64,000 nt of DNA from Bordetella parapertussis (GTDB lineage Bacteria; Pseudomonadota; Gammaproteobacteria; Burkholderiales; Casimicrobiaceae), in NCBI GenBank assembly GCA_943331295.2, contig CALQLA020000003.1, forward strand, positions 1-64,000, given 5' to 3'. Shown one piece after another: positions 1 to 64,000 of the stretch (the first letter of the stretch is position 1; each line of letters opens with the position of its first letter). The translations under genes and the position numbers were made by a program. Below the pieces are notes generated by a model. It was not told where the DNA came from and ran no database searches. It worked only from the letters and a program-made list of their open reading frames with translations.

Positions 1-899
1 GAACGCTTCGCGCGGGGGTGCGCCTGGTCGTAGACCTTGGCGAGCGCCTGGAAGTCGAGATGCGTGTAGACCTGCGTGCTGGCGATGCTCGCGTGGCCCA
101 GCATTTCCTGGACGGCACGCAGGTCGCCCGACGACTGCAGCACGTGCGAGGCGAACGAGTGGCGCAGCATGTGCGGGTGCACGTGCTGCGGCAGGCCGCG
201 CGCCGCCGCCCACAGCGCGAGGCGGCGCTGGATCGCGCGGACGTTGATCCGCGCCCCGCTCCGGCCGACGAAGAGCGCAGTGGCGGCAGCCGGGGCGAGC
301 GCCGCGCGCGCGTCGAGCCAGCGCGCCACGGCCGAGCGCGCTTCCGCGCCGACCGGCACGATGCGCTCCTTCGCGCCCTTGCCCCAGACCCGCACCTCGC
401 CGCTCGTGAGGTCGATGCGGTCGCAGTCGAGCCCCGCGAGTTCGGCCAGGCGCAGCCCCGACGAGTACGCCAGCTCGAACAGCGCGCGGTCGCGGATCGT
501 GAGCGGATCGTCGCCGGGAATCGCCACCAGCCGGACCGCCTCGTCGGGCGATAGCGCCGACGGCAGGCGCTTCGCCGATTTCGGCGCCCGCAGGCCGGCG
601 CAGGGGCTCTCCTTCACGGCGGCGTCGGACTCGACCGCGAACCGGTAGAACGCGCGCCACGACGACAGCATCCGGGCAAGGCTCCGGCCGGACAGGCCAC
701 GGCCGTGCAGCGTGGCGAGGAAGCGGCGGAGTTCCGGCGCCGATAGCCCGGCCAGGTCCGTCTCGCCGGCCAGCGTCGCGAGCACGCCGGCGTCCCGCAG
801 GTACGCGCTCCGGGTGTGCACCGGCCGGGGCGCGAGATGGGCGGCGAACGCCGCGAGCCACTCCGCGTTGCGCGCGCTGGCGGGGGCAACGCCGGGCAC
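1..899 (-). CDS. xerC: Tyrosine recombinase XerC (3' end cut by window edge)
   Basis: Site-specific tyrosine recombinase that, with XerD, resolves chromosome dimers at dif. The reading frame is open from the window edge to a GTG at 899. About 299 residues are visible, so only a few C-terminal residues are missing. The catalytic set is present: Arg in GLRLAEL (about 148), Lys in WGKGAKER (about 170), HMLRHSF (about 243), GHAS, and the Tyr nucleophile in QVYTHLD (about 277). No ATG precedes the conserved N-terminal SAM-like domain, so GTG 899 is the best start. It lies downstream of a DUF484 gene and dapF, the usual proteobacterial order. The fold and role are sure; the exact start is less so. 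Confidence 0.95.
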   Translation of the reverse strand, partial: MPGVAPASARNAEWLAAFAAHLAPRPVHTRSAYLRDAGVLATLAGETDLAGLSAPELRRFLATLHGRGLSGRSLARMLSSWRAFYRFAVESDAAVKESPCAGLRAPKSAKRLPSALSPDEAVRLVAIPGDDPLTIRDRALFELAYSSGLRLAELAGLDCDRIDLTSGEVRVWGKGAKERIVPVGAEARSAVARWLDARAALAPAAATALFVGRSGARINVRAIQRRLALWAAARGLPQHVHPHMLRHSFASHVLQSSGDLRAVQEMLGHASIASTQVYTHLDFQALAKVYDQAHPRAKR

Positions 900-965
900 C
901 GGCGGCGACGCCGGGCCCGGTGCGGCAGCAGCGCGGCGCGGGCCGGGAATGGGCGGCTCCGGGAG

Positions 966-1730
966 TCAGGCGGGCGGCAGGTAGCGGGCGGTCGCCACGC
1001 TCGCGAGCTCGCCCAGCCGCGTCAGGTAGACGGTGCCCATGCCCGTGAAAAACCGCTGCGGGTCGTCGCTGGCGAGCCCCAGCAGGCCGAACGTGTGCGA
1101 GGTGCGCAGGGGGAGGAACGCGCACGACCGGCAGGCGTCGGGCGCGTCGAACCAGGTGCGCGACTCGAACGGCAGCACCGGCCCGCAATAGGGCCCGCCC
1201 AGCTGGTCGGCGTAGTCGCGCAGCTCCTGGCTGGTCGACGCGAGTTCGGGCAGGTACGAGAGCTCCGACGACTTGCCCCAGAGCCGGGCGGCGACCTGAG
1301 GCACACCGAAGTCGTCCTTCAGGCTCTCGGCCAGCACGGCGAGCGTGGTGTCGAGATCGGGCGCGCCGAACAGCGCCAGCGTCGAGCGATGGAGCTTCTC
1401 GCCGATCGCGTCGTTCTCGCCGCCGTAGCGGATCAGCTCGCGCAGCCGCGCCTCGAGCTCGCTGTTCTTCTCGCGCAGCGTGATGATCTGCCGCTCGGCG
1501 ATCGGGATGGCGTGCCCGCCGTGCGGATGCGGGACGAAGATCTCGGCGAAGAGGTCGGCGTACTCGGCGAAGAACTGCGGGTTGTGCTGCAGGTACTCGG
1601 CGACGGCTTTGTCGTCCATCCGGGGTTCCATGTCGTTGTCGGCGCCGCCATGCCCGGCGTCGCTGCCGCCGGCGTCGCCGCCGGTCTCCCTTGCCGCCGC
1701 CGGCGTCATCCTGCCGCCGGTGGCTCCCAT
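966..1730 (-). CDS. DUF484 family protein (YigA-like)
   Basis: Protein of up to 254 residues from the DUF484 family, the gene normally found between dapF and xerC. The N-terminal helical part contains [12 protein letters not shown], followed by a predicted coiled coil ([21 protein letters not shown]) and a GAF-like C-terminal half. The function is not established for the family. The first ATG (1730) overlaps the end of dapF by 25 bp and is preceded by a weak AAGG. The first 33 residues are low-complexity Gly/Ala/Asp, so an internal ATG at 1631, just before the conserved part, may be the true start. Confidence 0.88.
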
Positions 1731-2551
1731 TCACCTTCGAACACGGTCGTCGCGGGACCGGTCATCGTCACCGGCCGGCCCGGACCGGGCCAGGCGATCT
1801 CGAGTTCGCCGCCGCGGGTCTCGACGCGGACCACCGCATCGAGCAGGCCCCGCCGGATCCCGGCGACCACCGCCGCGCACGCGCCGGTGCCGCAGGCCAG
1901 CGTCTCGCCGGCGCCACGCTCCCAGACGCGCAGGCGAATGTTAGCGCGATCCCGCACCTGCATGTAGCCGGCGTTGACCCGCCGCGGAAAGCGCGGATGG
2001 TGCTCAATCCGTGGCCCCTGCGTGGTCACCGGCGCGGCGTCGACGTCGGCGACGACCTGCACTGCGTGCGGATTGCCCATCGACACGACCGAGACCTCGA
2101 CGCGGGCAGCGTCGACGTCGAGCGGGTGCACCGTCGCGTCGGCATCGGCGGCGAAAGGAATCTCCGCCGGCAGGAACCGCGGCACGCCCATGTCGACGCT
2201 GATGCGGCCGTCGGGCCCGACCCGCGGGGCGATGATGCCGCCGGCGGTCTCGACGCGGATCTCGCTGCGGGTCGTGAGCCCCTGGTCGCGGACGAACTTG
2301 ACGAAGCAGCGCGCGCCGTTGCCGCACTGCTCGACCTCGCCGCCGTCGGCGTTGAAGATCCGGTACCGGAAATCGACGTCCGGCCGCGTCGCCGCCTCGA
2401 CGACGAGGACCTGGTCGCAGCCGACGCCGAAGCGCCGGTCGGCGAGCAGCCGCAGTTGCGAAGGCGTCAGCGCCACGCGCTGCCGCACGCCGTCGAAGAC
2501 GACGAAATCGTTGCCAAGCCCATGCATCTTGGTGAACCGCAATGCCGTCAT
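1706..2551 (-). CDS. dapF: Diaminopimelate epimerase
   Basis: Converts LL- to meso-diaminopimelate for lysine and peptidoglycan synthesis in the cytoplasm. The 281-residue length is normal. It opens with the family signature [11 protein letters not shown]. Both catalytic cysteines are visible: EQCGNGARC (Cys76) and LACGTGACA (about 222). The gene overlaps the upstream lipoprotein gene by 4 bp (ATGA) and the downstream DUF484 gene by up to 25 bp, so the genes are probably co-transcribed and translationally coupled with xerC. Confidence 0.97.
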
Positions 2552-3075
2552 CGTTTCTGTCCGAGAAATGCGCCGACCGGGAGCTCGCCGCGCCGCGCGA
2601 ACGGCAGCCGCCAGCCGTCCTGCACGACCGCGGTGCCGGTCACTTCGTAGCCGACCGCGGGCTGCCGCGCGATCCGGTCCAGCGTCGCCAGCGCCGCGGC
2701 GATCCCCGCCCGCGCGTCGATCTCGACCCGCGTCTGCGCGCCGGCCGCCAGCACCACCGGCGCCGCCAGCGTCGCGCGCACCAGCGCGGTGCCGTCGACC
2801 GCCAGGTTCGCCTCGAGCGCGCTCATCGCGAGATCATACGGATTCGGGTTCTGCACCGCGAGCACGAGGGAGAGCTGCGCCTCGACCGGCGTCAGCCGGA
2901 CCACGCGGACCGACGCGAGCGCGACCGCGGGCGGCAGCGGGCGGGGGGCGAGCGTCGCGCAGGCAGCGGCCAGCAGCACGGCGAGCGCGCACAGGACGCC
3001 CCGGGCGCGGGGCGATGATAGACTTTGCGGCCGAGCCGGTACACGGCGCAGCGCACCGCGCGTCGCGACCGCCAC
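2548..3075 (-). CDS. LEA14-like (WHy domain) lipoprotein
   Basis: Small lipoprotein of the LEA type 2 / water-stress and hypersensitive-response (WHy) family. The N-terminus holds a hydrophobic stretch ending in a lipobox (VLLAAAC). A single beta-sandwich domain follows with the typical VQNPNPYDL motif. No ATG exists upstream in frame; GTG at 3075 is chosen, and GTG at 3093 is possible but nearly abuts the divergent gene. The stop overlaps the dapF start by 4 bp. The role is unknown beyond membrane-anchored, LEA-like. Start uncertain, family likely. Confidence 0.75.
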
Positions 3076-3096
3076 CCCACCCTCGTCCGTCACCGC

Positions 3097-3864
3097 ATGG
3101 CTGCCCAAACCGCCCCCCGAATGCCCGATCCGCAGGACTACGCCCGGCGGCTCGCCATCATTGTCCCCTATCGCGACCGGGCAGAGCATCTCGCGCGATT
3201 CCTGCCCCACATGGTGTCGTACTTCGAGCGCGACAAGCTCGACCGGAGGCTCCGCTATTCGATCCACATCGTCGAGCAGCTGGGGTCGGCGCCGTTCAAT
3301 CGCGGCGCGCTGGTCAACGCGGGCGCGCTGATCGCGCGCGACGAGGCCGACTACTACTGCTTCCACGACGTCGACTACCTGCCGATCTGGGCCGACTACG
3401 CGTACGTCGCGCGGCCGACGCGCCTCGTCTGGCACGGACTCGCCCCGCAGACCGACTACAACGCGTTCCTCGGCGCCGTCGTCGCGTTCAACCGCGCGGA
3501 TTTTGAACGGATCAACGGCTACAGCAACGACTACTGGGGCTGGGGCTACGAGGACGACGACCTGCGGACGCGCTGCAATGCGGCCGGGCTGGCGCTCGCC
3601 TTCCGCGACGGCACGTACTCGGTGCTGCCGCACCCGCACAACGGCTACGACGGCGACGCGACGCCCACCGAGGCGGCGCAGCGGACGGCGCGGATCTTCA
3701 CCGCGAAGCTCCTTGCCGGCGGCGCCAGCTTCAGCCGCGAGGGCCTGTCGACGCTGGCCTACCGCGTCGAGGAGACGGCGGTCTGGACCCGCAACGGCGA
3801 GCCGCAGCCGCACATCCGGCACCACAAGATCACGCTGTCCGGGCAACCCGCCGCGCCGGCTTAG
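3097..3864 (+). CDS. GT7-family galactosyltransferase-like protein (beta-1,4-GalT fold)
   Basis: About 255 residues resembling animal beta-1,4-galactosyltransferases and xylosylprotein galactosyltransferases (CAZy GT7). Visible in order: VPYRDRAEHL (donor binding), FNRGALVNAGAL, the metal-binding FHDVDYLP (DVD), and the C-terminal INGYSNDYWGWGYEDDDL, which in animal enzymes holds the acceptor pocket and catalytic acid. There is no signal peptide or membrane anchor, so it is probably cytoplasmic. Start ATG 3097 is only about 20 bp from the divergent lipoprotein start; ATG 3121 is an alternative. The acceptor is unknown, possibly a surface glycan. No other glycan genes lie beside it. Confidence 0.85.
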   Translation: MAAQTAPRMPDPQDYARRLAIIVPYRDRAEHLARFLPHMVSYFERDKLDRRLRYSIHIVEQLGSAPFNRGALVNAGALIARDEADYYCFHDVDYLPIWADYAYVARPTRLVWHGLAPQTDYNAFLGAVVAFNRADFERINGYSNDYWGWGYEDDDLRTRCNAAGLALAFRDGTYSVLPHPHNGYDGDATPTEAAQRTARIFTAKLLAGGASFSREGLSTLAYRVEETAVWTRNGEPQPHIRHHKITLSGQPAAPA

Positions 3865-3899
3865 CCGCGCCCCGTTCCTCCACGAGCAAGGGAGCTTCC

Positions 3900-4370
3900 A
3901 TGACTGCCGAAACCCGCTGGCGCCTTCACGGCGTGCGCGTTGTCCGCGCCGACGCGCTCGATACCAATACGCCGCAGACACCCGGCATGAACCGCGCCGC
4001 GGCGATCACGCACGCCCGCGCCGGGGCCGAGAAGCTGTGGGCGGGCACCGTGGTGATCCACCCGAAGGCGAAGACCGGCGCGCATCATCACGGCGCGGTC
4101 GAGAGCGTGATCTACGTGGTGAGCGGCCGCGCGCGAATGAAGTGGGGCGACCGGCTGGAGTACACGGCCGAAGCGGGCCCGGGCGACTTCATCTTCATCC
4201 CGCCCTACGTGCCGCACCAGGAGATCAACGCCAGCGATGCCGAGCCGCTGTCCTGCGTGCTGTGCCGCAGCGGGCAGGAGCCGGTGGTGGTGAACCTCGA
4301 ATTGCCGAGCGTGGAGCCGAACCCCGAGGCAGTGCACTGGGTCGACGACATCCACGCGGCGCCGCGCTGA
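3900..4370 (+). CDS. Cupin domain protein
   Basis: A 156-residue single-domain cupin. The metal-binding motif 1 is visible as HHHGAVESVIYVVSGRARM (His, His, Glu) and motif 2 as PGDFIFIPPYVPHQEIN (final His). This is the classic small cupin_2 barrel, which binds a divalent metal and often acts as a dioxygenase, isomerase or sugar/acid-binding protein. The substrate cannot be inferred. The ATG has a good ribosome site (AAGGGAG) about 7 bp upstream. It lies 35 bp after the galactosyltransferase gene on the same strand and may be co-transcribed. Confidence 0.85.
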   Translation: MTAETRWRLHGVRVVRADALDTNTPQTPGMNRAAAITHARAGAEKLWAGTVVIHPKAKTGAHHHGAVESVIYVVSGRARMKWGDRLEYTAEAGPGDFIFIPPYVPHQEINASDAEPLSCVLCRSGQEPVVVNLELPSVEPNPEAVHWVDDIHAAPR

Positions 4371-4409
4371 CGGCAGTCCCGTTGCCCGGACCTGCCGCCG
4401 GGCCGGCGG

Positions 4410-5159
4410 CTACTCGAGGACCCAGCCCCCGTCGACGATCAGCGTCTGGCCGGTGACGTAGCCGGCCGCGTCGGATGCGAGAAAGACGGCCGCGTTGGCG
4501 ATGTCGTCCGGCTCGCCGTAACGGCGCAGCGGAATGCGCAGGAGGCCCGCCGCGTACTCGGCGGGATCGGCGAACACCTCCCGGTTGATCGCGGTCATCG
4601 TGCGGCCGGGCGCGATGCAGTTGACGCGGATGCCGTGCGTGCCCCATTCCAGCGCGGCAGTCCGCGTGAACTGCGACAGGGCAAGCTTGGTCGACGCGTA
4701 GGCCGACCGGTTGCGGGCGCCGGTGAACGCCATCTGCGAGCCGATGTTGATCACGTTGCCGCGCCCGCGGCGGACCATGCCCGCGCCGACCACGCGCGTC
4801 AGCGCGATCGGCCCCACGAGGTTGATGTCGACGACGGAACGCAGCCGTTCCCAGTCGAGATCGAGCAGCGGGCCGCGCACGGCGATGCCGGCGTTGTTGA
4901 CGAGGATGTCGACGTCGCCGGCGGCCGCCGCGAGCGCCTCCACCGACGCGAGGTCGGCCTGGTCGAACGCGTGCGCCTCGCTCGCATCCGCGAGATCGGC
5001 GGCGACCCGCGCGAGCGCCGACTCGTCGCGGTCGGCGAGCACGACGTACGCGCCCTGCTCGACGAACGCGCGGGCGATCGCCTCGCCGATGCCGTTGCCG
5101 GCGCCGGTGACGAGCGCCCGCCTGTCGCGGAAGTCGAACCGGTCGACGAAGCGCGTCAT
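4410..5159 (-). CDS. SDR family oxidoreductase, last gene of TRAP operon 1
   Basis: Classical short-chain dehydrogenase/reductase of about 249 residues: TGAGNGIG cofactor loop, NNAGIAV, the active-site Ser region (INIGSQM), YASTK (Tyr/Lys), and a C-terminal TLIVDGGW. Asp after the second strand (LADRDES) suggests NAD preference. Start ATG 5159 is chosen because GGAG sits about 5 bp upstream; an upstream ATG at 5183 lacks one. It is a close paralogue of the SDR at 13744-14496 (shared VNC.APGR.TAINR and DIANA..FLASDAA.YVTG), and both end a TRAP-transporter operon, so it probably oxidises the imported compound or a product. Confidence 0.92.
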   Translation of the reverse strand: MTRFVDRFDFRDRRALVTGAGNGIGEAIARAFVEQGAYVVLADRDESALARVAADLADASEAHAFDQADLASVEALAAAAGDVDILVNNAGIAVRGPLLDLDWERLRSVVDINLVGPIALTRVVGAGMVRRGRGNVINIGSQMAFTGARNRSAYASTKLALSQFTRTAALEWGTHGIRVNCIAPGRTMTAINREVFADPAEYAAGLLRIPLRRYGEPDDIANAAVFLASDAAGYVTGQTLIVDGGWVLE

Positions 5160-5186
5160 CGCGGCTCCGCGCCGGCCGAGCACCGG

Positions 5187-5253
5187 GCCGCCCCAAGGAA
5201 GGCCGTGCCCCCCTCAGGGGGGTGCGCGAGCGAAGCGAGCCTGGGGGGGGCCA
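5187..5253. repeat. GC-rich palindromic intergenic repeat (REP-like)
   Basis: Intergenic element between the SDR and DctP genes. It contains a C6/G6 hairpin (CCCCCCTCAGGGGGG) followed by GCGAGCGAAGCGAGC, itself a small palindrome. An inverted relative lies at 22872-22953. Both share the blocks GGCCTT, GGGCGGCC-like ends and the GCTCGCTTCGCT-like core. Elements of this look are common between genes in Burkholderiales. It could end or stabilise the operon transcript, or be a REP-type mobile repeat. Confidence 0.6.
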
Positions 5254-5292
5254 CCTCCCGCCGGGCGCTGCCGATCCGGCTGTTGCAGGCCA

Positions 5293-6288
5293 CTAGTTGA
5301 CCGCCTGGATCTTCTTGTAGATGTCCAGCAGAACCCCGTTCTGGAACGTCGCCGGGACGTCCTTCACCTTCTCGCGGAACGCCGCCTTGTCGGGAATCAC
5401 GACGTTGACGCCCGACGCCTTGAACTCGGCCAGGATGTCCTGCTCGCTCTTGGCCGCCGCCGCGTCGTTGATCGGCGCGGTGTCGCGGATCGCCTTGGCG
5501 ATGAGGTCGCGCTGCTCGGGGGTGAGGCGCTTCCAGGTGTCGTCGCTCATCGCGATGACGACGTTGGCGACCGTGTGGTCGGTCAGCGACAGGTTCTTGT
5601 TCACGAGCTGGATGCCGCCGCCCTTGGTCGTCGCCAGCGGATTTTCCTGCGCGTCGACGGCGCCGGTCTGCAGCGCCGTGAAGAGCTCCTTGAAGTCGAC
5701 CGGCGTCGGCGTCGCGCCGACCGCGCGCCAGCTCGCCTGGAAGATCGGCACCGGCACCACGCGGATCTTCATCCCCACCATATCCGCCGGCGTCTTCACG
5801 GGCCGGTTGGACGTGAGCTGGCGGGTGCCGTAGTACCACGAGTTGTCGATGACGTGGATGCCACTCTTCTTCTGCAGCGCGGCGGCCATCTCGGTGCCGG
5901 CCGGCCCGTTCATCGCCTTCTTCATGTGGTCGACGTCGCGGAACACGTACAGCACGCCCAGCACGCTGTACTCGGGCACCACGTTGCCGAACGTGGCGCC
6001 GATGATGCCCGCCATGTCGATGGTTCCCGTCTGCAGCCCCTCGATCATCTGCTGCTCGTTGCCGATCTGCCCTGCGGGATAGTCCTTGATGACGATCTTG
6101 CCGCCCGAGCGCTCGGCGACGAGCTTCCCGAAGTGCTTGACGGCGACGTCGGTGGGCGTGCCCACCGGGGTGTTGTGGCCGATGCGCAGCGTGATCGGTT
6201 GCTGCGCCGACGCCGTCGCGACGGCGCCGAAGGCGAGCACGGCGATGGCGGCACAGAGGGTGCGCTTGACGGAAACGATGGGGTTCAT
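5293..6288 (-). CDS. TRAP transporter substrate-binding protein, DctP type (system 1)
   Basis: Periplasmic binding protein of a tripartite ATP-independent periplasmic transporter for an organic acid. There are 331 residues with a signal peptide (residues about 1-28, cleavage after ATASA). Family landmarks include KIRVVPVPIF with the carboxylate-binding Arg, and AVDAQENPL. A strong AGGAG precedes the ATG. It follows its large permease gene by 19 bp. The order Q-M-P with the binding protein last, then an SDR, differs from system 2 at 14.5-17.4 kb. The substrate cannot be read from sequence. Confidence 0.93.
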   Translation of the reverse strand: MNPIVSVKRTLCAAIAVLAFGAVATASAQQPITLRIGHNTPVGTPTDVAVKHFGKLVAERSGGKIVIKDYPAGQIGNEQQMIEGLQTGTIDMAGIIGATFGNVVPEYSVLGVLYVFRDVDHMKKAMNGPAGTEMAAALQKKSGIHVIDNSWYYGTRQLTSNRPVKTPADMVGMKIRVVPVPIFQASWRAVGATPTPVDFKELFTALQTGAVDAQENPLATTKGGGIQLVNKNLSLTDHTVANVVIAMSDDTWKRLTPEQRDLIAKAIRDTAPINDAAAAKSEQDILAEFKASGVNVVIPDKAAFREKVKDVPATFQNGVLLDIYKKIQAVN

Positions 6289-6307
6289 GGCTTCTCCTGA
6301 CGCGATT

Positions 6308-7579
6308 TCACTTCGGGTAGAGGTAGTACGGCAGCCACGTGACGATCTGCGGAAAGAAGATCATCAGCAGCACGACGATTACAAGGCACGGAATGTAGGG
6401 CGCCGAGGCGGCAACGACCTTCTCCAGCCGCATGCCCGAGACCTGGCTGCCGACGTAGAGGCACAGCCCGACCGGCGGCGTGATGAGCCCGATCCCGAGC
6501 GTGAACACCATCAGCAGTCCGACCAGGATCGGGTCGATGCCTGCGGCGATCATCGCCGGCCCGAGCACCGGCGAGAGCAGGATCAGCGCCGCCACGACCT
6601 CCATGAACGTGCCGATGATGAGCAGGAGGACCGTGACCGCGAGCATCATCCACGTCACATCGTGGATCGACCCCACCAGCGCCGCGGACAGCGCCATCGC
6701 CACCTGCTCGCGCGAGATCACGTAGCCCAGCGGCGCCGCGAACGCGATGATCACGAGCACGGAGCCCGACAGGATCGCCGTGGTGACCAGCGCCTCGAAC
6801 AGTTCGGACAACGTCAGCTCGCGGTAGATGAGGCCAGCCAGCACGATCGTGTAGAGCGCCGCGAGGATCGACGCCTCGGTCGGCGTCGCGACGCCGGAGA
6901 ACATCGCGCCCAGCAGGATCACCGGCGTCATCAGCGACCAGAACGCCTCGCGCAGCGCGTGCCAGAACGGCACCCGCTCGGGCACCTTGGTGTTGGGCTT
7001 GCGCAGCCAGAACAGGATCGCGAACGTGATCATCATCATGCCGCCGGCCACGATGCCCGGGAACACGCCGCCCAGGAACAGGAGGCCGATCGGCACGTTG
7101 GCGATGCTGCCGAAGATCACCATGTTGATGCTGGGCGGGATGATCGGGCCGAGCGTCGACGACACGACGGTCACGCCGACGGAGAGATCGTCGGGATAGT
7201 TGTTCTCGCGCATCGCCTTCAGCTCGATCTTGCCGAGGCTCGCGAGGTCGGCGATCGCGGAACCGGACATCCCCGCGAAGATCATGCCGGCCACCACGTT
7301 CGCGTGTCCGAGCGAGCCCGGCACCCGTCCGACGACGGCCAGCGCGAAGTTGAAGATGCGCCGCGTGATGCCGCCGCGGTTCATCAGCTCGCCGGTCAGG
7401 ATGAAGAAGGGCACCGCGATCAGCGACAGGCTGGAGAGCTGGCCGATGAACTGCTGCGCGACGACGAGGAGCCGCGCATCGGCGACCAGGAAGTACGCGA
7501 GGCCGGACAACCCGATCGCGAAGGCGACCGGGACGCCGATCACCATCGTGACCAGCAGGACGAGGGTCGAGACGATCAT
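6308..7579 (-). CDS. TRAP transporter large permease, DctM type (system 1)
   Basis: Large inner-membrane subunit of 423 residues with about 12 hydrophobic segments, the Na+-driven transport channel of the TRAP system. It starts MIVSTLVLLVTMVIG. Typical DctM stretches include AGMSGSAIADLASLG and GPIIPPSINMVIFG. Its ATG overlaps the TGA of the DctQ gene by 4 bp (7576-7579), so the two are translationally coupled. Longer open sequence upstream belongs to other frames and DctQ. It is paired with the DctP gene 19 bp downstream. Confidence 0.95.
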   Translation of the reverse strand: MIVSTLVLLVTMVIGVPVAFAIGLSGLAYFLVADARLLVVAQQFIGQLSSLSLIAVPFFILTGELMNRGGITRRIFNFALAVVGRVPGSLGHANVVAGMIFAGMSGSAIADLASLGKIELKAMRENNYPDDLSVGVTVVSSTLGPIIPPSINMVIFGSIANVPIGLLFLGGVFPGIVAGGMMMITFAILFWLRKPNTKVPERVPFWHALREAFWSLMTPVILLGAMFSGVATPTEASILAALYTIVLAGLIYRELTLSELFEALVTTAILSGSVLVIIAFAAPLGYVISREQVAMALSAALVGSIHDVTWMMLAVTVLLLIIGTFMEVVAALILLSPVLGPAMIAAGIDPILVGLLMVFTLGIGLITPPVGLCLYVGSQVSGMRLEKVVAASAPYIPCLVIVVLLMIFFPQIVTWLPYYLYPK

Positions 7580-8103
7580 GGCGCGCCGCCGCCGGCGTCG
7601 CCGCGCCGCGCGATCAACACCGCCTCGAGGAACGTGAACCGGTAGCGGAAGAGCTGCGCCTGCAGCAGGCGCGCGTACATGAGCACCGCGAAGACGGCGG
7701 CCGCCGAGTACATCCACGCCCACGTCAGCGGCAGCGTGGTGGCGGCGTAGGTGGTGCGAGCGGCCATCTGCCAGCCCTGCCAGCCCAGCACGCCCAGCAA
7801 TCCGCCGACGAGGACCAGGATCACGACGTCGACGACGCGGCCCACGCCCTTCGGGAACTTCTCGGCGATGGTTTCCACCCGCACCAGTCCGAAACGCTTC
7901 GCCGCGCCGACGGCGCCCAGCACCGACGCCCAGACGAACAGGAACTGCGACAGGTCCTCCGGCCAGGACAGCGGCGCCCCGAACAGCGTGCGCATGAACA
8001 CCTGCGTGGCGATCGACAGGCCGATCACGGCCAGCAGCGCCATCGCCACCAGCTCCTCGCCGTTGTCGAAGAGGATCTTGCCGAGGCGGGGGCGCGGTGG
8101 CAT
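7576..8103 (-). CDS. TRAP transporter small permease, DctQ type (system 1)
   Basis: Small membrane subunit of 175 residues with four predicted membrane helices, the usual DctQ layout. It contains the family-like PLSWPEDLSQFLFVW motif between helices 1 and 2. The start at ATG 8103 lies 8 bp after the GAF gene stop, and the stop overlaps the DctM start. It belongs to a minus-strand run of seven genes (deacetylase-fold, COG0523, GAF, Q, M, P, SDR), which suggests one transcript. Confidence 0.92.
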   Translation of the reverse strand: MPPRPRLGKILFDNGEELVAMALLAVIGLSIATQVFMRTLFGAPLSWPEDLSQFLFVWASVLGAVGAAKRFGLVRVETIAEKFPKGVGRVVDVVILVLVGGLLGVLGWQGWQMAARTTYAATTLPLTWAWMYSAAAVFAVLMYARLLQAQLFRYRFTFLEAVLIARRGDAGGGAP

Positions 8104-8111
8104 GGGCGGCC

Positions 8112-9023
8112 TCAGGCGAGCGTCGCGCCGACGAGAAGCCCCAGCATCCGCGCCGCGGCACGGCCGAGCGCGGTCTCCTCGGGCGTCCAGTCGCGCAGCT
8201 CGCCCAGGCTGTGGATCGACAGCACCGCCGCCATGCTGTCCTCGCGGAACAGCGGCGTGACGATCTGCGCCCGCATGTCGCCGTAGTGCTTCAGCATCAC
8301 GTGGAACAGCGGCTCCGTCGAGGCGTTGCGGGTGTCGTTCTGCACGACCTGCGAGCGGTCGCGCAGCATCTTCTCGATCACCGGCTGCCCGCTCTGCACG
8401 ATCGTGTAGTCGCCGAGGAGGCTCCAAACGCCGGCGCCGCGCGACTCGTGCGTGACGGGAAACGCGTAGGCCGCGCTGATGTTCTGGCGCAGCGTGCAGC
8501 GGTGGACGGAGAGGCCCGTGCGCACGCGGTCGAGGATCGCCTGCAGCCCGGCGTCGCGAAGGTCTTCCTTGGTCGTCGCGAGCGGCCGGCGCCGGCGTTC
8601 GTCGAGTTCCGCCAGCGCGGCTGCCTGCGCGCGCCGCACGGCGGCGAGCGCCGCCTCGTCCCACGCCCTCGGCCCCGGCAGGTGGTGCAGCACGAGGAAG
8701 CCCGCCAGGCGCCCGTCTTCGACGAGCGGTGCGAGGATCTGCGCGCGCGCGCCGTAGCAATCGACCAGCCCCGCCGGAACACCGGCGCCGGCCGCGGCGA
8801 GGTCGGGCTGGACGATCAGTTCGCGGTCGCGCGCCAGCGCGTCGAGCGCGGACGCGCCGAAGAGGCCCGGCGCGGGCGGGTCGTTGCGGATCTGCCGCGC
8901 GCCGTGGGTGACGGCCTCGGCGACGGCGACGAATGCGCCGTCGGGCGCGGCGAGCGAGAGCTGGGCGCGGCTCGCGCCGGATTCGAGCAGGAGGCTCTCG
9001 ACGATCGACTGGTACGTTGCCAT
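8112..9023 (-). CDS. Tandem GAF-domain protein in TRAP operon 1
   Basis: Cytoplasmic 303-residue protein with two GAF-like halves. The second (about 165-300) ends in AQIVTPLFREDSMAAVLSIH followed by TPEETALGRAA, matching the single-GAF protein at 13235-13711 (AQMLGPLLEKDDYLTGWISIH, TPDEERALDRA). There is no DNA-binding or enzymatic output domain, so it may be a small-molecule sensor or binding protein for the transported compound. It lies 8 bp upstream of the DctQ gene. The function is inferred from fold and context only. Confidence 0.82.
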   Translation of the reverse strand: MATYQSIVESLLLESGASRAQLSLAAPDGAFVAVAEAVTHGARQIRNDPPAPGLFGASALDALARDRELIVQPDLAAAGAGVPAGLVDCYGARAQILAPLVEDGRLAGFLVLHHLPGPRAWDEAALAAVRRAQAAALAELDERRRRPLATTKEDLRDAGLQAILDRVRTGLSVHRCTLRQNISAAYAFPVTHESRGAGVWSLLGDYTIVQSGQPVIEKMLRDRSQVVQNDTRNASTEPLFHVMLKHYGDMRAQIVTPLFREDSMAAVLSIHSLGELRDWTPEETALGRAAARMLGLLVGATLA

Positions 9024-9136
9024 GGCGCGATCCGTTCGGTGGCTAGGTCCGGATGGTCGCAGAAATCACGGGGAAAGGAAAGTGAATGCCGGTAAACCCG
9101 ACGGATGCCGGGCGCGCATCGCCCCGGGCCTGCCGT

Positions 9137-10114
9137 TCAGCATTCGTCGTCCAGCATCCGCCGGTACGACGCCCCGATGGCGGCCGGGTCGAGCCCCGCG
9201 GTGATGAACACGAGGCAGGTGCCGTCGGCCGGCGGCGCCGCGAGCTCGAGGTGCACCGGCGGATGGAAGAAGCGCTTCACGCCGTGGATGCCGATCCAGG
9301 TCCCGCGCTCGGCGTCGAACAGCACGCCCTTGGTGCGCAGGATCCGGTCGCCATGGACGTGGATCAACCGCGTCAGCCACACCGCGAACTGCGGCCACGA
9401 CGGCGGCGCGACGTCGCGGATCGCGATGCTCGCGACGTCATGGGCGACGCCGCGCCGCGCGTACGGCAGCACCGGCACCCGCGCCGCGCCGGAAGGGTCG
9501 CCGGCCGTCGCCTCGTGGCGGCCGAGCCAGGCCGCGAACTCCGGCCCGCCGGCATCGAAGATGTCGGCCAACGGGTTGAACCGCGCCAGCGCGTCGCGCG
9601 TCGCGTCCGCGGCGGCGGGGCCGGCAAGGTCGCGCTTGGTGAGCACGAGCGCGTCGGCGGCCGTGATCTGCGCGCAGGCCTCGGCCCGCGCCCATGTCGC
9701 CGGATCGTCGGTCGCGCCGACCGTGCAGAGAACCGCGCCGGCGCGGAACCGCGCGCGCAGCGTGAAGTCGGCGCGCAACGTCTGCAGGATCGGCAGCGGC
9801 TCCGAGATGCCCGAGGTTTCGATGACGATGCGCCGGAACGGCGCCGGGCCTGCGCCAGCGGCAAGGAGACCCATCAGCGTCGACGGCAGGTCGCTCCGCA
9901 GCGTGCAGCACACGCAGCCGCTCTTGAGCACGACCGTTTCCTCGGACCGGCCCTGCACGAACAGCTGGTCGAGCCCGACGTCGCCGAACTCGTTGACGAC
10001 CACCGCCGTCTCCGCGCCGAAGCCGGCGGCGAGCGCCGCGTTGAGGAGCGTCGTCTTGCCGCTGCCCAGGAACCCGGTGAGGACGTGGACCGGGATGAGC
10101 GCGGGCGCGCTCAC
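9137..10114 (-). CDS. COG0523 (CobW-like) GTP-dependent metallochaperone, copy 1
   Basis: G3E-family GTPase of 325 residues. Visible: Walker A GFLGSGKTTLL (14-24), the metal-binding CxCC motif GCVCC (Cys67, Cys69, Cys70), Walker B IETSGISEP, base-recognition TKRD, and a C-terminal CobW domain. COG0523 proteins deliver zinc or other metals to client enzymes under GTP control. It sits 25 bp after a metal-dependent deacetylase-fold hydrolase gene in the same direction, a plausible client. A paralogue is at 27266-28264. Confidence 0.92.
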   Translation of the reverse strand: MSAPALIPVHVLTGFLGSGKTTLLNAALAAGFGAETAVVVNEFGDVGLDQLFVQGRSEETVVLKSGCVCCTLRSDLPSTLMGLLAAGAGPAPFRRIVIETSGISEPLPILQTLRADFTLRARFRAGAVLCTVGATDDPATWARAEACAQITAADALVLTKRDLAGPAAADATRDALARFNPLADIFDAGGPEFAAWLGRHEATAGDPSGAARVPVLPYARRGVAHDVASIAIRDVAPPSWPQFAVWLTRLIHVHGDRILRTKGVLFDAERGTWIGIHGVKRFFHPPVHLELAAPPADGTCLVFITAGLDPAAIGASYRRMLDDEC

Positions 10115-10139
10115 CTCCCGCGCCCGCGACGATGCCGCG

Positions 10140-11054
10140 TCAGGACTTCGGCGCCGGGAACCGCGCGATCCAGTGCTTCGCGATGTCGATGCCGCGCGCG
10201 AACCACACGCCGTCGTGCTTCTGCACGTGGTCGATGAAGCGGCGCAGGTGGCCGATCCGCCCCGGGCGGCCGACGAGCCGGTTGTGCAGGCCGATCTGCA
10301 TCATCCGCGGCCGGTCCGCGCCCTCGGCGTACAGCTCGTCGAACGAGTCCTTCAGGTACTCGTAGAACGGCGTGCCGTAGTTGAAGCCGGGCGTGGTCGA
10401 GAACCGGTGGTCGTTGACGTCGGCCGTGTACGGCACGACGAGCAGCTGCCGCCCCGACTCCTTGATCCAGTACGGCACCTCGTCGGCGTACGAATCCTGC
10501 GTGTACAGGAAGCCGCCCTCCTCGGCGACGAGGCGGACCGTGTTCTCGCTGCGCCGGCCGATGAAGCTGCCGAGCGGGCGCTGGCCCGTCAACCGCACGT
10601 GGATGTCGATCGCGCGCCGGATGTAGTCGCGTTCGATCGCCTCGGGCAGCCCGTGGTAGTCGATCCAGCGGTAGCCGTGGCTCGAGAGCTCCCAGCCCGC
10701 TTCCACCATCGCGGCAACGGCGTCCGGGTTCCTCTCCAGCGCCATCGCGACGGCGTTGACGGTGATCGGGATCTTGCGCTCGGTGAACAGCTTGTGCAGG
10801 CGCCAGAAACCGACGCGGCTGCCGTACTCGTACTGCGACTCGACCGGCTTGTAGCGGTCGCCGACGCGCGGCATCGCGAAACCGAATTCCGACAGCAGCG
10901 ATTCCGACGCCGGATCGCCGTGGAGGACGTTGAGCTCCGCGCCCTCCTCGTGGTTGATCACGAACTGCACCGCGATGCGCGCGCCGCCCGGCCACTTCGG
11001 GTCCGGCCAGTTGCGGCCGTAGCCGATCATGTCGCGCGGATAATCGTTGCCCAT
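10140..11054 (-). CDS. Polysaccharide-deacetylase-fold hydrolase, PuuE (allantoinase)-like
   Basis: NodB-fold metal-dependent hydrolase of 304 residues. The N-terminus MGNDYPRDMIGYGRNWPDP and VINHEEGAEL closely resemble PuuE-type allantoinases/urate-catabolism proteins, which open cyclic amides rather than deacetylate sugars. The metal-site region SSHGYRWIDYHGLP is present. Start ATG 11054 is favoured by the conserved N-terminus; an upstream in-frame extension is not conserved-looking. It is the first gene of the minus-strand operon that includes COG0523 and TRAP system 1. Allantoin or another cyclic amide is a reasonable but unproven substrate. Confidence 0.88.
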   Translation of the reverse strand: MGNDYPRDMIGYGRNWPDPKWPGGARIAVQFVINHEEGAELNVLHGDPASESLLSEFGFAMPRVGDRYKPVESQYEYGSRVGFWRLHKLFTERKIPITVNAVAMALERNPDAVAAMVEAGWELSSHGYRWIDYHGLPEAIERDYIRRAIDIHVRLTGQRPLGSFIGRRSENTVRLVAEEGGFLYTQDSYADEVPYWIKESGRQLLVVPYTADVNDHRFSTTPGFNYGTPFYEYLKDSFDELYAEGADRPRMMQIGLHNRLVGRPGRIGHLRRFIDHVQKHDGVWFARGIDIAKHWIARFPAPKS

Positions 11055-11248
11055 GGTTGCTCCTCGCTGATTCGTTGTGCCGGAAAGGGAGATGCGATCT
11101 TCGCAGCCTCGCGCGCATTGCGCAACCACGGTGCGGCTAGGCCCGGGAACGCAGGCGCCGCAACCGCGCGCAGTTGGCGCGAACCGGGGCCGCATGGTAG
11201 GTTCGACGCTTTCGCGCGAACGCGGACGATCGAGGAGCGAAGCAAGCG

Positions 11249-12256
11249 ATGAGCGGTCTACCCAGGGTTGGCTTCATCCCGTACGGCGGCACGATATCGA
11301 GCGTGGTCAAGCCGGGCGTCGGCGCGACGCCCAGCCTCGACGTCGGCGAGATGGCGAAGACGCTGCCTGGCGTCGCCGCGATCGCCGAGGTAGTGCCGCA
11401 GCCGTCGAAGCACCTCGCGTCGTCGCAGATGACCGTGGGCGACCTCCTCGACATCGCCGTCGCCGCACGCGCGGCGATCGCCGCCGGCTGCCGCGGCATC
11501 GTCGTCTCGCAGGGCACCGACACGATCGAGGAGATCGCGTTCGGCCTCGACCTGCTGTGCGCCGGCGACGAGCCGATCGTCGTGACCGGCGCGATGCGCA
11601 ACGCGAGCCTGCCGAGCGCGGACGGCCCCGCCAACGTGATCGCCGCGATCCGGGTCGCCGCCTCCGCCGCCGCGCGGGGGCTGGGCGCGCTGGTGGTGCT
11701 GAACGACGAGATCCACGCCGCGCGCTTCGTGAAGAAGTCGCACACCGCCAATCCGGGGACGTTCCGCTCGGCCGCGACGGGGCCCCTCGGCTGGATCGCC
11801 GAGAACGACGTGCGGATCGTCGTGCGGCCGTCACGCCGGTTTCACGTCGCGGTCCCGGCCGGCGCGGTGCCGCCGCCGGTGGCGCTGCTGAAGATGTCCC
11901 TGGGCGACGACGGCCGGCTGCTGCCGCTGCTGCCCGGGGCAGGGTTCGCGGGCACCGTGCTCGAAGGCTTCGGCGGCGGCCACGTGACCAACGACGTCGC
12001 GGCGCCCGGCGTGATCGAGGCGCTGGTCGCGGCGATGCCCGTCGTGCTCGCGTCGCGCGCCGGCAGCGGCGAGGTGCTGCGCGGCACCTACGGCGGCTTC
12101 GCGGGTTCCGAGACCGACCTCATCTCGCGCGGCGTGATCTACGCCGGCTCGCTCGACGGACCGAAGGCGCGCATCCTGCTCACGCTGCTGCTGGCGCGCC
12201 GCGCCGGGCGCGACGAGATCAGGCGGGTGTTCGCGGAGACCGGGCCGCTGTGCTGA
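11249..12256 (+). CDS. Asparaginase/glutaminase family amidohydrolase
   Basis: A 335-residue cytoplasmic enzyme of the L-asparaginase fold, with no signal peptide. The catalytic set is visible: YGGTIS (Thr15), SQGTDTIEE (second Thr and Asp), the Lys in VKKSHT, and the conserved ITGAMR-like block VTGAMRNASLPSADGP. SQGTDT replaces the more usual HGTDT. It hydrolyses an amide to acid plus ammonia; the precise substrate is open. It is transcribed away from the deacetylase operon. Its 3' end overlaps the convergent epimerase gene by 38 bp. Confidence 0.9.
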   Translation: MSGLPRVGFIPYGGTISSVVKPGVGATPSLDVGEMAKTLPGVAAIAEVVPQPSKHLASSQMTVGDLLDIAVAARAAIAAGCRGIVVSQGTDTIEEIAFGLDLLCAGDEPIVVTGAMRNASLPSADGPANVIAAIRVAASAAARGLGALVVLNDEIHAARFVKKSHTANPGTFRSAATGPLGWIAENDVRIVVRPSRRFHVAVPAGAVPPPVALLKMSLGDDGRLLPLLPGAGFAGTVLEGFGGGHVTNDVAAPGVIEALVAAMPVVLASRAGSGEVLRGTYGGFAGSETDLISRGVIYAGSLDGPKARILLTLLLARRAGRDEIRRVFAETGPLC

Positions 12257-13157
12257 GCGCCGCCCGGTAGTCGCGAAAGCCCTTCTTCAGCGGCAGCTTC
12301 GGCGCGAAGCCCAGCTCGTCCCGCGCGCGCCGGATCGACAGGCGGCCGATCCGGTAGTTCGGCAGGTCGTTCGCCTCGTCGAAGCGGACGTCGAGCGCGC
12401 CCGTGATCGCGCGCACTTCCGCCGCCGCCTCGGCCAGCGTGTGCAGCTCGTCGGCCGAGATGTTGAACACGCGCGAGCGCGGCGCCGCGACGTCGATCGC
12501 CAGCGCGATCGAATCGACGACGTCGTCGATGTGGACGTACTGGCGGAGCGACCCGCTCGCCTGCGGAATGCGGCAGGGCGTGCCGGCGGCGGCCGCCGAC
12601 AGCATGTCGCGCACGAAGCACTGCGTCGTGCGGCCCGGGCCGTAGACGTGCGCAAAGCGCAGCGCGACCGCGTCGACGCCGTACTGGCCGACATAGGCGT
12701 GCATCAGCCCTTCCTGCGCCAGCTTCGAGCCGCCGTAGACGGAGATCGGCACCGGGTACTCGGCCTCGTCGTGGTCAGGCCCGTTGCCCGCGTCCGGCCC
12801 GTAGACCATGATCGTCGAGCACAGCACCAGCCGCCGGCAGGCCTTCCGGCGCACCATCTCGAGGATGCGCATCGTGCCGGCGACGTTGACGTCGAAGATC
12901 CGCTGCGGGTTGCCGGTCTCGACCATGAAGCCCGAGATGCCGCCCGCGTGCAGCACGCAGTCGAACGCGGGCAGCCCGGCGAGCACGTCGCCTGCCCCGG
13001 CCCCGCCGAGATCGAGCTGCAGGTAGTCGTCGCACGCGGCGCTGCCCGGCGCGTCCTGGAGGTCGATGCCGAAGACCGACGCGCCGCCTTCGGCCCTGAT
13101 CCGCGCCGCGTAGCTGCTGCCGATGAAGCCGTTGCTGCCGGTGATGAGGATCTTCAT
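12219..13157 (-). CDS. NAD-dependent epimerase/dehydratase
   Basis: Extended SDR of about 312 residues. The Rossmann motif TGSNGFIG follows MKILI at the N-terminus (start ATG 13157 chosen for this reason; ATG 13172 adds five residues). The active site is a Ser/Thr plus YGGSK, and a sugar-binding region contains AHVYGPGRT and QYVHIDDVVD. Such enzymes act on nucleotide sugars or, in catabolic loci, on sugar acids. There are no glycan genes nearby, so a catabolic role is possible. The C-terminus overlaps the convergent asparaginase-fold gene. Confidence 0.88.
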   Translation of the reverse strand: MKILITGSNGFIGSSYAARIRAEGGASVFGIDLQDAPGSAACDDYLQLDLGGAGAGDVLAGLPAFDCVLHAGGISGFMVETGNPQRIFDVNVAGTMRILEMVRRKACRRLVLCSTIMVYGPDAGNGPDHDEAEYPVPISVYGGSKLAQEGLMHAYVGQYGVDAVALRFAHVYGPGRTTQCFVRDMLSAAAAGTPCRIPQASGSLRQYVHIDDVVDSIALAIDVAAPRSRVFNISADELHTLAEAAAEVRAITGALDVRFDEANDLPNYRIGRLSIRRARDELGFAPKLPLKKGFRDYRAALSTAARSPRTPA

Positions 13158-13234
13158 TTCGCCTGGGACCATTGTGTCGGGTTAGTGAACTATACTTTCC
13201 GCTCCGCAGCATCAACGCCGCCAGGGAGCACGCC

Positions 13235-13711
13235 ATGGAAAAGACCGCCGCCGTCGCCGCGCTGGAGAAAGAACTCGATGCCGTCCTCGCCACGCTGCTC
13301 GCCGCCAGCCACGGCAGCCGCTGCACGCTGCGCATCGACGACGCCGCGCGCGGCTGGAGCGTGCAGGTCATCTGCGCCGAGGCCGTGGCGCCCGGCGTCA
13401 AGTCGCTGCGCGGCGACGGGTCGATCGACCAGCGCGCCGCCGACACCGTCAAGTGGATGGTCGCGCACAAGCGCAACCTCGTGCAGCCCAACCTGATCGA
13501 CAACCCGGTGCCGGCGCCGCCCGCGGCGCTGATGAGCGCCTACGCCGCCAAGGCGCAGATGCTGGGGCCGCTGCTCGAGAAGGACGACTACCTCACCGGC
13601 TGGATCTCGATCCACTACGTCGACGGCACGCACGCGTTCACGCCCGACGAGGAGCGCGCGCTCGACCGCGCGCGCGTCGACGTGGCGCGGCTCACCGGCA
13701 TCGGCGCGTAG
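13235..13711 (+). CDS. Single GAF-domain protein
   Basis: A 158-residue protein made of one GAF-like domain after a short N-terminal helix. Start ATG 13235 is preceded by AGGGAG; an upstream start at 13172 has no ribosome site. The end (KAQMLGPLLEKDDYLTGWISIHYVDG) matches the second GAF half of the protein at 8112-9023. It sits beside TRAP operon 2, as its paralogue sits inside TRAP operon 1, but on the opposite strand. It may sense a metabolite; there is no output domain. Confidence 0.8.
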   Translation: MEKTAAVAALEKELDAVLATLLAASHGSRCTLRIDDAARGWSVQVICAEAVAPGVKSLRGDGSIDQRAADTVKWMVAHKRNLVQPNLIDNPVPAPPAALMSAYAAKAQMLGPLLEKDDYLTGWISIHYVDGTHAFTPDEERALDRARVDVARLTGIGA

Positions 13712-13743
13712 CGACGCCACCCCACGCCGGCCGGCGCCGGCGG

Positions 13744-14496
13744 TCAAGGCAGGATCCAGCCGCCGTCGACGACCAGCGTGTGCCCGGTCACGTAGCTCGC
13801 GGCGTCGCTCGCGAGGAACGCGAAGGCGTTGGCGATGTCCGCCGGCTGGCCGAAGCGCCCGAGCGGAATGCGCTTCAGGGCCTCCGCGTATTCCTCGGGC
13901 TTCTGCAGCAGGTGGCGGTTGATCGCGGTCAGCGTGCGGCCCGGCGCGACGCAGTTGACGCGCACCCCGTGCTTCCCCCACTCGAGCGCCGCGGTCTTCA
14001 CGAACTGCGAGATCCCCGCCTTCGTCGCAGCGTAGACGGCGCGGAACTCGGCGCCGTTGAACGCGACCTGCGAGCCCGTGTGGATGATCGCGCCGCGCCC
14101 GCGCGCCACCATCCGCTCGCCGACGAGCCGCGTCAGCGCGATCGCTCCGGACAGGTTGATCGACACGACGCGGTCGAGGTCCTCCCACTTGAGGTCGAGC
14201 AGCGGCTCGTAGACCAGCACGCCGGCGTTGTTGATCAGGATGTCGGCATCGGCGACGGCCACGGCCAGCGCCTCGATCGACCGGATCTCCGCCTGGTCGA
14301 ACGGCACGGGCAGCAGCGCCGACGGGCGCTCCGCGGCGAAGGCCGCCAGCGCCGCGACGTCGCGGTCCGCCACGTAGACGGTGGCGCCGAGATCGGCGAA
14401 CAGCGTGGCGGTGGCGCGGCCGATGCCGCTGGCCGCGCCCGTCACGCAGGCGACCCGGCCCGAGAAGTCGAACTGCCCGCAGAACGCGGCGTGCAC
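13744..14496 (-). CDS. SDR family oxidoreductase, last gene of TRAP operon 2
   Basis: Classical SDR of about 250 residues: TGAASGIG, NNAGV, HTGSQVAF, YAATK and TLVVDGGW are visible. Asp in YVADRDV suggests NAD(H). There is no in-frame ATG near the N-terminus; GTG 14496, 11 bp after the DctM stop, is the likely start. It is a close paralogue of the SDR at 4410-5159, including the unusual shared block APGRTLTAINR, and holds the same place at the end of a TRAP operon. It presumably oxidises the transported substrate or a derivative. Confidence 0.92.
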   Translation of the reverse strand: MHAAFCGQFDFSGRVACVTGAASGIGRATATLFADLGATVYVADRDVAALAAFAAERPSALLPVPFDQAEIRSIEALAVAVADADILINNAGVLVYEPLLDLKWEDLDRVVSINLSGAIALTRLVGERMVARGRGAIIHTGSQVAFNGAEFRAVYAATKAGISQFVKTAALEWGKHGVRVNCVAPGRTLTAINRHLLQKPEEYAEALKRIPLGRFGQPADIANAFAFLASDAASYVTGHTLVVDGGWILP

Positions 14497-14507
14497 GGCC
14501 GGCGCGG

Positions 14508-15785
14508 TCAGTAACCGACGAGCTTCGGCAGGAACAGCACGAGCGACGGGAACAGCATGCAGAGGAACAGCACCGAGTACTGGACGATGATGAACGGCCA
14601 GACCTCGCGGATGATCTCCATGATGTTGACCCGCCATATCCCGGAGGCGACGAACAGCAGCACGCCGACCGGCGGCGTGATGCTGCCCAGCGTGATGTTC
14701 ATCACGAACAGGAAGCCGAAGTAGACCGGGTCGATGCCGTACTGGACGGCGATCGGGCTGATGATCGGCACCAGCATCACGTAGGCGGCGTTCGACTCCA
14801 TGATCATGCCGACGAAGATCAGCAGCAGCTGGACGATGAACGTGAACATCAGCGGGTTCTGCGTCAGCGAGCGCAGCCACTCGCCGATTTGCACGCCGAC
14901 CATCTCCGCCGTCAGCAGGTAGGTCACCTGCGACGCGAACGCGATCAGCGCGCCGACGATGGCGCTGACGATGCCGGCATTGAGCAGCGCGATAGGCAGG
15001 TCCTTGACCTTCAGCTTCTTGGTGATGAAGAAGCCGATCAGCATGGCGTAGACGACGGCGATCGCCGCACCCTCGGTGGCGGTGAACACCCCGCCGATGA
15101 TGCCGCCGATCACCAGGATCGGGCAGAGGAACACGATGAACGACCGCCGCGTCTCGTAGAGAACGTTTTTCCAGTTGAACGCGGCGCCGGTCGTCGGGTA
15201 GTTGCGCTTGTGCGCGTAGTACGAGCAGAGCCCCATCATCGCGAAGCCCAGCAGCACGCCGGGGACGATGCCGGCGACGAACATCGCGCCGACCGACACC
15301 TGCTCGGCGAGGATCGCGTAGACGATCATCCCGGCCGACGGCGGGATGATCGGCCCAAGGCACGAGGCTGCGGCGACCAGCGCCGCGCCGAACGGCTTGC
15401 CGTAGGCCTTGGTCAGCGCGGGGCCGAGCGTGCCGCCCAGCGCGGTCGCGTCGGCGACCGCGGTGCCCGAGACCGACGACAGCCCCATCGCCGCCACGAC
15501 CGTCACGTGCCCCAGCCCGCCCTTGACGCGGCCCACGACCGCGTTCGCCCATTCGATCAGCCGCTCCATGATGCCGCCGCGCAGCAGCAGCTGGCCGGCC
15601 AGCATGAAGAGCGGGATCGACATCAGCGGGAACGAGTCGATCGAGTTGACCGCCTTGCCGGCGAGCTGGACCATCGGGAAGTCGCCGACGAGGATGCCGG
15701 CCAGGCCGGCCAGCCCGAGCGCGAACGCGAGCGGCATCCCGAGGGTGCCGAAGAACGCGAACACCAGGACGATGGTGAGGATCAT
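14508..15785 (-). CDS. TRAP transporter large permease, DctM type (system 2)
   Basis: Multi-helix inner-membrane protein of 425 residues. It starts MILTIVLVFAFFGTLGMPLAF, with DctM-type motifs SSVSGTAVADATALG and GPIIPPSAGMIVYA. The start overlaps the DctQ stop by 4 bp (15782-15785). It is only moderately similar to the system 1 permease, so the two systems probably transport different compounds. The SDR gene follows after 11 bp. Confidence 0.95.
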   Translation of the reverse strand: MILTIVLVFAFFGTLGMPLAFALGLAGLAGILVGDFPMVQLAGKAVNSIDSFPLMSIPLFMLAGQLLLRGGIMERLIEWANAVVGRVKGGLGHVTVVAAMGLSSVSGTAVADATALGGTLGPALTKAYGKPFGAALVAAASCLGPIIPPSAGMIVYAILAEQVSVGAMFVAGIVPGVLLGFAMMGLCSYYAHKRNYPTTGAAFNWKNVLYETRRSFIVFLCPILVIGGIIGGVFTATEGAAIAVVYAMLIGFFITKKLKVKDLPIALLNAGIVSAIVGALIAFASQVTYLLTAEMVGVQIGEWLRSLTQNPLMFTFIVQLLLIFVGMIMESNAAYVMLVPIISPIAVQYGIDPVYFGFLFVMNITLGSITPPVGVLLFVASGIWRVNIMEIIREVWPFIIVQYSVLFLCMLFPSLVLFLPKLVGY

Positions 15786-16291
15786 GTCTCGCTCAGGTGG
15801 TCGGTGGTGGTCTGCCCGGTGATCAGGATGCGCGCCAGGTGCATGCAGGTGTGGACCATCCCGACCGCGAGCCCGACGTAGAAGAGTCCGACCGACAGCC
15901 GGATGCCCGGCATGTTCTGGTCCCAGGTGTCGTGCGCGAGCTGCGCCGCGTACCACGCCGTGACCACAGCCAGCAGCAGCATGAAGAAGGTGTTGAACAG
16001 CAGCACGGCGCGGCGGGTGCCCGGGCCGAAGCGCTGGACCACCATGTCGATCCCGACGTGCGCGTTGTAGCGGATGCCGAGCGCGATCGACAGCACGATC
16101 ACCCAGATGAAGCACAGCCGCGGGATGTCCCAGCCCCAGCGCAGCGAGTCGTTCAGGATGTAGCGGAAGAACACCTGCAGCACGACGACCACGGTCAGCA
16201 TGGCCATCGCGGCGATGATCACCCAGGAGACGACGCGGTCGGTCGCGTCGAGGATCTTCTGGAAGCGTTCGAACGGGGTCGGCGGGGGCAT
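15782..16291 (-). CDS. TRAP transporter small permease, DctQ type (system 2)
   Basis: A 169-residue membrane protein with four predicted helices and the DctQ-like segment DSLRWGWDIPRLCFIW after helix 1. It is coupled to DctM by a 4-bp overlap and lies 88 bp after the DctP gene. Here the gene order is P-Q-M, while system 1 is Q-M-P, so the operons are related in content but not in arrangement. Confidence 0.93.
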   Translation of the reverse strand: MPPPTPFERFQKILDATDRVVSWVIIAAMAMLTVVVVLQVFFRYILNDSLRWGWDIPRLCFIWVIVLSIALGIRYNAHVGIDMVVQRFGPGTRRAVLLFNTFFMLLLAVVTAWYAAQLAHDTWDQNMPGIRLSVGLFYVGLAVGMVHTCMHLARILITGQTTTDHLSET

Positions 16292-16379
16292 GGCGGTTTC
16301 CGGGAGGGGCGGGGGCTGCGGGATGCCGGGCGCGCCGCCCGTCGGGGCGGCGGCCGGGGAAGGCGTCAGTGCGGGAGCG

Positions 16380-17387
16380 TCACTGGCAGCGCTTGATCGA
16401 CGCCTCGGCGAGGTCCATCACCTTGTCGCCCAGCTTCGCGCGCATCTGCGCGTAGACGGGCTTGGTCGCCTCGCGGAACTTCGCGAGCTCGGCCGGCGAC
16501 AGCTCGGTGTACGTCATGCCGCCCTTGATGAGGCCCTCGCGCGCCGTCTTGTTCTCGCGCTCGGAGATCGCGCGCTGCTCGGCCACCGCGGTGGCCATCG
16601 CCGTCCTCACCGCCTTCTGCTGGTCCGGCGTCAGCTTGTCGAATGCGGCCTTGTTGACGAACACGCCGGCCCAGTCCATGAAGTGCCCGGTGTTGGAGAG
16701 GTACTTCTGCACCTCGTAGAATTTGCGCACCAGCATGTTGTCGTACGGATTTTCCTGGCCGTCGACCACGCCCTGCTGCAGCGCCTGGTAGAGCTCCTTG
16801 ATGTCGATCGGCGTCGGGTTGGCGCCGAGCGCGCGGAACGTGAGGTCCCACGACTCGCCCGACGGGGTGCGGATCTTCAGGCCCTTCATGTCCTCGACCG
16901 TCTTGATCGGCCGCTTGTTGTTGGTGACATGCCGCGCGCCGATCTGGAACCAGCCCTCGATCAGCACGCCCTTCTCGGCGGTCTTCATCTCGAGGTACTT
17001 GCCGAACTCGCTGTCGACCTGGCAGATCGCCTGCGCGGCGGTCGCGGCGCCGAACGGCAGCACGGCCGCACCGAGGTCGGGCGAGAGCTTGTCGTAGAAC
17101 GGCAGGCCGGCCCAGGCCATCTGGATCTGCCCCGTGCGGATCTGGTCGACCTGCTCGAAGCCGCCGCCCAGCGTGTTGTTCGGGAAGAGGTCGATCTGGA
17201 TCGTGTTGTTCGACAGCCGCGCCACCTCCTTCTTGAACGTCTCCATCGCGATCGACGCCGAGTGGTTCGCCGGGAACGATCCGCTCGCGCGCCAGCGCAC
17301 GTTCTGCGCCGAAACTTCGGCGGCGCCGCACAGCACGGCGACGGCGGCAAGCACTGCAACTGCGGACTTCTTCATCGTGGCAATCAT
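16380..17387 (-). CDS. TRAP transporter substrate-binding protein, DctP type (system 2)
   Basis: Periplasmic binding protein of about 335 residues. Start ATG 17387 gives MIATMKKSAVAVLAAVAV, a good signal peptide cleaved near EVSA; an ATG four codons later is also possible. Family signatures are GLKIRTPSGESWDL with the carboxylate-binding Arg, and VVDGQENPYDN. It has two cysteines near the end or middle (CQVDSEF and the terminal KRCQ). It precedes the membrane subunits. The ligand is an organic acid or similar anion by family. Confidence 0.93.
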   Translation of the reverse strand: MIATMKKSAVAVLAAVAVLCGAAEVSAQNVRWRASGSFPANHSASIAMETFKKEVARLSNNTIQIDLFPNNTLGGGFEQVDQIRTGQIQMAWAGLPFYDKLSPDLGAAVLPFGAATAAQAICQVDSEFGKYLEMKTAEKGVLIEGWFQIGARHVTNNKRPIKTVEDMKGLKIRTPSGESWDLTFRALGANPTPIDIKELYQALQQGVVDGQENPYDNMLVRKFYEVQKYLSNTGHFMDWAGVFVNKAAFDKLTPDQQKAVRTAMATAVAEQRAISERENKTAREGLIKGGMTYTELSPAELAKFREATKPVYAQMRAKLGDKVMDLAEASIKRCQ

Positions 17388-17463
17388 TGCGTACCTCTCG
17401 GTCAGGTGGTCGGAGAACAGGGAACGGTGCGCGCTCGCACCAAAGCGGGCGTTGAATCGATCG

Positions 17464-17745
17464 TCAGCACGCGAGCGGGTCGGGAATCGCGACGCGGCTC
17501 TTCTCAAGCAAGTGCCATACCTGCGCGAGGCCCGCGACCATTTCCGTGCGCCCCGTCGGAAACGCGACGACGAAGCCGAAGCTCGGGTTCGCGGTGACCC
17601 GGATGCGCGCCGGCGCGAGCAGCCGGCAGAGCTGCGCCGCAGTGGCGACGGCTTCGCGGCGCAGGCGCCAGCGCGCGTCGTCGCCGGCCGTGCCTTCCTG
17701 TTCCCAGGCGGGCCCCGCTCCCAGCGCGCCGCAGAGGCTGCACAT
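17464..17745 (-). CDS. Small MCxxC protein, copy 1 (unknown function)
   Basis: A 93-residue protein that begins MCSLCGALG, a Cys-x-x-Cys pair right at the N-terminus, plus Cys40 and a C-terminal Cys. It has no signal peptide. It aligns with the 104-residue protein at 28261-28575: both start MCxxC followed by a small hydrophobic/Gly run, and both end with F...GR.E.VA.L..VW...E.....DPL. Its ATG is 2 bp after the stop of the deacetylase-fold gene, so they are almost certainly coupled. I infer a metal-binding helper; the function is not known to me. Confidence 0.75.
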   Translation of the reverse strand: MCSLCGALGAGPAWEQEGTAGDDARWRLRREAVATAAQLCRLLAPARIRVTANPSFGFVVAFPTGRTEMVAGLAQVWHLLEKSRVAIPDPLAC

Positions 17746-17747
17746 CG

Positions 17748-18629
17748 TCAGGGCGCCGGCGGCTGCCGACGGATGAAGTCGTCGGCGATCTGGTCGAACG
17801 TCACCCAGCGCACGCCCGCGTGCGACGAGATGTGCTCGATGATCCGCTCCAGCATGAGGAGCACCTGGGGCCGGCCGGCGACGTCGGGATGGACCGTCAT
17901 CGTGAACGCCGCGTAGTCCATCTCGCGGTGGACCCAGTCGAACTGGTCGCGCCAGATCTCCTCCAGGTGCCGCGGGTTCACGAAGCCGTGGCTGTTCGGC
18001 GCGGCCTTGATGAACATCATCGGCGGCAGGTCGTCCAGGTACCAGCTCGCGGCGATCTCCACAAGGCCGGTCTGCCGGCCACGCTGCAGCGGCTTCATCC
18101 AGTGCGCCGCGGGCTTCGAGTAGTCGATCTTGGTCCAGCTGTCGCCGGTGCGCAGGTAGTACGGCACGAAGTCGCGGTGCATGAAGCTGTGGTCGTACTT
18201 GATCTTCTTCTTGACGAGGAGGTCGACCGTGATGGGGCTCAGCTCCCACCACGGCGCGACGTAGCCGCGCGGGTGCCGGCCGGAGAGCTTCGTGACGAGC
18301 TCGATCGACCGGTCGAGCACGTCCTCCTCCTGCTGCGGCGTCATGTGCACGGGATTCTCGTGGCTGTAGCCGTGCAGGCCGATCTCGTGGCCGGCGGCGA
18401 CGACCTCGGCGAGCTGCCCGGGGAACGTCTCGACCGAATGGCCCGGCACGAACCACGTGGTCTTCATCCCGTAGCGGTCGAACAGCCGCACGAGGCGCGG
18501 GACCCCGACTTCGCCGGCGAACAGGCCGCGCGAGATGTCGAGCGAGGAGTCCTCGCCGCCGTAGGAACCGAGCCAGCCGGCCACGGCATCGACGTCGACA
18601 CCAAACGAGCAAAGGATTTCCTTGGCCAT
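17748..18629 (-). CDS. Polysaccharide-deacetylase-fold hydrolase (HP0310/PgdA-like)
   Basis: NodB-fold metal-dependent hydrolase of about 293 residues. The start [19 protein letters not shown] with SYGGEDS and [14 protein letters not shown] is characteristic of the cytoplasmic subgroup that includes Helicobacter HP0310 and related amidohydrolases. Metal ligands: Asp in FGVDVDA and the two His of [19 protein letters not shown] forms a further motif. Upstream ATG 18761 is rejected because the added 44 residues look non-conserved. It is the first gene of minus-strand operon 2 (this gene, MCxxC, TRAP P/Q/M, SDR), which parallels operon 1. Confidence 0.9.
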
Positions 18630-18822
18630 CCTGTCCTTGCGGGGAACGTTCCTGAAGGGTACTTTTACTGAACGGGAAGAATCACCCGAAGTAAACCCCC
18701 TTCGGCAGCATGACGTCAAGAGGCTGAGGCGCACGCCGGAACGGCGTCGCCAAAGATGCATGGCGCGTCACCGCGCCGGCGCCACTGGTAAGATCGTCGG
18801 TCTTCCCACCCTGGAGAGTTGC

Positions 18823-19890
18823 ATGAAGGACTATCGGATCGCCGTCATTCCCGGCGACGGCATCGGCCGCGAGGTCATCCCCGAAGGCATCCGCGCGCTG
18901 GAGGCCGTGGGCGCGAAGCACGGAATCCGCTTCGCCTGGACCGAGTACCCGTGGAGCTGCGACTGGTACAAGGCGCACGGCCGCATGTGCCCCGAGGACG
19001 CACCGCAGATCCTGCGCGGGTACGACGCGATCTACTTCGGCGCCGTCGGCAACCCGGCGATCGTCGCCGACCACATCTCGGCGTGGGGCCTGCTCATCAA
19101 TTTCCGCCGCTGGTTCGACCTCTACGTGAATCTGCGGCCGGTGCGGCTGTTCGAAGGCGTCCCGTCGCCGCTCGTTGGCAGGAAGCCCGGCGACATCGAC
19201 TACCTCGTGATCCGCGAGAACACCGAGGGCGAGTACGGCGACGTCGGCGGCCGCGTGTTCGAGGGCACCGAGCGCGAGTTCGTCACGCAGCAGGCGGTGT
19301 TCTCGCGGCGCGGCACCGACCGCATCATGAAGTACGCGTTCGAGCTGGCGATGACTCGCAAGCGTCACGTGACGTCGTGCACCAAGTCCAACGGCATCTC
19401 GATCACGATGCCGTACTGGGACGAGCGCTTCGCCGAGATGAAGAAGGGCTACCCGGACGTGCGCACCGACCAGTACCACGTCGACGGACTGACGATCCAG
19501 ATGGTGCTGAACCCCGACCGCTTCGACGTGATCGTCGCGTCCAACCTGTTCGGCGACATCCTGTCCGACCTGGGTCCCGCGACCGCGGGCACCATCGGCA
19601 TCGCGGCGTCGGGCAACATCAACCCGACGCGGGAATACCCGTCGATCTTCGAGCCGGTGCACGGCTCCGCGCCGGACATCGCGGGGCAGGGCATCGCCAA
19701 CCCGATCGCCACGATCTGGTCCGGCGCGCTGATGCTGGAGCACCTGGGCCACGCCGACGCCGCCGCCGACGTGATGAAGGCGATCGAGCAGGTGATCATC
19801 GAAGGCCCGCGCACCAGGGACATGGGCGGCAACGCGAGCACGAAGGAGGTCGGCGCGGCCGTCGCCGCCGCGCTGTCGGGCCGCGGCTAG
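18823..19890 (+). CDS. Isocitrate/isopropylmalate dehydrogenase family (tartrate/D-malate dehydrogenase-like), copy 1
   Basis: A 355-residue NAD-dependent beta-decarboxylating dehydrogenase. Motifs: PGDGIGREV, the substrate/cofactor segment RENTEGEYGDVGGR, the catalytic-Lys block CTKSNGISITMPYWDE, and the metal-binding NLFGDILSDLGP. The pattern fits TtuC/DmlA-type enzymes acting on D-malate, tartrate or similar 2-hydroxy acids rather than LeuB. Start ATG 18823 follows GGAG (18812-18815). The first gene of a plus-strand run, it is divergent from operon 2 across 193 bp with no recognised motif. Confidence 0.92.
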   Translation: MKDYRIAVIPGDGIGREVIPEGIRALEAVGAKHGIRFAWTEYPWSCDWYKAHGRMCPEDAPQILRGYDAIYFGAVGNPAIVADHISAWGLLINFRRWFDLYVNLRPVRLFEGVPSPLVGRKPGDIDYLVIRENTEGEYGDVGGRVFEGTEREFVTQQAVFSRRGTDRIMKYAFELAMTRKRHVTSCTKSNGISITMPYWDERFAEMKKGYPDVRTDQYHVDGLTIQMVLNPDRFDVIVASNLFGDILSDLGPATAGTIGIAASGNINPTREYPSIFEPVHGSAPDIAGQGIANPIATIWSGALMLEHLGHADAAADVMKAIEQVIIEGPRTRDMGGNASTKEVGAAVAAALSGRG

Positions 19891-19966
19891 CCACCGCGGA
19901 CGGCGACGGTTCATCTTTCGCCCGCGCGCGATGGCGCGCGGGCCGACATCCACGGGAGGGACGAAC

Positions 19967-20731
19967 GTGAGGCTCAAGGACAAGGTTGCAATCATCACCG
20001 GCGGCGCGCAGGGGCTGGGCGAAGGCGCCGCGCTGGCGTTCGCCCGCGAAGGCGCGAAGGTCGTCGTGGTCGACGTCAACGGCCCGCAGGCCGAGGCGGT
20101 TGCGGCGGCGATCCGCGCCGCGGGCGGCACGGCGATGGCGATCGAGGCGGATCTCTACAAGGTGGCCAACACCGAGCGGATGGTCGCGGAGACGATCAAG
20201 GCCTACGGCGCCGTGCACATCCTGATGGCGTCGGCGGGCATCTTCAAGGCGGCGCCGATCGAGGAAACGACCGAGGAGATCTGGGACCGCCACCTCGACC
20301 TCGACCTCCGCGCCGTGTTCTTCAGCATCAAGGCGGTCACTCCCGTGATGAAGCGGCAGCGCTACGGGCGCATCATCACCGTGAGCTCGATCGCGGGCCT
20401 CGTCGGCTTCCTCAACTCGCCGGCGTACTGCGCGGCCAAGGGCGGCATCGTCAACCTGACGCGCGCCATCGCCTGCGAGCTCGCCGCCCACGGGATCACG
20501 TGCAACTCGATCGCGCCGGGGCCGGTCGAGACGCCGATCAACGACCCGTTCAGGTTCCGCACGCCGGAAGGCGACGCGCACCGCAAGTTCCTGGCCGACC
20601 GGACGCCCAGCGGCGTGTCGTTCTACAAGGTCGAGGACATCAACGGCACCGTGGTCTACCTCGCCAGCGACGAGTCGAGCGCCGTGACCGGCACCACGAT
20701 CCCGATCGACGGCGGCTGGTGCGCGTGGTGA
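19967..20731 (+). CDS. SDR family oxidoreductase
   Basis: Classical SDR of about 254 residues: TGGAQGLGEG, SAGIFKA in place of the usual NNAG, VSSIAG, YCAAK, and a C-terminal TTIPIDGGW. Start GTG 19967 is supported by GGGAGGGA 6-13 bp upstream; an ATG at 19931 would put that site inside the gene. Asp in VVDVNG suggests NAD. It lies between two related decarboxylating dehydrogenase genes (10 bp before the second), so the three probably act on successive hydroxy-acid intermediates. Confidence 0.9.
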   Translation: MRLKDKVAIITGGAQGLGEGAALAFAREGAKVVVVDVNGPQAEAVAAAIRAAGGTAMAIEADLYKVANTERMVAETIKAYGAVHILMASAGIFKAAPIEETTEEIWDRHLDLDLRAVFFSIKAVTPVMKRQRYGRIITVSSIAGLVGFLNSPAYCAAKGGIVNLTRAIACELAAHGITCNSIAPGPVETPINDPFRFRTPEGDAHRKFLADRTPSGVSFYKVEDINGTVVYLASDESSAVTGTTIPIDGGWCAW

Positions 20732-20741
20732 CCGCGCCGCG

Positions 20742-21809
20742 ATGAAGACCTACCGGATCGCCACGATCCCCGGCGACGGGATCGGCAAGGAAGTGATCCC
20801 GGCGGGGCAGCGCGTGCTGGCGGCGTTGGCTGCGAGGGCGCGCGGCTTCGCGTTCGACTTCACCGACTTCGGCTGGGGCGGCGACTGGTACCGGCGGCAC
20901 GGCGTGATGATGCCCGCCGACGGGCTCGACGCGTTGCGCCCCATGGATGCGATCCTGTTCGGCTCGGCGGGCGACCCGCACATTCCCGACCACGTCACGC
21001 TGTGGGGGCTGCGGCTCAAGATCTGCCAGGGCTTCGACCAGTACGCGAACGTGCGGCCGACGCGGATCCTGCCCGGCATCGACGCGCCGCTGAAGCGCTG
21101 CGCGCCGGCGGACCTCGACTGGGTGATCGTGCGCGAGAACTCCGAGGGCGAGTACGCCGGCGTCGGCGGCCGCGTGCACCAGGGCCACCCGATCGAGGCG
21201 GCGACCGACGTGTCGATGATGACGCGCGCCGGCGTCGAACGGATCATGCGCTTCGCGTTCGGGCTCGCGCGGTCGCGGCCGAGGAAGCACCTCACCGTCG
21301 TCACCAAGTCGAACGCGCAGCGCCACGCGATGGTGATGTGGGACGAGATCGCGGTCGAGGTGAGCCGCGAGTTCCCCGACGTCGCGTGGGACAAGGAGCT
21401 GGTCGACGCGGCGACGGCGCGGATGGTGAACCGGCCGGCGTCGCTCGACACGCTGGTCGCGACCAACCTGCACGCCGACATCCTCTCCGACCTCGCCGCA
21501 GCGCTCGCCGGCAGCCTCGGCATCGCGCCGACCGGCAACATCGACCCCGAGCGGCGCTACCCCAGCATGTTCGAGCCGATCCACGGCTCCGCGTTCGACA
21601 TCATGGGCAAGGGTGTGGCCAACCCGCTCGGCACGTTCTGGAGCTGCGTGATGCTGCTGGAACACCTGGGCGAGGCGGCGGCGGCGGCGACGCTGATGGC
21701 GGCGATCGAGAAGGTCACCGCCGACCCGGCATTGCACACGCGGGACCTGGGCGGCACCGCCACGACCGAACAGGTGACGGCCGCGGTGTGCGCGCTGGTC
21801 GCGGCGTAA
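20742..21809 (+). CDS. Isocitrate/isopropylmalate dehydrogenase family, copy 2
   Basis: A 355-residue paralogue of the enzyme at 18823-19890, same length. Motifs: PGDGIGKEV, RENSEGEYAGVGGR, VVTKSNAQRHAMVMWDE and TNLHADILSD. The first copy has NLFGDILSD; here His-Ala replaces Phe-Gly next to the metal Asp, and substrate-loop residues differ, which suggests a different hydroxy-acid substrate. It starts 10 bp after the SDR stop. The true substrate is unknown; D-malate/tartrate-type is the best family guess. Confidence 0.9.
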   Translation: MKTYRIATIPGDGIGKEVIPAGQRVLAALAARARGFAFDFTDFGWGGDWYRRHGVMMPADGLDALRPMDAILFGSAGDPHIPDHVTLWGLRLKICQGFDQYANVRPTRILPGIDAPLKRCAPADLDWVIVRENSEGEYAGVGGRVHQGHPIEAATDVSMMTRAGVERIMRFAFGLARSRPRKHLTVVTKSNAQRHAMVMWDEIAVEVSREFPDVAWDKELVDAATARMVNRPASLDTLVATNLHADILSDLAAALAGSLGIAPTGNIDPERRYPSMFEPIHGSAFDIMGKGVANPLGTFWSCVMLLEHLGEAAAAATLMAAIEKVTADPALHTRDLGGTATTEQVTAAVCALVAA

Positions 21810-22007
21810 GGCCCGCCGGCGACCTCCATCGCGCAGGGCCGTGCCGAAGGCGCACGGCGCCGTGCCCGCCGCGCACCAACGCGGGGCGCAGCGCCGCCGG
21901 CTTGTCACTCGCCGTGATCTGTGGGAAGATTTTTTTCCTGTTGCGACCGGCCGCTGCGCCGCCGCACCCCGCGCACGCTCATGCTCGCCAGCCCCCGGAG
22001 GCACCCC

Positions 22008-22868
22008 ATGGATTCCATTCCCGTCGATCGCCGGAGACTCCTGAAGCTCCTCGGCGCGACCGCCGCGGTCGGCGCCGCCGGCTCGTGGCCGCGCCTCGCC
22101 GCCGCCGCGCCGGTCACCCTCGACCAGATCAAGAAGGCCGGCGTGATACGTGTCGGCTGCGAGGCCGCCTACGTGCCGTTCACGTATCGCGACTCGTCGG
22201 GGAAGATCGTCGGCTTCGACGTCGACGCGGTGACCCGCTACTTCGCGCCGATCGGCGTCAAGCCGGAATTCATCGACACGCAATGGTCGGGCGTGATCCC
22301 GGCGCTCTACGCGGGACGCTTCGACATGGTGCCGACGATGAGCTACACCAAGGAGCGCCTGGAGCGGGTGCGGTTCTCGATCCCCTACGCCGATGCGTCG
22401 CAGGCGCTTCTGATCCGGGCCGCGGACAAGGACAAGGTCAAGACGATCGCCGACATGTCGGGCCGGACGCTCGGCATCAAGCTCGGCTCGCCGGGCGAGA
22501 CGCTGAAGGTGAAGCTCGAGGCACAGCTGAAAACCGAGCGCGGCGCCGGCTTCAAGGACATCAAGACCTACGACGACCATCCGGCCGCCTACCTCGCGCT
22601 GGCACAGGGCAGCGTCGACGGCGTCCTCAACACGGTGCCGACGCTGGCGGTGGTCATGCGCGACAAGCCGGGCGCGTTCGTGATGGTCAACAACGTCGGC
22701 GGCAGCAACTGGCACGGCTACGCGTTCCGCAAGGAGGACGCAGAGCTCGCCAAGTTCATCGACGAGCGGATCACCGAGATGAAGAAGAACGGCGAGATGG
22801 CCGCGCTGCAGGAGAAGTGGTTCGGCTTCAAGATGCAGCTCTCCGACACCATCCCGACGTTCGGCTGA
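22008..22868 (+). CDS. ABC transporter substrate-binding protein, polar amino acid type
   Basis: Periplasmic solute-binding protein of 286 residues (SBP_bac_3). The N-terminus MDSIPVDRRRLLKLLGATA is a Tat-like signal (twin Arg) with a cut near LAAAAP. The mature part shows VGCEAAYVPFTY, VGFDVDAVTRYF and DMVPTMSYTKERLE, typical of amino-acid or opine binding. Start ATG 22008 is preceded by CCGGAGG; a longer start at 21921 lacks a signal. The 198-bp gap upstream holds nothing I recognise. It works with the permease and ATPase genes that follow. Confidence 0.9.
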   Translation: MDSIPVDRRRLLKLLGATAAVGAAGSWPRLAAAAPVTLDQIKKAGVIRVGCEAAYVPFTYRDSSGKIVGFDVDAVTRYFAPIGVKPEFIDTQWSGVIPALYAGRFDMVPTMSYTKERLERVRFSIPYADASQALLIRAADKDKVKTIADMSGRTLGIKLGSPGETLKVKLEAQLKTERGAGFKDIKTYDDHPAAYLALAQGSVDGVLNTVPTLAVVMRDKPGAFVMVNNVGGSNWHGYAFRKEDAELAKFIDERITEMKKNGEMAALQEKWFGFKMQLSDTIPTFG

Positions 22869-22871
22869 GAT

Positions 22872-22953
22872 GACTGCCCCCACGCTCACTGGGTTCGCTG
22901 CCCCCCGCGGGGGCGCATCAACGGCCTTCGGGCGGCCGCTGAGAGGGCGGCCG
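22872..22953. repeat. GC-rich palindromic intergenic repeat (REP-like), inverted relative of 5187-5253
   Basis: Fills the gap between the binding-protein and permease genes. It contains CCCCCACGCTCACTGGG, GCCCCCCGCGGGGGC (a perfect hairpin) and GGCCTTCGGGCGGCC. In reverse orientation it shares the order of blocks with the element at 5187-5253. Being inside an operon, it may form an mRNA stem that sets the binding-protein to membrane-subunit ratio, as REP elements do. Confidence 0.6.
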
Positions 22954-22954
22954 G

Positions 22955-23608
22955 GTGACGATTGACTGGGCGATCGTCGAGACGGCGATCCCGCTGCTCG
23001 CGCGCGGGACGCTCGTCACGCTCAAGATCAGCCTCGCGGCGGGGGTCCTCGCCTGCATCCTCGGCTTCACGCTCGGGCTCTGCGCGCTGAGCCACGTCCG
23101 CCTGCTGCGCATGGCCGTCGGGGGGTACGTCGACTTCATCCGCGGCACGCCGCTCCTGATCCAGATCTTCCTCGTCTTCTTCGCGCTGCCGGTGATCGGC
23201 ATCCGCCTCGACGAGGTGTGGGCCGGGATCGTCGCGCTCGCGTTCAACACCAGCGGCTACATCGCCGAGACCGTGCGCGGCGGGGTCGGCAGCGTGGAGC
23301 GCGGGCAGACCGAGGCGGCGAAGTCGATCGGCATGACGAACCCGCAGATCCTCGGGTACGTGCTGCTGCCGCAGGCGATGCGGCCGATGATCCCGCCGCT
23401 GACCAACGAGCTCATCAGCATGACCAAGAACTCGTCGCTGCTGTCGGTAATCTCGGTCTACGAGCTGACGCGCGCCGGGCAGGCCATCATCTCGGTGCAT
23501 TTCGTCCCGTTCGAGATCTACCTGCTGCTGGCGCTCTACTACTACGCGTTGATCAAGTCGCTGTCGTTGCTGTCGCGCTTCGTCGAGCGCAGGATGCCGG
23601 TGCTGTGA
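22955..23608 (+). CDS. Amino acid ABC transporter permease
   Basis: Inner-membrane permease of 217 residues with about five helices, of the His/Glu/Gln/Arg/opine family. The EAA loop that contacts the ATPase is visible as GQTEAAKSIGMTNPQIL. Substrate-path motif: RGTPLLIQIF. It starts with GTG 22955; a purine-rich GAGAGG lies 11-16 bp upstream. The ATPase gene overlaps its end by 4 bp. One permease gene only, so it would act as a homodimer. Confidence 0.93.
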   Translation: MTIDWAIVETAIPLLARGTLVTLKISLAAGVLACILGFTLGLCALSHVRLLRMAVGGYVDFIRGTPLLIQIFLVFFALPVIGIRLDEVWAGIVALAFNTSGYIAETVRGGVGSVERGQTEAAKSIGMTNPQILGYVLLPQAMRPMIPPLTNELISMTKNSSLLSVISVYELTRAGQAIISVHFVPFEIYLLLALYYYALIKSLSLLSRFVERRMPVL

Positions 23609-24414
23609 CCGCCCCCGCCCCCGCCTCGACGCCGGTGCTGCGCGTCGACGACCTGACCAAGGCGTACGGCGACAAGACGGTGGTCCGCAACGTGTCGCTC
23701 GACGTCGCGAAGGGCGAGACCGTCGTCCTCATCGGCGCGTCGGGGTCCGGCAAGACCACGCTGCTGCGCTGCGTCAACTACCTCGAGCGGCCGACCGACG
23801 GCGCGATCTACCTCGACGGGCAGCGGATCGGCCGCGTCGCGGCGGGCGACGGCACGTGGCAGGACGCGTCGGAGCGCGTGCTCGCGCGGCAGCGCCGCGG
23901 CATCGGGTTCGTGTTCCAGCGCTTCAACCTCTTTCCGCACCTGACCGCGCTCGACAACGTCGCCATCGGCCTCGTCAAGGTGGCCGGCGTGCCGCGGAAG
24001 GAGGCGCGCGAACGCGCGGCGATGCACCTCGCGAAGGTGTTCCTCGCCGATCACGTCGACAAGCGGCCGAGCCAGCTCTCGGGCGGCCAGCAGCAGCGGG
24101 TCGCGATCGCGCGCGCGATCGCGATGGAGCCCGACATCATCCTGTTCGACGAGCCGACCTCCGCGCTCGACCCCGAGCTCGTGCGCGAGGTGCTCGATGC
24201 GATCCGCATGCTGGCCGCGAGCGGCATGACGTCGGTGATCGTCACCCACGAGCTCTCGTTCGCGCGGCAGGTGGCCAACCGCGTGATCTACATGGACCAC
24301 GGGGCGATCGTGGAAGAGGGCGTGCCGGCCGCGCTGTTCGCCGCGCCGCGTGAGGAGCGCACCCGCCGCTTCCTCGAGCACTTCAACAATCCCGACGGGA
24401 GGGCCACCCCGTGA
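23605..24414 (+). CDS. Amino acid ABC transporter ATP-binding protein
   Basis: ATPase of about 269 residues. Walker A GASGSGKTTLLR, Q-loop FQRFNLFPHLT, signature LSGGQQQR, Walker B ILFDEPTSALDPE and the switch His in IVTHEL are all present. A short insert after the first third (GRVAAGDGTWQDASERV) resembles that in opine/amino-acid transport ATPases. The GTG start overlaps the permease TGA (GTGA, 23605-23608), and its own stop overlaps the next GTG, so the ABC genes and the amidohydrolase are translationally coupled. Confidence 0.94.
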   Translation: MTAPAPASTPVLRVDDLTKAYGDKTVVRNVSLDVAKGETVVLIGASGSGKTTLLRCVNYLERPTDGAIYLDGQRIGRVAAGDGTWQDASERVLARQRRGIGFVFQRFNLFPHLTALDNVAIGLVKVAGVPRKEARERAAMHLAKVFLADHVDKRPSQLSGGQQQRVAIARAIAMEPDIILFDEPTSALDPELVREVLDAIRMLAASGMTSVIVTHELSFARQVANRVIYMDHGAIVEEGVPAALFAAPREERTRRFLEHFNNPDGRATP

Positions 24415-25796
24415 CCGCTGCGGCCAATGCAGAAGGCGCGACCGCGCCGTACGACATCCTCATCCGCGGCTGCACGGTGCTCTCGGGCGAGCCCGGCGCC
24501 CCGGTGCTCGAGGACGCGGTCATCGGCATCCGCGGCGACCGCCTGGCGCTGGTCGGCCCGGCCGCCGCGGCATCGGGCGTCGCCGCGCATCGCGTGATCG
24601 ACGGCACGGGCCACGTCGCGACCCCGGGCTTCGTCAACGTGCACACCCACGCCGTGCTGGCGCATGCGCGCGGCCGGGTCGAGGACGCGGGGTTCGCCCC
24701 CGCGTACACCGCGGGCGTGCCGCACGCCTGCGACGTGCGCGAGGACGAGGCGATCGCGCTCGCGCGGCTGACCGCGCTCGAGGCCATGCTGTTCGGCTCG
24801 ACGCTGATCAACGACATGTACATCCACGACCACGCGACGTTGCCGGCGATGGCCGAGGTGGGGCTGCGGATTTCCACGTCGGCCTGGCTGCACGACGTCG
24901 ACTTCGCGCGGGTCCACGAAGGGGTGTGGAACCACGAGGCCGCGATCGGCGAGCGGACGATGCGCGCCGCACTCGACCTCGCCGCCCGCTGGCAGGGCGC
25001 GTTCGACGGCCGGGCGACGGTGATGCTTGGGCCGCACGCCATCGACACCTGCTCGCGCGCGTTCCTGCGCGACGTCGACGCCCTGCGCCGGCGGATGGGT
25101 GTGCGCGTGATGACGCACCTCGCGCAGAGCCGGATCGAGGTGGCGCAGGTGCGCCGGCGCGACGGGATGACGCCGACCGAAGTGATGGACGACGTCGGGC
25201 TACTCGACGACCGGCTGATCGCCACCCACTGCGTCGTGATGACGGAGAGCGACATCGCGCGCGCCGGGCGGGCCGGGATCACCGTCGCGCACACGGCCAA
25301 GGGCAACATGACCGGCGGCTACCTGCCTCTCACCTCGAAGCTGCGGCGCGCGGGCGCGACAATCGCGCTGTGCACCGACAACATGTACGGCGACATGGTC
25401 GAGACGATGCGCTGGACGCTCGTCGCCGGACGGGTGCAGGAAGGCGAGGTCAACGACTTCTGGCAGTCGGCGGACGTCTTCGGGATGGCGACGCTGGGCG
25501 CCGCGAAGGCGATGGGGCGGGAACACGACCTCGGCAGCCTCGTCGCCGGCAAGAAGGCCGACGTCGTGCTGTTCGATTTTCGCCGGGCGCATCTCGTGCC
25601 GGCGGAGAACCCGCTGGCCACGCTGGTCCACTGCGGGCAGGGCCGCGACGTGTCGACGGTGATCGTCGACGGCCGCGTGGTGGTCGAGGATGGCCGGGCG
25701 ACCACGGTCGACGAGGGTGAGATCCGGCGCGACGGCGCCGCCGCCGCGCGCAGCCTGTGGGATCGCGTAACGGCCGGCACCGCGCGGGGCGGATGA
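24411..25796 (+). CDS. Amidohydrolase, Atz/Trz-type (nucleobase or triazine deaminase-like)
   Basis: Metal-dependent hydrolase of 461 residues in the subfamily with guanine, 8-oxoguanine and chlorotriazine hydrolases. Metal ligands: NVHTHAVLA (HxH), HLAQSR, ATHCV, and the catalytic Asp in LCTDNMYGDM. A beta-sandwich domain flanks the barrel (residues about 1-70 and 400-461). It is coupled to the ABC ATPase gene by a 4-bp overlap, so the imported compound, probably a ring or amide nitrogen compound, is likely its substrate. Exact reaction (deamination or dechlorination-type hydrolysis) is unknown. Confidence 0.9.
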   Translation: MTAAANAEGATAPYDILIRGCTVLSGEPGAPVLEDAVIGIRGDRLALVGPAAAASGVAAHRVIDGTGHVATPGFVNVHTHAVLAHARGRVEDAGFAPAYTAGVPHACDVREDEAIALARLTALEAMLFGSTLINDMYIHDHATLPAMAEVGLRISTSAWLHDVDFARVHEGVWNHEAAIGERTMRAALDLAARWQGAFDGRATVMLGPHAIDTCSRAFLRDVDALRRRMGVRVMTHLAQSRIEVAQVRRRDGMTPTEVMDDVGLLDDRLIATHCVVMTESDIARAGRAGITVAHTAKGNMTGGYLPLTSKLRRAGATIALCTDNMYGDMVETMRWTLVAGRVQEGEVNDFWQSADVFGMATLGAAKAMGREHDLGSLVAGKKADVVLFDFRRAHLVPAENPLATLVHCGQGRDVSTVIVDGRVVVEDGRATTVDEGEIRRDGAAAARSLWDRVTAGTARGG

Positions 25797-25811
25797 CACG
25801 GGCAGTCTCGC

Positions 25812-25900
25812 GTAGCCCGGGTTGAGCGACCGCGAAACCCGGGGGGAGGCGCAAACCGGCACGGTTCACCCGGGTTTCGCTTGCGCTCAACCCGGGCTAC
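25812..25900. repeat. Palindromic repeat GTAGCCCGGGTTGAGCG, copy 1
   Basis: Two inverted arms, each beginning GTAGCCCGGGTTGAGCG and continuing to GCGAAACCCGGG, face each other across a short spacer. The whole 89-bp element could form a long hairpin. It lies between the convergent amidohydrolase and aminotransferase genes. A second copy lies at 27179-27268 on the other side of the aminotransferase gene. It could act as a bidirectional terminator or be a non-autonomous repeat. Confidence 0.85.
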
Positions 25901-25925
25901 GAACGCTGCGAACGCGGGCCCTGGG

Positions 25926-27074
25926 TCAGCGCGGCACGAGCGCGGGTACCGCGACCTCGCGCAGCGCGCGCTCGAGGTTCTGCACGGTGCGGTCGACGTT
26001 GGCGAGCTTGTCGAGTCCGAACAGCCCGATCCGGAACGTCTGGAAATCGGCCGGCTCGTCGCATTGCAGCGGCACGCCGGCGGCGGTCTGGAGGCCCTGG
26101 TCGATGAATTTGCGGCCGGACTGGATGTCCTTGTCCTCGGTGTAGCTCACCACCACGCCCGGCGCCTCGAAGCCAGGCGCCGCGACGCTCGGGATGCCGT
26201 TGGCCGCGAGCAGCGCGCGCACCTTGTCGCCCAGCGCCTGCTGCGCGGCGCGCGCCTTGTCGAAGCCGAACGTCTCGGTTTCCTTCATCGTGTCGCGCAT
26301 GCGGGTGAGCGAATCGGTGGGCATCGTCGCGTGGTACGCGTGGCCGCCCTTCTCGTAGGTTTCCATGATCTGTAGCCACTTCTTGAGGTCGCAGGCGAAG
26401 CTGGTGCTCGTGGTGGCGTCGATGGCGGCGCGCGCGCGCTCGGACAGCATCACCATCGCGCAGCACGGCGAGCTGCTCCAGCCCTTCTGCGGCGCGCTGA
26501 TCAGCACGTCGATGCCGTTGGCGGCCATGTCGACCCAGATCGCGCCGGAGGCGATGCAGTCGAGCACGAACAGCCCGCCGACCTCATGGACGGCGGCGGC
26601 GACGGCGCGCATGTAGCCGTCGGGGAGGATGATCCCCGACGAGGTCTCGACGTGCGGGGCGAAGACCACGTCCGGACGCTGCTCGCCGATGGCGGCCACC
26701 ACCTCGGCGATCGGCGCCGGCGCCCACGGCGCCTGCTTGCCCGTCCCGGTCCGGCGTGCCTTGATCACCGTCGCCGCGGACGGGATGCCACCCATGTCGA
26801 AGATCTGCGTCCAGCGGTAGCTGAACCAGCCGTTGCGGATGACGAGGCATTTCTTGCCCGTGGCGAACTGCCGCGCGACGGCTTCCATCCCGTAGGTGCC
26901 GCTGCCCGGGACGACGATCGCCGACTTCGCGTTGTAGACGTGCTTCAGCGTCCCGGCGATGTCGCGCATCACGCCCTGGAAGCTCTGCGACATGTGGTTC
27001 AGCGCGCGGTCGGTGAAGACGACCGAGTATTCGAGCAGTCCGTCGGGATCGACGTTGGACAACAGGCCTGGCAT
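25926..27074 (-). CDS. Class V aminotransferase (serine/alanine-glyoxylate type)
   Basis: PLP enzyme of 382 residues. The PLP-binding Lys sits in ISAPQKGWSSSP (Lys197), with DCIASGAIWVDM upstream supplying the Asp that contacts the ring nitrogen, and PGSGTYGMEAVAR at the phosphate site. It resembles alanine-glyoxylate/serine-pyruvate/2-aminoethylphosphonate-type aminotransferases. The amino donor is unknown; glyoxylate from purine or allantoin-type breakdown would fit the neighbourhood but is inference. It is bracketed by two copies of the same palindromic repeat. Confidence 0.9.
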   Translation of the reverse strand: MPGLLSNVDPDGLLEYSVVFTDRALNHMSQSFQGVMRDIAGTLKHVYNAKSAIVVPGSGTYGMEAVARQFATGKKCLVIRNGWFSYRWTQIFDMGGIPSAATVIKARRTGTGKQAPWAPAPIAEVVAAIGEQRPDVVFAPHVETSSGIILPDGYMRAVAAAVHEVGGLFVLDCIASGAIWVDMAANGIDVLISAPQKGWSSSPCCAMVMLSERARAAIDATTSTSFACDLKKWLQIMETYEKGGHAYHATMPTDSLTRMRDTMKETETFGFDKARAAQQALGDKVRALLAANGIPSVAAPGFEAPGVVVSYTEDKDIQSGRKFIDQGLQTAAGVPLQCDEPADFQTFRIGLFGLDKLANVDRTVQNLERALREVAVPALVPR

Positions 27075-27178
27075 GGTGGGCTCCGGAGCGGAAAGGATGG
27101 GGCGAGAGATGCGTCGGGGCCGAAGATTTTAGCACTCCCGCGCAAGGGCGGTGGCAAGCCGGGGAGCCCGTGGGGCCC

Positions 27179-27268
27179 GTAGCCCGGGTTGAGCGAACGC
27201 GAAACCCGGGGCAACCGCGGCCACGGCCGCAACGACCCGGGTTTCGCTGGCGCTCAACCATTGGGCTA
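27179..27268. repeat. Palindromic repeat GTAGCCCGGGTTGAGCG, copy 2
   Basis: Same design as 25812-25900: left arm GTAGCCCGGGTTGAGCG with GCGAAACCCGGGG, right arm CCCGGGTTTCGC then GCGCTCAACC and the slightly degraded end ATTGGGCTA. The right-hand end overlaps the COG0523 gene; the TAG stop of that gene (27266-27268) is formed by the terminal GGGCTA of the repeat. Confidence 0.8.
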
Positions 27269-28264
27269 GGTCAACGCGGCGAGTCGCGTGCCGGCGAAAT
27301 CCAGGAAGCGCCGCAACGAGGCTTCGATCGCCGCCGGGTCGAGCCCGTCGACGATGAAGACCAGGTCCGATCGATCTCCGGCGGCGGCGACCGCCGGCAG
27401 GTGCTGCGGCGGATAGACGATGTGCCGGACCCCGTGCACCACCAGCGGCAGTTCCGCCGCGTCGCCCCCGAGCACGCCCTTGAAGCGCAGGATCCGGCTG
27501 CCGTGCCGGTTGAGCAGGCAGGTGAGCCAAACCGAGAAGCTCGCCCAGTCGACGGGACCGTCGACCGAGAGGCAGAACGACGCGATGCCGCCCGCGTGCA
27601 GCGTGGCGCCCGGATTCCACGGGGCGCGCCGCGCCGCAGGCGCGCCGTCGCCACCCTCGAACAGCCGGCCCGCGTCGAACCCGGCGGTGCCCGCGGCGGC
27701 GACGCGCGCCAGCGGATTGACGGCCTGCACGAAATCCTGCGCGGCGCGGACGGCCCCGGGGTCGACCAGGTCGGCCTTGGTGATCACGACGGTGTCCGCG
27801 GCGGCGAGCTGGTGGCGGACCTCGGGATACGCCTGCGCGCAGGCAATCCCGTCGACCGCGTCGAAGGTCACCGCGCAGGTGCCGATCGACAGGTACTCGT
27901 CCAGGTTCTCGTCGGCGCGGATAGTGTTGAGGATCGACGCCGGGTCCGCGAGCCCCGAGGTCTCGAGGACGATCCGGGAGAGCGGATTCGCATCGGCGCG
28001 CGCGTCGTCCGCCAGCAGCTCGATCAGCGTCGCGCGGAGGCGGTCGGCCACGGCGCAGCACGCGCACCCGGCCGCGAGCACGCGCAGCGCATCGTCGCCG
28101 AAGCGCACCAGCCGGTGGTCGATGGCGGTCGTGCCGAATTCATTGATCACCACCGCCACCCCGGCCGAGTCGATCGCGGCCAGGTGGTTGCGCAGCAGCG
28201 TCGTCTTGCCGCTGCCGAGGAAGCCCGACAGCACGTCGATCCGCGCCTTCGGCCGCAGTCTCAA
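27266..28264 (-). CDS. COG0523 (CobW-like) GTP-dependent metallochaperone, copy 2
   Basis: G3E GTPase of 332 residues: Walker A GFLGSGKTTLL (14-24), CxCC as GCACC (Cys67, Cys69, Cys70), LETSGLADP, TKAD, and a C-terminal CobW domain. It is paralogous to the protein at 9137-10114, with the same motif spacing. It overlaps the MCxxC gene upstream by 4 bp (ATGA), which suggests a stoichiometric or physical pairing. Its stop codon comes from an abutting palindromic repeat, so the last residues may differ from an ancestral form. Confidence 0.92.
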   Translation of the reverse strand: MRLRPKARIDVLSGFLGSGKTTLLRNHLAAIDSAGVAVVINEFGTTAIDHRLVRFGDDALRVLAAGCACCAVADRLRATLIELLADDARADANPLSRIVLETSGLADPASILNTIRADENLDEYLSIGTCAVTFDAVDGIACAQAYPEVRHQLAAADTVVITKADLVDPGAVRAAQDFVQAVNPLARVAAAGTAGFDAGRLFEGGDGAPAARRAPWNPGATLHAGGIASFCLSVDGPVDWASFSVWLTCLLNRHGSRILRFKGVLGGDAAELPLVVHGVRHIVYPPQHLPAVAAAGDRSDLVFIVDGLDPAAIEASLRRFLDFAGTRLAALT

Positions 28265-28575
28265 GGCGTGCCGGCGAATGCCGCGGCAAGCGGGTCGATC
28301 GGGCGGCCCGCGAGGCGCTCCGCGGCGGGCCAGACGCCGCCCAGGTTGGCCACGCGCTCGCCCCGCCCGTCCGCACGCGAGATCCAGAACGACTCACCGT
28401 CCCAGTCGGCGAGCGTCACCCCGGCGGACCCAAGCAGCGCGTTGACCAGCACGATGCGGCGCCGGCGCTCGTCGCGATAGCGGGCGATGTCGGGGGCCGG
28501 AAGCCGGGCGTCGGCGCGCGCGGCAGCGTCGGTCCAGTGCCGCCCGATGCCGAAGACCGCGCAGACCTCGCACAT
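28261..28575 (-). CDS. Small MCxxC protein, copy 2 (unknown function)
   Basis: A 104-residue cytoplasmic protein starting MCEVCAVFGIGRHWTD. Only Cys2 and Cys5 are cysteines, so a CxxC metal site at the very N-terminus is likely. The C-terminal half (SFWISRADGRGERVANLGG then VWPAAERLAGRPIDPL) aligns with the protein at 17464-17745. It is translationally coupled to the COG0523 gene. I recall similar short proteins beside COG0523 GTPases in other proteobacteria but know no function; a metal donor, acceptor or adaptor role is inference. Confidence 0.78.
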   Translation of the reverse strand: MCEVCAVFGIGRHWTDAAARADARLPAPDIARYRDERRRRIVLVNALLGSAGVTLADWDGESFWISRADGRGERVANLGGVWPAAERLAGRPIDPLAAAFAGTP

Positions 28576-28578
28576 GGG

Positions 28579-29421
28579 TCAGTCGGCGGCCGCGAGCCGC
28601 ACCCCGGCTTCGCCCGGCACCGCGATGCTTCGCGTCGAGTTCCGCGACAGGTAGGCGCTCACCCGCTTCCGGGCAAGGTTCGAGTGCGAGTCGGCGAGCG
28701 ACGCCGCGCGCGCGGCGTCGCGATCGGCGATCACGCGCACCAGTTCGCGATGCTCGCGCAGGATCTGCGCGAGATGCGCGGCATACGCCGCTTCGGACCC
28801 GTAGCACTCGTAGGCCATCGCCAGCCGCGCGATGCGCAGGCCTTCGGTGAGCAGGCCCGTGTACATGCGGGCGAGGTAGCGATTGCCACAGGCCTCGCCG
28901 ATCGCGCAGTGGAAGCTCCAGTTGGTGTCGATCATCAGCGTCGCGTCGCGCGCGCCGGCCGCGGCCTCGAACGCGGCGCCGAGCTCCCGCAAGCGCGAAA
29001 CCGCGGCATCGGGACGGTGCATCGCCGCGAGCACGGTGGCGGCGCGCTGCAGCAGCTCGAAGGCGTCGAGATGTTCCTGCATCTGCGTCAGGTCCATCGC
29101 CGTCACCCGCGCCCCGCGGTTGGGCAGGAGGTCGATCAGGCCCTCGGCCGCCAGGCGCACGATCGCCTCGCGCAGCGGCGTGCGCGACACGCCCAGCATG
29201 TCCACGAGCGCGGCCTCGTCGACGGTGCTGCCGGGGAGCAGCTCCAGCGAGACGATGCGGCGCTTGAGCCAATCGTAGGCCAGCGCGCCGCCGTGCCCCT
29301 TCTCGGGGCGGGCGTCGGGGACGGCGGGTCGCGCGGCGGGGCGGCGGGGGGCGCGCCGGGCGACGGGGGTCCGGGTTGCGATGATCGGTTCTCCGTCGGT
29401 TGCAGGACGCGGAACTTGCAT
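28579..29421 (-). CDS. GntR family transcriptional regulator, FCD domain
   Basis: About 280 residues. A winged helix (VDEAALVDMLGVSRTPLREA, then NRGARVTAM) is followed by an all-helical FCD ligand domain with metal-type His residues (NWSFHCAIGEACGN, and AHLAQILREH). A basic, Pro/Ala-rich N-terminal tail of about 45 residues precedes the HTH. Start ATG 29421 is chosen, but a later start is possible given that tail. It is divergent from the branched-chain ABC operon across 80 bp that hold a GATGCAT repeat, so it probably controls that operon and itself. Confidence 0.9.
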   Translation of the reverse strand: MQVPRPATDGEPIIATRTPVARRAPRRPAARPAVPDARPEKGHGGALAYDWLKRRIVSLELLPGSTVDEAALVDMLGVSRTPLREAIVRLAAEGLIDLLPNRGARVTAMDLTQMQEHLDAFELLQRAATVLAAMHRPDAAVSRLRELGAAFEAAAGARDATLMIDTNWSFHCAIGEACGNRYLARMYTGLLTEGLRIARLAMAYECYGSEAAYAAHLAQILREHRELVRVIADRDAARAASLADSHSNLARKRVSAYLSRNSTRSIAVPGEAGVRLAAAD

Positions 29422-29441
29422 GCGCCCAGCGTCTACTCTAC

Positions 29442-29462
29442 GATGCATACAGGATGCATGCA
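29442..29462. promoter_or_regulatory. Candidate GntR/FCD operator in divergent promoter region
   Basis: Two direct copies of GATGCAT (29442-29448 and 29453-29459) separated by ACAG; each holds the self-complementary ATGCAT, and TGCATGCA overlaps the second. TGCAT-rich palindromes of this sort are typical FCD-type GntR operators. The site lies between the regulator start (29421) and the ABC binding-protein start (29502). Confidence 0.5.
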
Positions 29463-29501
29463 AATCGCTGCATCCCCACCTCACTGTCCTCGGAGTTCGT
29501 C

Positions 29502-30713
29502 ATGACCCTCGGGAAATGCTGGAAGCGCGCGTTCGCTGGCGTCGCGCTCTGCGCCGTACTTGCCGCCCCCGCGGCATCCGCCCAGGACGCGCTGAAGCTG
29601 GGCGCGGCCGTCAGCCTCACCGGACCCTTCTCGCGCGAGGGCCAACTGCTGCGCGACGGCTACGACCTCTGGAAGGACACCGTCAACGCGCAGGGCGGGA
29701 TCAAGGTCGGCGGCAAGACCTACAAGGTCGAGATCGTCTACTACGACGACGAGAGCAAGGCGCAGACGAGCGCCCGGCTGACCGAGAAGCTGATCACCGA
29801 GGACAAGGTCGCGTTCCTGTTCGGCCCGTACTCGTCGGGCATCGCCACCGCGACCGCCGCGATCAGCGAGCGCTACAAGATGCTGTCGCTGGCGCCGATG
29901 GCGACGGCCAACAGCCTCTACGCGCGCGGCTACAAGTACATCTTCACGCCGTCGCCGCTGGCCAACGCGGGGCTCTTCCCGCTGCTCGACATGGCGGCGA
30001 CGTTCTCGCCGAAGCCCACCCGGATCGCGATCGTCGGCCCGGACGACCTGTTCCCCAACGTGACCGGCGAAGGCGCCGCCAAGAAGGCGGCCGAGCTCGG
30101 GCTCGAGGTGGTCTATACCGGCAAGTACCCGAAGACCGCGACCGAGCTGTCCGCCGTTGCGACCCAGCTGAAGGCCGCGAACCCCGACGTCGTCCTGGCG
30201 ACCGGCTATGCGCAGGACACGATCCAGCTGCTGAAGAGCATGCAGGAACTGCGGGTGCAGCCCAAGATGATCGGGCTCGCGATGTCGATCGGCGTCGAGG
30301 ACTTCCGGACGTCGCTCGGCGCGGGCGCCGAGGGAATCATGGGCGTCGACTACTGGGTGCCGACGCTCTCCTACAAGGACCCGGTGTTCGGCGACTCCGC
30401 CGGCTTCGCCAAGGCGTTCGAGGCCAAGTACAAGAAGCCGCCGACCTACCACGCGGCCAGCGGCGCGGCGGCCGGCGTCGTGCTGCAGCTCGCGCTGCAG
30501 AAGGCGGGCACGCTCAACGGCGACGACGTCCGCACGGCGATGCTGGCGCTCGACGGCACGACGTTCTACGGCCCCTTCCGCTTCGACGAGAACGGCGTCA
30601 ACACCAAGGCCACCCTCAACGCGTCGCAGATCGTCGGCGGCGCGCCGAAGGTGATCTACCCGACCGCCGTGCGGCAGGCGCCGCCGGCGTACCCCCGCGC
30701 CGCCGCGAAGTAA
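29502..30713 (+). CDS. Branched-chain-type ABC transporter substrate-binding protein
   Basis: Periplasmic leucine-binding-protein-like (Peripla_BP_6) protein of 403 residues. Signal peptide residues about 1-27 end in PAASA. The mature protein shows AAVSLTGPFSREGQ and a DDES hinge region typical of type I periplasmic binding proteins. Start ATG 29502 gives a clean signal; open sequence to 29400 runs through the operator. First gene of a six-gene operon ending in a dihydroorotase-like hydrolase, so the ligand may be an amide or acid rather than an amino acid. Confidence 0.92.
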   Translation: MTLGKCWKRAFAGVALCAVLAAPAASAQDALKLGAAVSLTGPFSREGQLLRDGYDLWKDTVNAQGGIKVGGKTYKVEIVYYDDESKAQTSARLTEKLITEDKVAFLFGPYSSGIATATAAISERYKMLSLAPMATANSLYARGYKYIFTPSPLANAGLFPLLDMAATFSPKPTRIAIVGPDDLFPNVTGEGAAKKAAELGLEVVYTGKYPKTATELSAVATQLKAANPDVVLATGYAQDTIQLLKSMQELRVQPKMIGLAMSIGVEDFRTSLGAGAEGIMGVDYWVPTLSYKDPVFGDSAGFAKAFEAKYKKPPTYHAASGAAAGVVLQLALQKAGTLNGDDVRTAMLALDGTTFYGPFRFDENGVNTKATLNASQIVGGAPKVIYPTAVRQAPPAYPRAAAK

Positions 30714-30755
30714 TGCGCGGACGCCCCCGGGCGCCGCACCGCGCGATCGCCTGAC

Positions 30756-31628
30756 ATGCTGAGCCAGACGATCGTCAACGGCCTGCTGCTCGGGGGCATC
30801 TACGGGCTCGCCACCATCGGCTTCTCGATGGTGTGGGGCGTGATGGGCGTCATCAACCTCGCCCACGGCTCCTACATCATGATCGGCGCCTACGTCGCCT
30901 ACGTGTGCTTCGAGCGGTTCGGGATCGACCCGTTCCTGACGATCCCGCTCGCGATGGCAATCCTCTTCGTCATCGGCTACGCGGTCCAGCGGCTGATGGT
31001 GAACCGGATTCTCAAGACCGGGCTCCTGCTGTCGCTCGCCCTCACGTTCGGCCTCAACCTGATCATCGTCGACCTGTTCGTGCTGATGTTCACGTCCGAC
31101 CTGCGCTCGGTCAAGACCGGCTATGCCTCGAGCGCGCTGGAGCTGGGCTCCGTGCTCGTGCCGAACGTCCGGCTCGCCGTCTGCGGCCTCGCGCTGCTCC
31201 TCGCCTGGGGCTTCCACGAGTTCCTGGCGCGCACGCGGGCCGGGCAGGCCATCCTCGCCACGGCGCTCGACCGCGAGACCGCGCGGCTGATGGGCATCCG
31301 GCCGCTGACCGTTTACGCGCTCACCGCCGGCGCGGGCGCTGCGCTTGCCGGCGCGGCGGGCAGCCTCGCCAGCATGCTGTTCCCGATCTCGCCGCTGCTC
31401 GGCAACAGCTTCATCAGCGCGGTGTTCGTGGTCACCGTGCTGGGGGGCATCGGCAGCCTGGGCGGCGCGATCCTCGCCGGCTTCATCTACGGCCTCATCC
31501 AGGCCTTCGCGTCCGCGTACCTCGGCATCAACACGCAGGAAATCGTCGCGTTCGCGTTCTTCCTCGCCGTGCTGATCCTGCGGCCGCAGGGCCTGTTCGG
31601 CAAGCGCTTCTTCGGCGAGAACACATGA
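30756..31628 (+). CDS. Branched-chain-type ABC permease, LivH type
   Basis: Inner-membrane permease of 290 residues with about eight helices. The N-terminus LSQTIVNGLLLGGIYGLATIG and the VMGVINLAHGSYIM motif are typical LivH. The ATPase-contact region contains TALDRETARLMGI. Its TGA overlaps the next gene's ATG by 4 bp, and it is the one membrane/ATPase gene of the operon with no 60-bp repeat at its start. Confidence 0.94.
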   Translation: MLSQTIVNGLLLGGIYGLATIGFSMVWGVMGVINLAHGSYIMIGAYVAYVCFERFGIDPFLTIPLAMAILFVIGYAVQRLMVNRILKTGLLLSLALTFGLNLIIVDLFVLMFTSDLRSVKTGYASSALELGSVLVPNVRLAVCGLALLLAWGFHEFLARTRAGQAILATALDRETARLMGIRPLTVYALTAGAGAALAGAAGSLASMLFPISPLLGNSFISAVFVVTVLGGIGSLGGAILAGFIYGLIQAFASAYLGINTQEIVAFAFFLAVLILRPQGLFGKRFFGENT

Positions 31629-31684
31629 GCCGGAAGGGCCGCCCCGAGGGCGAATACCGGAGTGCGCAGCACGAAGGTAGTCCA
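31625..31684 (+). repeat. 60-bp start-codon repeat, copy 1 (at LivM start)
   Basis: Begins at the ATG of the LivM gene and ends in GAAGGTAGTCCA just before an in-frame GTG (31685). It differs from the 32668 copy at a few bases near the 5' end (CGGAAG for CCGACG). A shortened second piece (GCGCAGCGCGAAGGTGGT) follows, so a degraded further copy may be present. Confidence 0.85.
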
Positions 31685-32671
31685 GTGAGCGCGCAGCGCG
31701 AAGGTGGTGCGGCGAGCCGGGGACTGCAGCAGCCGGTCTCGTGGCGCGTCTGGGCGATGGCCGCCGCATGCGTCGCGGCGACGCTGGTGCTGCCCTTCCT
31801 GGTCGGCAACTACTGGCTGCGCGTGTGGACGACGGTGCTGATGTTCGTCGCCGTCGCGCAGGGGCTCAACATCATCGTCGGCTTCGCCGGCTACCACTCG
31901 TTCGGCAATGCGGCGTTCTTCGGCGTCGGCGCGTACGTCACCGGCGTGCTGATGGTCTGGGGCATGCCGTTCGTCGGCACGCTGCCGATCGCGGCGGGCG
32001 TCAGCGCGCTGATCGCGATGCTTGTCGGCTACCCGCTGCTGCGCCTGCGCGGGCACTACTTCGCGATCGCCACCGTGGCGCTCAACATCGCGTTCGCCGA
32101 ACTCATCATCAACCTGGGCGGCGTCACCGGCGGTGCCCAGGGCCTGGCCCTGCCGATGAGCAGCCTGCCGCCGGACGCGCTGTACCGGATGATCTACTTC
32201 CTGATGGCGGGAAGCGCCATCGGGGCGACGGCGCTGGTGGCGTGGCTCGCGCGCAGCCGCTTCGGCTTCGCGCTGCGGGCGCTGAAGGACAGCGACGCCG
32301 GTGCCCAGGCGATGGGCATCAACACGACCCGCACGCGGGTGCTCGCCTGGATGCTGAGCGCCGCCGTGACCGGCCTGGTCGGCGGCATCTGGTCGTACTG
32401 GCTCACCTTCATCGAAGTCGGCAGCGCGTTCGACATCGGCATCTCGGTCAAGGGCTACATCATGATGCTGATCGGCGGCATGGGCACGGTGGCCGGGCCG
32501 GTGCTGGGCGCGCTGTTCTTCGAGCTGTTCGCCACGCTGATCTGGAGCCATTTCGGCGCCATCCACAACCTGGTGCTCGGCGTGCTGGTCTGCGCGGTGA
32601 TCCTGGTGATCCCGCAGGGGCTCCTGGCCGCGGTGCGCTCCCGCCGCTGGCGCGGGAAGGGGCCGCGATGA
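31625..32671 (+). CDS. Branched-chain-type ABC permease, LivM type
   Basis: Inner-membrane permease of up to 348 residues with about nine helices; FAGYHSFGNAAFFGVGAY and LRLRGHYFAIATVALN are LivM hallmarks. The first helix begins near residue 38. The preceding N-terminal stretch is not LivM-like: it is encoded by a copy of a 60-bp repeat (RPEGEYRSAQHEGSP). Translation can start at ATG 31625, which overlaps the LivH stop, or at GTG 31685 at the repeat end, which has GAAGG 7 bp upstream. The two starts differ by 20 residues. Confidence 0.93.
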   Translation: MSRKGRPEGEYRSAQHEGSPVSAQREGGAASRGLQQPVSWRVWAMAAACVAATLVLPFLVGNYWLRVWTTVLMFVAVAQGLNIIVGFAGYHSFGNAAFFGVGAYVTGVLMVWGMPFVGTLPIAAGVSALIAMLVGYPLLRLRGHYFAIATVALNIAFAELIINLGGVTGGAQGLALPMSSLPPDALYRMIYFLMAGSAIGATALVAWLARSRFGFALRALKDSDAGAQAMGINTTRTRVLAWMLSAAVTGLVGGIWSYWLTFIEVGSAFDIGISVKGYIMMLIGGMGTVAGPVLGALFFELFATLIWSHFGAIHNLVLGVLVCAVILVIPQGLLAAVRSRRWRGKGPR

Positions 32672-32907
32672 GCCCGACGGGCCGCCCCGAGGGCGAATAC
32701 CGGAGTGCGCAGCACGAAGGCAGTCCAGTGAGCCCGACGGGCCGCCCCGAGGGCGAATACCGGAGTGCGCAGCACGAAGGCAGTCCAGTGAGCCCGACGG
32801 GCCGCCCCGAGGGCGAATACCGGAGCGCGCAGCACGAAGGCAGTCCAGTGAGCCCGACGGGCCGCCCCGAGGGCGAATACCGGAGTGCGCAGCGCGAAGG
32901 CAGTCCA
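32668..32907 (+). repeat. 60-bp start-codon repeat, tandem array of four (copies 2-5, at LivG start)
   Basis: Four contiguous 60-bp units at 32668, 32728, 32788 and 32848, nearly identical: unit 3 has one T-to-C change (GGAGCGCG) and unit 4 has CAGCGC for CAGCAC. Each unit begins with ATG/GTG AGC CCG and ends GAAGGCAGTCCA, so each carries a Shine-Dalgarno-like GAAGG 7 bp before the next start. The start after unit 4 is mutated to GCG. All units keep one reading frame open into LivG. Confidence 0.95.
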
Positions 32908-33675
32908 GCGAGCGGCGAGGTCGCGCTGAAGCTGACCGGCATCACCGTGCGCTTCGGCGGCGTCGTCGCGCTCCACGACGTCGGGTTCGAGGTCCGCGCG
33001 GGCGAGACGGTCGGCCTGATCGGCCCGAACGGCGCGGGCAAGACGACGCTGCTCAACGTGATCTCGCGCTTCATCCCCGCTTCCGGCGGTCGCGTCGAGC
33101 TCTTCGGCGAGGACGTGAGCCGCGTGCCCGCCTACGGCCTGCCGCGGCGCGGCGTCGCGCGCACGTTCCAGATCGTGCAGCCGTTCGCGAACCTCACGGT
33201 GCGCCAGAACGTCGCCGTCGCCGCGATGTTCGCGGGCGCGGGACGCAGCGAGAGCGAGGCGGCGGCGCAGGCCGACGCCGCGATCGAGCGCACCAGCCTC
33301 GGCGCGAAGGCCGACATGCTGCCGGCGCACATCACGCTCGCGGACAGGAAGCGCCTCGAGCTCGCCCGCGCGCTGGCGATGCAGCCGCGCGTGCTGCTGC
33401 TGGACGAGGTGATGGCTGGGTTGAACCACGTCGAGATCGACCGCATCATCGCGCTGATCCGGGACATCAAGGCGCAGGGGACCACCGTCGTCGTCGTCGA
33501 GCACGTGATGAAGGTCATCGCGGCGATCGCCGACCGGATCGTCGTGCTCAAGTTCGGCGAGAAGATCGCCGACGACACGCCCGACCGCGTGTTCGACGAT
33601 CCGGCCGTCGTGAGCGCCTATCTCGGCGACCGCTTCACCCGGCGGCGCGCCGCGGCGCGGGCCGGCACGCCATGA
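32668..33675 (+). CDS. Branched-chain-type ABC ATP-binding protein, LivG type, with repeat-encoded N-terminus
   Basis: ATPase of up to 335 residues. The conserved part begins at LKLTGITVRFGGVVAL (about residue 88): Walker A GPNGAGKTTLLN, Walker B VLLLDEVMAGLN, switch His VVVEHVMK. The signature is ITLADRKRLELARAL, so LSGGQ is replaced, as in some LivG relatives. Residues 1-80 are four copies of a 20-residue repeat. Possible starts are ATG 32668 (overlapping the LivM stop) or GTG 32728, 32788 and 32848. The codon after the last repeat is GCG, so at least one repeat peptide should be translated. Confidence 0.93.
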   Translation: MSPTGRPEGEYRSAQHEGSPVSPTGRPEGEYRSAQHEGSPVSPTGRPEGEYRSAQHEGSPVSPTGRPEGEYRSAQREGSPASGEVALKLTGITVRFGGVVALHDVGFEVRAGETVGLIGPNGAGKTTLLNVISRFIPASGGRVELFGEDVSRVPAYGLPRRGVARTFQIVQPFANLTVRQNVAVAAMFAGAGRSESEAAAQADAAIERTSLGAKADMLPAHITLADRKRLELARALAMQPRVLLLDEVMAGLNHVEIDRIIALIRDIKAQGTTVVVVEHVMKVIAAIADRIVVLKFGEKIADDTPDRVFDDPAVVSAYLGDRFTRRRAAARAGTP

Positions 33676-33731
33676 GCCCGACGGGCCGCCCCGAGGGCGA
33701 ATACCGGAGTGCGGAGCACGAAGGTAGTCCA
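33672..33731 (+). repeat. 60-bp start-codon repeat, copy 6 (at LivF start)
   Basis: One unit spanning the first 20 codons of the LivF gene. It differs from the array copies by GAGCAC for CAGCAC and GGTAGT for GGCAGT. It ends at GAAGGTAGTCCA followed by GTG (33732). It starts at the ATG that overlaps the LivG stop. Confidence 0.9.
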
Positions 33732-34457
33732 GTGAACCCGGCACGGACGCTGCTCGAAGTCCGTCGGCTGGCCGTCAAGTACGGCGACAGCCAGGTCCTG
33801 TGGGACGTCGACCTCGACATCGCCGCCGGCACGATCACCGCGCTGGTCGGCGCCAACGGCGCCGGCAAGACCACGCTGCTGAAGACGCTGACCGGCCTGC
33901 TCGCGCCGGCCGCCGGCGCGGCCACGTTCGACGGGCAGCCGCTGTTCGGCATCGCGACCGAGGATCGTCCGGCTGCCGGCCTCGCGATGGTGCCCGAAGG
34001 CCGGCGGCTGTTCGCGGGCCTGTCGATCCTCGAAAACCTGCGCCTCGGTGCCTATGCGCGGCGCGACAAGGCGGCCGCGCAGCAGGAACTCGACCGGGTC
34101 TTCGGCTACTTCCCCGAGCTCGCGGAAATCCGCGACCGGCTGGCCGGCAACCTGTCGGGCGGGCAGCAGCAGATGTGCGCGATCGGCCGTGCGCTGATGT
34201 CGCGCCCCAAGCTGCTCCTGGTCGACGAGATGTCGCTCGGGCTGGCGCCGGTGATCGTCGACCGGCTCGCGGCGACGCTCGCGAAGATCAACGCCGAGGA
34301 AGGCATCACGATGCTGCTCGTCGAGCAGGACGTCGAGCTCGCATTCGACGTCGCCGCGTCCGCATACGTGCTGGAGACCGGGCGCATCGTCGCCGCCGGC
34401 CCGTCGGCGGTGCTGCGCGAGCGCGACGACATCCGCGACGCCTTTCTCGGAATCTAG
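33672..34457 (+). CDS. Branched-chain-type ABC ATP-binding protein, LivF type
   Basis: ATPase of up to 261 residues: Walker A GANGAGKTTLLK, LSGGQQQMCAIGRAL, Walker B LLLVDEMSLGLAP, switch LVEQDV. This matches LivF, partner of LivG in the heterodimeric ATPase. The first 20 codons are one copy of the 60-bp repeat. The start is ATG 33672 (ATGA overlap with LivG) or GTG 33732 right after the repeat, with GAAGG 7 bp upstream; the LivF-like sequence begins after GTG 33732. Confidence 0.94.
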   Translation: MSPTGRPEGEYRSAEHEGSPVNPARTLLEVRRLAVKYGDSQVLWDVDLDIAAGTITALVGANGAGKTTLLKTLTGLLAPAAGAATFDGQPLFGIATEDRPAAGLAMVPEGRRLFAGLSILENLRLGAYARRDKAAAQQELDRVFGYFPELAEIRDRLAGNLSGGQQQMCAIGRALMSRPKLLLVDEMSLGLAPVIVDRLAATLAKINAEEGITMLLVEQDVELAFDVAASAYVLETGRIVAAGPSAVLRERDDIRDAFLGI

Positions 34458-34480
34458 TCGTACCCCTGGAGGACACCCCC

Positions 34481-35923
34481 ATGAACGCACCGCTCGATCT
34501 CGCCATCACCGGCGGCACCCTCCACACGCCGGCCGGACCGGAAAAACGCGACGTCGGCGTCCGCGACGGCGCCATCGTCGCGCTGGCCGATCCCGGCGCG
34601 CTCCCGCCCGCAGCGAGGACGATCGATGCGAGGGGCCTCGACGTGCTGCCAGGCCTCTGGCACGTGCACGTCCACTTCCGCGAACCCGGCCACACGTACA
34701 AGGAGGACTTCCTCTCCGGCACGTCGGCCGCTGCGTTGGGCGGCATCACCTGCTGCCTCGACATGACGAACAACGATCCGCACCCGACGACGCGCGACAC
34801 GTTCGCGCTGAAGCGGGAAACGGTCGCGGGCAAGGCACTCATCGACTACGGCCTGTACGGCGGCGGGCTGTATCCGCAGACCGTCGCCGATCTCGCGCAG
34901 GAAGGCGCCATCGCGATCAAGGTCTTCAACACGCGGCACGTCAAGGAGGTCTATCCGTACATCAGCGAGCTCGGCGTCGTCGACCACGGCATCCTGTACG
35001 AGATCTTCGAGGCGGTGGCGGAGGCGGGGCTCGTCTGCTCGGTCCACCACGACGACAGCGAATGGTGCAAGCGGCTCACGTTCCGCGACTACATCGACCG
35101 CGGCCGGACCACGGTGGCCGACTATTTCGACTGCTACGCGAAAGGCTACATGTACGGGCACGGCATGGTCGCCGGGCTCGCGGCCTCGCTCTACTACGCC
35201 CGGCTCGCCAAGGTGCCGCTGCACGTGCTGCACGTCGGCGTGATGCCGTCGGGCGCGAACGAGATGATCCGCCACGCGAAAACCACCTACCAGCAGGACG
35301 TCACCGCGGAGATGGAGACCGCCGCGCTGTTCATGACCCGTGCGCAGGCCGACAAGGTGGGGCCGAACGCCTACCTGTGGGCCTACGACGCGGAGACGCA
35401 CTGGAAAAGCGTCCACGACGGCACCGCCGACATGCTGGTCGGCGAGCACGCGCCGCACGCGTTCGACGAGACGCTGTCCGGATGGCAGGACAACTTCTCG
35501 GTGCCGCTCGGGATCACCGGCGCCCAGGAATTCATCCCGCTGGTGCTGACCGCGGTCAATGCCGGGAGGCTCACGCTGACCGACGTCGTCCGGTTGTGCG
35601 CCGAGGCCCCCGCGAAGCGCTTCGGCCAGTATCCGGCCAAGGGCCGGATCGCCGTCGGCGCCGACGGCGACTTCACGATCGTCGACATGCGGCGCGAGGC
35701 GGTGCTGACGCGCGGCGACATGGCCACGCGCTCGGGACACACGTCCTGGGAGGGTGTCCCGGTGACGGCGATGCCCGTCTACACGGTGGTACGCGGCCGG
35801 CCGGTGATGGAAATGGGCAAGATCACCGGCACCCCGGGCTACGGCCGCATCATGACCGGGCGCGGTGCCCGGAAGGGGGCGGCCGCAACCCGCGGCAGCG
35901 CCCCGCTCGCCGGGATGGAGTAG
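34481..35923 (+). CDS. Dihydroorotase/hydantoinase-like amidohydrolase
   Basis: Metal-dependent cyclic amidohydrolase of 480 residues. Visible: the HxH motif WHVHVHFREPG, the probable carbamylated Lys in AIKVFNT, metal His in CSVHHDDSE and HVLHVG, and GEHAPH near residue 323. In dihydroorotases, hydantoinases and allantoinases the last motif reads DHAPH/DHSP with a catalytic Asp; here it is Glu. The start has a strong GGAGG 8 bp upstream. As the last gene of the ABC operon it probably opens the ring of the imported compound. Substrate unknown. Confidence 0.88.
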   Translation: MNAPLDLAITGGTLHTPAGPEKRDVGVRDGAIVALADPGALPPAARTIDARGLDVLPGLWHVHVHFREPGHTYKEDFLSGTSAAALGGITCCLDMTNNDPHPTTRDTFALKRETVAGKALIDYGLYGGGLYPQTVADLAQEGAIAIKVFNTRHVKEVYPYISELGVVDHGILYEIFEAVAEAGLVCSVHHDDSEWCKRLTFRDYIDRGRTTVADYFDCYAKGYMYGHGMVAGLAASLYYARLAKVPLHVLHVGVMPSGANEMIRHAKTTYQQDVTAEMETAALFMTRAQADKVGPNAYLWAYDAETHWKSVHDGTADMLVGEHAPHAFDETLSGWQDNFSVPLGITGAQEFIPLVLTAVNAGRLTLTDVVRLCAEAPAKRFGQYPAKGRIAVGADGDFTIVDMRREAVLTRGDMATRSGHTSWEGVPVTAMPVYTVVRGRPVMEMGKITGTPGYGRIMTGRGARKGAAATRGSAPLAGME

Positions 35924-35976
35924 GCGCCGGCCGCCGGCCGGACGACCCGGTCGATCGGCGGGCTCGTGCTTCCCTT

Positions 35977-36207
35977 TCAGGCGGCGGCGTACCCGACGCT
36001 CGCGTCGACACGGGCCTCGGCCCGCGGCGCTTCGACGTGCGTCGCCGGCTGCGCGACCTTCGCGCCGGCGCCCGCGCGCTGCGTCACGGCCCGGGACCCG
36101 ACCTTGAGCAGGCCGGCCAGCTGGATCGGGCACCCCGCGAGCACGAGGAGGGTGAACAGCCCGACGAAGAGGGCACCGAGGACCAGGATGGCGTTGAGCG
36201 CATGCAT
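35977..36207 (-). CDS. Small single-helix membrane protein (hypothetical)
   Basis: A 76-residue predicted protein: MHALNAILVLGALFVGLFTL begins one strong membrane helix (about residues 5-28) with a Cys at 26, followed by a polar Ala/Glu-rich tail (VEAPRAEARVDASV). The helix plus Cys (LAGC) could be read as a lipobox. I recognise no family. Its start overlaps the start of the truncated LysR fragment on the other strand. It may be real, but evidence is only composition and hydrophobicity. Confidence 0.4.
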   Translation of the reverse strand: MHALNAILVLGALFVGLFTLLVLAGCPIQLAGLLKVGSRAVTQRAGAGAKVAQPATHVEAPRAEARVDASVGYAAA

Positions 36208-36807
36208 GGCGTCGCGCCTTCCGAGCTGAACGAGCGGTACCTCTTCGACGACGCGCTCGCCCTCCATTGCCACGCGTCGCATCCGCTCGCGGCGCGCGCC
36301 CGGCTGACGTGGCACGACCTGAAGGGCGCCGACCTCATCATGGTCCGGAGCTTCACGGCCACGCGCCTCCGCATCGAGTACCACCTGCTGACGAACGGCG
36401 TCAGCACCAGCGGCGACTACGGCGTGCAGTACCACTCGACCGCGGTCAACCTGGTCGAGGCGGGCGTCGGCTGCGCCGTGCTGCCCTGCTCGGTGCTTGG
36501 CACCGGCGCGGGGCCGAACATCCGGCGCATCCAGCTCGGGGGACCGGTGATCCATCGCCGGGTGATGCTGTTCACCCGCAAGAAGGCGAGCCTGTCGCCT
36601 GCCGCGCAGGCGTTCGTGGATCTCGTGCTCGCGCAGTTCGGCAAGCGCGCGCTTGCCGCGGGAAGCGCTCTGACGGGCGGATGCGGGCGTCGGCTGGCGG
36701 GCGTCGGCGTGGCGCAGCGGAAACGGGAAGCCCCGGCCAATGCCGGCCGGCATCGGTGCATCTTCGGCGGGCGCGCCGCGATGGCGACCGCTGCTGACGA
36801 GTGCTAA
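36202..36807 (+). pseudogene. Truncated LysR-type regulator (C-terminal effector domain only)
   Basis: Residues from ELNERYLFDDALALHCHASH through AVNLVEAGVGCAVLP and RVMLFTRKKASLSPAAQAFVD are a recognisable second half of a LysR substrate-binding domain. The HTH, linker helix and first effector subdomain are absent; upstream DNA codes for the dihydroorotase-like gene and a small minus-strand ORF. The tail after residue about 153 (GGCGRRLAGVG onward) is not LysR-like. This is best read as the remnant of a deleted regulator. The open frame runs from ATG 36202 to 36807. Confidence 0.7.
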
Positions 36808-36840
36808 GCTCTGCCGGTCACGTCACCGAATCCCGACCCG

Positions 36841-37137
36841 ATGCTGCAACTCGACCAGATTCGGCCGGAAGACTTCGAGCCGCTGCAGGGCAGCGTCCTG
36901 ACGGTCGAGATCGCCGGCGCTGCGCTCGGCTGCGAACTCACGCAGGTCCGCCGATTGACGCCGCACTCCGCGCGCGTCTGTCCGCCTTTCGCATTGGTCC
37001 TGCGCGGCCCGCGCGATCGGCCCTTCCCGCAGGGAACGTATCCGCTGGTGCATCCGGAGCACGGACGCCTGGACCTGTTCATCGTGCCGATCGGGCCGGA
37101 CGGCGCCGGACTGGGCTACGAGATCACGTTCAACTGA
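36841..37137 (+). CDS. DUF6916-like small protein
   Basis: A 98-residue protein (MLQLDQIRPEDFEPLQGSVL at the N-terminus; FPQGTYPLVHPEHGRLDLF then VPIGPDGAGLGYEITFN at the end). It looks like the DUF6916 family, found near phage-tail-collar genes in several proteobacteria; no signal peptide, all-beta appearance. It faces the GNAT gene. Its stop codon lies in the first unit of a 14-bp tandem repeat. Family assignment is from memory of the pattern; function unknown. Confidence 0.7.
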   Translation: MLQLDQIRPEDFEPLQGSVLTVEIAGAALGCELTQVRRLTPHSARVCPPFALVLRGPRDRPFPQGTYPLVHPEHGRLDLFIVPIGPDGAGLGYEITFN

Positions 37138-37208
37138 GCACGTTCAACTGAGCACGTTCAACTGAGCACGTTCAACTGAGCACGTTCAACTGAGCACGTT
37201 CAACCGAA
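37125..37208. repeat. 14-bp tandem repeat, about six units
   Basis: Unit CACGTTCAACTGAG repeated exactly five times from 37125, then a sixth with two changes. The first unit carries the TGA of the DUF6916-like gene, and the sixth carries the TGA of the convergent GNAT gene. Each unit contains TTCAACTGA, giving a stop on both strands (TGA forward, TCA reverse). Perfect short direct repeats like this change copy number by strand slippage. Confidence 0.95.
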
Positions 37209-37736
37209 CGATTGCGCCCCGGGCGCTTCGGCCAGCGACGGCGCCCGCTCCAGGAACAGATAGATGCCGCGGGTTTCGCGCGTACGGAATCCCAGCCGCT
37301 CGTAGAGGCGCAGCGCCGGGTTGAACGGCTCGACGTGCAGGCCGACGGGCAGCCGGAGCGTGTCCGCATAGTCGAGCAGGCTGTGCATCGCCCCCGCGCC
37401 GAGACCCTGCCGGCGCTGCTCGGCCAGCAGCGCGAGGTCCATGAGCCGCACCTCCGCCGGACCCGTGTGGACGTAAAGGCGCCCGATCGCCGCACCGCCG
37501 CGAACAATCACCAGCCATTCGGCGCGCGGATAGTGGCGGCGATAGTGGGCCCACTGCAACTCGAATTGCCCACGCAGGAAAGTGCGCTTCTGCGTTTCGG
37601 TCCAGGCGACGGGCCGCAACTCCTCCGCGCGCGTCGAGGCGTAGAGATCGGCGAGGAATTCCCGGTCGGCGGTGGTTTCGTCGCGCAGCGAGAGCCCCTC
37701 TGGCAGCGACCGCGCCCATTCGCGAAACGATGCCAT
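37200..37736 (-). CDS. GNAT family N-acetyltransferase
   Basis: A 178-residue acetyltransferase. The acetyl-CoA loop is visible as EQRRQGLGAGAMHSL (Q/RxxGxG/A), followed by HVEPFNPALRLYERLGF (the usual NxxAxxLYxxxGF block). Start ATG 37736. It may acetylate a small molecule or an N-terminus/lysine of a neighbour protein; no substrate can be named. It is the last gene of the co-oriented surface-protein cluster and is often seen next to tail-collar genes, which I state from memory. Confidence 0.88.
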   Translation of the reverse strand: MASFREWARSLPEGLSLRDETTADREFLADLYASTRAEELRPVAWTETQKRTFLRGQFELQWAHYRRHYPRAEWLVIVRGGAAIGRLYVHTGPAEVRLMDLALLAEQRRQGLGAGAMHSLLDYADTLRLPVGLHVEPFNPALRLYERLGFRTRETRGIYLFLERAPSLAEAPGAQSFG

Positions 37737-37741
37737 GCCGG

Positions 37742-38497
37742 TTACCCGGGGCGCGTGGGGCTCAGCACCAGGCAGATGTAATCGAAGTCGATGGCACGGC
37801 CGTCGAGGCGCGCGAGCGAGCCCGCGCGATCGCCCCAGGTGACCCCGTTCCAGTCGGGCGCGCCGCCCGTCGCGGCCGATGGCCCGGCCAGCGCATGGAT
37901 GCCCGGACCGAGGCCCGCGCCGCCGACCGGGTAGTACAGCGAACCGGCAGCGATCGTACCGTCCATGGCGCTGCGCACGCGGAATCCCACTTCGATCGCC
38001 GCGGCATTCGGCATGTTGGCGTTGAAGCTCAGCGGCGAACTCGTCTTCGGGTACTGGCCGGGAAGATTGACATGCTGCCAGGCGTAGAACGGCGCCATGA
38101 AAGGCGGCTCGTCCAGCGCAAAGTGGACCGTGATGTCGACGCGCTCGATCGTCGGCGCGGTCGCCGGCACATAGCCGAGGATCCCGATGACGGTGCGCGC
38201 ACTGACCACCCGCCACAAATTGCGAATGGTGAGTGCCTCGACCGGCTGCGCATTCGGATTTGCGAAGCGGGCGCTCCCGGGAATGTAGCCGAGGGTGACG
38301 CCGCTCCCGGGCACCCCCTGGTCCATCCGCGTGGTGCCGATCGGATTGCCGTTCGCGGCGAACGCGCGCGAAGGGCCGGCAACGCCGCCGGCCCGCGATG
38401 CGCCGGAATCCGCGACCCCCGCTTCGCGCAACACCTGCGACGCGGCGCCCGCGGCGGCCACAGTACCTACACCGGCGACGAAGCCGCGACGATTCAT
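37742..38497 (-). CDS. Exported protein with Tat-like signal (unknown function)
   Basis: A 251-residue protein. N-terminus MNRRGFVAGVGTVAAAGAAS is a twin-arginine-type signal. The rest is beta-rich, with segments NPIGTTRMDQGVPGSGV, VDITVHFALDEPP and FDYICLVLSPTRPG. I recognise no domain. It starts 20 bp after the first tail-collar gene and 5 bp before the GNAT gene, in the same direction, so it is probably part of that operon and exported to the periplasm or surface. Confidence 0.78.
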   Translation of the reverse strand: MNRRGFVAGVGTVAAAGAASQVLREAGVADSGASRAGGVAGPSRAFAANGNPIGTTRMDQGVPGSGVTLGYIPGSARFANPNAQPVEALTIRNLWRVVSARTVIGILGYVPATAPTIERVDITVHFALDEPPFMAPFYAWQHVNLPGQYPKTSSPLSFNANMPNAAAIEVGFRVRSAMDGTIAAGSLYYPVGGAGLGPGIHALAGPSAATGGAPDWNGVTWGDRAGSLARLDGRAIDFDYICLVLSPTRPG

Positions 38498-38517
38498 GGT
38501 TTCATCCTTGGCTGCGG

Positions 38518-39045
38518 TCAGGTGCGTGGCGGAAAGACGCCCTGCAGCGCGATGTTGAAATAGAGCGTGAGGTAAGGCTGCATGTTGTTGTGCGGCTGGT
38601 CGCCGCCCGCCGGGGCCAGTACGTTGTCGCTCATGGCGACCAGCGACGGACTGCCCGGCGTGAAATAGAGGTTGCCGCTCGCCGGACGGCTCAAGGTCGC
38701 GCCCGCCGGCGCGGCCAGCCCGCCGAGCGGGACAACCTGCGCCCCCACGCTGTGGCGGTGTGCGGGGATTTCGGATTCCAGCAACGACACGGTATCCGAC
38801 CCTCCGGTTTCACCGAGGTCATGCAGCGACAGTCCGGGCCCCTGGCCCGGGTGCATCGGTGCGCTGCCCTGCAGGTCGGGCAGCGCGAAATTCGAATTCC
38901 CGTCGCCGCCATAGGTCGTGCCGAGCAACGAGAACAGCGCCGTGTTCTGCGACAGGGGCAACAGCTGCCCGTCGCAGAAGGCCCAGCCCTTCGGCGCGAA
39001 GTTGAACGGGAAGATCCGGATTTCTGCTACGAACGGGTCGGCCAT
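38518..39045 (-). CDS. Phage tail-collar domain protein (microcystin-dependent-protein type), paralogue A
   Basis: A 175-residue protein. The tail-collar fold signature is clear: PFVAEIRIFPFNFAPKGWAF, CDGQLLPLSQNTALFSLLG, TTYGGDGNSNFALPDLQG and IPAHRHS. These are trimeric fibre-tip-like proteins; free-standing copies occur in many bacteria without any prophage. The C-terminus NMQPYLTLYFNIALQGVFPP is shared with the other two copies. It is one of three tandem paralogues spaced 13-16 bp apart. Confidence 0.9.
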   Translation of the reverse strand: MADPFVAEIRIFPFNFAPKGWAFCDGQLLPLSQNTALFSLLGTTYGGDGNSNFALPDLQGSAPMHPGQGPGLSLHDLGETGGSDTVSLLESEIPAHRHSVGAQVVPLGGLAAPAGATLSRPASGNLYFTPGSPSLVAMSDNVLAPAGGDQPHNNMQPYLTLYFNIALQGVFPPRT

Positions 39046-39061
39046 CGTATTTGCCTCTGGA

Positions 39062-39562
39062 TCACGTCGGCGACGGGAATATCCCGAACATCGAGATGAT
39101 GAAATCGATGCACAGGTACGGCTGGACATTCTCGTGCGGCTGCGAGCCGCCGGTCGAGCCCACCGACTGGGGGTTGAGCAGCACGGCCGGATTTCCGGCG
39201 CGATAGAGTTTCGCCGCGGCTTGCCCGGGAAGGTTGTTCTGCGGATTGCTTTGCGCCGGAACGTCGTTCGACGCCAGCATCGCATGCGTGTGTGCCGGGA
39301 TTTGTTGTGCCGTCAGGGTGACCGTTTCCACGCCCCCGGTCTCGGCGAGCGTGAATCCGCCGCCGACGTGAAGCGGAATGCGCCCGCGCAAATCCGGCAA
39401 CCCGAACGTGGACTGGCCATCGCCGCCGTAGGTCGTGCCGATCAGATTGAACAAGGTCTCGTTCTCCGAGATGGGCATCAGCTGCCCCTCGCAGAACATC
39501 CAGCCGGCGGGGGCGAAATTGCCGGCGAACATCCGGATCTCGCCAACGTAGGGTTGGGCCAT
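39062..39562 (-). CDS. Phage tail-collar domain protein, paralogue B
   Basis: A 166-residue paralogue of A and C. Motifs: GEIRMFAGNFAPAGWMFCEG, LFNLIGTTYGGDGQSTFGLP, DLRGRIPLHVGGG, IPAHTHAM and NVQPYLCIDFIISMFGIFPS. The middle variable part (AKLYRAGNPAVLLNPQSV) differs from A and C, as expected for a receptor- or ligand-binding tip. Start ATG 39562 follows AGAGAG; the earlier ATG at 39610 overlaps gene C. Confidence 0.9.
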   Translation of the reverse strand: MAQPYVGEIRMFAGNFAPAGWMFCEGQLMPISENETLFNLIGTTYGGDGQSTFGLPDLRGRIPLHVGGGFTLAETGGVETVTLTAQQIPAHTHAMLASNDVPAQSNPQNNLPGQAAAKLYRAGNPAVLLNPQSVGSTGGSQPHENVQPYLCIDFIISMFGIFPSPT

Positions 39563-39575
39563 GGTCGCATTCTCT

Positions 39576-40076
39576 CTAGGTTTGGCTCGGGAAGATGCCT
39601 TGCAGCGCAATGCTGAAATTCAGCACCAGGAACGGCTGCATGTTGAGGTGCGCCTGGCTGCCTCCCGCGTTCCCGATCTCGTTCGGTGCCAACGCGACGA
39701 GATTCGTCGCGGGCGCGTAGGTATTCGCCTGCTGCGCCAGAAAGGTGTTTCCAGCCGCCGTGTTGGTGTCGGCGGGATTGCTCGCGGCGAACACCGTGTG
39801 CGCGTGGGTGGGAAGCTCGGCGGTCGACAGCGTGTGGCTCTGCTCCCCCCCGCGTTCTCCAAGCGAGTGGCCGCCGCCGACGTGGACGGGCACCCGGCCC
39901 TGCAGGTCGGGCAACCCGAAATTGACGCGTCCATCGCCGCCGAAGGTCGTTCCAAGCAGGAAGAACAGCGCCTGATTCTGGTTGATCGGCAGCAATTGTC
40001 CGTTGCACAGCGCCCATCCCTTCGGGGCGAAGCTGAAACTCATGATGCGGATTTCCGACAGAAACGGTTCAGCCAT
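39576..40076 (-). CDS. Phage tail-collar domain protein, paralogue C
   Basis: A 166-residue tail-collar protein: SEIRIMSFSFAPKGWALCNG, QALFFLLGTTFGGDGRVNFG, LPDLQGRVPVHVGGG, LPTHAHTVF and NMQPFLVLNFSIALQGIFPS. First of the three tandem copies in transcription order, it starts 48 bp after the stop of the giant surface protein gene and is preceded by AGAGAGAAG. No other phage structural, lysis or integrase gene occurs around the trio. Confidence 0.92.
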   Translation of the reverse strand: MAEPFLSEIRIMSFSFAPKGWALCNGQLLPINQNQALFFLLGTTFGGDGRVNFGLPDLQGRVPVHVGGGHSLGERGGEQSHTLSTAELPTHAHTVFAASNPADTNTAAGNTFLAQQANTYAPATNLVALAPNEIGNAGGSQAHLNMQPFLVLNFSIALQGIFPSQT

Positions 40077-40124
40077 GGCTTCTCTCTCTTTGCGCCTGCA
40101 ATCCGCTGCGCGTGCAGATGTAAA

Positions 40125-43100
40125 TCAAGGCGTCGGGCAACTCGTCCCGACGCCGGTGAATGCCGCCGCCGTCACGGGAGGATCCGTGTAGGCGTTCGTC
40201 GTGAACGAACCGGCGTTGTTGCCGGCGAGGAAGGACTCGACATTGGCCAGGACGGCACCTCCCACGTAAGTCGGAAGATTGAACGTATGCCCCGCTGCCG
40301 CGCCGCTGGCGCCGACGATCACACCGAGGTTGCCGGCGAGGGTCAGCGTGTTCTTCTCGCCGGCCGTTGCGCCGCCGATTTTGGCGCAGACGTTGACCGT
40401 GTCCGACGACGACGGCGACCCGTTGGAGATCAAGATGCCGGCGAACCAGGAAGGCGACACGGCCAGAGGTGTATCCAGCAGGTTTCCGGTAATGGTGAAA
40501 TTCGCCGCATAGCTGCCGCCGGTGTTGTCGGCCCAGATGTGCGCGTTGCCGTGGATCTGGTGGATCTGGTTGTCGGCGATCGTGAAGCCCATCGTGCCGG
40601 CGCCGGCGGCGGAGACGTAGATCCCGTTGCCGCTCTTCGATCCGGAATCCGTCACGCCCGCGACGCCGATCGTGTTGTTGGTGAAGCGACCAGTGAGCGA
40701 CGTGCCGGCGCTGGCCTTCAACAGCGTCACCGCGCTGCCGTGGGCGTCGCGCATCGTGTTCCCGTCCACGTTGAACGTCATCACGCCCTGGCTGGCCAGG
40801 GTCAGCCCGCCGCCGCCGATGGTGTTGCCCGGATGACTGTTCGACAGCGCGTTGTTCCTCATGACCACGTCCATGGTGCTGCCGGTCTGGCCGGTGAAGT
40901 TGACGAGGTCGCCGGGCGCGCCGGTGAAGGTGTTGGGTTCTCCGGAGAGTGTTCCACCGACGGTGGAATTGATCGTCGCCGTGCCGCGATTCTCGACCGC
41001 CAGCGACTGGTTTCCGTGCCCGTTGTTGAGGTTCAACCCGAACGTGTTGCCTTTGAAGGTGAGCGTGGTGACATTGCCCGCGCCGTTCGCCGTATTGGTG
41101 ATCGAAAGGTTGCGCCACTCGCCGCCGCTGATGACGTTGTTCGTGAAGGTACCCGACGAGGAGATTCCGTTGTTGGTCGTGTCGCCGAAGTAGATGCTTC
41201 CCTCGCCGGCATTGTTCGGGTCCGCGTTGTAGTTGGTTCCGTTGGTGCCGCTGACCGTCGAGTACTCCAGCGTGAACCCGTTCACCGCATTGCCGCGGAT
41301 GCCGTAGTTGGTGTTGGTCCCGTTGATCGTCATCCGCCGCAGCACGACGTTCGACGTGCTGTTGAGGTAGATCCCGATTCCGGTGGTGGTGCTGGTGTCC
41401 GCGCCGGACTTGTTGGCGATCGTGCCGCCGGTGCTGTTGCCACCCACGCTGGTGTTGGCGCCATCGCCCGTCACCGTCAGCCCGCCGCTCGCTCCCGTCG
41501 TATCCAGGATGATGCCGGTCGCCGAGCCGCCGGTCGCCGAGAGGCTCTGGAACGTCAGATTGGCCGCGCCGATCGTGGTGTTGGCGACGTTGAGCGCCGT
41601 TCCGGTGGTCGAAGCGACGGTATTGGCCGCACCCTGCACGGTGACCGTGCCGCCGCCGGCGGCGTTGAAGCCGATGCCGGAGGTCGTCGCGATGGCGAGG
41701 CCGCCACCGGTGAAGTTGATCGTCGCCCCGGTATTGGTGGCCAGGTTCACGCCGTTGCCCGTGCCCGTGCTGATCTTCTTGTTCGCGCCGCTGAAGTTGA
41801 GCGTCCCCCCGCTGTTGCCCGACGCCGAAATGCCCTTCGCCGCGCCGCCCGGGTTGATGTCGCCCGACAAGGCCACCGTCCCGCCGGTCTTGTTGGCGAT
41901 GTTGACGGCCAGCGTGGCGGCGTTGGTGATCGTCCCGGTGTAGGTGACGTTCGCGTTCTGGCCGTCGATCTTCAACGCGTCGCCGCTGGCGCCGGACAGC
42001 GCGCCGCCGTTGATCACCAGCGTGCCCGTCACATTGGTGAGCAGGATGTTGTTGGTCCCGCCGGTCGAGGTCGCGCTGTCGAGCGTCGTCGTGCTGCCGG
42101 TGCCGCTTAAGCCGATCGCGGCGGCGAGCAGGGCCGACACGCTCGCTTCGTTGATGACGGCCCCCGTGACCGCGCCGCCGCTCAAGCCGGTGGCGGAACG
42201 GGTCGAGATGTCGAGGCCGCGCACCGTGCTGTTGGTGTTGACCGTCACCGTGTTCTGCACCGTCGGCCGGTCCGCGCCGGTGGCCGGCCGCGCGGCGAGG
42301 TTCCCTTGCGCCGGCACCCCGATGCCGAACAGCGTGTCGAAGGCCGTGCTGACACCCTGCCCGATCAGCCAGCCACCCGAATTCAGCGGCACCGCCGCCG
42401 CGTGGCTCGCGGCGTCGCCGATGAATATCCGGGCATTCGTCGCGACGCCGATGTTGCCCACCGCCGTCGCCAGCGTGCACTCGTTGCCGAGCGTGCAGTT
42501 GCCCGTCCCGACCGCGGACTGCTTGACGAAATAGATGACGGGTCCGGCGACGTTGAAGCTGACTGTCGCGGCCGCGCTGTCGACGCCCGGCGGCGGGTTG
42601 CCGCTGTCGGTGACGTGGTAGGTGAAGGACACCGTGGTGCCGGCGGCCGACGGCGGCGGCGTGAAGGTGAAGCTGCCGTCGGCGTTGATCGTCAGCAGGC
42701 AGCCGCTGCACAGGCTGTCAGGCGTCGTGTTGATCGTGATCGCCGTGCCTTCGGGGTCGGTTCCGCCCAGCTTGCCGGCCGGATAGGTGATCGGAATCCC
42801 TGCCTGCGCCGGCAGGTTGGTGAAGCCGTTCGCGGTCGGCGGGTCGTTGACGGCCGTCACGTTGATCGTGCTGGTCGCCGTGTTGCTGAGGTTGTTGACC
42901 GCGCCGCCGTCATCGACCCGCCAGGTGACGGTGCGGGCGAGCGTGCTCGGATTGTCGGATGCGTTGTTGTACTTCACGCTGCGCAGTGCCGCCTGGTAGT
43001 TGGCGACGGAACTGCTGCCGGAAAGGGTCAGCAGGCAGGTCGCGGCGGTGTAGACGCCGCTGATGCCGTTCTGGGTGGTGAACGAAAGGACGTCCTGCGG

Positions 43101-46100
43101 ATTCGCGCAGTTGCCGGTGATCTGCGCCGTTGCGCCCGCCAAATTCGCGCTGTCGACATCGCTGATGGTGATCGTCGTGTCGATCGCCGTGGCCGCCTGG
43201 TTCTCGGTATAGCTGAGCGTCGCGCCGGCGGTCAGCACCGGCGCGTCGTTCACCGCGGTGACGTTGATCGTGCTGGTCACCGGCGCGCTGGGCGCCGTGC
43301 CGTCGTTGCCGATCCAGGTGACCGTGCGCGCCAGCGTGCCCGGATTCTCGGACGTATTGTTGTATTTCACGCTGCGCAGCGCCGCCTGCCAGTTGGCCAG
43401 CGTGGCGCTGCCGGTCAGCGTCATCAGGCACCCTGCCGCGGTGTATACGCCGCTGATGCCGTTCTGGCTGGTGAAGGAGAGCACGTCCTGCGGATTCGCG
43501 CAGTTGCCCGTGATCTGGGCCGTGGCGCTCGCGAGACTGGCACTGTCCGCGTCGTTCACGGTCACCGTGGCGTCGATCACGCTGGCCGGATCGTTCTCGG
43601 TGTAGTTGAGCGTGCCGCCGGCGACGAGCACCGGCGGATCGTTGGTCGCGGCGATCGTGATCGTCCGCGTGACGATGTTGCTCAGGTTGCTGGACGGCGC
43701 GCCATCATTGGCCTGGAAGCTCGCGGTGCGCGATGCCGTGGACGGGTTGTCGCTGGTGTTGCTGTACCTGACGTCTCTCAGCGCCGCCTGGTAGTTGGCG
43801 ACCGAACTGCTACCGGAGAGCGTCATCAGGCAGGTCGCGGCGGTGTAGGCGCCGCTGATGCCGTTCTGGGTGGTGAACGAAAGCACGTCCTCGGCGCTGG
43901 CGCAGTTGGCCGTCAGCTGGACCGTCGCGCCGGCGAGGTTCGGGCTTTCGGTGTCGGCGACGGTGAGCGTGGCGGTGATCGCGATCGCCGCGCCGTTCTC
44001 GGTGTAGGGCAGCGCCGCGCCTTCGATGTTCGCGAGCACCGGCGGGGTGTTCGTCCGGACGTTGATCGTCCGCGTTTGCGTGTTGCTCAGGTTGTTGACG
44101 CCGGCGCCGGCGCTGACCCGGAACGTGGCGACGCGGGCGGACGTGCTCGTGGCGTCGTTGGTGTTGCTGTACTTGACGTCGCGCAGCGCCGCCTGGTAGT
44201 TGGCGACCGACGACGTGCCGGTCAACGTCATCGTGCAGGTGGCCGCCGTGTAGACCCCGCTGATCCCGTTCTGGCTGCCGAAGCTCAGCACGTCGTCGGC
44301 GCTCGTGCAATTGGTCGTGAGCTGCACCGTGGCGCCCGCCAGCGTGGCGCTGTCGGCGTCGTTGGCGGTAAGGGTCGCGGTGATCGGCGCGGCCGCCGCG
44401 TTGACGGTGTAGCCGAGCGCCGCGGGCTCGATGTTGGCGAGCACCGGTGCGGTGTTGACCGCAGTCACCGTCACCAGCGCGTGCGCGACCGGCGCATTGT
44501 CGAAAATGCCGTCGTTGACGGTGACCGTGATGTCGCGGGGGGTCGTGCCCGGGTTCTGCGAACTGTTGTTGTAGGTGAGCGTGCGCAGCAGCGCCTGGTA
44601 GTCGGCCAGCGGGGCCACGCGGGCGATGGCCAGCGTGCCCGTGGCCGGCGTGTACGCGACATCGGCAAGCAGGATGGCGCCGCTGCAACCGGGGCCCGCG
44701 TCCGGACAGGTCACGCCGATGCTTTCGGCCGCCCCGTCCTGCAGGTTGGTGATCACCGCCGTGGCGCTCGCCAGCGTGGCGCTGTCGCTGTCGGTCACCG
44801 TCAGTTCGTCGGGACTCACCGTCTGCACGATCGGCACGGCGCCGGCGGCTTCGGTGAAGCTGGCGGCGAAATCGATGCCGGCCGCGTCGCCGTCGAGATC
44901 GACCACCGGCCGCGCATCGGTGACGCTGATCGTCACCGTCGCCGTGCTGTTGCCGCTCGCGTTGAGCAGGGTGTAGGCAAACGTATCGTCACCGGCAAAG
45001 CTCGCCGGTGGCGTGTAGGCAAAGCCGCCATCGGCGCCGACCGAGACGCTGCCGGCCTGCGCGGTGGCATGCGCGCAGGGGAAGGGCGGACAGGCGGTTC
45101 CGCTCACGTTCGTGATCGCCGCGGGGGGGAAGCCCAGGGTGTCGTTCGCCAGCACGCCGGGCGGCAGGCCCGCGGCCGTGATCGTCAGCGGGGCGTCGTG
45201 GACCGTGGTGTAGGCGCTGTCGGCGACGGCCGTGGGCGCCTGGTTGACCGTCTGCGACAGCGCCCCGCCATTGCTGCCGTTGAAGCCGGCGTCGCCGCCG
45301 TAGGTGGTGTTGATGCTGGCATGCACGCCGGGGGCAAGCGCGGAGGTCGTGAACTGCGCGACGCCGGCGACCAGCGTGCCGCTGCCGAGCGGCGTTATCC
45401 CGTCGAGGAAATCGACGCTGCCGGTGGGCACGCCGGCCCCCGGCACACTTGGTGCCACCGTGGCGGTGAAGGTGATCGCCTGGCCGGCCAGCGCCGGGTT
45501 GTTGTTCGAGACAAGCCCCGTCGTCGTATTCGCCTTGTTCACCGCCTGCGTCGGCAGCGACCCGGTGCTGGTGCCGAAATCGGCGTCGCCGCTGTAGATC
45601 GCGGTGACCGCGTGCGAGCCGGCGCTGAGGGAGCCTGTGCTGAGCGTGGCGACGCCGGCCGCCAGCGCTTGCGGCGCGCCGAGGTCGCCGGCACCGTCCT
45701 TGAACTGCACCGTCCCGGTCGGCGTGCCGGCCCCCGGGGCGGTCACCGTCACCGTGGCGGTGAACGTCGTGCTCTGCCCGAATACGGCGGGATTGACGGA
45801 GGAGGCGAGTCCCGTGGCGGTCGCCGCCCGATTCACCGTCTGCGTCGGCAACGCGCCGGTGCTGGCGGCGAAGCTCGCATCGCCGCTGTATTCCGCGCTG
45901 ATTCCGTGCGCGGCCGGACCCAAGGTCGAGGTGCTGACTTGGGCGATGCCGCTGCCGTTCAGCGCGATCGGCGCCCCGAGCGGACTGCTGCCATCCTTGA
46001 ACTGCACCGTCCCGGTGGGCGTGCCGGATCCCGGCGGGATCGCCGTCACCGTGGCGGTGAACGTCACCGACTGTCCGAATACGGAAGGATTGACCGTCGA

Positions 46101-47771
46101 CGTCACCGCCGTGCCGGTTCCGACGAGGTTGACGGTCTGCGTCGGCAGCGAACCGCTGCTCACGGTGAAGTTCGCGTCGCCCAGGTAATTCACGCTGATC
46201 GGATGCGCACCCTGCGCCAGCGCCGAGGTGCCGAGCGTGGCCACCCCGCTGCCGTTCAGCGCGACGGGGCCGCCGAGGGGATTGGCGCCGTCCATGAACT
46301 GCACGTTGCCGCTCGGGACGCCGCTGCCGGGCGGGGCGGCCGTCACCGTCGCGGTGAAGGTCACCGACTGCCCGATCACCGACGGATTGGCGCCGGAGGT
46401 CGCCACCGTCGTGCTCGGCGCCTGGTTGATGGTGAGCGCGAAGGACTGCGTCACCGGCGCGCCGACGCCATTGGCCGCGCTGAGCGTGCAGTTCTTCACG
46501 CCGACGCTGCCCAGCGCCGCGGACCCGGCCAGCGTCGCGGTGCCGTTGCCGTTGTCGGTGAAGCTGAGGCCGCCCGGCAGCGCAGGCGCGCATCCGGTCA
46601 GCGTCAGCGTGGCGTTCGGGAAGCCGGTGCTGGTGAAGGTGAAGGTCCCCGCCGTACCGACGATGAACGCGGTGTTGTTGGCGCTGGTGATCGCCGGCGC
46701 CTGGTTGACGGTCAGCGTGAAATTCTGGCTGGCGGCGGGCAACACCCCGTTCGACGCGTTGAGCGTCAGCGGATAACTCCCGCCGGTGCCGGCGTTCGGC
46801 GTGCCGGTCAGGCCGGCCGTGCCCTGGCCGGCGGTGTAGACGAAGCTCACGCCGCCAGGCAGCGTCCCGCTCTGCGTGATGTCGTTGACCGGGGGGACGC
46901 CGAAGGTGGTGACGGCGAAGCTGCCCGCCACGCCGGTGGTGAAGGTCGTCGCGCTGGCGCTGGTGAAGCTCGCGGGCGTGACGGTCTTCACGTCGGCGCG
47001 CACGAAGACTCTCGAATTCTCCAGCCTGGCGTAGACCGCAGCCAGGTCGGCCCCGGCCGGTGCGTCGCCGGTGGCGTCGGTGGCCAGCGGCGGCACCCCG
47101 GCCCAATCGCCGATCAGCCCGTCGAGGACGATCGCGGCCCAGGCGGTTCCCGCCACCATCGCGGCCATTACCCCGACGAGCAGCAGCGTCGATACCTGAT
47201 GCTCGCGCAAGCGGCGCAGCGCCAGCCAGGCGAGCGCGAAAGCGAGCAGCAGCAGTGCGCCGTGCGCCAGCGTCGGAATGACCGGGAACGGGCCCAGATC
47301 GAAGATGATCTCCGGGCCGCCGCGCAGGCCGTTGGTGGTGACGAGCGCGTCGCTGGCCGGCGGATTCAGGTTGGGGTCGGTGTAGACGAACCCCATCCGG
47401 TACTGGCCGTACGGCGTGCCTACCGGAAAATACGTCTCCAGCACGTCGAAGCCGAAGGTGCCGTTGCCGATGCCCACCGGCCAGCCGCCGTTGCTGATCG
47501 TCGCGGGCGGGCCGAACGCGCCGCCGATGCAGTTCTGCCGCGTCACGCCGCTCACCATCGGCGGATAGACGCCGGTGTTGACCGTGGTGGTGATCGTGAA
47601 CTCGACGCCCGGGAAGGGCCCGGCCGGCGTGGCGACCGTGCATCCGGTGGCGCTGTTGTCGTCCAGGTCGACCAGGATGTCGAAAGTGGACGCGAAGAGC
47701 GCCTGGCTCAAGAAGAGCGCAGCGACTGCCAGCCAGCGCGCGGGGAACGATTGCCTACCAGGTAAAGCCAT
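40125..47771 (-). CDS. Giant Ig-repeat/beta-helix surface protein with internal IPTL sorting motif (midcut-by-XrtH type)
   Basis: A 2,548-residue exported protein. Signal peptide about 1-28. An N-terminal beta domain ends at IPTLAHGALLLLAFALAWLALRRL (165-188), an IPTL-CTERM-like exosortase sorting signal placed mid-protein; a second helix (193-213) ends TAWAA, then LDGLIGDWAGVPPLATDATGD. Next come two putative-Ig repeats, about five Ig-like repeats each with VTFTATVT and GDA/YLGDAN motifs, a GVLANDT-type cadherin-like domain, five repeats with DADSA...ALRDVKYSN, and a right-handed beta-helix (about 1,750-2,548). Start ATG 47771 is chosen for the signal peptide. The layout matches what I recall as the midcut-by-XrtH family; the XrtH exosortase itself is not in this window. 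Confidence 0.9.
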   Translation of the reverse strand: MALPGRQSFPARWLAVAALFLSQALFASTFDILVDLDDNSATGCTVATPAGPFPGVEFTITTTVNTGVYPPMVSGVTRQNCIGGAFGPPATISNGGWPVGIGNGTFGFDVLETYFPVGTPYGQYRMGFVYTDPNLNPPASDALVTTNGLRGGPEIIFDLGPFPVIPTLAHGALLLLAFALAWLALRRLREHQVSTLLLVGVMAAMVAGTAWAAIVLDGLIGDWAGVPPLATDATGDAPAGADLAAVYARLENSRVFVRADVKTVTPASFTSASATTFTTGVAGSFAVTTFGVPPVNDITQSGTLPGGVSFVYTAGQGTAGLTGTPNAGTGGSYPLTLNASNGVLPAASQNFTLTVNQAPAITSANNTAFIVGTAGTFTFTSTGFPNATLTLTGCAPALPGGLSFTDNGNGTATLAGSAALGSVGVKNCTLSAANGVGAPVTQSFALTINQAPSTTVATSGANPSVIGQSVTFTATVTAAPPGSGVPSGNVQFMDGANPLGGPVALNGSGVATLGTSALAQGAHPISVNYLGDANFTVSSGSLPTQTVNLVGTGTAVTSTVNPSVFGQSVTFTATVTAIPPGSGTPTGTVQFKDGSSPLGAPIALNGSGIAQVSTSTLGPAAHGISAEYSGDASFAASTGALPTQTVNRAATATGLASSVNPAVFGQSTTFTATVTVTAPGAGTPTGTVQFKDGAGDLGAPQALAAGVATLSTGSLSAGSHAVTAIYSGDADFGTSTGSLPTQAVNKANTTTGLVSNNNPALAGQAITFTATVAPSVPGAGVPTGSVDFLDGITPLGSGTLVAGVAQFTTSALAPGVHASINTTYGGDAGFNGSNGGALSQTVNQAPTAVADSAYTTVHDAPLTITAAGLPPGVLANDTLGFPPAAITNVSGTACPPFPCAHATAQAGSVSVGADGGFAYTPPASFAGDDTFAYTLLNASGNSTATVTISVTDARPVVDLDGDAAGIDFAASFTEAAGAVPIVQTVSPDELTVTDSDSATLASATAVITNLQDGAAESIGVTCPDAGPGCSGAILLADVAYTPATGTLAIARVAPLADYQALLRTLTYNNSSQNPGTTPRDITVTVNDGIFDNAPVAHALVTVTAVNTAPVLANIEPAALGYTVNAAAAPITATLTANDADSATLAGATVQLTTNCTSADDVLSFGSQNGISGVYTAATCTMTLTGTSSVANYQAALRDVKYSNTNDATSTSARVATFRVSAGAGVNNLSNTQTRTINVRTNTPPVLANIEGAALPYTENGAAIAITATLTVADTESPNLAGATVQLTANCASAEDVLSFTTQNGISGAYTAATCLMTLSGSSSVANYQAALRDVRYSNTSDNPSTASRTASFQANDGAPSSNLSNIVTRTITIAATNDPPVLVAGGTLNYTENDPASVIDATVTVNDADSASLASATAQITGNCANPQDVLSFTSQNGISGVYTAAGCLMTLTGSATLANWQAALRSVKYNNTSENPGTLARTVTWIGNDGTAPSAPVTSTINVTAVNDAPVLTAGATLSYTENQAATAIDTTITISDVDSANLAGATAQITGNCANPQDVLSFTTQNGISGVYTAATCLLTLSGSSSVANYQAALRSVKYNNASDNPSTLARTVTWRVDDGGAVNNLSNTATSTINVTAVNDPPTANGFTNLPAQAGIPITYPAGKLGGTDPEGTAITINTTPDSLCSGCLLTINADGSFTFTPPPSAAGTTVSFTYHVTDSGNPPPGVDSAAATVSFNVAGPVIYFVKQSAVGTGNCTLGNECTLATAVGNIGVATNARIFIGDAASHAAAVPLNSGGWLIGQGVSTAFDTLFGIGVPAQGNLAARPATGADRPTVQNTVTVNTNSTVRGLDISTRSATGLSGGAVTGAVINEASVSALLAAAIGLSGTGSTTTLDSATSTGGTNNILLTNVTGTLVINGGALSGASGDALKIDGQNANVTYTGTITNAATLAVNIANKTGGTVALSGDINPGGAAKGISASGNSGGTLNFSGANKKISTGTGNGVNLATNTGATINFTGGGLAIATTSGIGFNAAGGGTVTVQGAANTVASTTGTALNVANTTIGAANLTFQSLSATGGSATGIILDTTGASGGLTVTGDGANTSVGGNSTGGTIANKSGADTSTTTGIGIYLNSTSNVVLRRMTINGTNTNYGIRGNAVNGFTLEYSTVSGTNGTNYNADPNNAGEGSIYFGDTTNNGISSSGTFTNNVISGGEWRNLSITNTANGAGNVTTLTFKGNTFGLNLNNGHGNQSLAVENRGTATINSTVGGTLSGEPNTFTGAPGDLVNFTGQTGSTMDVVMRNNALSNSHPGNTIGGGGLTLASQGVMTFNVDGNTMRDAHGSAVTLLKASAGTSLTGRFTNNTIGVAGVTDSGSKSGNGIYVSAAGAGTMGFTIADNQIHQIHGNAHIWADNTGGSYAANFTITGNLLDTPLAVSPSWFAGILISNGSPSSSDTVNVCAKIGGATAGEKNTLTLAGNLGVIVGASGAAAGHTFNLPTYVGGAVLANVESFLAGNNAGSFTTNAYTDPPVTAAAFTGVGTSCPTP

Positions 47772-48095
47772 GAATGCGGTCCGCCGGAAGCGAAGTCTCA
47801 CGCCCCCGCGTTGTTTCAGAGGATGAGAGGATATTTCGCGTGCGCCGTTTGCACAAGCGCCGCCCGGGGTCGCGTCCCGGGCTTTCCGGACCCAGGCGCG
47901 GGCCGGGAGCGTTTTCCGTACACCGTGCAGCACTTCCCGGCAAACGGTCGAATCGGCGCCGCGCCTGATGACGGTGACTTCCTGCCGGCCGTGGCGGTAG
48001 CGAAGCCGGAAGCCGTACCTGTTCACAGGCGCCTCCATGGGCGGCATCGCCTGCGCGCGTCCGGGGCCCCGTCCCTCGTCGGCGGTGGGCCCCTG
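47772..48095. other. Intergenic region upstream of giant surface protein
   Basis: No gene is supported here. It carries the promoter side of the giant gene. On the minus strand, 47861-47898 reads with GGAAAGCCCGGGACGCGACC, which loosely recalls the core of a cyclic-di-GMP-I riboswitch but lacks the GGCAAAC and CTAA elements. No clear terminator seen. Confidence 0.5.
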
Positions 48096-48350
48096 CTACC
48101 CCGCCTGCGGCTTTCCGACCCTGGCGAGCCCGTCCCGGTATCCGCGCTCGAATTCCGCCGGATTCCGGTGTTCGAAGAGCCTGCCCTCCTTCAGGATCTT
48201 GCTCGTCTTCGTACGCCCCTGTGCGTCCAGTACGCCGCAGCCGTACCCCAATCGGTAGGACGGGGTGGTCATCCAGTACGCCGCCCCCCTGAGGATCGTC
48301 GTGAGGGGCGGCACAGGGGCAGCCTTCTGCAGGGCCGGTCTCCGTTTCAT
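48096..48350 (-). CDS. Small hypothetical protein
   Basis: Predicted basic 84-residue protein. Features: TILRGAAYWMTTPSYRLGYG, GVLDAQGRTKTSKILKEGRL, and FERGYRDGLARVG. No signal or membrane helix. I recognise no family. ATG 48350 is preferred to 48431 because the shorter form removes a Pro/Ala-rich, shadow-like N-terminus. It is located between two sorted surface protein genes on the same strand; purpose unknown. Confidence 0.45.
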   Translation of the reverse strand: MKRRPALQKAAPVPPLTTILRGAAYWMTTPSYRLGYGCGVLDAQGRTKTSKILKEGRLFEHRNPAEFERGYRDGLARVGKPQAG

Positions 48351-48458
48351 GGGCTTATCCCGTTGCAGGTCAGGAATCGGGGCGCCTGCCGCGCGCGCTG
48401 GCGCCGGTCGAAAGCAGCGCACGGCAGGCATGTCGTTCGTCCGGAAACGGCGCGACGC

Positions 48459-49186
48459 TCAACGGACGCCACCGCGCCTCCGCGCTGCGAACCCGGCGAG
48501 CATCAGCATCGCAGCGAGGGAGCAGAGCAGCCAGGCGTTCAGGGTCGCGATGGACGCCGGCCCCGGACTGACCAGGAGATCGTCGCCTCGGCACAGGCCC
48601 GCGGCGTACCGTTGTCGCACGTCTGGTACGGGTAATTCACCGGCCCCACGTACCCCGGTTCCGGCGTGACCGTGTAGGCCCCGCTGCCGATCAGGACCAG
48701 CAGACCCTTGCCGGGAATCGTCGTCACCTGGGGCGTCACGGTCAGCGCGTTGGCCTGTGGATCCACGTCGTTGGAGAGAACGTTGCCCGACACCGGCACG
48801 TTGGTTGTCGTGTAGCCGTAGTAGTCCGCCGCGATGGTGCTGTTCGGTTGTCCCGGCGGCAGGACCGTCTCCTGCTGCACCGCCGCCGTGCACTGCGCCG
48901 GCACCTGGTTGTCACAGACCTGGTAGACGTAGGTGTCGACGCCGACGAAGCCGGTGGCGGGCCTGTAGGTGATGTTCCCGGTCCCCGAATCGACCCTGAG
49001 CGTACCGTGCGCCGGCGGCGCGGTCACCCGCAACGTGGCCGGGGCCAGGCTGGCCCCCGGCGCCGTGGCCGCATCGTTGGCCAGCGTCGGCAGCGTGACC
49101 GCCGTATTCATCGGGGTCGCGGCGATATCCGTGTTGGCGATCGGCGGCGGCGACAGCACCGGCCCGCCGACGTAGGTCTCGTTCAC
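48459..49186 (-). pseudogene. Frameshifted IPTL-CTERM-type surface protein (5'-truncated)
   Basis: From GTG 49186 one frame gives two repeats of a cadherin-like/GEVED-type fold (PANDAATAPG-like, SNDVDPQANALTVT, TYRPATGFVGVDTYVYQ, VTPEPGYVGPVNYPYQ) and stops at 48539. The next frame over, from about 48570, encodes SPGPASIATLNAWLL and a hydrophobic stretch ending AGFAARRRGGVR, a sorting tail like IPTLxxW. A single-base deletion near 48560-48572 explains this. There is no signal peptide; the 5' end runs into the palindrome at 49192-49236. It could alternatively be a sequencing error. Confidence 0.7.
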
Positions 49187-49191
49187 GTCCG

Positions 49192-49236
49192 GGTCGAGCT
49201 CGTAGCAGGCTACGCAGGCCTGCTACGAGCTCGACC
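49192..49236. repeat. Perfect fold-back palindrome at junction of two truncated genes
   Basis: Arms 49192-49210 and 49218-49236 are exact reverse complements (19 bp, GGTCGAGCTCGTAGCAGGC) around the 7-base centre TACGCAG. Read outward on either strand, the sequence gives a TAG and then codons for ACYELD, followed by different genes: a sorted surface protein on the minus strand, a histidine kinase on the plus strand. Confidence 0.95.
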
Positions 49237-49244
49237 GGAAGCAG

Positions 49245-49907
49245 ATGGAGTTCAGGCTCCTGGAGCAGAAGTTCGACATGGCGACCCGACTGCAGGAGGA
49301 GCGGGTGCTGCGCGAGCGCGACCGGTCGCAGATGGCGGAGCGCATGCGGCTGGTGCGCGACATGCACGACGGATTCGGGTCCCAGCTGGCGAGCGCGCGG
49401 GTCCTGGTCGAGCGGGGCAGGGTGGGCAGGACCGAGCGGGTGCGAACGATCGAGGAGTGCCTTGCCGACCTTCACCTCTTCGTCGACGTCATCGGCAGCG
49501 AGGACGCGTCGCTCGCCGACGCCATAGCCGACTACCGGTACCGCATCCAGCGGCGGCTCGAGCACCTGCCGGTCGGGATCCAGTGGAAGGTCGACCTCGA
49601 AGACACTCCCGCGATGCCGAGGAAGAGCATCCTGCAGGTCATGCGAATCGTGCAGGAGGCGCTGAACAATGCGATCCGGCACGCCGAGGCGCACCAGATT
49701 CGCATCGAGGCCGCACGCGAGCCCTCCGGTGACCTGCGGATCCGCATCGTCGACGACGGATCCGGCATCCTGCTTTCCTGCGTCGTCGGCTGGGGAATCG
49801 GCAACATGCGCCGCCGCGCGGCGGACATAGGGGCACGACTCGAGTTTCTTCCCGCGAATCCGGGAACCGCCGTGACGCGGATCGTGCCGGCGCCGGCCTC
49901 GCCTTAG
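49245..49907 (+). CDS. NarL-type sensor histidine kinase, N-terminally truncated
   Basis: About 220 residues: a coiled coil ([20 protein letters not shown]), the HisKA_3 phospho-acceptor box [11 protein letters not shown] (His about 43), and an HATPase domain with [10 protein letters not shown] (N box) and VDDGSGI plus [11 protein letters not shown] (G boxes). No sensor or membrane domain remains. In-frame sequence continues upstream (QACYELDRKQ) only to a TAG at 49203-49205 inside the palindrome. It probably lost its sensor domain through the fold-back event. It overlaps the ychF stop by 4 bp. Confidence 0.8.
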
Positions 49908-50998
49908 ACGTTGAAGCGGAAATGCATCACGTCGCCGTCCTTGACGACGTACTCCTTGCCTTCGAGCCGCATCTTGCCCGCTTCCTTCGCGCCGTGCTCG
50001 CCCTTGCAGGCGATGAAGTCGTCGAACGCGATCACCTCGGCGCGGATGAATCCGTGCTCGAAGTCGGTGTGGATGACGCCCGCGGCCTGCGGCGCGGTGT
50101 CGCCGACGTGGATCGTCCACGCGCGCACTTCCTTCGGCCCGACGGTGAAGTACGTCTGCAGCCCGAGGAGCTTGTAGCCGGCGTGGATCACGCGGTCGAG
50201 GCCGGGCTCGGACAGGCCCAGGTCGGCGAGGAACGCGAGCTTGTCGTCGCCGTCGAGGTCGGCGATCTCGGCCTCCATCGCCGCGCAGACCGCGACCACC
50301 GGCGCGCCTTCGGCCGCCGCGTGCGCTTCCACCGCCGCCAGCAGCGGGTTGTCGTGGAAGCCGCCCTCGGCGACGTTCGCGACATACATCGTAGGCTTCA
50401 TCGTCAGCAGGAACAGCGGCTGCAGCACGGCGATTTCCTCGTGATAGAGGTCGGCGGTGCGCGCCGGGCGCCCCTGGTCCAGCACCGCCTCGACCTTCTT
50501 CAGCACGGCGACGAGCCGCGCGGCTTCCTTGTCGCCGCCGGCGCGCGCCGCTTTCTCGTACTTGTGCAGCTGCTTCTCGACCGTCGCGAGATCCGCCAAC
50601 GCGAGTTCGGTATTGATCGTCTCGATGTCCGAGATCGGGTTCACGCCGCCGGCGACGTGGACGACGTTCTCGTCGATGAAGCAGCGCACGACGTGGGCGA
50701 TGGCGTCCGTCTCGCGGATGTTGGCGAGGAACTTGTTGCCGAGGCCCTCGCCCTTCGACGCGCCGGCGACCAGCCCGGCGATGTCGACGAACTCGACGAC
50801 CGCGGGCAGCACGCGCTCGGGCTTGGCGATCGCGGTGAGCGGGGCGAGGCGCGGATCGGGCACCTCGACGATGCCGACGTTGGGCTCGATCGTGCAGAAC
50901 GGATAGTTCTCCGCCGCGATGCCGGCTTTGGTCAGCGCGTTGAAGAGGGTCGACTTGCCGACGTTGGGCAGGCCGACGATGCCGCATTTGAGACTCAT
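49904..50998 (-). CDS. ychF: Redox-regulated ATPase YchF (Obg-like)
   Basis: A 364-residue P-loop protein of the Obg family that prefers ATP, conserved and ribosome-associated. Walker [15 protein letters not shown], switch region [30 protein letters not shown], and a C-terminal TGS/DUF933 domain ([19 protein letters not shown] ... [12 protein letters not shown]). The length is normal. Its start overlaps the pth stop by 4 bp, the usual pth-ychF arrangement. Confidence 0.97.
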
Positions 50999-51591
50999 GG
51001 TTGCTGTTCCTTCCTTGTGTGCAGGCAGAGCATGGCGCGCTCGAAATCGCCGGCGGCAAGCGCAGGCCAGGCGTCGAGGCCGTCGTCGATGGCGCGGGCA
51101 ATCGCGGCGCGCTCATCCTTGCGCGGCGGCTGCAGCACGTAGTCGACGACCTGCTGCTGCGGGATGTCGGAGTCGCGCGGGTGCCCGATGCCGAGGCGCA
51201 GCCGCCAGAAATCCGCGGTGCCCATCTGCTGCGCGATGTTGCGCAGCCCGTTGTGACCGGCGTGACCGCCGCCGAACTTCATCTTCACCGCGCCGGGCGC
51301 GAGGTCGAGCTCGTCGTGGACGACGAGGATCTCCTCCGGCGCGATCGCGAAGAACTGCGCGAGCGCCGCGACCGCGCGGCCGCTCAGGTTCATGTAGGTG
51401 CCGGGCTTCAGGAGCCGCAGGTCGCCCGTCGCACGGGCCACGTGGCCGTGGAACTTGGCCTCGCCGGCGAACGACGTCGACAGCCGCGACGCCAGCGCGT
51501 CGACGAACCAGAAGCCCGCGTTGTGGCGCGTGTCGACGTGCTCCCGGCCCGGATTGCCGAGCCCGACGACGAGACGGATGGGTGCACCCAT
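50995..51591 (-). CDS. pth: Peptidyl-tRNA hydrolase
   Basis: Recycles peptidyl-tRNAs released from stalled ribosomes. 198 residues. Catalytic and binding residues are visible: [20 protein letters not shown] (Asn12-equivalent and the catalytic His), HDELDL (Asp), and [13 protein letters not shown]. Downstream coupling to ychF by ATGA. The upstream rplY gene ends with an intrinsic terminator between the two genes, so pth may have its own promoter or depend on read-through. Confidence 0.97.
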
Positions 51592-51645
51592 GGCGTGCGA
51601 CGGAACCGGTTGGGGGATTTCGGGGGCGAGCCGGTGCAGAGCGAC

Positions 51646-51680
51646 AAAAAGGCCCGCCTGAAGTGCAACGGGCGGGCCTT
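51646..51680 (-). terminator. Rho-independent terminator after rplY
   Basis: Read on the minus strand: AAGGCCCGCC, a loop, then GGCGGGCC followed by TTTTTG. The stem is about 8-10 GC-rich pairs with a five-T run, 23 bp past the rplY stop. Confidence 0.9.
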
Positions 51681-51702
51681 CGGATCGCGGCAGCGAGCCG
51701 GA

Positions 51703-52404
51703 TTACTTCTTCTTGTCGTCCTTGGCGGCGGGCTTCTTCTTGTCGTCCTTGCCCACTTCCTTCTTGTCGCCGGCGGCGTCGGCGGCCGGGGCCGCGGCGG
51801 CAGCCGTGGCGCCAGCGCCTTCCTCGGTCTCGGCCTGCGCGCGCGGCACGACGGCGGCGGCGACGACCGGGTCGAGCTTGCCGCGCTTCACGAGCGACAC
51901 GCCGTCCGGCAGCTTGACCGCGGACACGTGCAGCGCGTGGCCGGTGGTGAGCTCCGACAGGTCGACCTCGATGAACTCGGGGAGGTCACGGGCGAGGCAC
52001 GACACGCGGATGTCGGTCGTGATGTGGCTGATGTTGGCGCCCGACTCCTTGACCGCCGGCGACTCGTCGGCGCGCACGAAGTGCAGCGGCACCTTCATCT
52101 GGATCTTGCGGGCCTCGTCGACGCGCTGGAAGTCGACGTGCAGGATCTCGTTGCGGAACGGGTGCATCTGCACGTCGCGCAGCAGGACCTTGCTCTCGGC
52201 GCCGTCGAGCCTCATCGTCAGGATCGACGCGTGGAAGGCCTCGTTGCGCAGCGCGTGGAACAGCGCGTTGTGGTCGATCTCGATCGGCTGCGGCGTGACG
52301 GTGCCGCCGTAGACGATGCCGGGCGCGCGGCCCGAACGGCGCAGGCGGCGGCTGGCGCCGCGGCCCTCGGTGGCACGGGCGAAGGCGGTGAATTCGAATT
52401 GCAT
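51703..52404 (-). CDS. rplY: 50S ribosomal protein L25/general stress protein Ctc
   Basis: A 233-residue long-form (TL5/Ctc-type) L25, which binds 5S rRNA. The N-terminal L25 domain begins QFEFTAFARATEGRGASRRL; the C-terminal beta domain contains DLPEFIEVDLSEL and LVKRGKLDPVV. A low-complexity tail ends in KDDKKKPAAKDDKKK. Start ATG 52404 fits the conserved N-terminus; an earlier start at 52560 adds non-family sequence. Followed by a strong terminator; 177 bp after prs. Confidence 0.96.
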   Translation of the reverse strand: MQFEFTAFARATEGRGASRRLRRSGRAPGIVYGGTVTPQPIEIDHNALFHALRNEAFHASILTMRLDGAESKVLLRDVQMHPFRNEILHVDFQRVDEARKIQMKVPLHFVRADESPAVKESGANISHITTDIRVSCLARDLPEFIEVDLSELTTGHALHVSAVKLPDGVSLVKRGKLDPVVAAAVVPRAQAETEEGAGATAAAAAPAADAAGDKKEVGKDDKKKPAAKDDKKK

Positions 52405-52581
52405 GGCGAGGCTCCTGGTGTCTGCGTCCTTCCGGGGCGGGGCTTCGTCTGCGACGTGTCCGGCCGGTCGTCCGCGGTTGGCGACAACCCGGGAAGTTAC
52501 GCCTCGCGGCGCTTTCCGGGAAAGCCTTGAATTATAACCGGATTCCGATGCCCGCCGCAACCGCGGGGTGCGGCGCCGGGG

Positions 52582-53532
52582 TCACTCGGTGAACAGCGAG
52601 CTGACCGACTCCTCGTTCGACACCCGGATCATCGTCTCGGCCATCAGCTGCGCGCACGAGAGCTGCCGGATGCGCGGGCAGGCCTGCGCCTCGGCCGTCA
52701 GCGGGATCGTGTCGGTGACGACGATCTCGTCCAGCTCGGAGGCGCCGATCCGCGCCACGGCGCCGCCGGAGAGCACCGGGTGCGTGCAGTAGGCGACGAC
52801 CTTCTTCGCGCCGTGCTCCTTCAACGCGGCCGCCGCCTTGCACAGCGTGTTCGCGGTATCGACGATGTCGTCCATGATCACGCAGGTGCGGCCGTCGACG
52901 TCGCCGATGATGTTCATCACCTCGGAGTCGTTGGCGCGCGGGCGACGCTTGTCGATGATCGCGAGCTCGGAGTCGAGCCGCTTGGCGATGGCGCGGGCGC
53001 GCACCACGCCGCCGACGTCCGGCGACACGACGAGGAGGTCGTCGTAATTCTGCTTCCACACGTCGCCCAGCAGGATCGGCGTCGCGTAGATGTTGTCGAC
53101 CGGGATGTTGAAGAAGCCCTGGATCTGGTCGGCGTGCAGGTCCATCGTCATCACGCGGTTGACGCCGACGGTCTCCAGCATGTCGGCGACGACCTTCGCG
53201 CTGATCGGCACGCGCGCGGAACGCGGGCGCCGGTCCTGCCGCGCGTAGCCCAGGTAGGGGATCGCCGCGGTGATCCGCGCCGCCGACGCGCGCTTCAGCG
53301 CATCGGTCATCACCATGATCTCCATCAGCGTGTCGTTGGTCGGCGCGCAGGTGGACTGCAGGATGAACACGTCGCGACCGCGCACGTTCTCGAGCAGCTC
53401 GACCATCACCTCGCCGTCGGAAAAGCGGCCGACGATGCAGCGGCCGAGGCCGGTGTGCAGGTGCTTGCAGACGGCTTCCGCAAGCTTGGGGTTGGCGTTG
53501 CCGGTGAAGATTCGCATACGCTCAAAGGCCAT
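52582..53532 (-). CDS. prs: Ribose-phosphate pyrophosphokinase
   Basis: Makes PRPP from ribose 5-phosphate and ATP for nucleotide, His, Trp and NAD synthesis. 316 residues, normal. Motifs: [35 protein letters not shown], the metal site [11 protein letters not shown], and the PRPP loop [13 protein letters not shown]. It lies in the ispE/tRNA-Gln/prs/rplY order, but here about 3 kb carrying a plus-strand protease gene separates it from the tRNA. Confidence 0.98.
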
Positions 53533-53845
53533 GGCACCCTGCCGGCAAAGCGGGCTCGCTGTGCGTCAACACGCGTCGCGCCCGTGGATTGGAGTGGCCG
53601 GGGAGGCGGCCACGCGCCTGTGTGCGCAGGCACCGCGTTCGCACCGGCCGCGCCGCCCGAAACGCCGGACCGCCGTGCCGCCAGCGCGCGTGTGCCCCCG
53701 CCTTCCCATGTACATGCAATGATCCAAGCGCATTGTCCCACAGAAAATTGCGCACTGCGGCAGGCGCCCCCGTCATCCTCGCAGGCACAATCCTCGCAGG
53801 CGCAATTGCGGACAGGCCCCGTTTTTGCTAGCTTGAAAGCCGGAA

Positions 53846-53901
53846 GGGACCTTGCCCGCTGGTCCCGCCCCGGGATGCCGGGCGCGCAGCGGCAAGGTCC
53901 C
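53846..53901. other. Long imperfect hairpin upstream of riboswitch
   Basis: GGGACCTTGCCCGCTG (53846-53861) pairs with CAGCGGCAAGGTCCC (53887-53901) with one bulged C and a 25-base GC-rich loop. It sits 40 bp before the cyclic-di-GMP aptamer. It may be part of the leader RNA or a terminator-like barrier; there is no T run. Confidence 0.55.
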
Positions 53902-53940
53902 GGCAGAACGGTCAGCGCCTTCCGCGAGCAGCGGAGCGCC

Positions 53941-54031
53941 GGCCCTGAAAAAAGGCAAACCCGTCGGAAACGCGGGGACGCAAAGTTACCGGTCTAATGG
54001 GCACGTCGCCCGATGACAACGGGACCGCCAG
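53941..54031 (+). promoter_or_regulatory. Cyclic-di-GMP-I (GEMM) riboswitch
   Basis: The conserved aptamer core is clear: GGCAAACC, a stem capped by a GAAA tetraloop, GGGACGCAAAG (53976-53985 region), then ACCGGTCTAA, and a second stem opening with ATGGGC and closing with GACCGCCA, which would hold the tetraloop receptor. The order and spacing match the GEMM-I family. It is located 140 bp before the metalloprotease start on the same strand, so that gene is probably controlled by cyclic di-GMP. I cannot tell from sequence whether it is an on or off switch. Confidence 0.88.
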
Positions 54032-54171
54032 GCAAGCCGGCTCGGACTGATCGCGCCTTCCGGTTCCGCCCTCTTCCCTGGCAAGCACGCCGCGACGTTC
54101 GCGGCAATGTTTGCATGCGCATGTCGCGCCTGCCGGCATTCCGCGGCAGTGGAGTCAGAGGAGAGGCATCG

Positions 54172-56367
54172 ATGAACGCGAAGATCGCAACACACTCCAT
54201 CGGCGACGCAGGCGTGCCTGCGCCGACGGCTCGCGGATCCCGGGCCGGCCCGGCGCGCGGTTGGCGCCGCAGCCTGCTGGCCGTGGCGACCGCGCTGCTG
54301 GTCGGCGCCGCCGCAGCACAATCTGCCGCGCCGCTGCCGATGCTGCTGGCATCGCCGACCGCGTCCGACCTGCGCCCGGGAGCGGCGGCGCCCGCGGCGG
54401 ACCGCGCGGTGGCGCGGCAGCGCGCGGTGGCCGTCCGCTACGAGTACCTCGACCCGCAGTCGGGCCGGACCCCGGCCGAGGTCGGCATCGAACTCTTCGA
54501 CGGCCAGGTGGTCACGCTCGAGCGCGGCCGGATCGACCAGCGCGGTCCCGGCAACTACACCTGGCACGGCCGGGTGCGGGGCTACGATCGCGGCGAGGCG
54601 GTGCTGACCGTGGTCGACGGGCACATCGCGGGAACCATCGTCCTCGTCGACAGCGCGGTGCGGTCCGCCGAAACCTACCAGCTGCAGTCGGGACCCGACG
54701 GCACGCCGTCGCTGCGCCGGCTCGACCCGAGCGGATTCCCGCCCGACCACCCGCCCGGCCACGAGAGCCTGGCGAGCCCTCGCGGGCACGCCGGCGAGCG
54801 TGCCGCCGCGCTGTCCGGCGCGGCGCCTGCCGTGGCCACCGCGGCGGACTCGGCGGCCAGCATTGACGTGCTGATCGTCTACAGCAACCAGACCGCCGCG
54901 GCCGCCGGCGCCGGGATCGGGTCCCAGGTCCAGCAGGCCGTCGACCGGGCGAACCTCGCGTACGCGAACAGCGGCATCACGACGCGGCTGCGGCTCGTGC
55001 ACTACCGGCAGGTCGCCTATGACGAGAGCAACGACTTCTCGACCGACCTCAACCGGCTCACCACCGGCGGCGACGGGTTCATGGACGACGTGCCGACGCT
55101 GCGCAACACCTACGGCGCGGACCTCGTCAGCCTGTTCGTCGAGAACGGCCAGTACTGCGGCCTGGGCTGGCTCGGCCCGAACGCGAGCTACGGCTTCACC
55201 GTGGTCAATCGCGGCTGCGCCGGCGGCAACCTGAGCTTCGCGCACGAGCTCGGCCACAACATGGGCGCGCGGCACGACCCCTACGTCGACTCGAAGTCGA
55301 CGCCCTACGCCTACGGCCACGGGTACGCGTATCCGGCCGGCGCATGGCGCACCGTGATGGCGTACAACGACGCCTGCGTGAATGCGGGCACCAGCTGCGC
55401 GCGGATCGCCTATTTTTCCACCCCGCTGCTCTCCTACGGCAGCCCGGCGACGCCGCTCGGCACCGCCGCCGTCTCCGACAACGCGCGGCTCATCAATCTC
55501 AACGCCTACACGGTCGCCAACTTCCGCGCCGCGGTCGGCGGCAGCTGCACCTACGCGCTGGCGCCGTCCGGCGCCGCGGCCGCCGCCGCGGGGGGCAGCG
55601 GCTCGTTCGCGGTGACTGCAGGCGCCGGCTGCGCGTGGAATGCGTTTAGCAACGCCGCCTGGCTGACCGTCGGCGCCGGGTCCGGCACCAGCGGCAGCGG
55701 CACGCTGCTGTATTCGGCGGCCGCGAACGCCGGCCTCGCGCGAAGCGGCAGCATCCTCGTCGGCGACCAGACGTTCACGGTGACGCAGGCGGCCGCCTGC
55801 ACCTATGCGTTGAGCCCCGGCAGCGCGAGCGTGGCCGCCGGCGGCGGCACCGGCAGCGTGGCGCTGACCGCGGGCGCCGCCTGCGCGTGGACGGCCGCCA
55901 GCAGCGCCACCTGGCTGACGGTCACGTCGCCGGGCAGCGGCAGCGGCAGCGCGACGGTGAGCTACGCCGCCGCCGCCAATGCCGGCGCGCAGCGCAGCGC
56001 CAACCTCAACGTGGGCGGCGCGACCTTCGTCGTGACGCAGGCCGCGCCGGCGACCGCGGCATTGTCCGCGACGGCGATCAGCTTCTCCCGCCAGACGGTC
56101 GGCACGACGAGCGCCGTCAAGTCGGTGACGCTGAAGAACAGCGGCGGCGGCACGTTGCAGGTCAGCGCACTCAATGCCGGCGGCGCGAATCCGGGCGATT
56201 TCATCCGCAGCGGCACCTGCACGGCGAGCACCGCGCTCGCGGCCGGCCAGAGCTGCACCGTGGCGTATGCGTTCAAGCCGACCGCGAAGAACAGCCGCAC
56301 GGCGAGCCTCGCGATCGTCACCGCCTCGGGGACGGTGAACCTCGCGCTGAGCGGCACGGGCAAGTAG
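54172..56367 (+). CDS. Secreted reprolysin-like zinc metalloprotease with BACON and ASH-type domains
   Basis: A 731-residue exported protein. Signal-like helix about 35-52 (SLLAVATALLVGAAAAQSA), propeptide, then the catalytic domain with SFAHELGHNMGARHD (HExxHxxGxxH, about 355) and Met-turn VMAYND. Next are two BACON-like repeats (CTYAL...TVTQA, about 455-545 and 545-625), and a C-terminal ASH/choice-of-anchor-D beta domain (SFSRQTVGTTSAVKSVTLKN). Start ATG 54172 is preceded by GAGGAGAGG. Downstream of a cyclic-di-GMP riboswitch; role may be release or processing of surface proteins or glycans (BACON suggests carbohydrate or mucin binding). Confidence 0.92.
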   Translation: MNAKIATHSIGDAGVPAPTARGSRAGPARGWRRSLLAVATALLVGAAAAQSAAPLPMLLASPTASDLRPGAAAPAADRAVARQRAVAVRYEYLDPQSGRTPAEVGIELFDGQVVTLERGRIDQRGPGNYTWHGRVRGYDRGEAVLTVVDGHIAGTIVLVDSAVRSAETYQLQSGPDGTPSLRRLDPSGFPPDHPPGHESLASPRGHAGERAAALSGAAPAVATAADSAASIDVLIVYSNQTAAAAGAGIGSQVQQAVDRANLAYANSGITTRLRLVHYRQVAYDESNDFSTDLNRLTTGGDGFMDDVPTLRNTYGADLVSLFVENGQYCGLGWLGPNASYGFTVVNRGCAGGNLSFAHELGHNMGARHDPYVDSKSTPYAYGHGYAYPAGAWRTVMAYNDACVNAGTSCARIAYFSTPLLSYGSPATPLGTAAVSDNARLINLNAYTVANFRAAVGGSCTYALAPSGAAAAAAGGSGSFAVTAGAGCAWNAFSNAAWLTVGAGSGTSGSGTLLYSAAANAGLARSGSILVGDQTFTVTQAAACTYALSPGSASVAAGGGTGSVALTAGAACAWTAASSATWLTVTSPGSGSGSATVSYAAAANAGAQRSANLNVGGATFVVTQAAPATAALSATAISFSRQTVGTTSAVKSVTLKNSGGGTLQVSALNAGGANPGDFIRSGTCTASTALAAGQSCTVAYAFKPTAKNSRTASLAIVTASGTVNLALSGTGK

Positions 56368-56372
56368 TCGGT

Positions 56373-56408
56373 GGCGGGGCGCCCGGCGGGAACGCCGGGC
56401 GCCCCGCC
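56373..56408 (+). terminator. Perfect 16-bp hairpin after metalloprotease gene
   Basis: GGCGGGGCGCCCGGCG and its exact complement surround the loop GGAA, 6 bp past the stop codon. No T run follows, so it may act as an RNA-stabilising stem or a non-canonical terminator. Confidence 0.6.
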
Positions 56409-56560
56409 GCCGCGCAGGTCGTCGCCGCGACCGCAGCGCGACGCATCGCGGCAGCGTCACGCCGAGGGGCGCGCGTCCGGAACCTGGCCTGGGATGTGCC
56501 GCCCTGCGGTCCGCGAGGCGGCCGACTGTCAGCCGATGGCGGCCAACCGATGGTGAGGGG

Positions 56561-56635
56561 TGGCTGGGGAGGTAGGGATCGAACCTACGAATGCCGGAAT
56601 CAAAATCCGGTGCCTTACCACTTGGCGACTCCCCA
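56561..56635 (-). tRNA. tRNA-Gln (TTG anticodon)
   Basis: On the minus strand: TGGGGAGTCGCCAAGTGGTA begins the gene (acceptor and D arm), CCGGATTTTGATTCCGG forms the anticodon arm (anticodon TTG), GTAGGTTCGATCCCTAC the T arm, and CCTCCCCAGCCA the 3' acceptor with encoded CCA. 75 bases. It follows ispE, the standard position in beta- and gammaproteobacteria. Confidence 0.97.
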
Positions 56636-56704
56636 ACGGAGCAAAGCTTCGCACCCTCCGACAGCGGTGCGCGGTTGCCTGACGGCGACAACCCTTTCCA
56701 AAAC

Positions 56705-57589
56705 TCATGCGAAGGCCGCCAGGGGATGGCGGTCGAGCAGCCGGGCGACAAAGCCTTGCATGCCCGGCGCCTCGGCCCTTGCGGCGGCGAGCGCCGCGCG
56801 GGCTTCGGAATGGTTCGCGAACAGCGCGTACACGCAAGCGCCCGACCCTGTCATCCGTGCCGCCGGCGACCGCTTGCCGAGGAGCGCGAGCGCCGCAGCA
56901 ATGACCGGAAATCGCGCGACCGCCACTGCCTGCAGGTCGTTCCGGCCATAACCCTCGGAAAAGACGCTTATTTTCGCTGACGGCGTGTCGCGTGTCAATT
57001 CCGGCGCTGCGAAGACCGTCGCGGTCGGCACGATCGCCGCCGGCGCCAGCACGCAAGCCCACAGGCGCGGCAGCGATACCGGGACGAGATCCTCGCCGAC
57101 GCCGCGGGCCAGCGCCGGCGCGCCGAAGACGAAGAACGGCACGTCGGCGCCGAGCCCCAGTCCGATCTTCATCAGGTCGGCGCGCGGCAATCCGAGCGCC
57201 CACAGGCGGTTCAAGCCCAGCAGCACGGAAGCCGCGTCGGAACTGCCGCCGCCCAGCCCGCCGCCCTGCGGAATCCGCTTGACGAGCCCGATCGTCACGC
57301 CGTGGCGGCACAGCGTCGCCTGCTGCAGCGCGCGCGCCGCGCGCACGGCGAGGTCGGCCTCGGGTGGCACGCCGGGGAGATCGGTCGCGCGCTCGATCGC
57401 GCCGTCGTCGCGGCGGACCAGCGTCAGCGTATCGTGGAAGTCGAGCGCGACGAACAGCGACTCCAGCGTGTGATAGCCGTCGGCGCGGCGACCGGTCACG
57501 TGCAGGAAGAGGTTGAGCTTCGCCGGCGCCGGTACCACCAGCGACGGCGGCGCGGCGGCGGCGGAAGCGCTCGGCGCAAGCGCAGTCAT
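56705..57589 (-). CDS. ispE: 4-diphosphocytidyl-2-C-methyl-D-erythritol kinase
   Basis: GHMP kinase of the MEP isoprenoid pathway, 294 residues. PAPAKLNLFLHVTGRRADGYH at the N-terminus, the ATP-binding PQGGGLGGGSSDAAS, and the C-terminal MTGSGACVYALF. Its ATG overlaps the lolB stop by 4 bp. The first 15 residues are Ala-rich and precede the conserved region, so the true start might be slightly downstream. Confidence 0.96.
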   Translation of the reverse strand: MTALAPSASAAAAPPSLVVPAPAKLNLFLHVTGRRADGYHTLESLFVALDFHDTLTLVRRDDGAIERATDLPGVPPEADLAVRAARALQQATLCRHGVTIGLVKRIPQGGGLGGGSSDAASVLLGLNRLWALGLPRADLMKIGLGLGADVPFFVFGAPALARGVGEDLVPVSLPRLWACVLAPAAIVPTATVFAAPELTRDTPSAKISVFSEGYGRNDLQAVAVARFPVIAAALALLGKRSPAARMTGSGACVYALFANHSEARAALAAARAEAPGMQGFVARLLDRHPLAAFA

Positions 57590-58179
57590 TGCCACGTGTC
57601 CACGACGATGCGAATCTCGAACTCGGGGTAGGACACGCGCAGCCGCGACGGCCGGAGCGCGGCGGCGTCCGGGTAGTCGTAGACGATCTCCCAGCCGTCC
57701 TGGCGCAGGACGCCGGCCCGGCCGTCGCGGTCGGGCTCGATCGTGTACGGCGCGCCGGGGCGCGGCATCGCGCGGAGCCACGCGGCGAGGCCCGCCACAG
57801 GCAGCGGAAAGCCCAGCACCCGCGCGGTCAGCGTCGTCCAGTCGGCGGCGCTGTCCTGCCGGCCGTCGGACGTCCGCACCTCGACCCGCTGCGCCGACGC
57901 ATCGCCCGTGAGCTCGGCCAGCGTCTGCCCGAGCGGCGACATCACGACGAGTTCGTCGCGCGGCGGCGCGTGCCGCCAGCGGAACTGCACGGCGACCGCG
58001 TCGGCGCCGTGCCGCGCGGAGAGGCGGCCTCCGGCGGTGAACGGAGCCTCGACGAGCGCGGCATCGAATCCCTGCTGCGGCGCGACCGCAGGCTGCGTCG
58101 CGCATGACGCAAGCACCAGCGTCGCGACGGCAGCCGTCGCGGCGGCGAGCCGGCGCGCGCCGGCGGGCAGGGTCCGCAT
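57586..58179 (-). CDS. lolB: Outer-membrane lipoprotein LolB
   Basis: Receives lipoproteins from LolA and inserts them in the outer membrane. 197 residues, with a lipobox (TLVLASC, Cys26). LolB-type features: FTAGGRLSARHGADAVAVQFRW, LSPLGQTLAEL-like MSPLGQTLAELTG, and a C-terminal PEFEIRIVVDTW. Located directly before ispE, its conserved position. Confidence 0.94.
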   Translation of the reverse strand: MRTLPAGARRLAAATAAVATLVLASCATQPAVAPQQGFDAALVEAPFTAGGRLSARHGADAVAVQFRWRHAPPRDELVVMSPLGQTLAELTGDASAQRVEVRTSDGRQDSAADWTTLTARVLGFPLPVAGLAAWLRAMPRPGAPYTIEPDRDGRAGVLRQDGWEIVYDYPDAAALRPSRLRVSYPEFEIRIVVDTWQ

Positions 58180-58213
58180 CTTCAGTCGGGCAGAAGCTTC
58201 GACGCGGCGGCGA

Positions 58214-60004
58214 CTACGGGGAAAGCCGCTTCACCGTGTCGATCAGCACCTGGTTGCCGGGCGTCGCCTTCATCTGCGCAGCCCAGACTTCCTGCGCCGT
58301 CGTGCGGTCGCCCTTCGCCCACAGCACCTCGCCGAGATGCGCGGCGATCTCGGCATCCGGCCGCTCGACGAGCGCGCGGCGCAGGTACCGCTCGGCGTCG
58401 TCGAACTTGCCCAGCCGGAACATCGCCCAGCCCATGCTGTCGAGGATGAACGGGTCGTCGGGCGTGAGCTTCAGCGCCTTCTCGATCAGCGCCCGGCCTT
58501 CCTCGGTGCGCGGCGTGCGGTCGACCAGTGTGTAGCCCAGCGCATTCAGCGCCTGCGCATTTTCCGGCGCGAGCTCGATCAGGCGCCTGAGGCGCGCCTC
58601 GGCGACGTCGAGCTTGTCGAGCTTCTCGGCGACCATCGCGGCGTCGTAGAGGAGGTCGGTATCGTCCGGATGCTCTTCCAGCGCCTTCGTCAGCACGGCC
58701 AGCGCCGCGGCGGGATCGTTGCCGTCGCGCAGGAGCTGCGCCTCCGCCTGCCGCACCTGCACCTGCTGCTCGATGCTGACCGCCGGCAGCGCGCGCAGGT
58801 ACTTGCGCGCCTCGTCGATGCGATTCAGCTTGGCCATCATCGCGGCGACCCGCAGCTGGCCGAGCCATGCCCGCTCGCCCTCGGGCAACGCGCGGTAGCG
58901 CTCGATCGCGAGCTCGTACTTGCCGGACTCGTCGGCGACCTGCGCGAGGTAGAACTCGACGATCCCGTTCTCGCCGTAGTTCGCGGCCTTGAGGTCCTGC
59001 AGCGTGGTCTCGGCGGTGGCCCAGTCCTTCATCTGCACCGACAGCGCGGCGATGCCGAACTCGTATTCGCGGGCGGTGCGGTCCTCCTCCCAAAGGCGCT
59101 GGAAGATGGTCCGCGCGTCCGCATAGCGCTTCTGCTCGACGTAGAGCTGGGCGAGCGCGCCCCAGACCGCGCGCTGCTTCGGGTCGGCCTTCAGCACGCC
59201 GGCGAGGAAATCGATCGCGGCCTGCGGCGATTCGCGGCTGAGGATTTCCGCCTTGAGGAGCGCCGCGCGCTCCCAGCCGGGCTTCAGCGCGAGCGCGCGA
59301 TCGATCGCGCGCGTTGCCGCCGCCGCGGTGCCGACGTCCTTCAGCCCGGCGTTGACCGCCGCGAGCGCCACCGCGAAATGGGCCTCGGGCAGGTTCGGGT
59401 ACGGCGCGGCGAGCGCCGTGACGAGCTTGTACGTGGCGACCCGGTCGGTTTCCGGCGCGAGCAGCGCGTTGAGCTGCAGGAAGGCTTCGCCCAGTGCCGG
59501 GCCGGAGGCTGCCTGGGCCAGCGCGCGCTCGATCTGCGCCTTGAGGTCCGAGTCGACGGCGTCGCCGCCGCGCGCGCCGGCCGCGGTTCCCGACGACGCG
59601 ATCACCTGCTTCGGCCGCTCCGCCGCCGGGTCGAGTTCGCTCCACAGCCGCGCCGCTTCGACCGCCAGCCCGCGCTGGCGCGTGGCGACGCTGATCTCCG
59701 TCGCGCGCCGGGCAAGCGCCGGATCGCGGGACTCGCGCGCCGCCTCGAAGTACGCGCGGGCGGCGAGCGCCGGCTCGCCGCGCTGCAGCGCGATGTCGCC
59801 GATCAGCAGCCGGTACATGAGGTCCGCGGTCAGCCCGCCCGTCGGCGCCTCGGCCGCCGGCCGCACCGAGCGGTCCGGCGGCGTGGCTTGCGGCGGCGGC
59901 GCCGGCTGGGCGAGTGCCGCGAGCGGCGCGGCTATCGCGAGGCAGGCGATCGCAACGGCGTTCGCGGCGGGACGACGGGCAAAACGGCGGCGGGAGTCTG
60001 CCAT
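58214..60004 (-). CDS. Exported TPR-repeat protein
   Basis: A 596-residue protein with an N-terminal signal (ANAVAIACLAIAAPLAALAQ) and a long row of tetratricopeptide repeats (for example ADLMYRLLIGDIALQRGEPA, RAYFEAARESRDPALA, ALAVLTKALEEHPDDTDLLY, NALGYTLVDRTPRTEEGRAL). Similar proteins sit upstream of lolB-ispE in many betaproteobacteria. It is likely periplasmic or membrane-associated; function unknown, probably a scaffold for envelope assembly. ATG 60004 is the start; the longer frame upstream crosses mutM. Confidence 0.9.
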   Translation of the reverse strand: MADSRRRFARRPAANAVAIACLAIAAPLAALAQPAPPPQATPPDRSVRPAAEAPTGGLTADLMYRLLIGDIALQRGEPALAARAYFEAARESRDPALARRATEISVATRQRGLAVEAARLWSELDPAAERPKQVIASSGTAAGARGGDAVDSDLKAQIERALAQAASGPALGEAFLQLNALLAPETDRVATYKLVTALAAPYPNLPEAHFAVALAAVNAGLKDVGTAAAATRAIDRALALKPGWERAALLKAEILSRESPQAAIDFLAGVLKADPKQRAVWGALAQLYVEQKRYADARTIFQRLWEEDRTAREYEFGIAALSVQMKDWATAETTLQDLKAANYGENGIVEFYLAQVADESGKYELAIERYRALPEGERAWLGQLRVAAMMAKLNRIDEARKYLRALPAVSIEQQVQVRQAEAQLLRDGNDPAAALAVLTKALEEHPDDTDLLYDAAMVAEKLDKLDVAEARLRRLIELAPENAQALNALGYTLVDRTPRTEEGRALIEKALKLTPDDPFILDSMGWAMFRLGKFDDAERYLRRALVERPDAEIAAHLGEVLWAKGDRTTAQEVWAAQMKATPGNQVLIDTVKRLSP

Positions 60005-60193
60005 GGTGCAAATCCTGATAGGGTCGCCGGATGCTGAGGCGGTGAGGGTGCGGCACCCGCCCGCTGCTCGCAGCGGACGGCGAGCAGCAGGCATTAGGCG
60101 ATTCATCTTAGGGTATATTCGGCGGCGCAACAAACGAGGGACCGCGACTGCCGCGGACCCCGCCTGTGACGGATGGCGCCACGGTCGCCGACG

Positions 60194-61009
60194 ATGCCCG
60201 AACTTCCCGAAGTCGAAACCACGCGTCGCGGCCTCTCGCCGCATGTCACGGGCCGCCGGATTGCGGCAGTGCATGTCTATGACCCCCGCCTGCGGTGGCC
60301 GGTTCCCTCCGGGCTGCCCTCTTTGCTGGCCGGACGCGTCATCGACCGGATCGATCGGCGCAGCAAGTACCTGCTGTTCCGCCTCGGCGGCGACACGCTG
60401 CTCGTCCACCTCGGCATGACCGGCAGCCTGCGCGCGTTCTCCGCACCGCCGCCGCGCCGGCTGCACGACCACGCCGACCTGGTGCTGGACGGCGGGATGA
60501 CGCTGCGCTACCACGACCCGCGGCGCTTCGGCGCGATCCTGTGGGTGCCGGCATCCCCGACGGCGCACCCGCTGCTCGCGAAGCTCGGCCCCGAGCCGTT
60601 CGATCCCGCGTTCGACGCCCTGTACCTGTGGTCGGCCACGCGCCGGCGCAGCACGGCGATCAAGCTCGCGCTGATGGACAACCACCTCGTCGTCGGCGTC
60701 GGCAACATCTACGCCAACGAGTCGCTGTTCCGGGCCGGCATCCGCCCGAGCACGCCGGCGAACCGGGTGTCGAAGGCGCGCCTTTCCCGGCTGGTCGACG
60801 AGGTGCGCGCGACGCTGTCCGACGCGATCGCCAAGGGGGGCTCGACGCTGCGCGACTACGTGGACAGCGACGGCGAGCCCGGATATTTCCAGCTCGAGCA
60901 TTTCGTCTACGGCCGGGAAGGGGAGCCCTGCCGCGTCTGCGGCACGCCGATCCGGACGCGCCGGATGGGCGGGCGCGCCACGTCGGACTGCCCGCGCTGC
61001 CAGCGATAG
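60194..61009 (+). CDS. mutM: Formamidopyrimidine-DNA glycosylase
   Basis: Removes 8-oxoguanine and FapyG from DNA. 271 residues. Catalytic N-terminal Pro-Glu (MPELPEVETTRRGL), Lys in DRRSKYLLF, H2TH region NHLVVGVGNIYANESLFRAG, and a zinc finger CRVCGTPIRT...CPRC. Start ATG 60194 is fixed by the catalytic Pro2. Divergent from the TPR gene across about 190 bp. Confidence 0.97.
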   Translation: MPELPEVETTRRGLSPHVTGRRIAAVHVYDPRLRWPVPSGLPSLLAGRVIDRIDRRSKYLLFRLGGDTLLVHLGMTGSLRAFSAPPPRRLHDHADLVLDGGMTLRYHDPRRFGAILWVPASPTAHPLLAKLGPEPFDPAFDALYLWSATRRRSTAIKLALMDNHLVVGVGNIYANESLFRAGIRPSTPANRVSKARLSRLVDEVRATLSDAIAKGGSTLRDYVDSDGEPGYFQLEHFVYGREGEPCRVCGTPIRTRRMGGRATSDCPRCQR

Positions 61010-61178
61010 CGGAGCCGCGCCTGCCCGGCGTTGCCGCCCGCTTGGCAATACGTTGGCGGCTGTGCCAAGATGCCCAATCAACCCCGGCTCGACCACAAGG
61101 CGAACCGATGACAGGGCGTGGTTTCACGTTGAGGCGCAGGGTTTCGCCGGCATCACGGCGGATTCGCAGGCTCGCCGG

Positions 61179-63134
61179 ATGATTGCCTCGCGCGACCTCG
61201 CCGCCCGCTTCGAGGCCTACAGCGACTGGCGGCGCCGGCTTGCGGCGAGCGTGTCGTCGCTCAATGACTGGCTGCGCGAGCAGGCGCTGGCCGACGCGCG
61301 AATCGACGCACGGCTGCGGCACCTGCCGCAGCGCCTCGAGAACGACAAGCTCGTCGTGGCCTTCGTCGCCGAATTCTCGCGTGGCAAGTCCGAGCTCATC
61401 AACGCGATCTTCTTCGCGGACTTCGGCCGGCGGCTGCTGCCGTCGTCGGCCGGCCGCACGACGATGTGCCCGACCGAGCTGCTGCACGATCCCTCGCAGC
61501 CGCCGTCGATCCGGCTGCTGCCCATCGAGACGCAGCTGCGCCATTCGAGCGTCGCCGAGATGAAGGCGTTCGACGACGAATGGCTGACGCTGCCGCTCGA
61601 CCTCGCAGCACCCGAGCAGATGGGCAACGCGCTGCAGCGCGTCTCGCAGGTCAAGCGCGTGCCGGTGCAGATGGCGGCGAACTACGGTCTGCACGGCAGC
61701 CGTGGCGCCGGGAACGCCAGCGACGGCGAGGACATGGTCGACATCCCCTGCTGGCGGCACGCGATCATCAACTTCCCGCACCCGCTGCTGCAGCAGGGGC
61801 TCGTGATCCTCGACACGCCGGGCCTCAACGCCGTCGGCATCGAGCCGGAGCTCACGCTGAACCAGATTCCCGACGCGCACGCGGTGCTGTTCGTCGTCGC
61901 GGCCGACGCCGGCGTCACCCGCAGCGACCTCGAGGTGTGGAAGCGCCACCTCGCCGCGGAGGAGGCGGTGGCCGGGCGGATAGTCATCCTGAACAAGATC
62001 GACGGCCTGTGGGACGACCTGAAGTCCGAGGCCGCGATCGACGCCGAGATCAGCCAGCAGGCGGCCGCATCGGCGCAGATGCTGGGCGTGCCGCACGAAC
62101 AGGTGTTCCCGGTGTCGGCGCAGAAGGCGCTGATCGCGAAGATCAATGGCGACGCGCCCCTCCTCGCCCGAAGCCGGCTGCCGGCGCTCGAGTCCGCGCT
62201 GTCCGGCACGGTGATACCGGCGAAGCGCGACCTCGTCGGCAGCGCGATCCAGGCCGAGGTCCGCGCGGTCGCGGCGCTCGTGCAGGCGAACCTGGAAGTG
62301 CGCCGCGACAGCATCCGCGCGCAGCTGGGCGAGCTGCGCAACCTGCGCGGCAAGAACCGCGAGGTCGTCGAGCACATGATGGCCCGCGTGCACGAGGAGA
62401 AGCTCGCGTTCGAGCGGGGGCAGCAACGCTACACGGCGCTGCGCAACGTCTTCAACGCGCACGCGACGCGCCTGTTCGACGGGATCGGCATCGACGCGCT
62501 CCACGCGAGCGCCGGCCGGACCCGCCGCGAGATCGAGGAGAGCGTGTTCACGCAGGGCATCCGCGACGCGATGAATGCGTTCTTCGCGACGATCCGCGAC
62601 GACTTCGCGCGCGCCGCACGGGAATCGGTGGAGCTGCAGGACATGATGTCGGCGATGTACGCGCGCTTCGCCGAGGATCGCGGACTCGAGGCGTTCCTGC
62701 CGCCGCCGTTCTCCATGCTGAAGTATGAGAAGGAGATCGAGCGCCTCGAACGGGCCTACGCGACGCAGTTCGACACCGTCTGGAACCTCGCGACCACGGC
62801 GAAGTTCGCGCTCATGCGGCGGTTCTTCGAAACCATCGCCTTCCGCGTCAAGCACGTCTACGACATCGCGAACCGCGACGTCGACGGCTGGCTGCGCGCC
62901 GTGATGGCGCCGCTCGAAGGCCAGGTGAAGGAGCACCAGCTGCAGCTCCACCACCGCCTCGAAAGCATCCGCAGCATCCACCAGGCGAGCGACGAGCTCG
63001 TGGTCCGCGTGGCGGAGCTGGAGCGCGCGGAGGAGTCCCTGTCGGCGCAGCTCGCGGCGCTGGACGAGGGACTGCAGGAGATCGACGGCATCGTGGCGCA
63101 GCCCGACCGGATGCCGCTCGCGGCCAACGGCTGA
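61179..63134 (+). CDS. Dynamin-like GTPase
   Basis: A 651-residue large GTPase of the bacterial dynamin family. G1 is EFSRGKSELIN (about residue 66), G3 is LDTPGLN (about 212), and G4 is LNKIDGLWDD. Long helical and coiled-coil regions follow (about 350-640). Such proteins remodel or protect membranes; no second dynamin gene lies beside it. Start ATG 61179 is chosen; a longer start at 61053 adds low-quality sequence. No membrane helix seen. Confidence 0.9.
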   Translation: MIASRDLAARFEAYSDWRRRLAASVSSLNDWLREQALADARIDARLRHLPQRLENDKLVVAFVAEFSRGKSELINAIFFADFGRRLLPSSAGRTTMCPTELLHDPSQPPSIRLLPIETQLRHSSVAEMKAFDDEWLTLPLDLAAPEQMGNALQRVSQVKRVPVQMAANYGLHGSRGAGNASDGEDMVDIPCWRHAIINFPHPLLQQGLVILDTPGLNAVGIEPELTLNQIPDAHAVLFVVAADAGVTRSDLEVWKRHLAAEEAVAGRIVILNKIDGLWDDLKSEAAIDAEISQQAAASAQMLGVPHEQVFPVSAQKALIAKINGDAPLLARSRLPALESALSGTVIPAKRDLVGSAIQAEVRAVAALVQANLEVRRDSIRAQLGELRNLRGKNREVVEHMMARVHEEKLAFERGQQRYTALRNVFNAHATRLFDGIGIDALHASAGRTRREIEESVFTQGIRDAMNAFFATIRDDFARAARESVELQDMMSAMYARFAEDRGLEAFLPPPFSMLKYEKEIERLERAYATQFDTVWNLATTAKFALMRRFFETIAFRVKHVYDIANRDVDGWLRAVMAPLEGQVKEHQLQLHHRLESIRSIHQASDELVVRVAELERAEESLSAQLAALDEGLQEIDGIVAQPDRMPLAANG

Positions 63135-63207
63135 GCGCCGCGGGGAACGCGCGCCGTCCGCGCGCGGGCTTGGTTCGCCCGCGGGGAGGGTGGCCCGGGC
63201 GCGCCGG

Positions 63208-64000
<793 letters not shown>

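Follow-up and report, generated by a model that had tools for sequence, protein, structure and literature searches.

In the window (the whole 64,000-nucleotide stretch of DNA that was analyzed), a protease gene on the + strand is flanked by genes of the − strand, prs at 52582-53532 and tRNA-Gln/ispE at 56564-58105. (The identity of the tRNA-Gln was read from its TTG anticodon.) The open reading frame begins with an ATG at 54172 and ends at 56367, and its start codon, preceded by a Shine-Dalgarno (SD) sequence, is situated 139 nt 3' of a c-di-GMP-I (GEMM-I) riboswitch aptamer. The features at and around this locus are:

40125-48047, − strand: open reading frame of 2640 aa with Big/cadherin repeats, from domain matches (the "giant sorted adhesin" of the initial annotation)
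53806-53834, + strand: weak promoter candidates from script scans, TTGCGG-17-TAGCTT (sigma70-like) and an overlapping AGGCCCCGTTTTTGCT at 53814 (GG-N10-GC, sigma54-like)
53938-54041, + strand: P1 stem CCUG (53944-53947)/CAGG (54029-54032) with the extension GCCGGC (53938-53943)/GCCGGC (54036-54041), from the sequence and free-fold prediction
53944-54032, + strand: c-di-GMP-I (GEMM-I) aptamer, from cmscan with RF01051, its positions compared in 100 + 28 aptamers
54033-54171, + strand: expression platform of 139 nt without intrinsic terminator, from folding and a terminator scan
54157-54166, + strand: Shine-Dalgarno sequence AGAGGAGAGG, from the sequence
54172-56367, + strand: secreted metzincin of 731 aa (P0001) with a hydrophobic N-terminal segment, LLAVATALLVGAAAAQ, from translation and domain matches
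54859-55371, + strand: reprolysin-like (M12B-type) catalytic domain with HELGHNMGARHD (from 55243) and the Met-turn VMAY, from PF13688/PF13582/PF13583
55546-56046, + strand: two BACON repeats, PF13004 in two stretches (E 1.1e-14), the limits of the first repeat being read from the sequence
56032-56328, + strand: choice-of-anchor-D (ASH/HYDIN-like Ig) domain, NF012200 with 64.4 bits, residues 621-719

The HExxHxxGxxH/D zinc motif and the Met-turn of M12B/reprolysin-like metzincins are both intact in the protease, and the catalytic domain (Reprolysin_5, PF13688, 67.6 bits) was recovered again in a second genome-wide scan. The coordinates and the domains given in the initial annotation (reprolysin-like, two BACON, ASH-type) were correct by these Pfam and NCBIfam matches. 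A phmmer search of the protease against the PDB gave no match, and its AlphaFold model is poor (pLDDT 55).

The aptamer matches RF01051 at 53944-54032 (+) with 64.5 bits (E 2.4e-10; cmscan, Rfam), against a gathering cut-off of 35 bits, and the match spans the whole model (1-87). The earlier description of the site as a clear GEMM-I aptamer is confirmed by this score, and the motifs named in it (GGCAAACC, the GAAA loop, GGGACGCAAAG and CTAA) are all found in the window sequence. The residues that contact the ligand in Vc2, G20, A47 and C92 (PMC4744006), are kept at 53954, 53982 and 54028, as is C44, at 53979; in relatives, AGUCUG/CGGACU stands at the place of the window's P1 extension. What that description overlooked is an A at 54019, the equivalent of the near-universal G83. 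G occupies this position in 126 of the 128 compared aptamers (99 of 99 others from the order and 27 of 28 from the class), and A is found in one of the 127 others. C44 and G83 form the P2-P3 interhelical pair, which holds both helices parallel (PMC3764141) and has been described as universally conserved (PMC4744006, PMC3764141). With C 53979 against A 54019, this Watson-Crick pair is absent in the window copy, and it is less certain for that reason that this copy works. Judged by descent and by its whole-model score, the window aptamer is a divergent RF01051 sequence, one that may be weakened or decaying, and the A might also be a single-base assembly error. As a natural variant, the window copy lends itself to testing the C44-G83 pair.

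No intrinsic terminator was found between the aptamer and the start codon. By folding, CCCUCUUCC (54069-54077) can pair with the SD, and CCUGGC (54077-54082) with the 3' strand of P1. The ensemble energies are close (−110.4 kcal/mol with P1 forced vs −109.1 kcal/mol with the 3' strand of P1 limited to downstream partners), and the modeled leader RNA is plausibly poised between alternative pairings. The SD of the window is paired in both ensembles, P1 forced and P1 broken, and RNAalifold of five homologous platforms yielded little covariation (−0.52 kcal/mol). Reading the sign of the switch from folding was dropped, because in most leaders the SD is equally paired whether P1 is forced or broken. 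As for the promoter, TATAAT-like boxes lie 14-24 nt 5' of the aptamer in most related leaders. This conserved promoter, which adjoins the aptamer in the orthologues, is absent in the window, where a sigma70 consensus scan upstream of the aptamer found no site and the only candidates are the weak ones ~110 nt 5' of it.

Is the association between aptamer and protease fortuitous? In a family sample of 64 genomes, 15 GEMM-I elements were found in 13 genomes. (The genomes compared are mostly draft assemblies.) Only two close orthologues of the protease were found in the family, in G057 and G042 (53-55% identity), and a GEMM-I is located directly upstream of both, 104 and 159 nt before the start codon. 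None was found upstream of the more distant family homologues, or upstream of the window genome's own paralogue, on contig C2; one search of genome contigs returned only distant homologues. (The G042 orthologue has a frameshift near residue 639, in L061 at about 10060-10345, with the C-terminal anchor-D domain in another frame.) For the three GEMM-bearing proteases, a single gain on the tree suffices (support 60/93). The link between aptamer and protease is not a matter of chance, being kept in all three close orthologues, the window included.

Secreted proteases stand behind nine of the 13 assignable GEMM-I leaders in the family. Five are S8 subtilases with Big_7 repeats (G054, G055, G056, G059 and G063), three are reprolysin-like metzincins (the window, G042 and G057), and one is an M6/M11-like metallopeptidase behind a second GEMM-I of G057; the remaining assignable leaders comprise three before pilin-like genes and one before an unassigned protein. 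(Two leaders at contig ends were left out of the 13, one with a Big_7 fragment, in G026, and one with nothing behind it, in G060.) A scan of nine of these genomes, ~32 Mb, gave 29 S8 and 14 reprolysin-like matches, 43 together, and such proteases would by this estimate make up ~0.1-0.2% of genes, assuming one gene per kilobase. In the same nine genomes, proteases are found behind nine of ten assignable GEMM-I, a count that overstates the number of independent events, since the family leaders are related by descent. The window genome itself has two GEMM-I elements by genome search, the window copy and one upstream of a type IV pilin-like gene.

In a wider survey, GEMM-I was found in 149 of 399 sampled genomes of the order, from which 80 loci, chosen by score and not at random, were read. 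The commonest genes behind GEMM-I in this set encode DUF1631-type proteins (36 of 80 loci, L106-L176, e.g. L113:708-3002), one of which was called by Pfam and the rest by clustering. The same 80 loci include seven S8 subtilases, four S53 sedolisin-like proteases (profile vs kumamolisin, E 5e-26) and two weakly metzincin-like proteins, and in the rest of the class S8 proteases stand behind three of 25 assigned loci. With S8, S53 and metzincin-like enzymes distributed over family, order and class, GEMM-I before secreted proteases is thus a recurrent theme across folds. A literature search of partial coverage found no paper joining "c-di-GMP riboswitch" with subtilisin, or DUF1631 with a riboswitch. 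(In L097 and L103, from two genomes of one genus, three GEMM-I aptamers lie within ~2 kb before a secreted protein with "KWHPGHYYT".)

At one site, the protease appears to have been exchanged under its leader. The contigs of G063 (L053; the genome is only 66% complete) and G042 (L061) align on both sides of the leader-protease site, with identities of 79% in an ABC-transporter-like region, 77% in a LysM/BON gene and 74% in a DUF1295/ICMT gene. The leader is 82% identical over promoter box and aptamer, its homology, 264 nt long in L053, runs from the TATAAT to a point ~15 nt short of the start codon, and for the portion 3' of the aptamer the similarity has a z of 26 vs shuffles. From the leader to the DUF1295 gene, G063 has an S8 subtilase and G042 a metzincin, which share no DNA similarity, and homology resumes ~200 nt past the S8 stop codon. 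On these alignments, a swap of proteases behind a conserved leader is a better reading than chimeric assembly, because a chimera needs two breakpoints and because the pairing of metzincin and GEMM-I recurs in G057 and in the window. The orthologous proteases are found in differing neighborhoods: prs/tRNA/ispE in the window, dnaK in G057 and LysM/BON in G042.

The explanation that we favor for the whole, with a probability of about 0.6, is that riboswitch control sets the level of the metzincin and that the protease behind the conserved leader is interchangeable. A class I c-di-GMP riboswitch in the 5' leader of the mRNA would set the amount of secreted metzincin. On binding to the window copy, c-di-GMP would stabilize P1 of the aptamer, and the state of P1 would then decide the pairing of the 139-nt platform. 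Since the leader lacks an intrinsic terminator, the most plausible control point would be whether ribosomes can reach the SD. Export of the metzincin would probably be by the type II route; the 7 GGDEF matches and 3 secretins of the window genome mean that it could, in principle, both synthesize c-di-GMP and export by type II secretion. The conserved unit would consist of promoter, aptamer and platform, with either an S8 subtilase or a metzincin gene behind it. There is about an even chance that this represents a fold-independent "protease slot", in which the leader is kept by descent at its site, unrelated proteases are swapped behind it, and what is selected is the presence of a secreted protease under c-di-GMP control, not the particular enzyme. 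The conserved pairing, the recurrence with unrelated proteases and the homology of the leaders support the initial proposal that a c-di-GMP-I riboswitch controls a secreted protease in cis; the proposal loses some force for this particular copy, with G83 substituted and no conserved promoter adjoining the aptamer. Riboswitch-controlled secreted proteases were already known, and the new element is the exchange. The recurrence in Gram-negative lineages with unrelated protease folds, together with one swap, leads to a testable statement on what c-di-GMP regulation selects, and natural leader pairs of the L053/L061 type could be used for reporter work.

Could the window aptamer instead be a low-affinity relic of a decaying riboswitch, with the protease under other control? 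The rare A at the G83 position, the loss of the TATAAT box that adjoins the orthologous aptamers and a score among the lower ones of the family all point that way. On the other hand, the window aptamer retains its three ligand contacts as well as C44, the GAAA loop and a P1 stem whose changes are compensatory, and 64.5 bits is well over the cut-off; the one deviating base, A54019, is known from a single genome of the species and might be an assembly error. Decay thus seems unlikely, without being negligible. The chance that the aptamer senses 3',3'-cGAMP instead of c-di-GMP is far smaller and close to nil: GEMM-I variants with an A at position 20 (G20A) bind cGAMP (PMC6274999), but the window has a G there (53954), as in the c-di-GMP type, which argues for c-di-GMP. 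(Elsewhere, position 20, a ligand contact, is a C in the GEMM-I aptamers of L159 and L172 and an A in that of L169; the gene behind L169 has a homologue, L153, whose product combines ankyrin repeats with a nucleotide cyclase domain.)

In which direction would the favored riboswitch act? Validated class I c-di-GMP switches with known sign are mostly OFF, and V. cholerae has one of each sign. The V. cholerae switches Vc1 (gbpA) and Vc2 resemble the window in being GEMM-I elements of a Gram-negative host whose long leaders work by means other than transcription termination, but their targets are not proteases and they keep the C44-G83 pair. The closest precedent is ZmpI/PPEP-1 of C. difficile (CD2830, Cdi-1-12), likewise a secreted zinc metalloprotease led by a class I c-di-GMP aptamer and repressed through it. 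That switch belongs to a Gram-positive host and brings about transcription termination when c-di-GMP is high; in the window, by contrast, no terminator was found, the metzincin carries BACON domains, and serine proteases occur behind related leaders. Given the OFF majority and this nearest functional parallel, we lean toward an OFF switch, with less protease at high c-di-GMP, at odds close to level. An ON switch, by which c-di-GMP would raise expression and the protease would be made in the surface or biofilm state like Mep72 of P. aeruginosa, goes against the same majority and is somewhat doubtful. Among NCBIfam families, Mep72 comes closest to the catalytic region (114.5 bits, well under the cut-off), and it is biofilm-specific and T2SS-exported (PMC4334185, whose abstract mentions no riboswitch). 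Like the window protease, it is a secreted metzincin with C-terminal binding domains, but the accessory domains differ. (Membership in the Mep72 family was rejected, the NF052434 equivalog cut-off being 645 bits and the match covering the catalytic part only.) The pilin-like gene behind the genome's other GEMM-I also favors ON, since C. difficile pilins are favored at high c-di-GMP (PMC6366702), but the switch in that parallel is of class II. The functional class I switches of C. difficile are OFF, the zmpI one included (PMC6200980, PMC6366702), and sign is not to be extrapolated between species (PMC6366702).

What would the protease act on? PPEP-1 acts on sortase-anchored adhesins, and the initial annotation, which called the 2640-aa repeat protein sorted, had suggested it as a target. 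Apart from this analogy, proximity speaks for specific cleavage of that protein (40125-48047) upon a change of lifestyle. However, the protein has no model match to a sorting signal and no recognizable sorting tail at its C-terminus, and the housekeeping genes ychF and prs lie between the two genes. No such gene was seen beside the orthologous proteases, whose neighbors are unrelated (LysM/BON, glycosyltransferase, dnaK), and no anchored substrate was found in the gene neighborhood of the protease. A swap of proteases of differing fold also speaks against one dedicated site. Neither "sorted" nor the role of target is upheld, and such cleavage is highly improbable. An IPTL-CTERM-like segment (VIPTLAHGALLLLAFALAWLALRR) occurs near residue 257 of the repeat protein, in the N-terminal region and not at the C-terminus. 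Elsewhere in the window, a tandem array at 32669-32913 consists of 4.1 copies of a 60-bp unit with 97% matches, and two further contigs of the genome, C2 and C17, carry copies similar to this unit.
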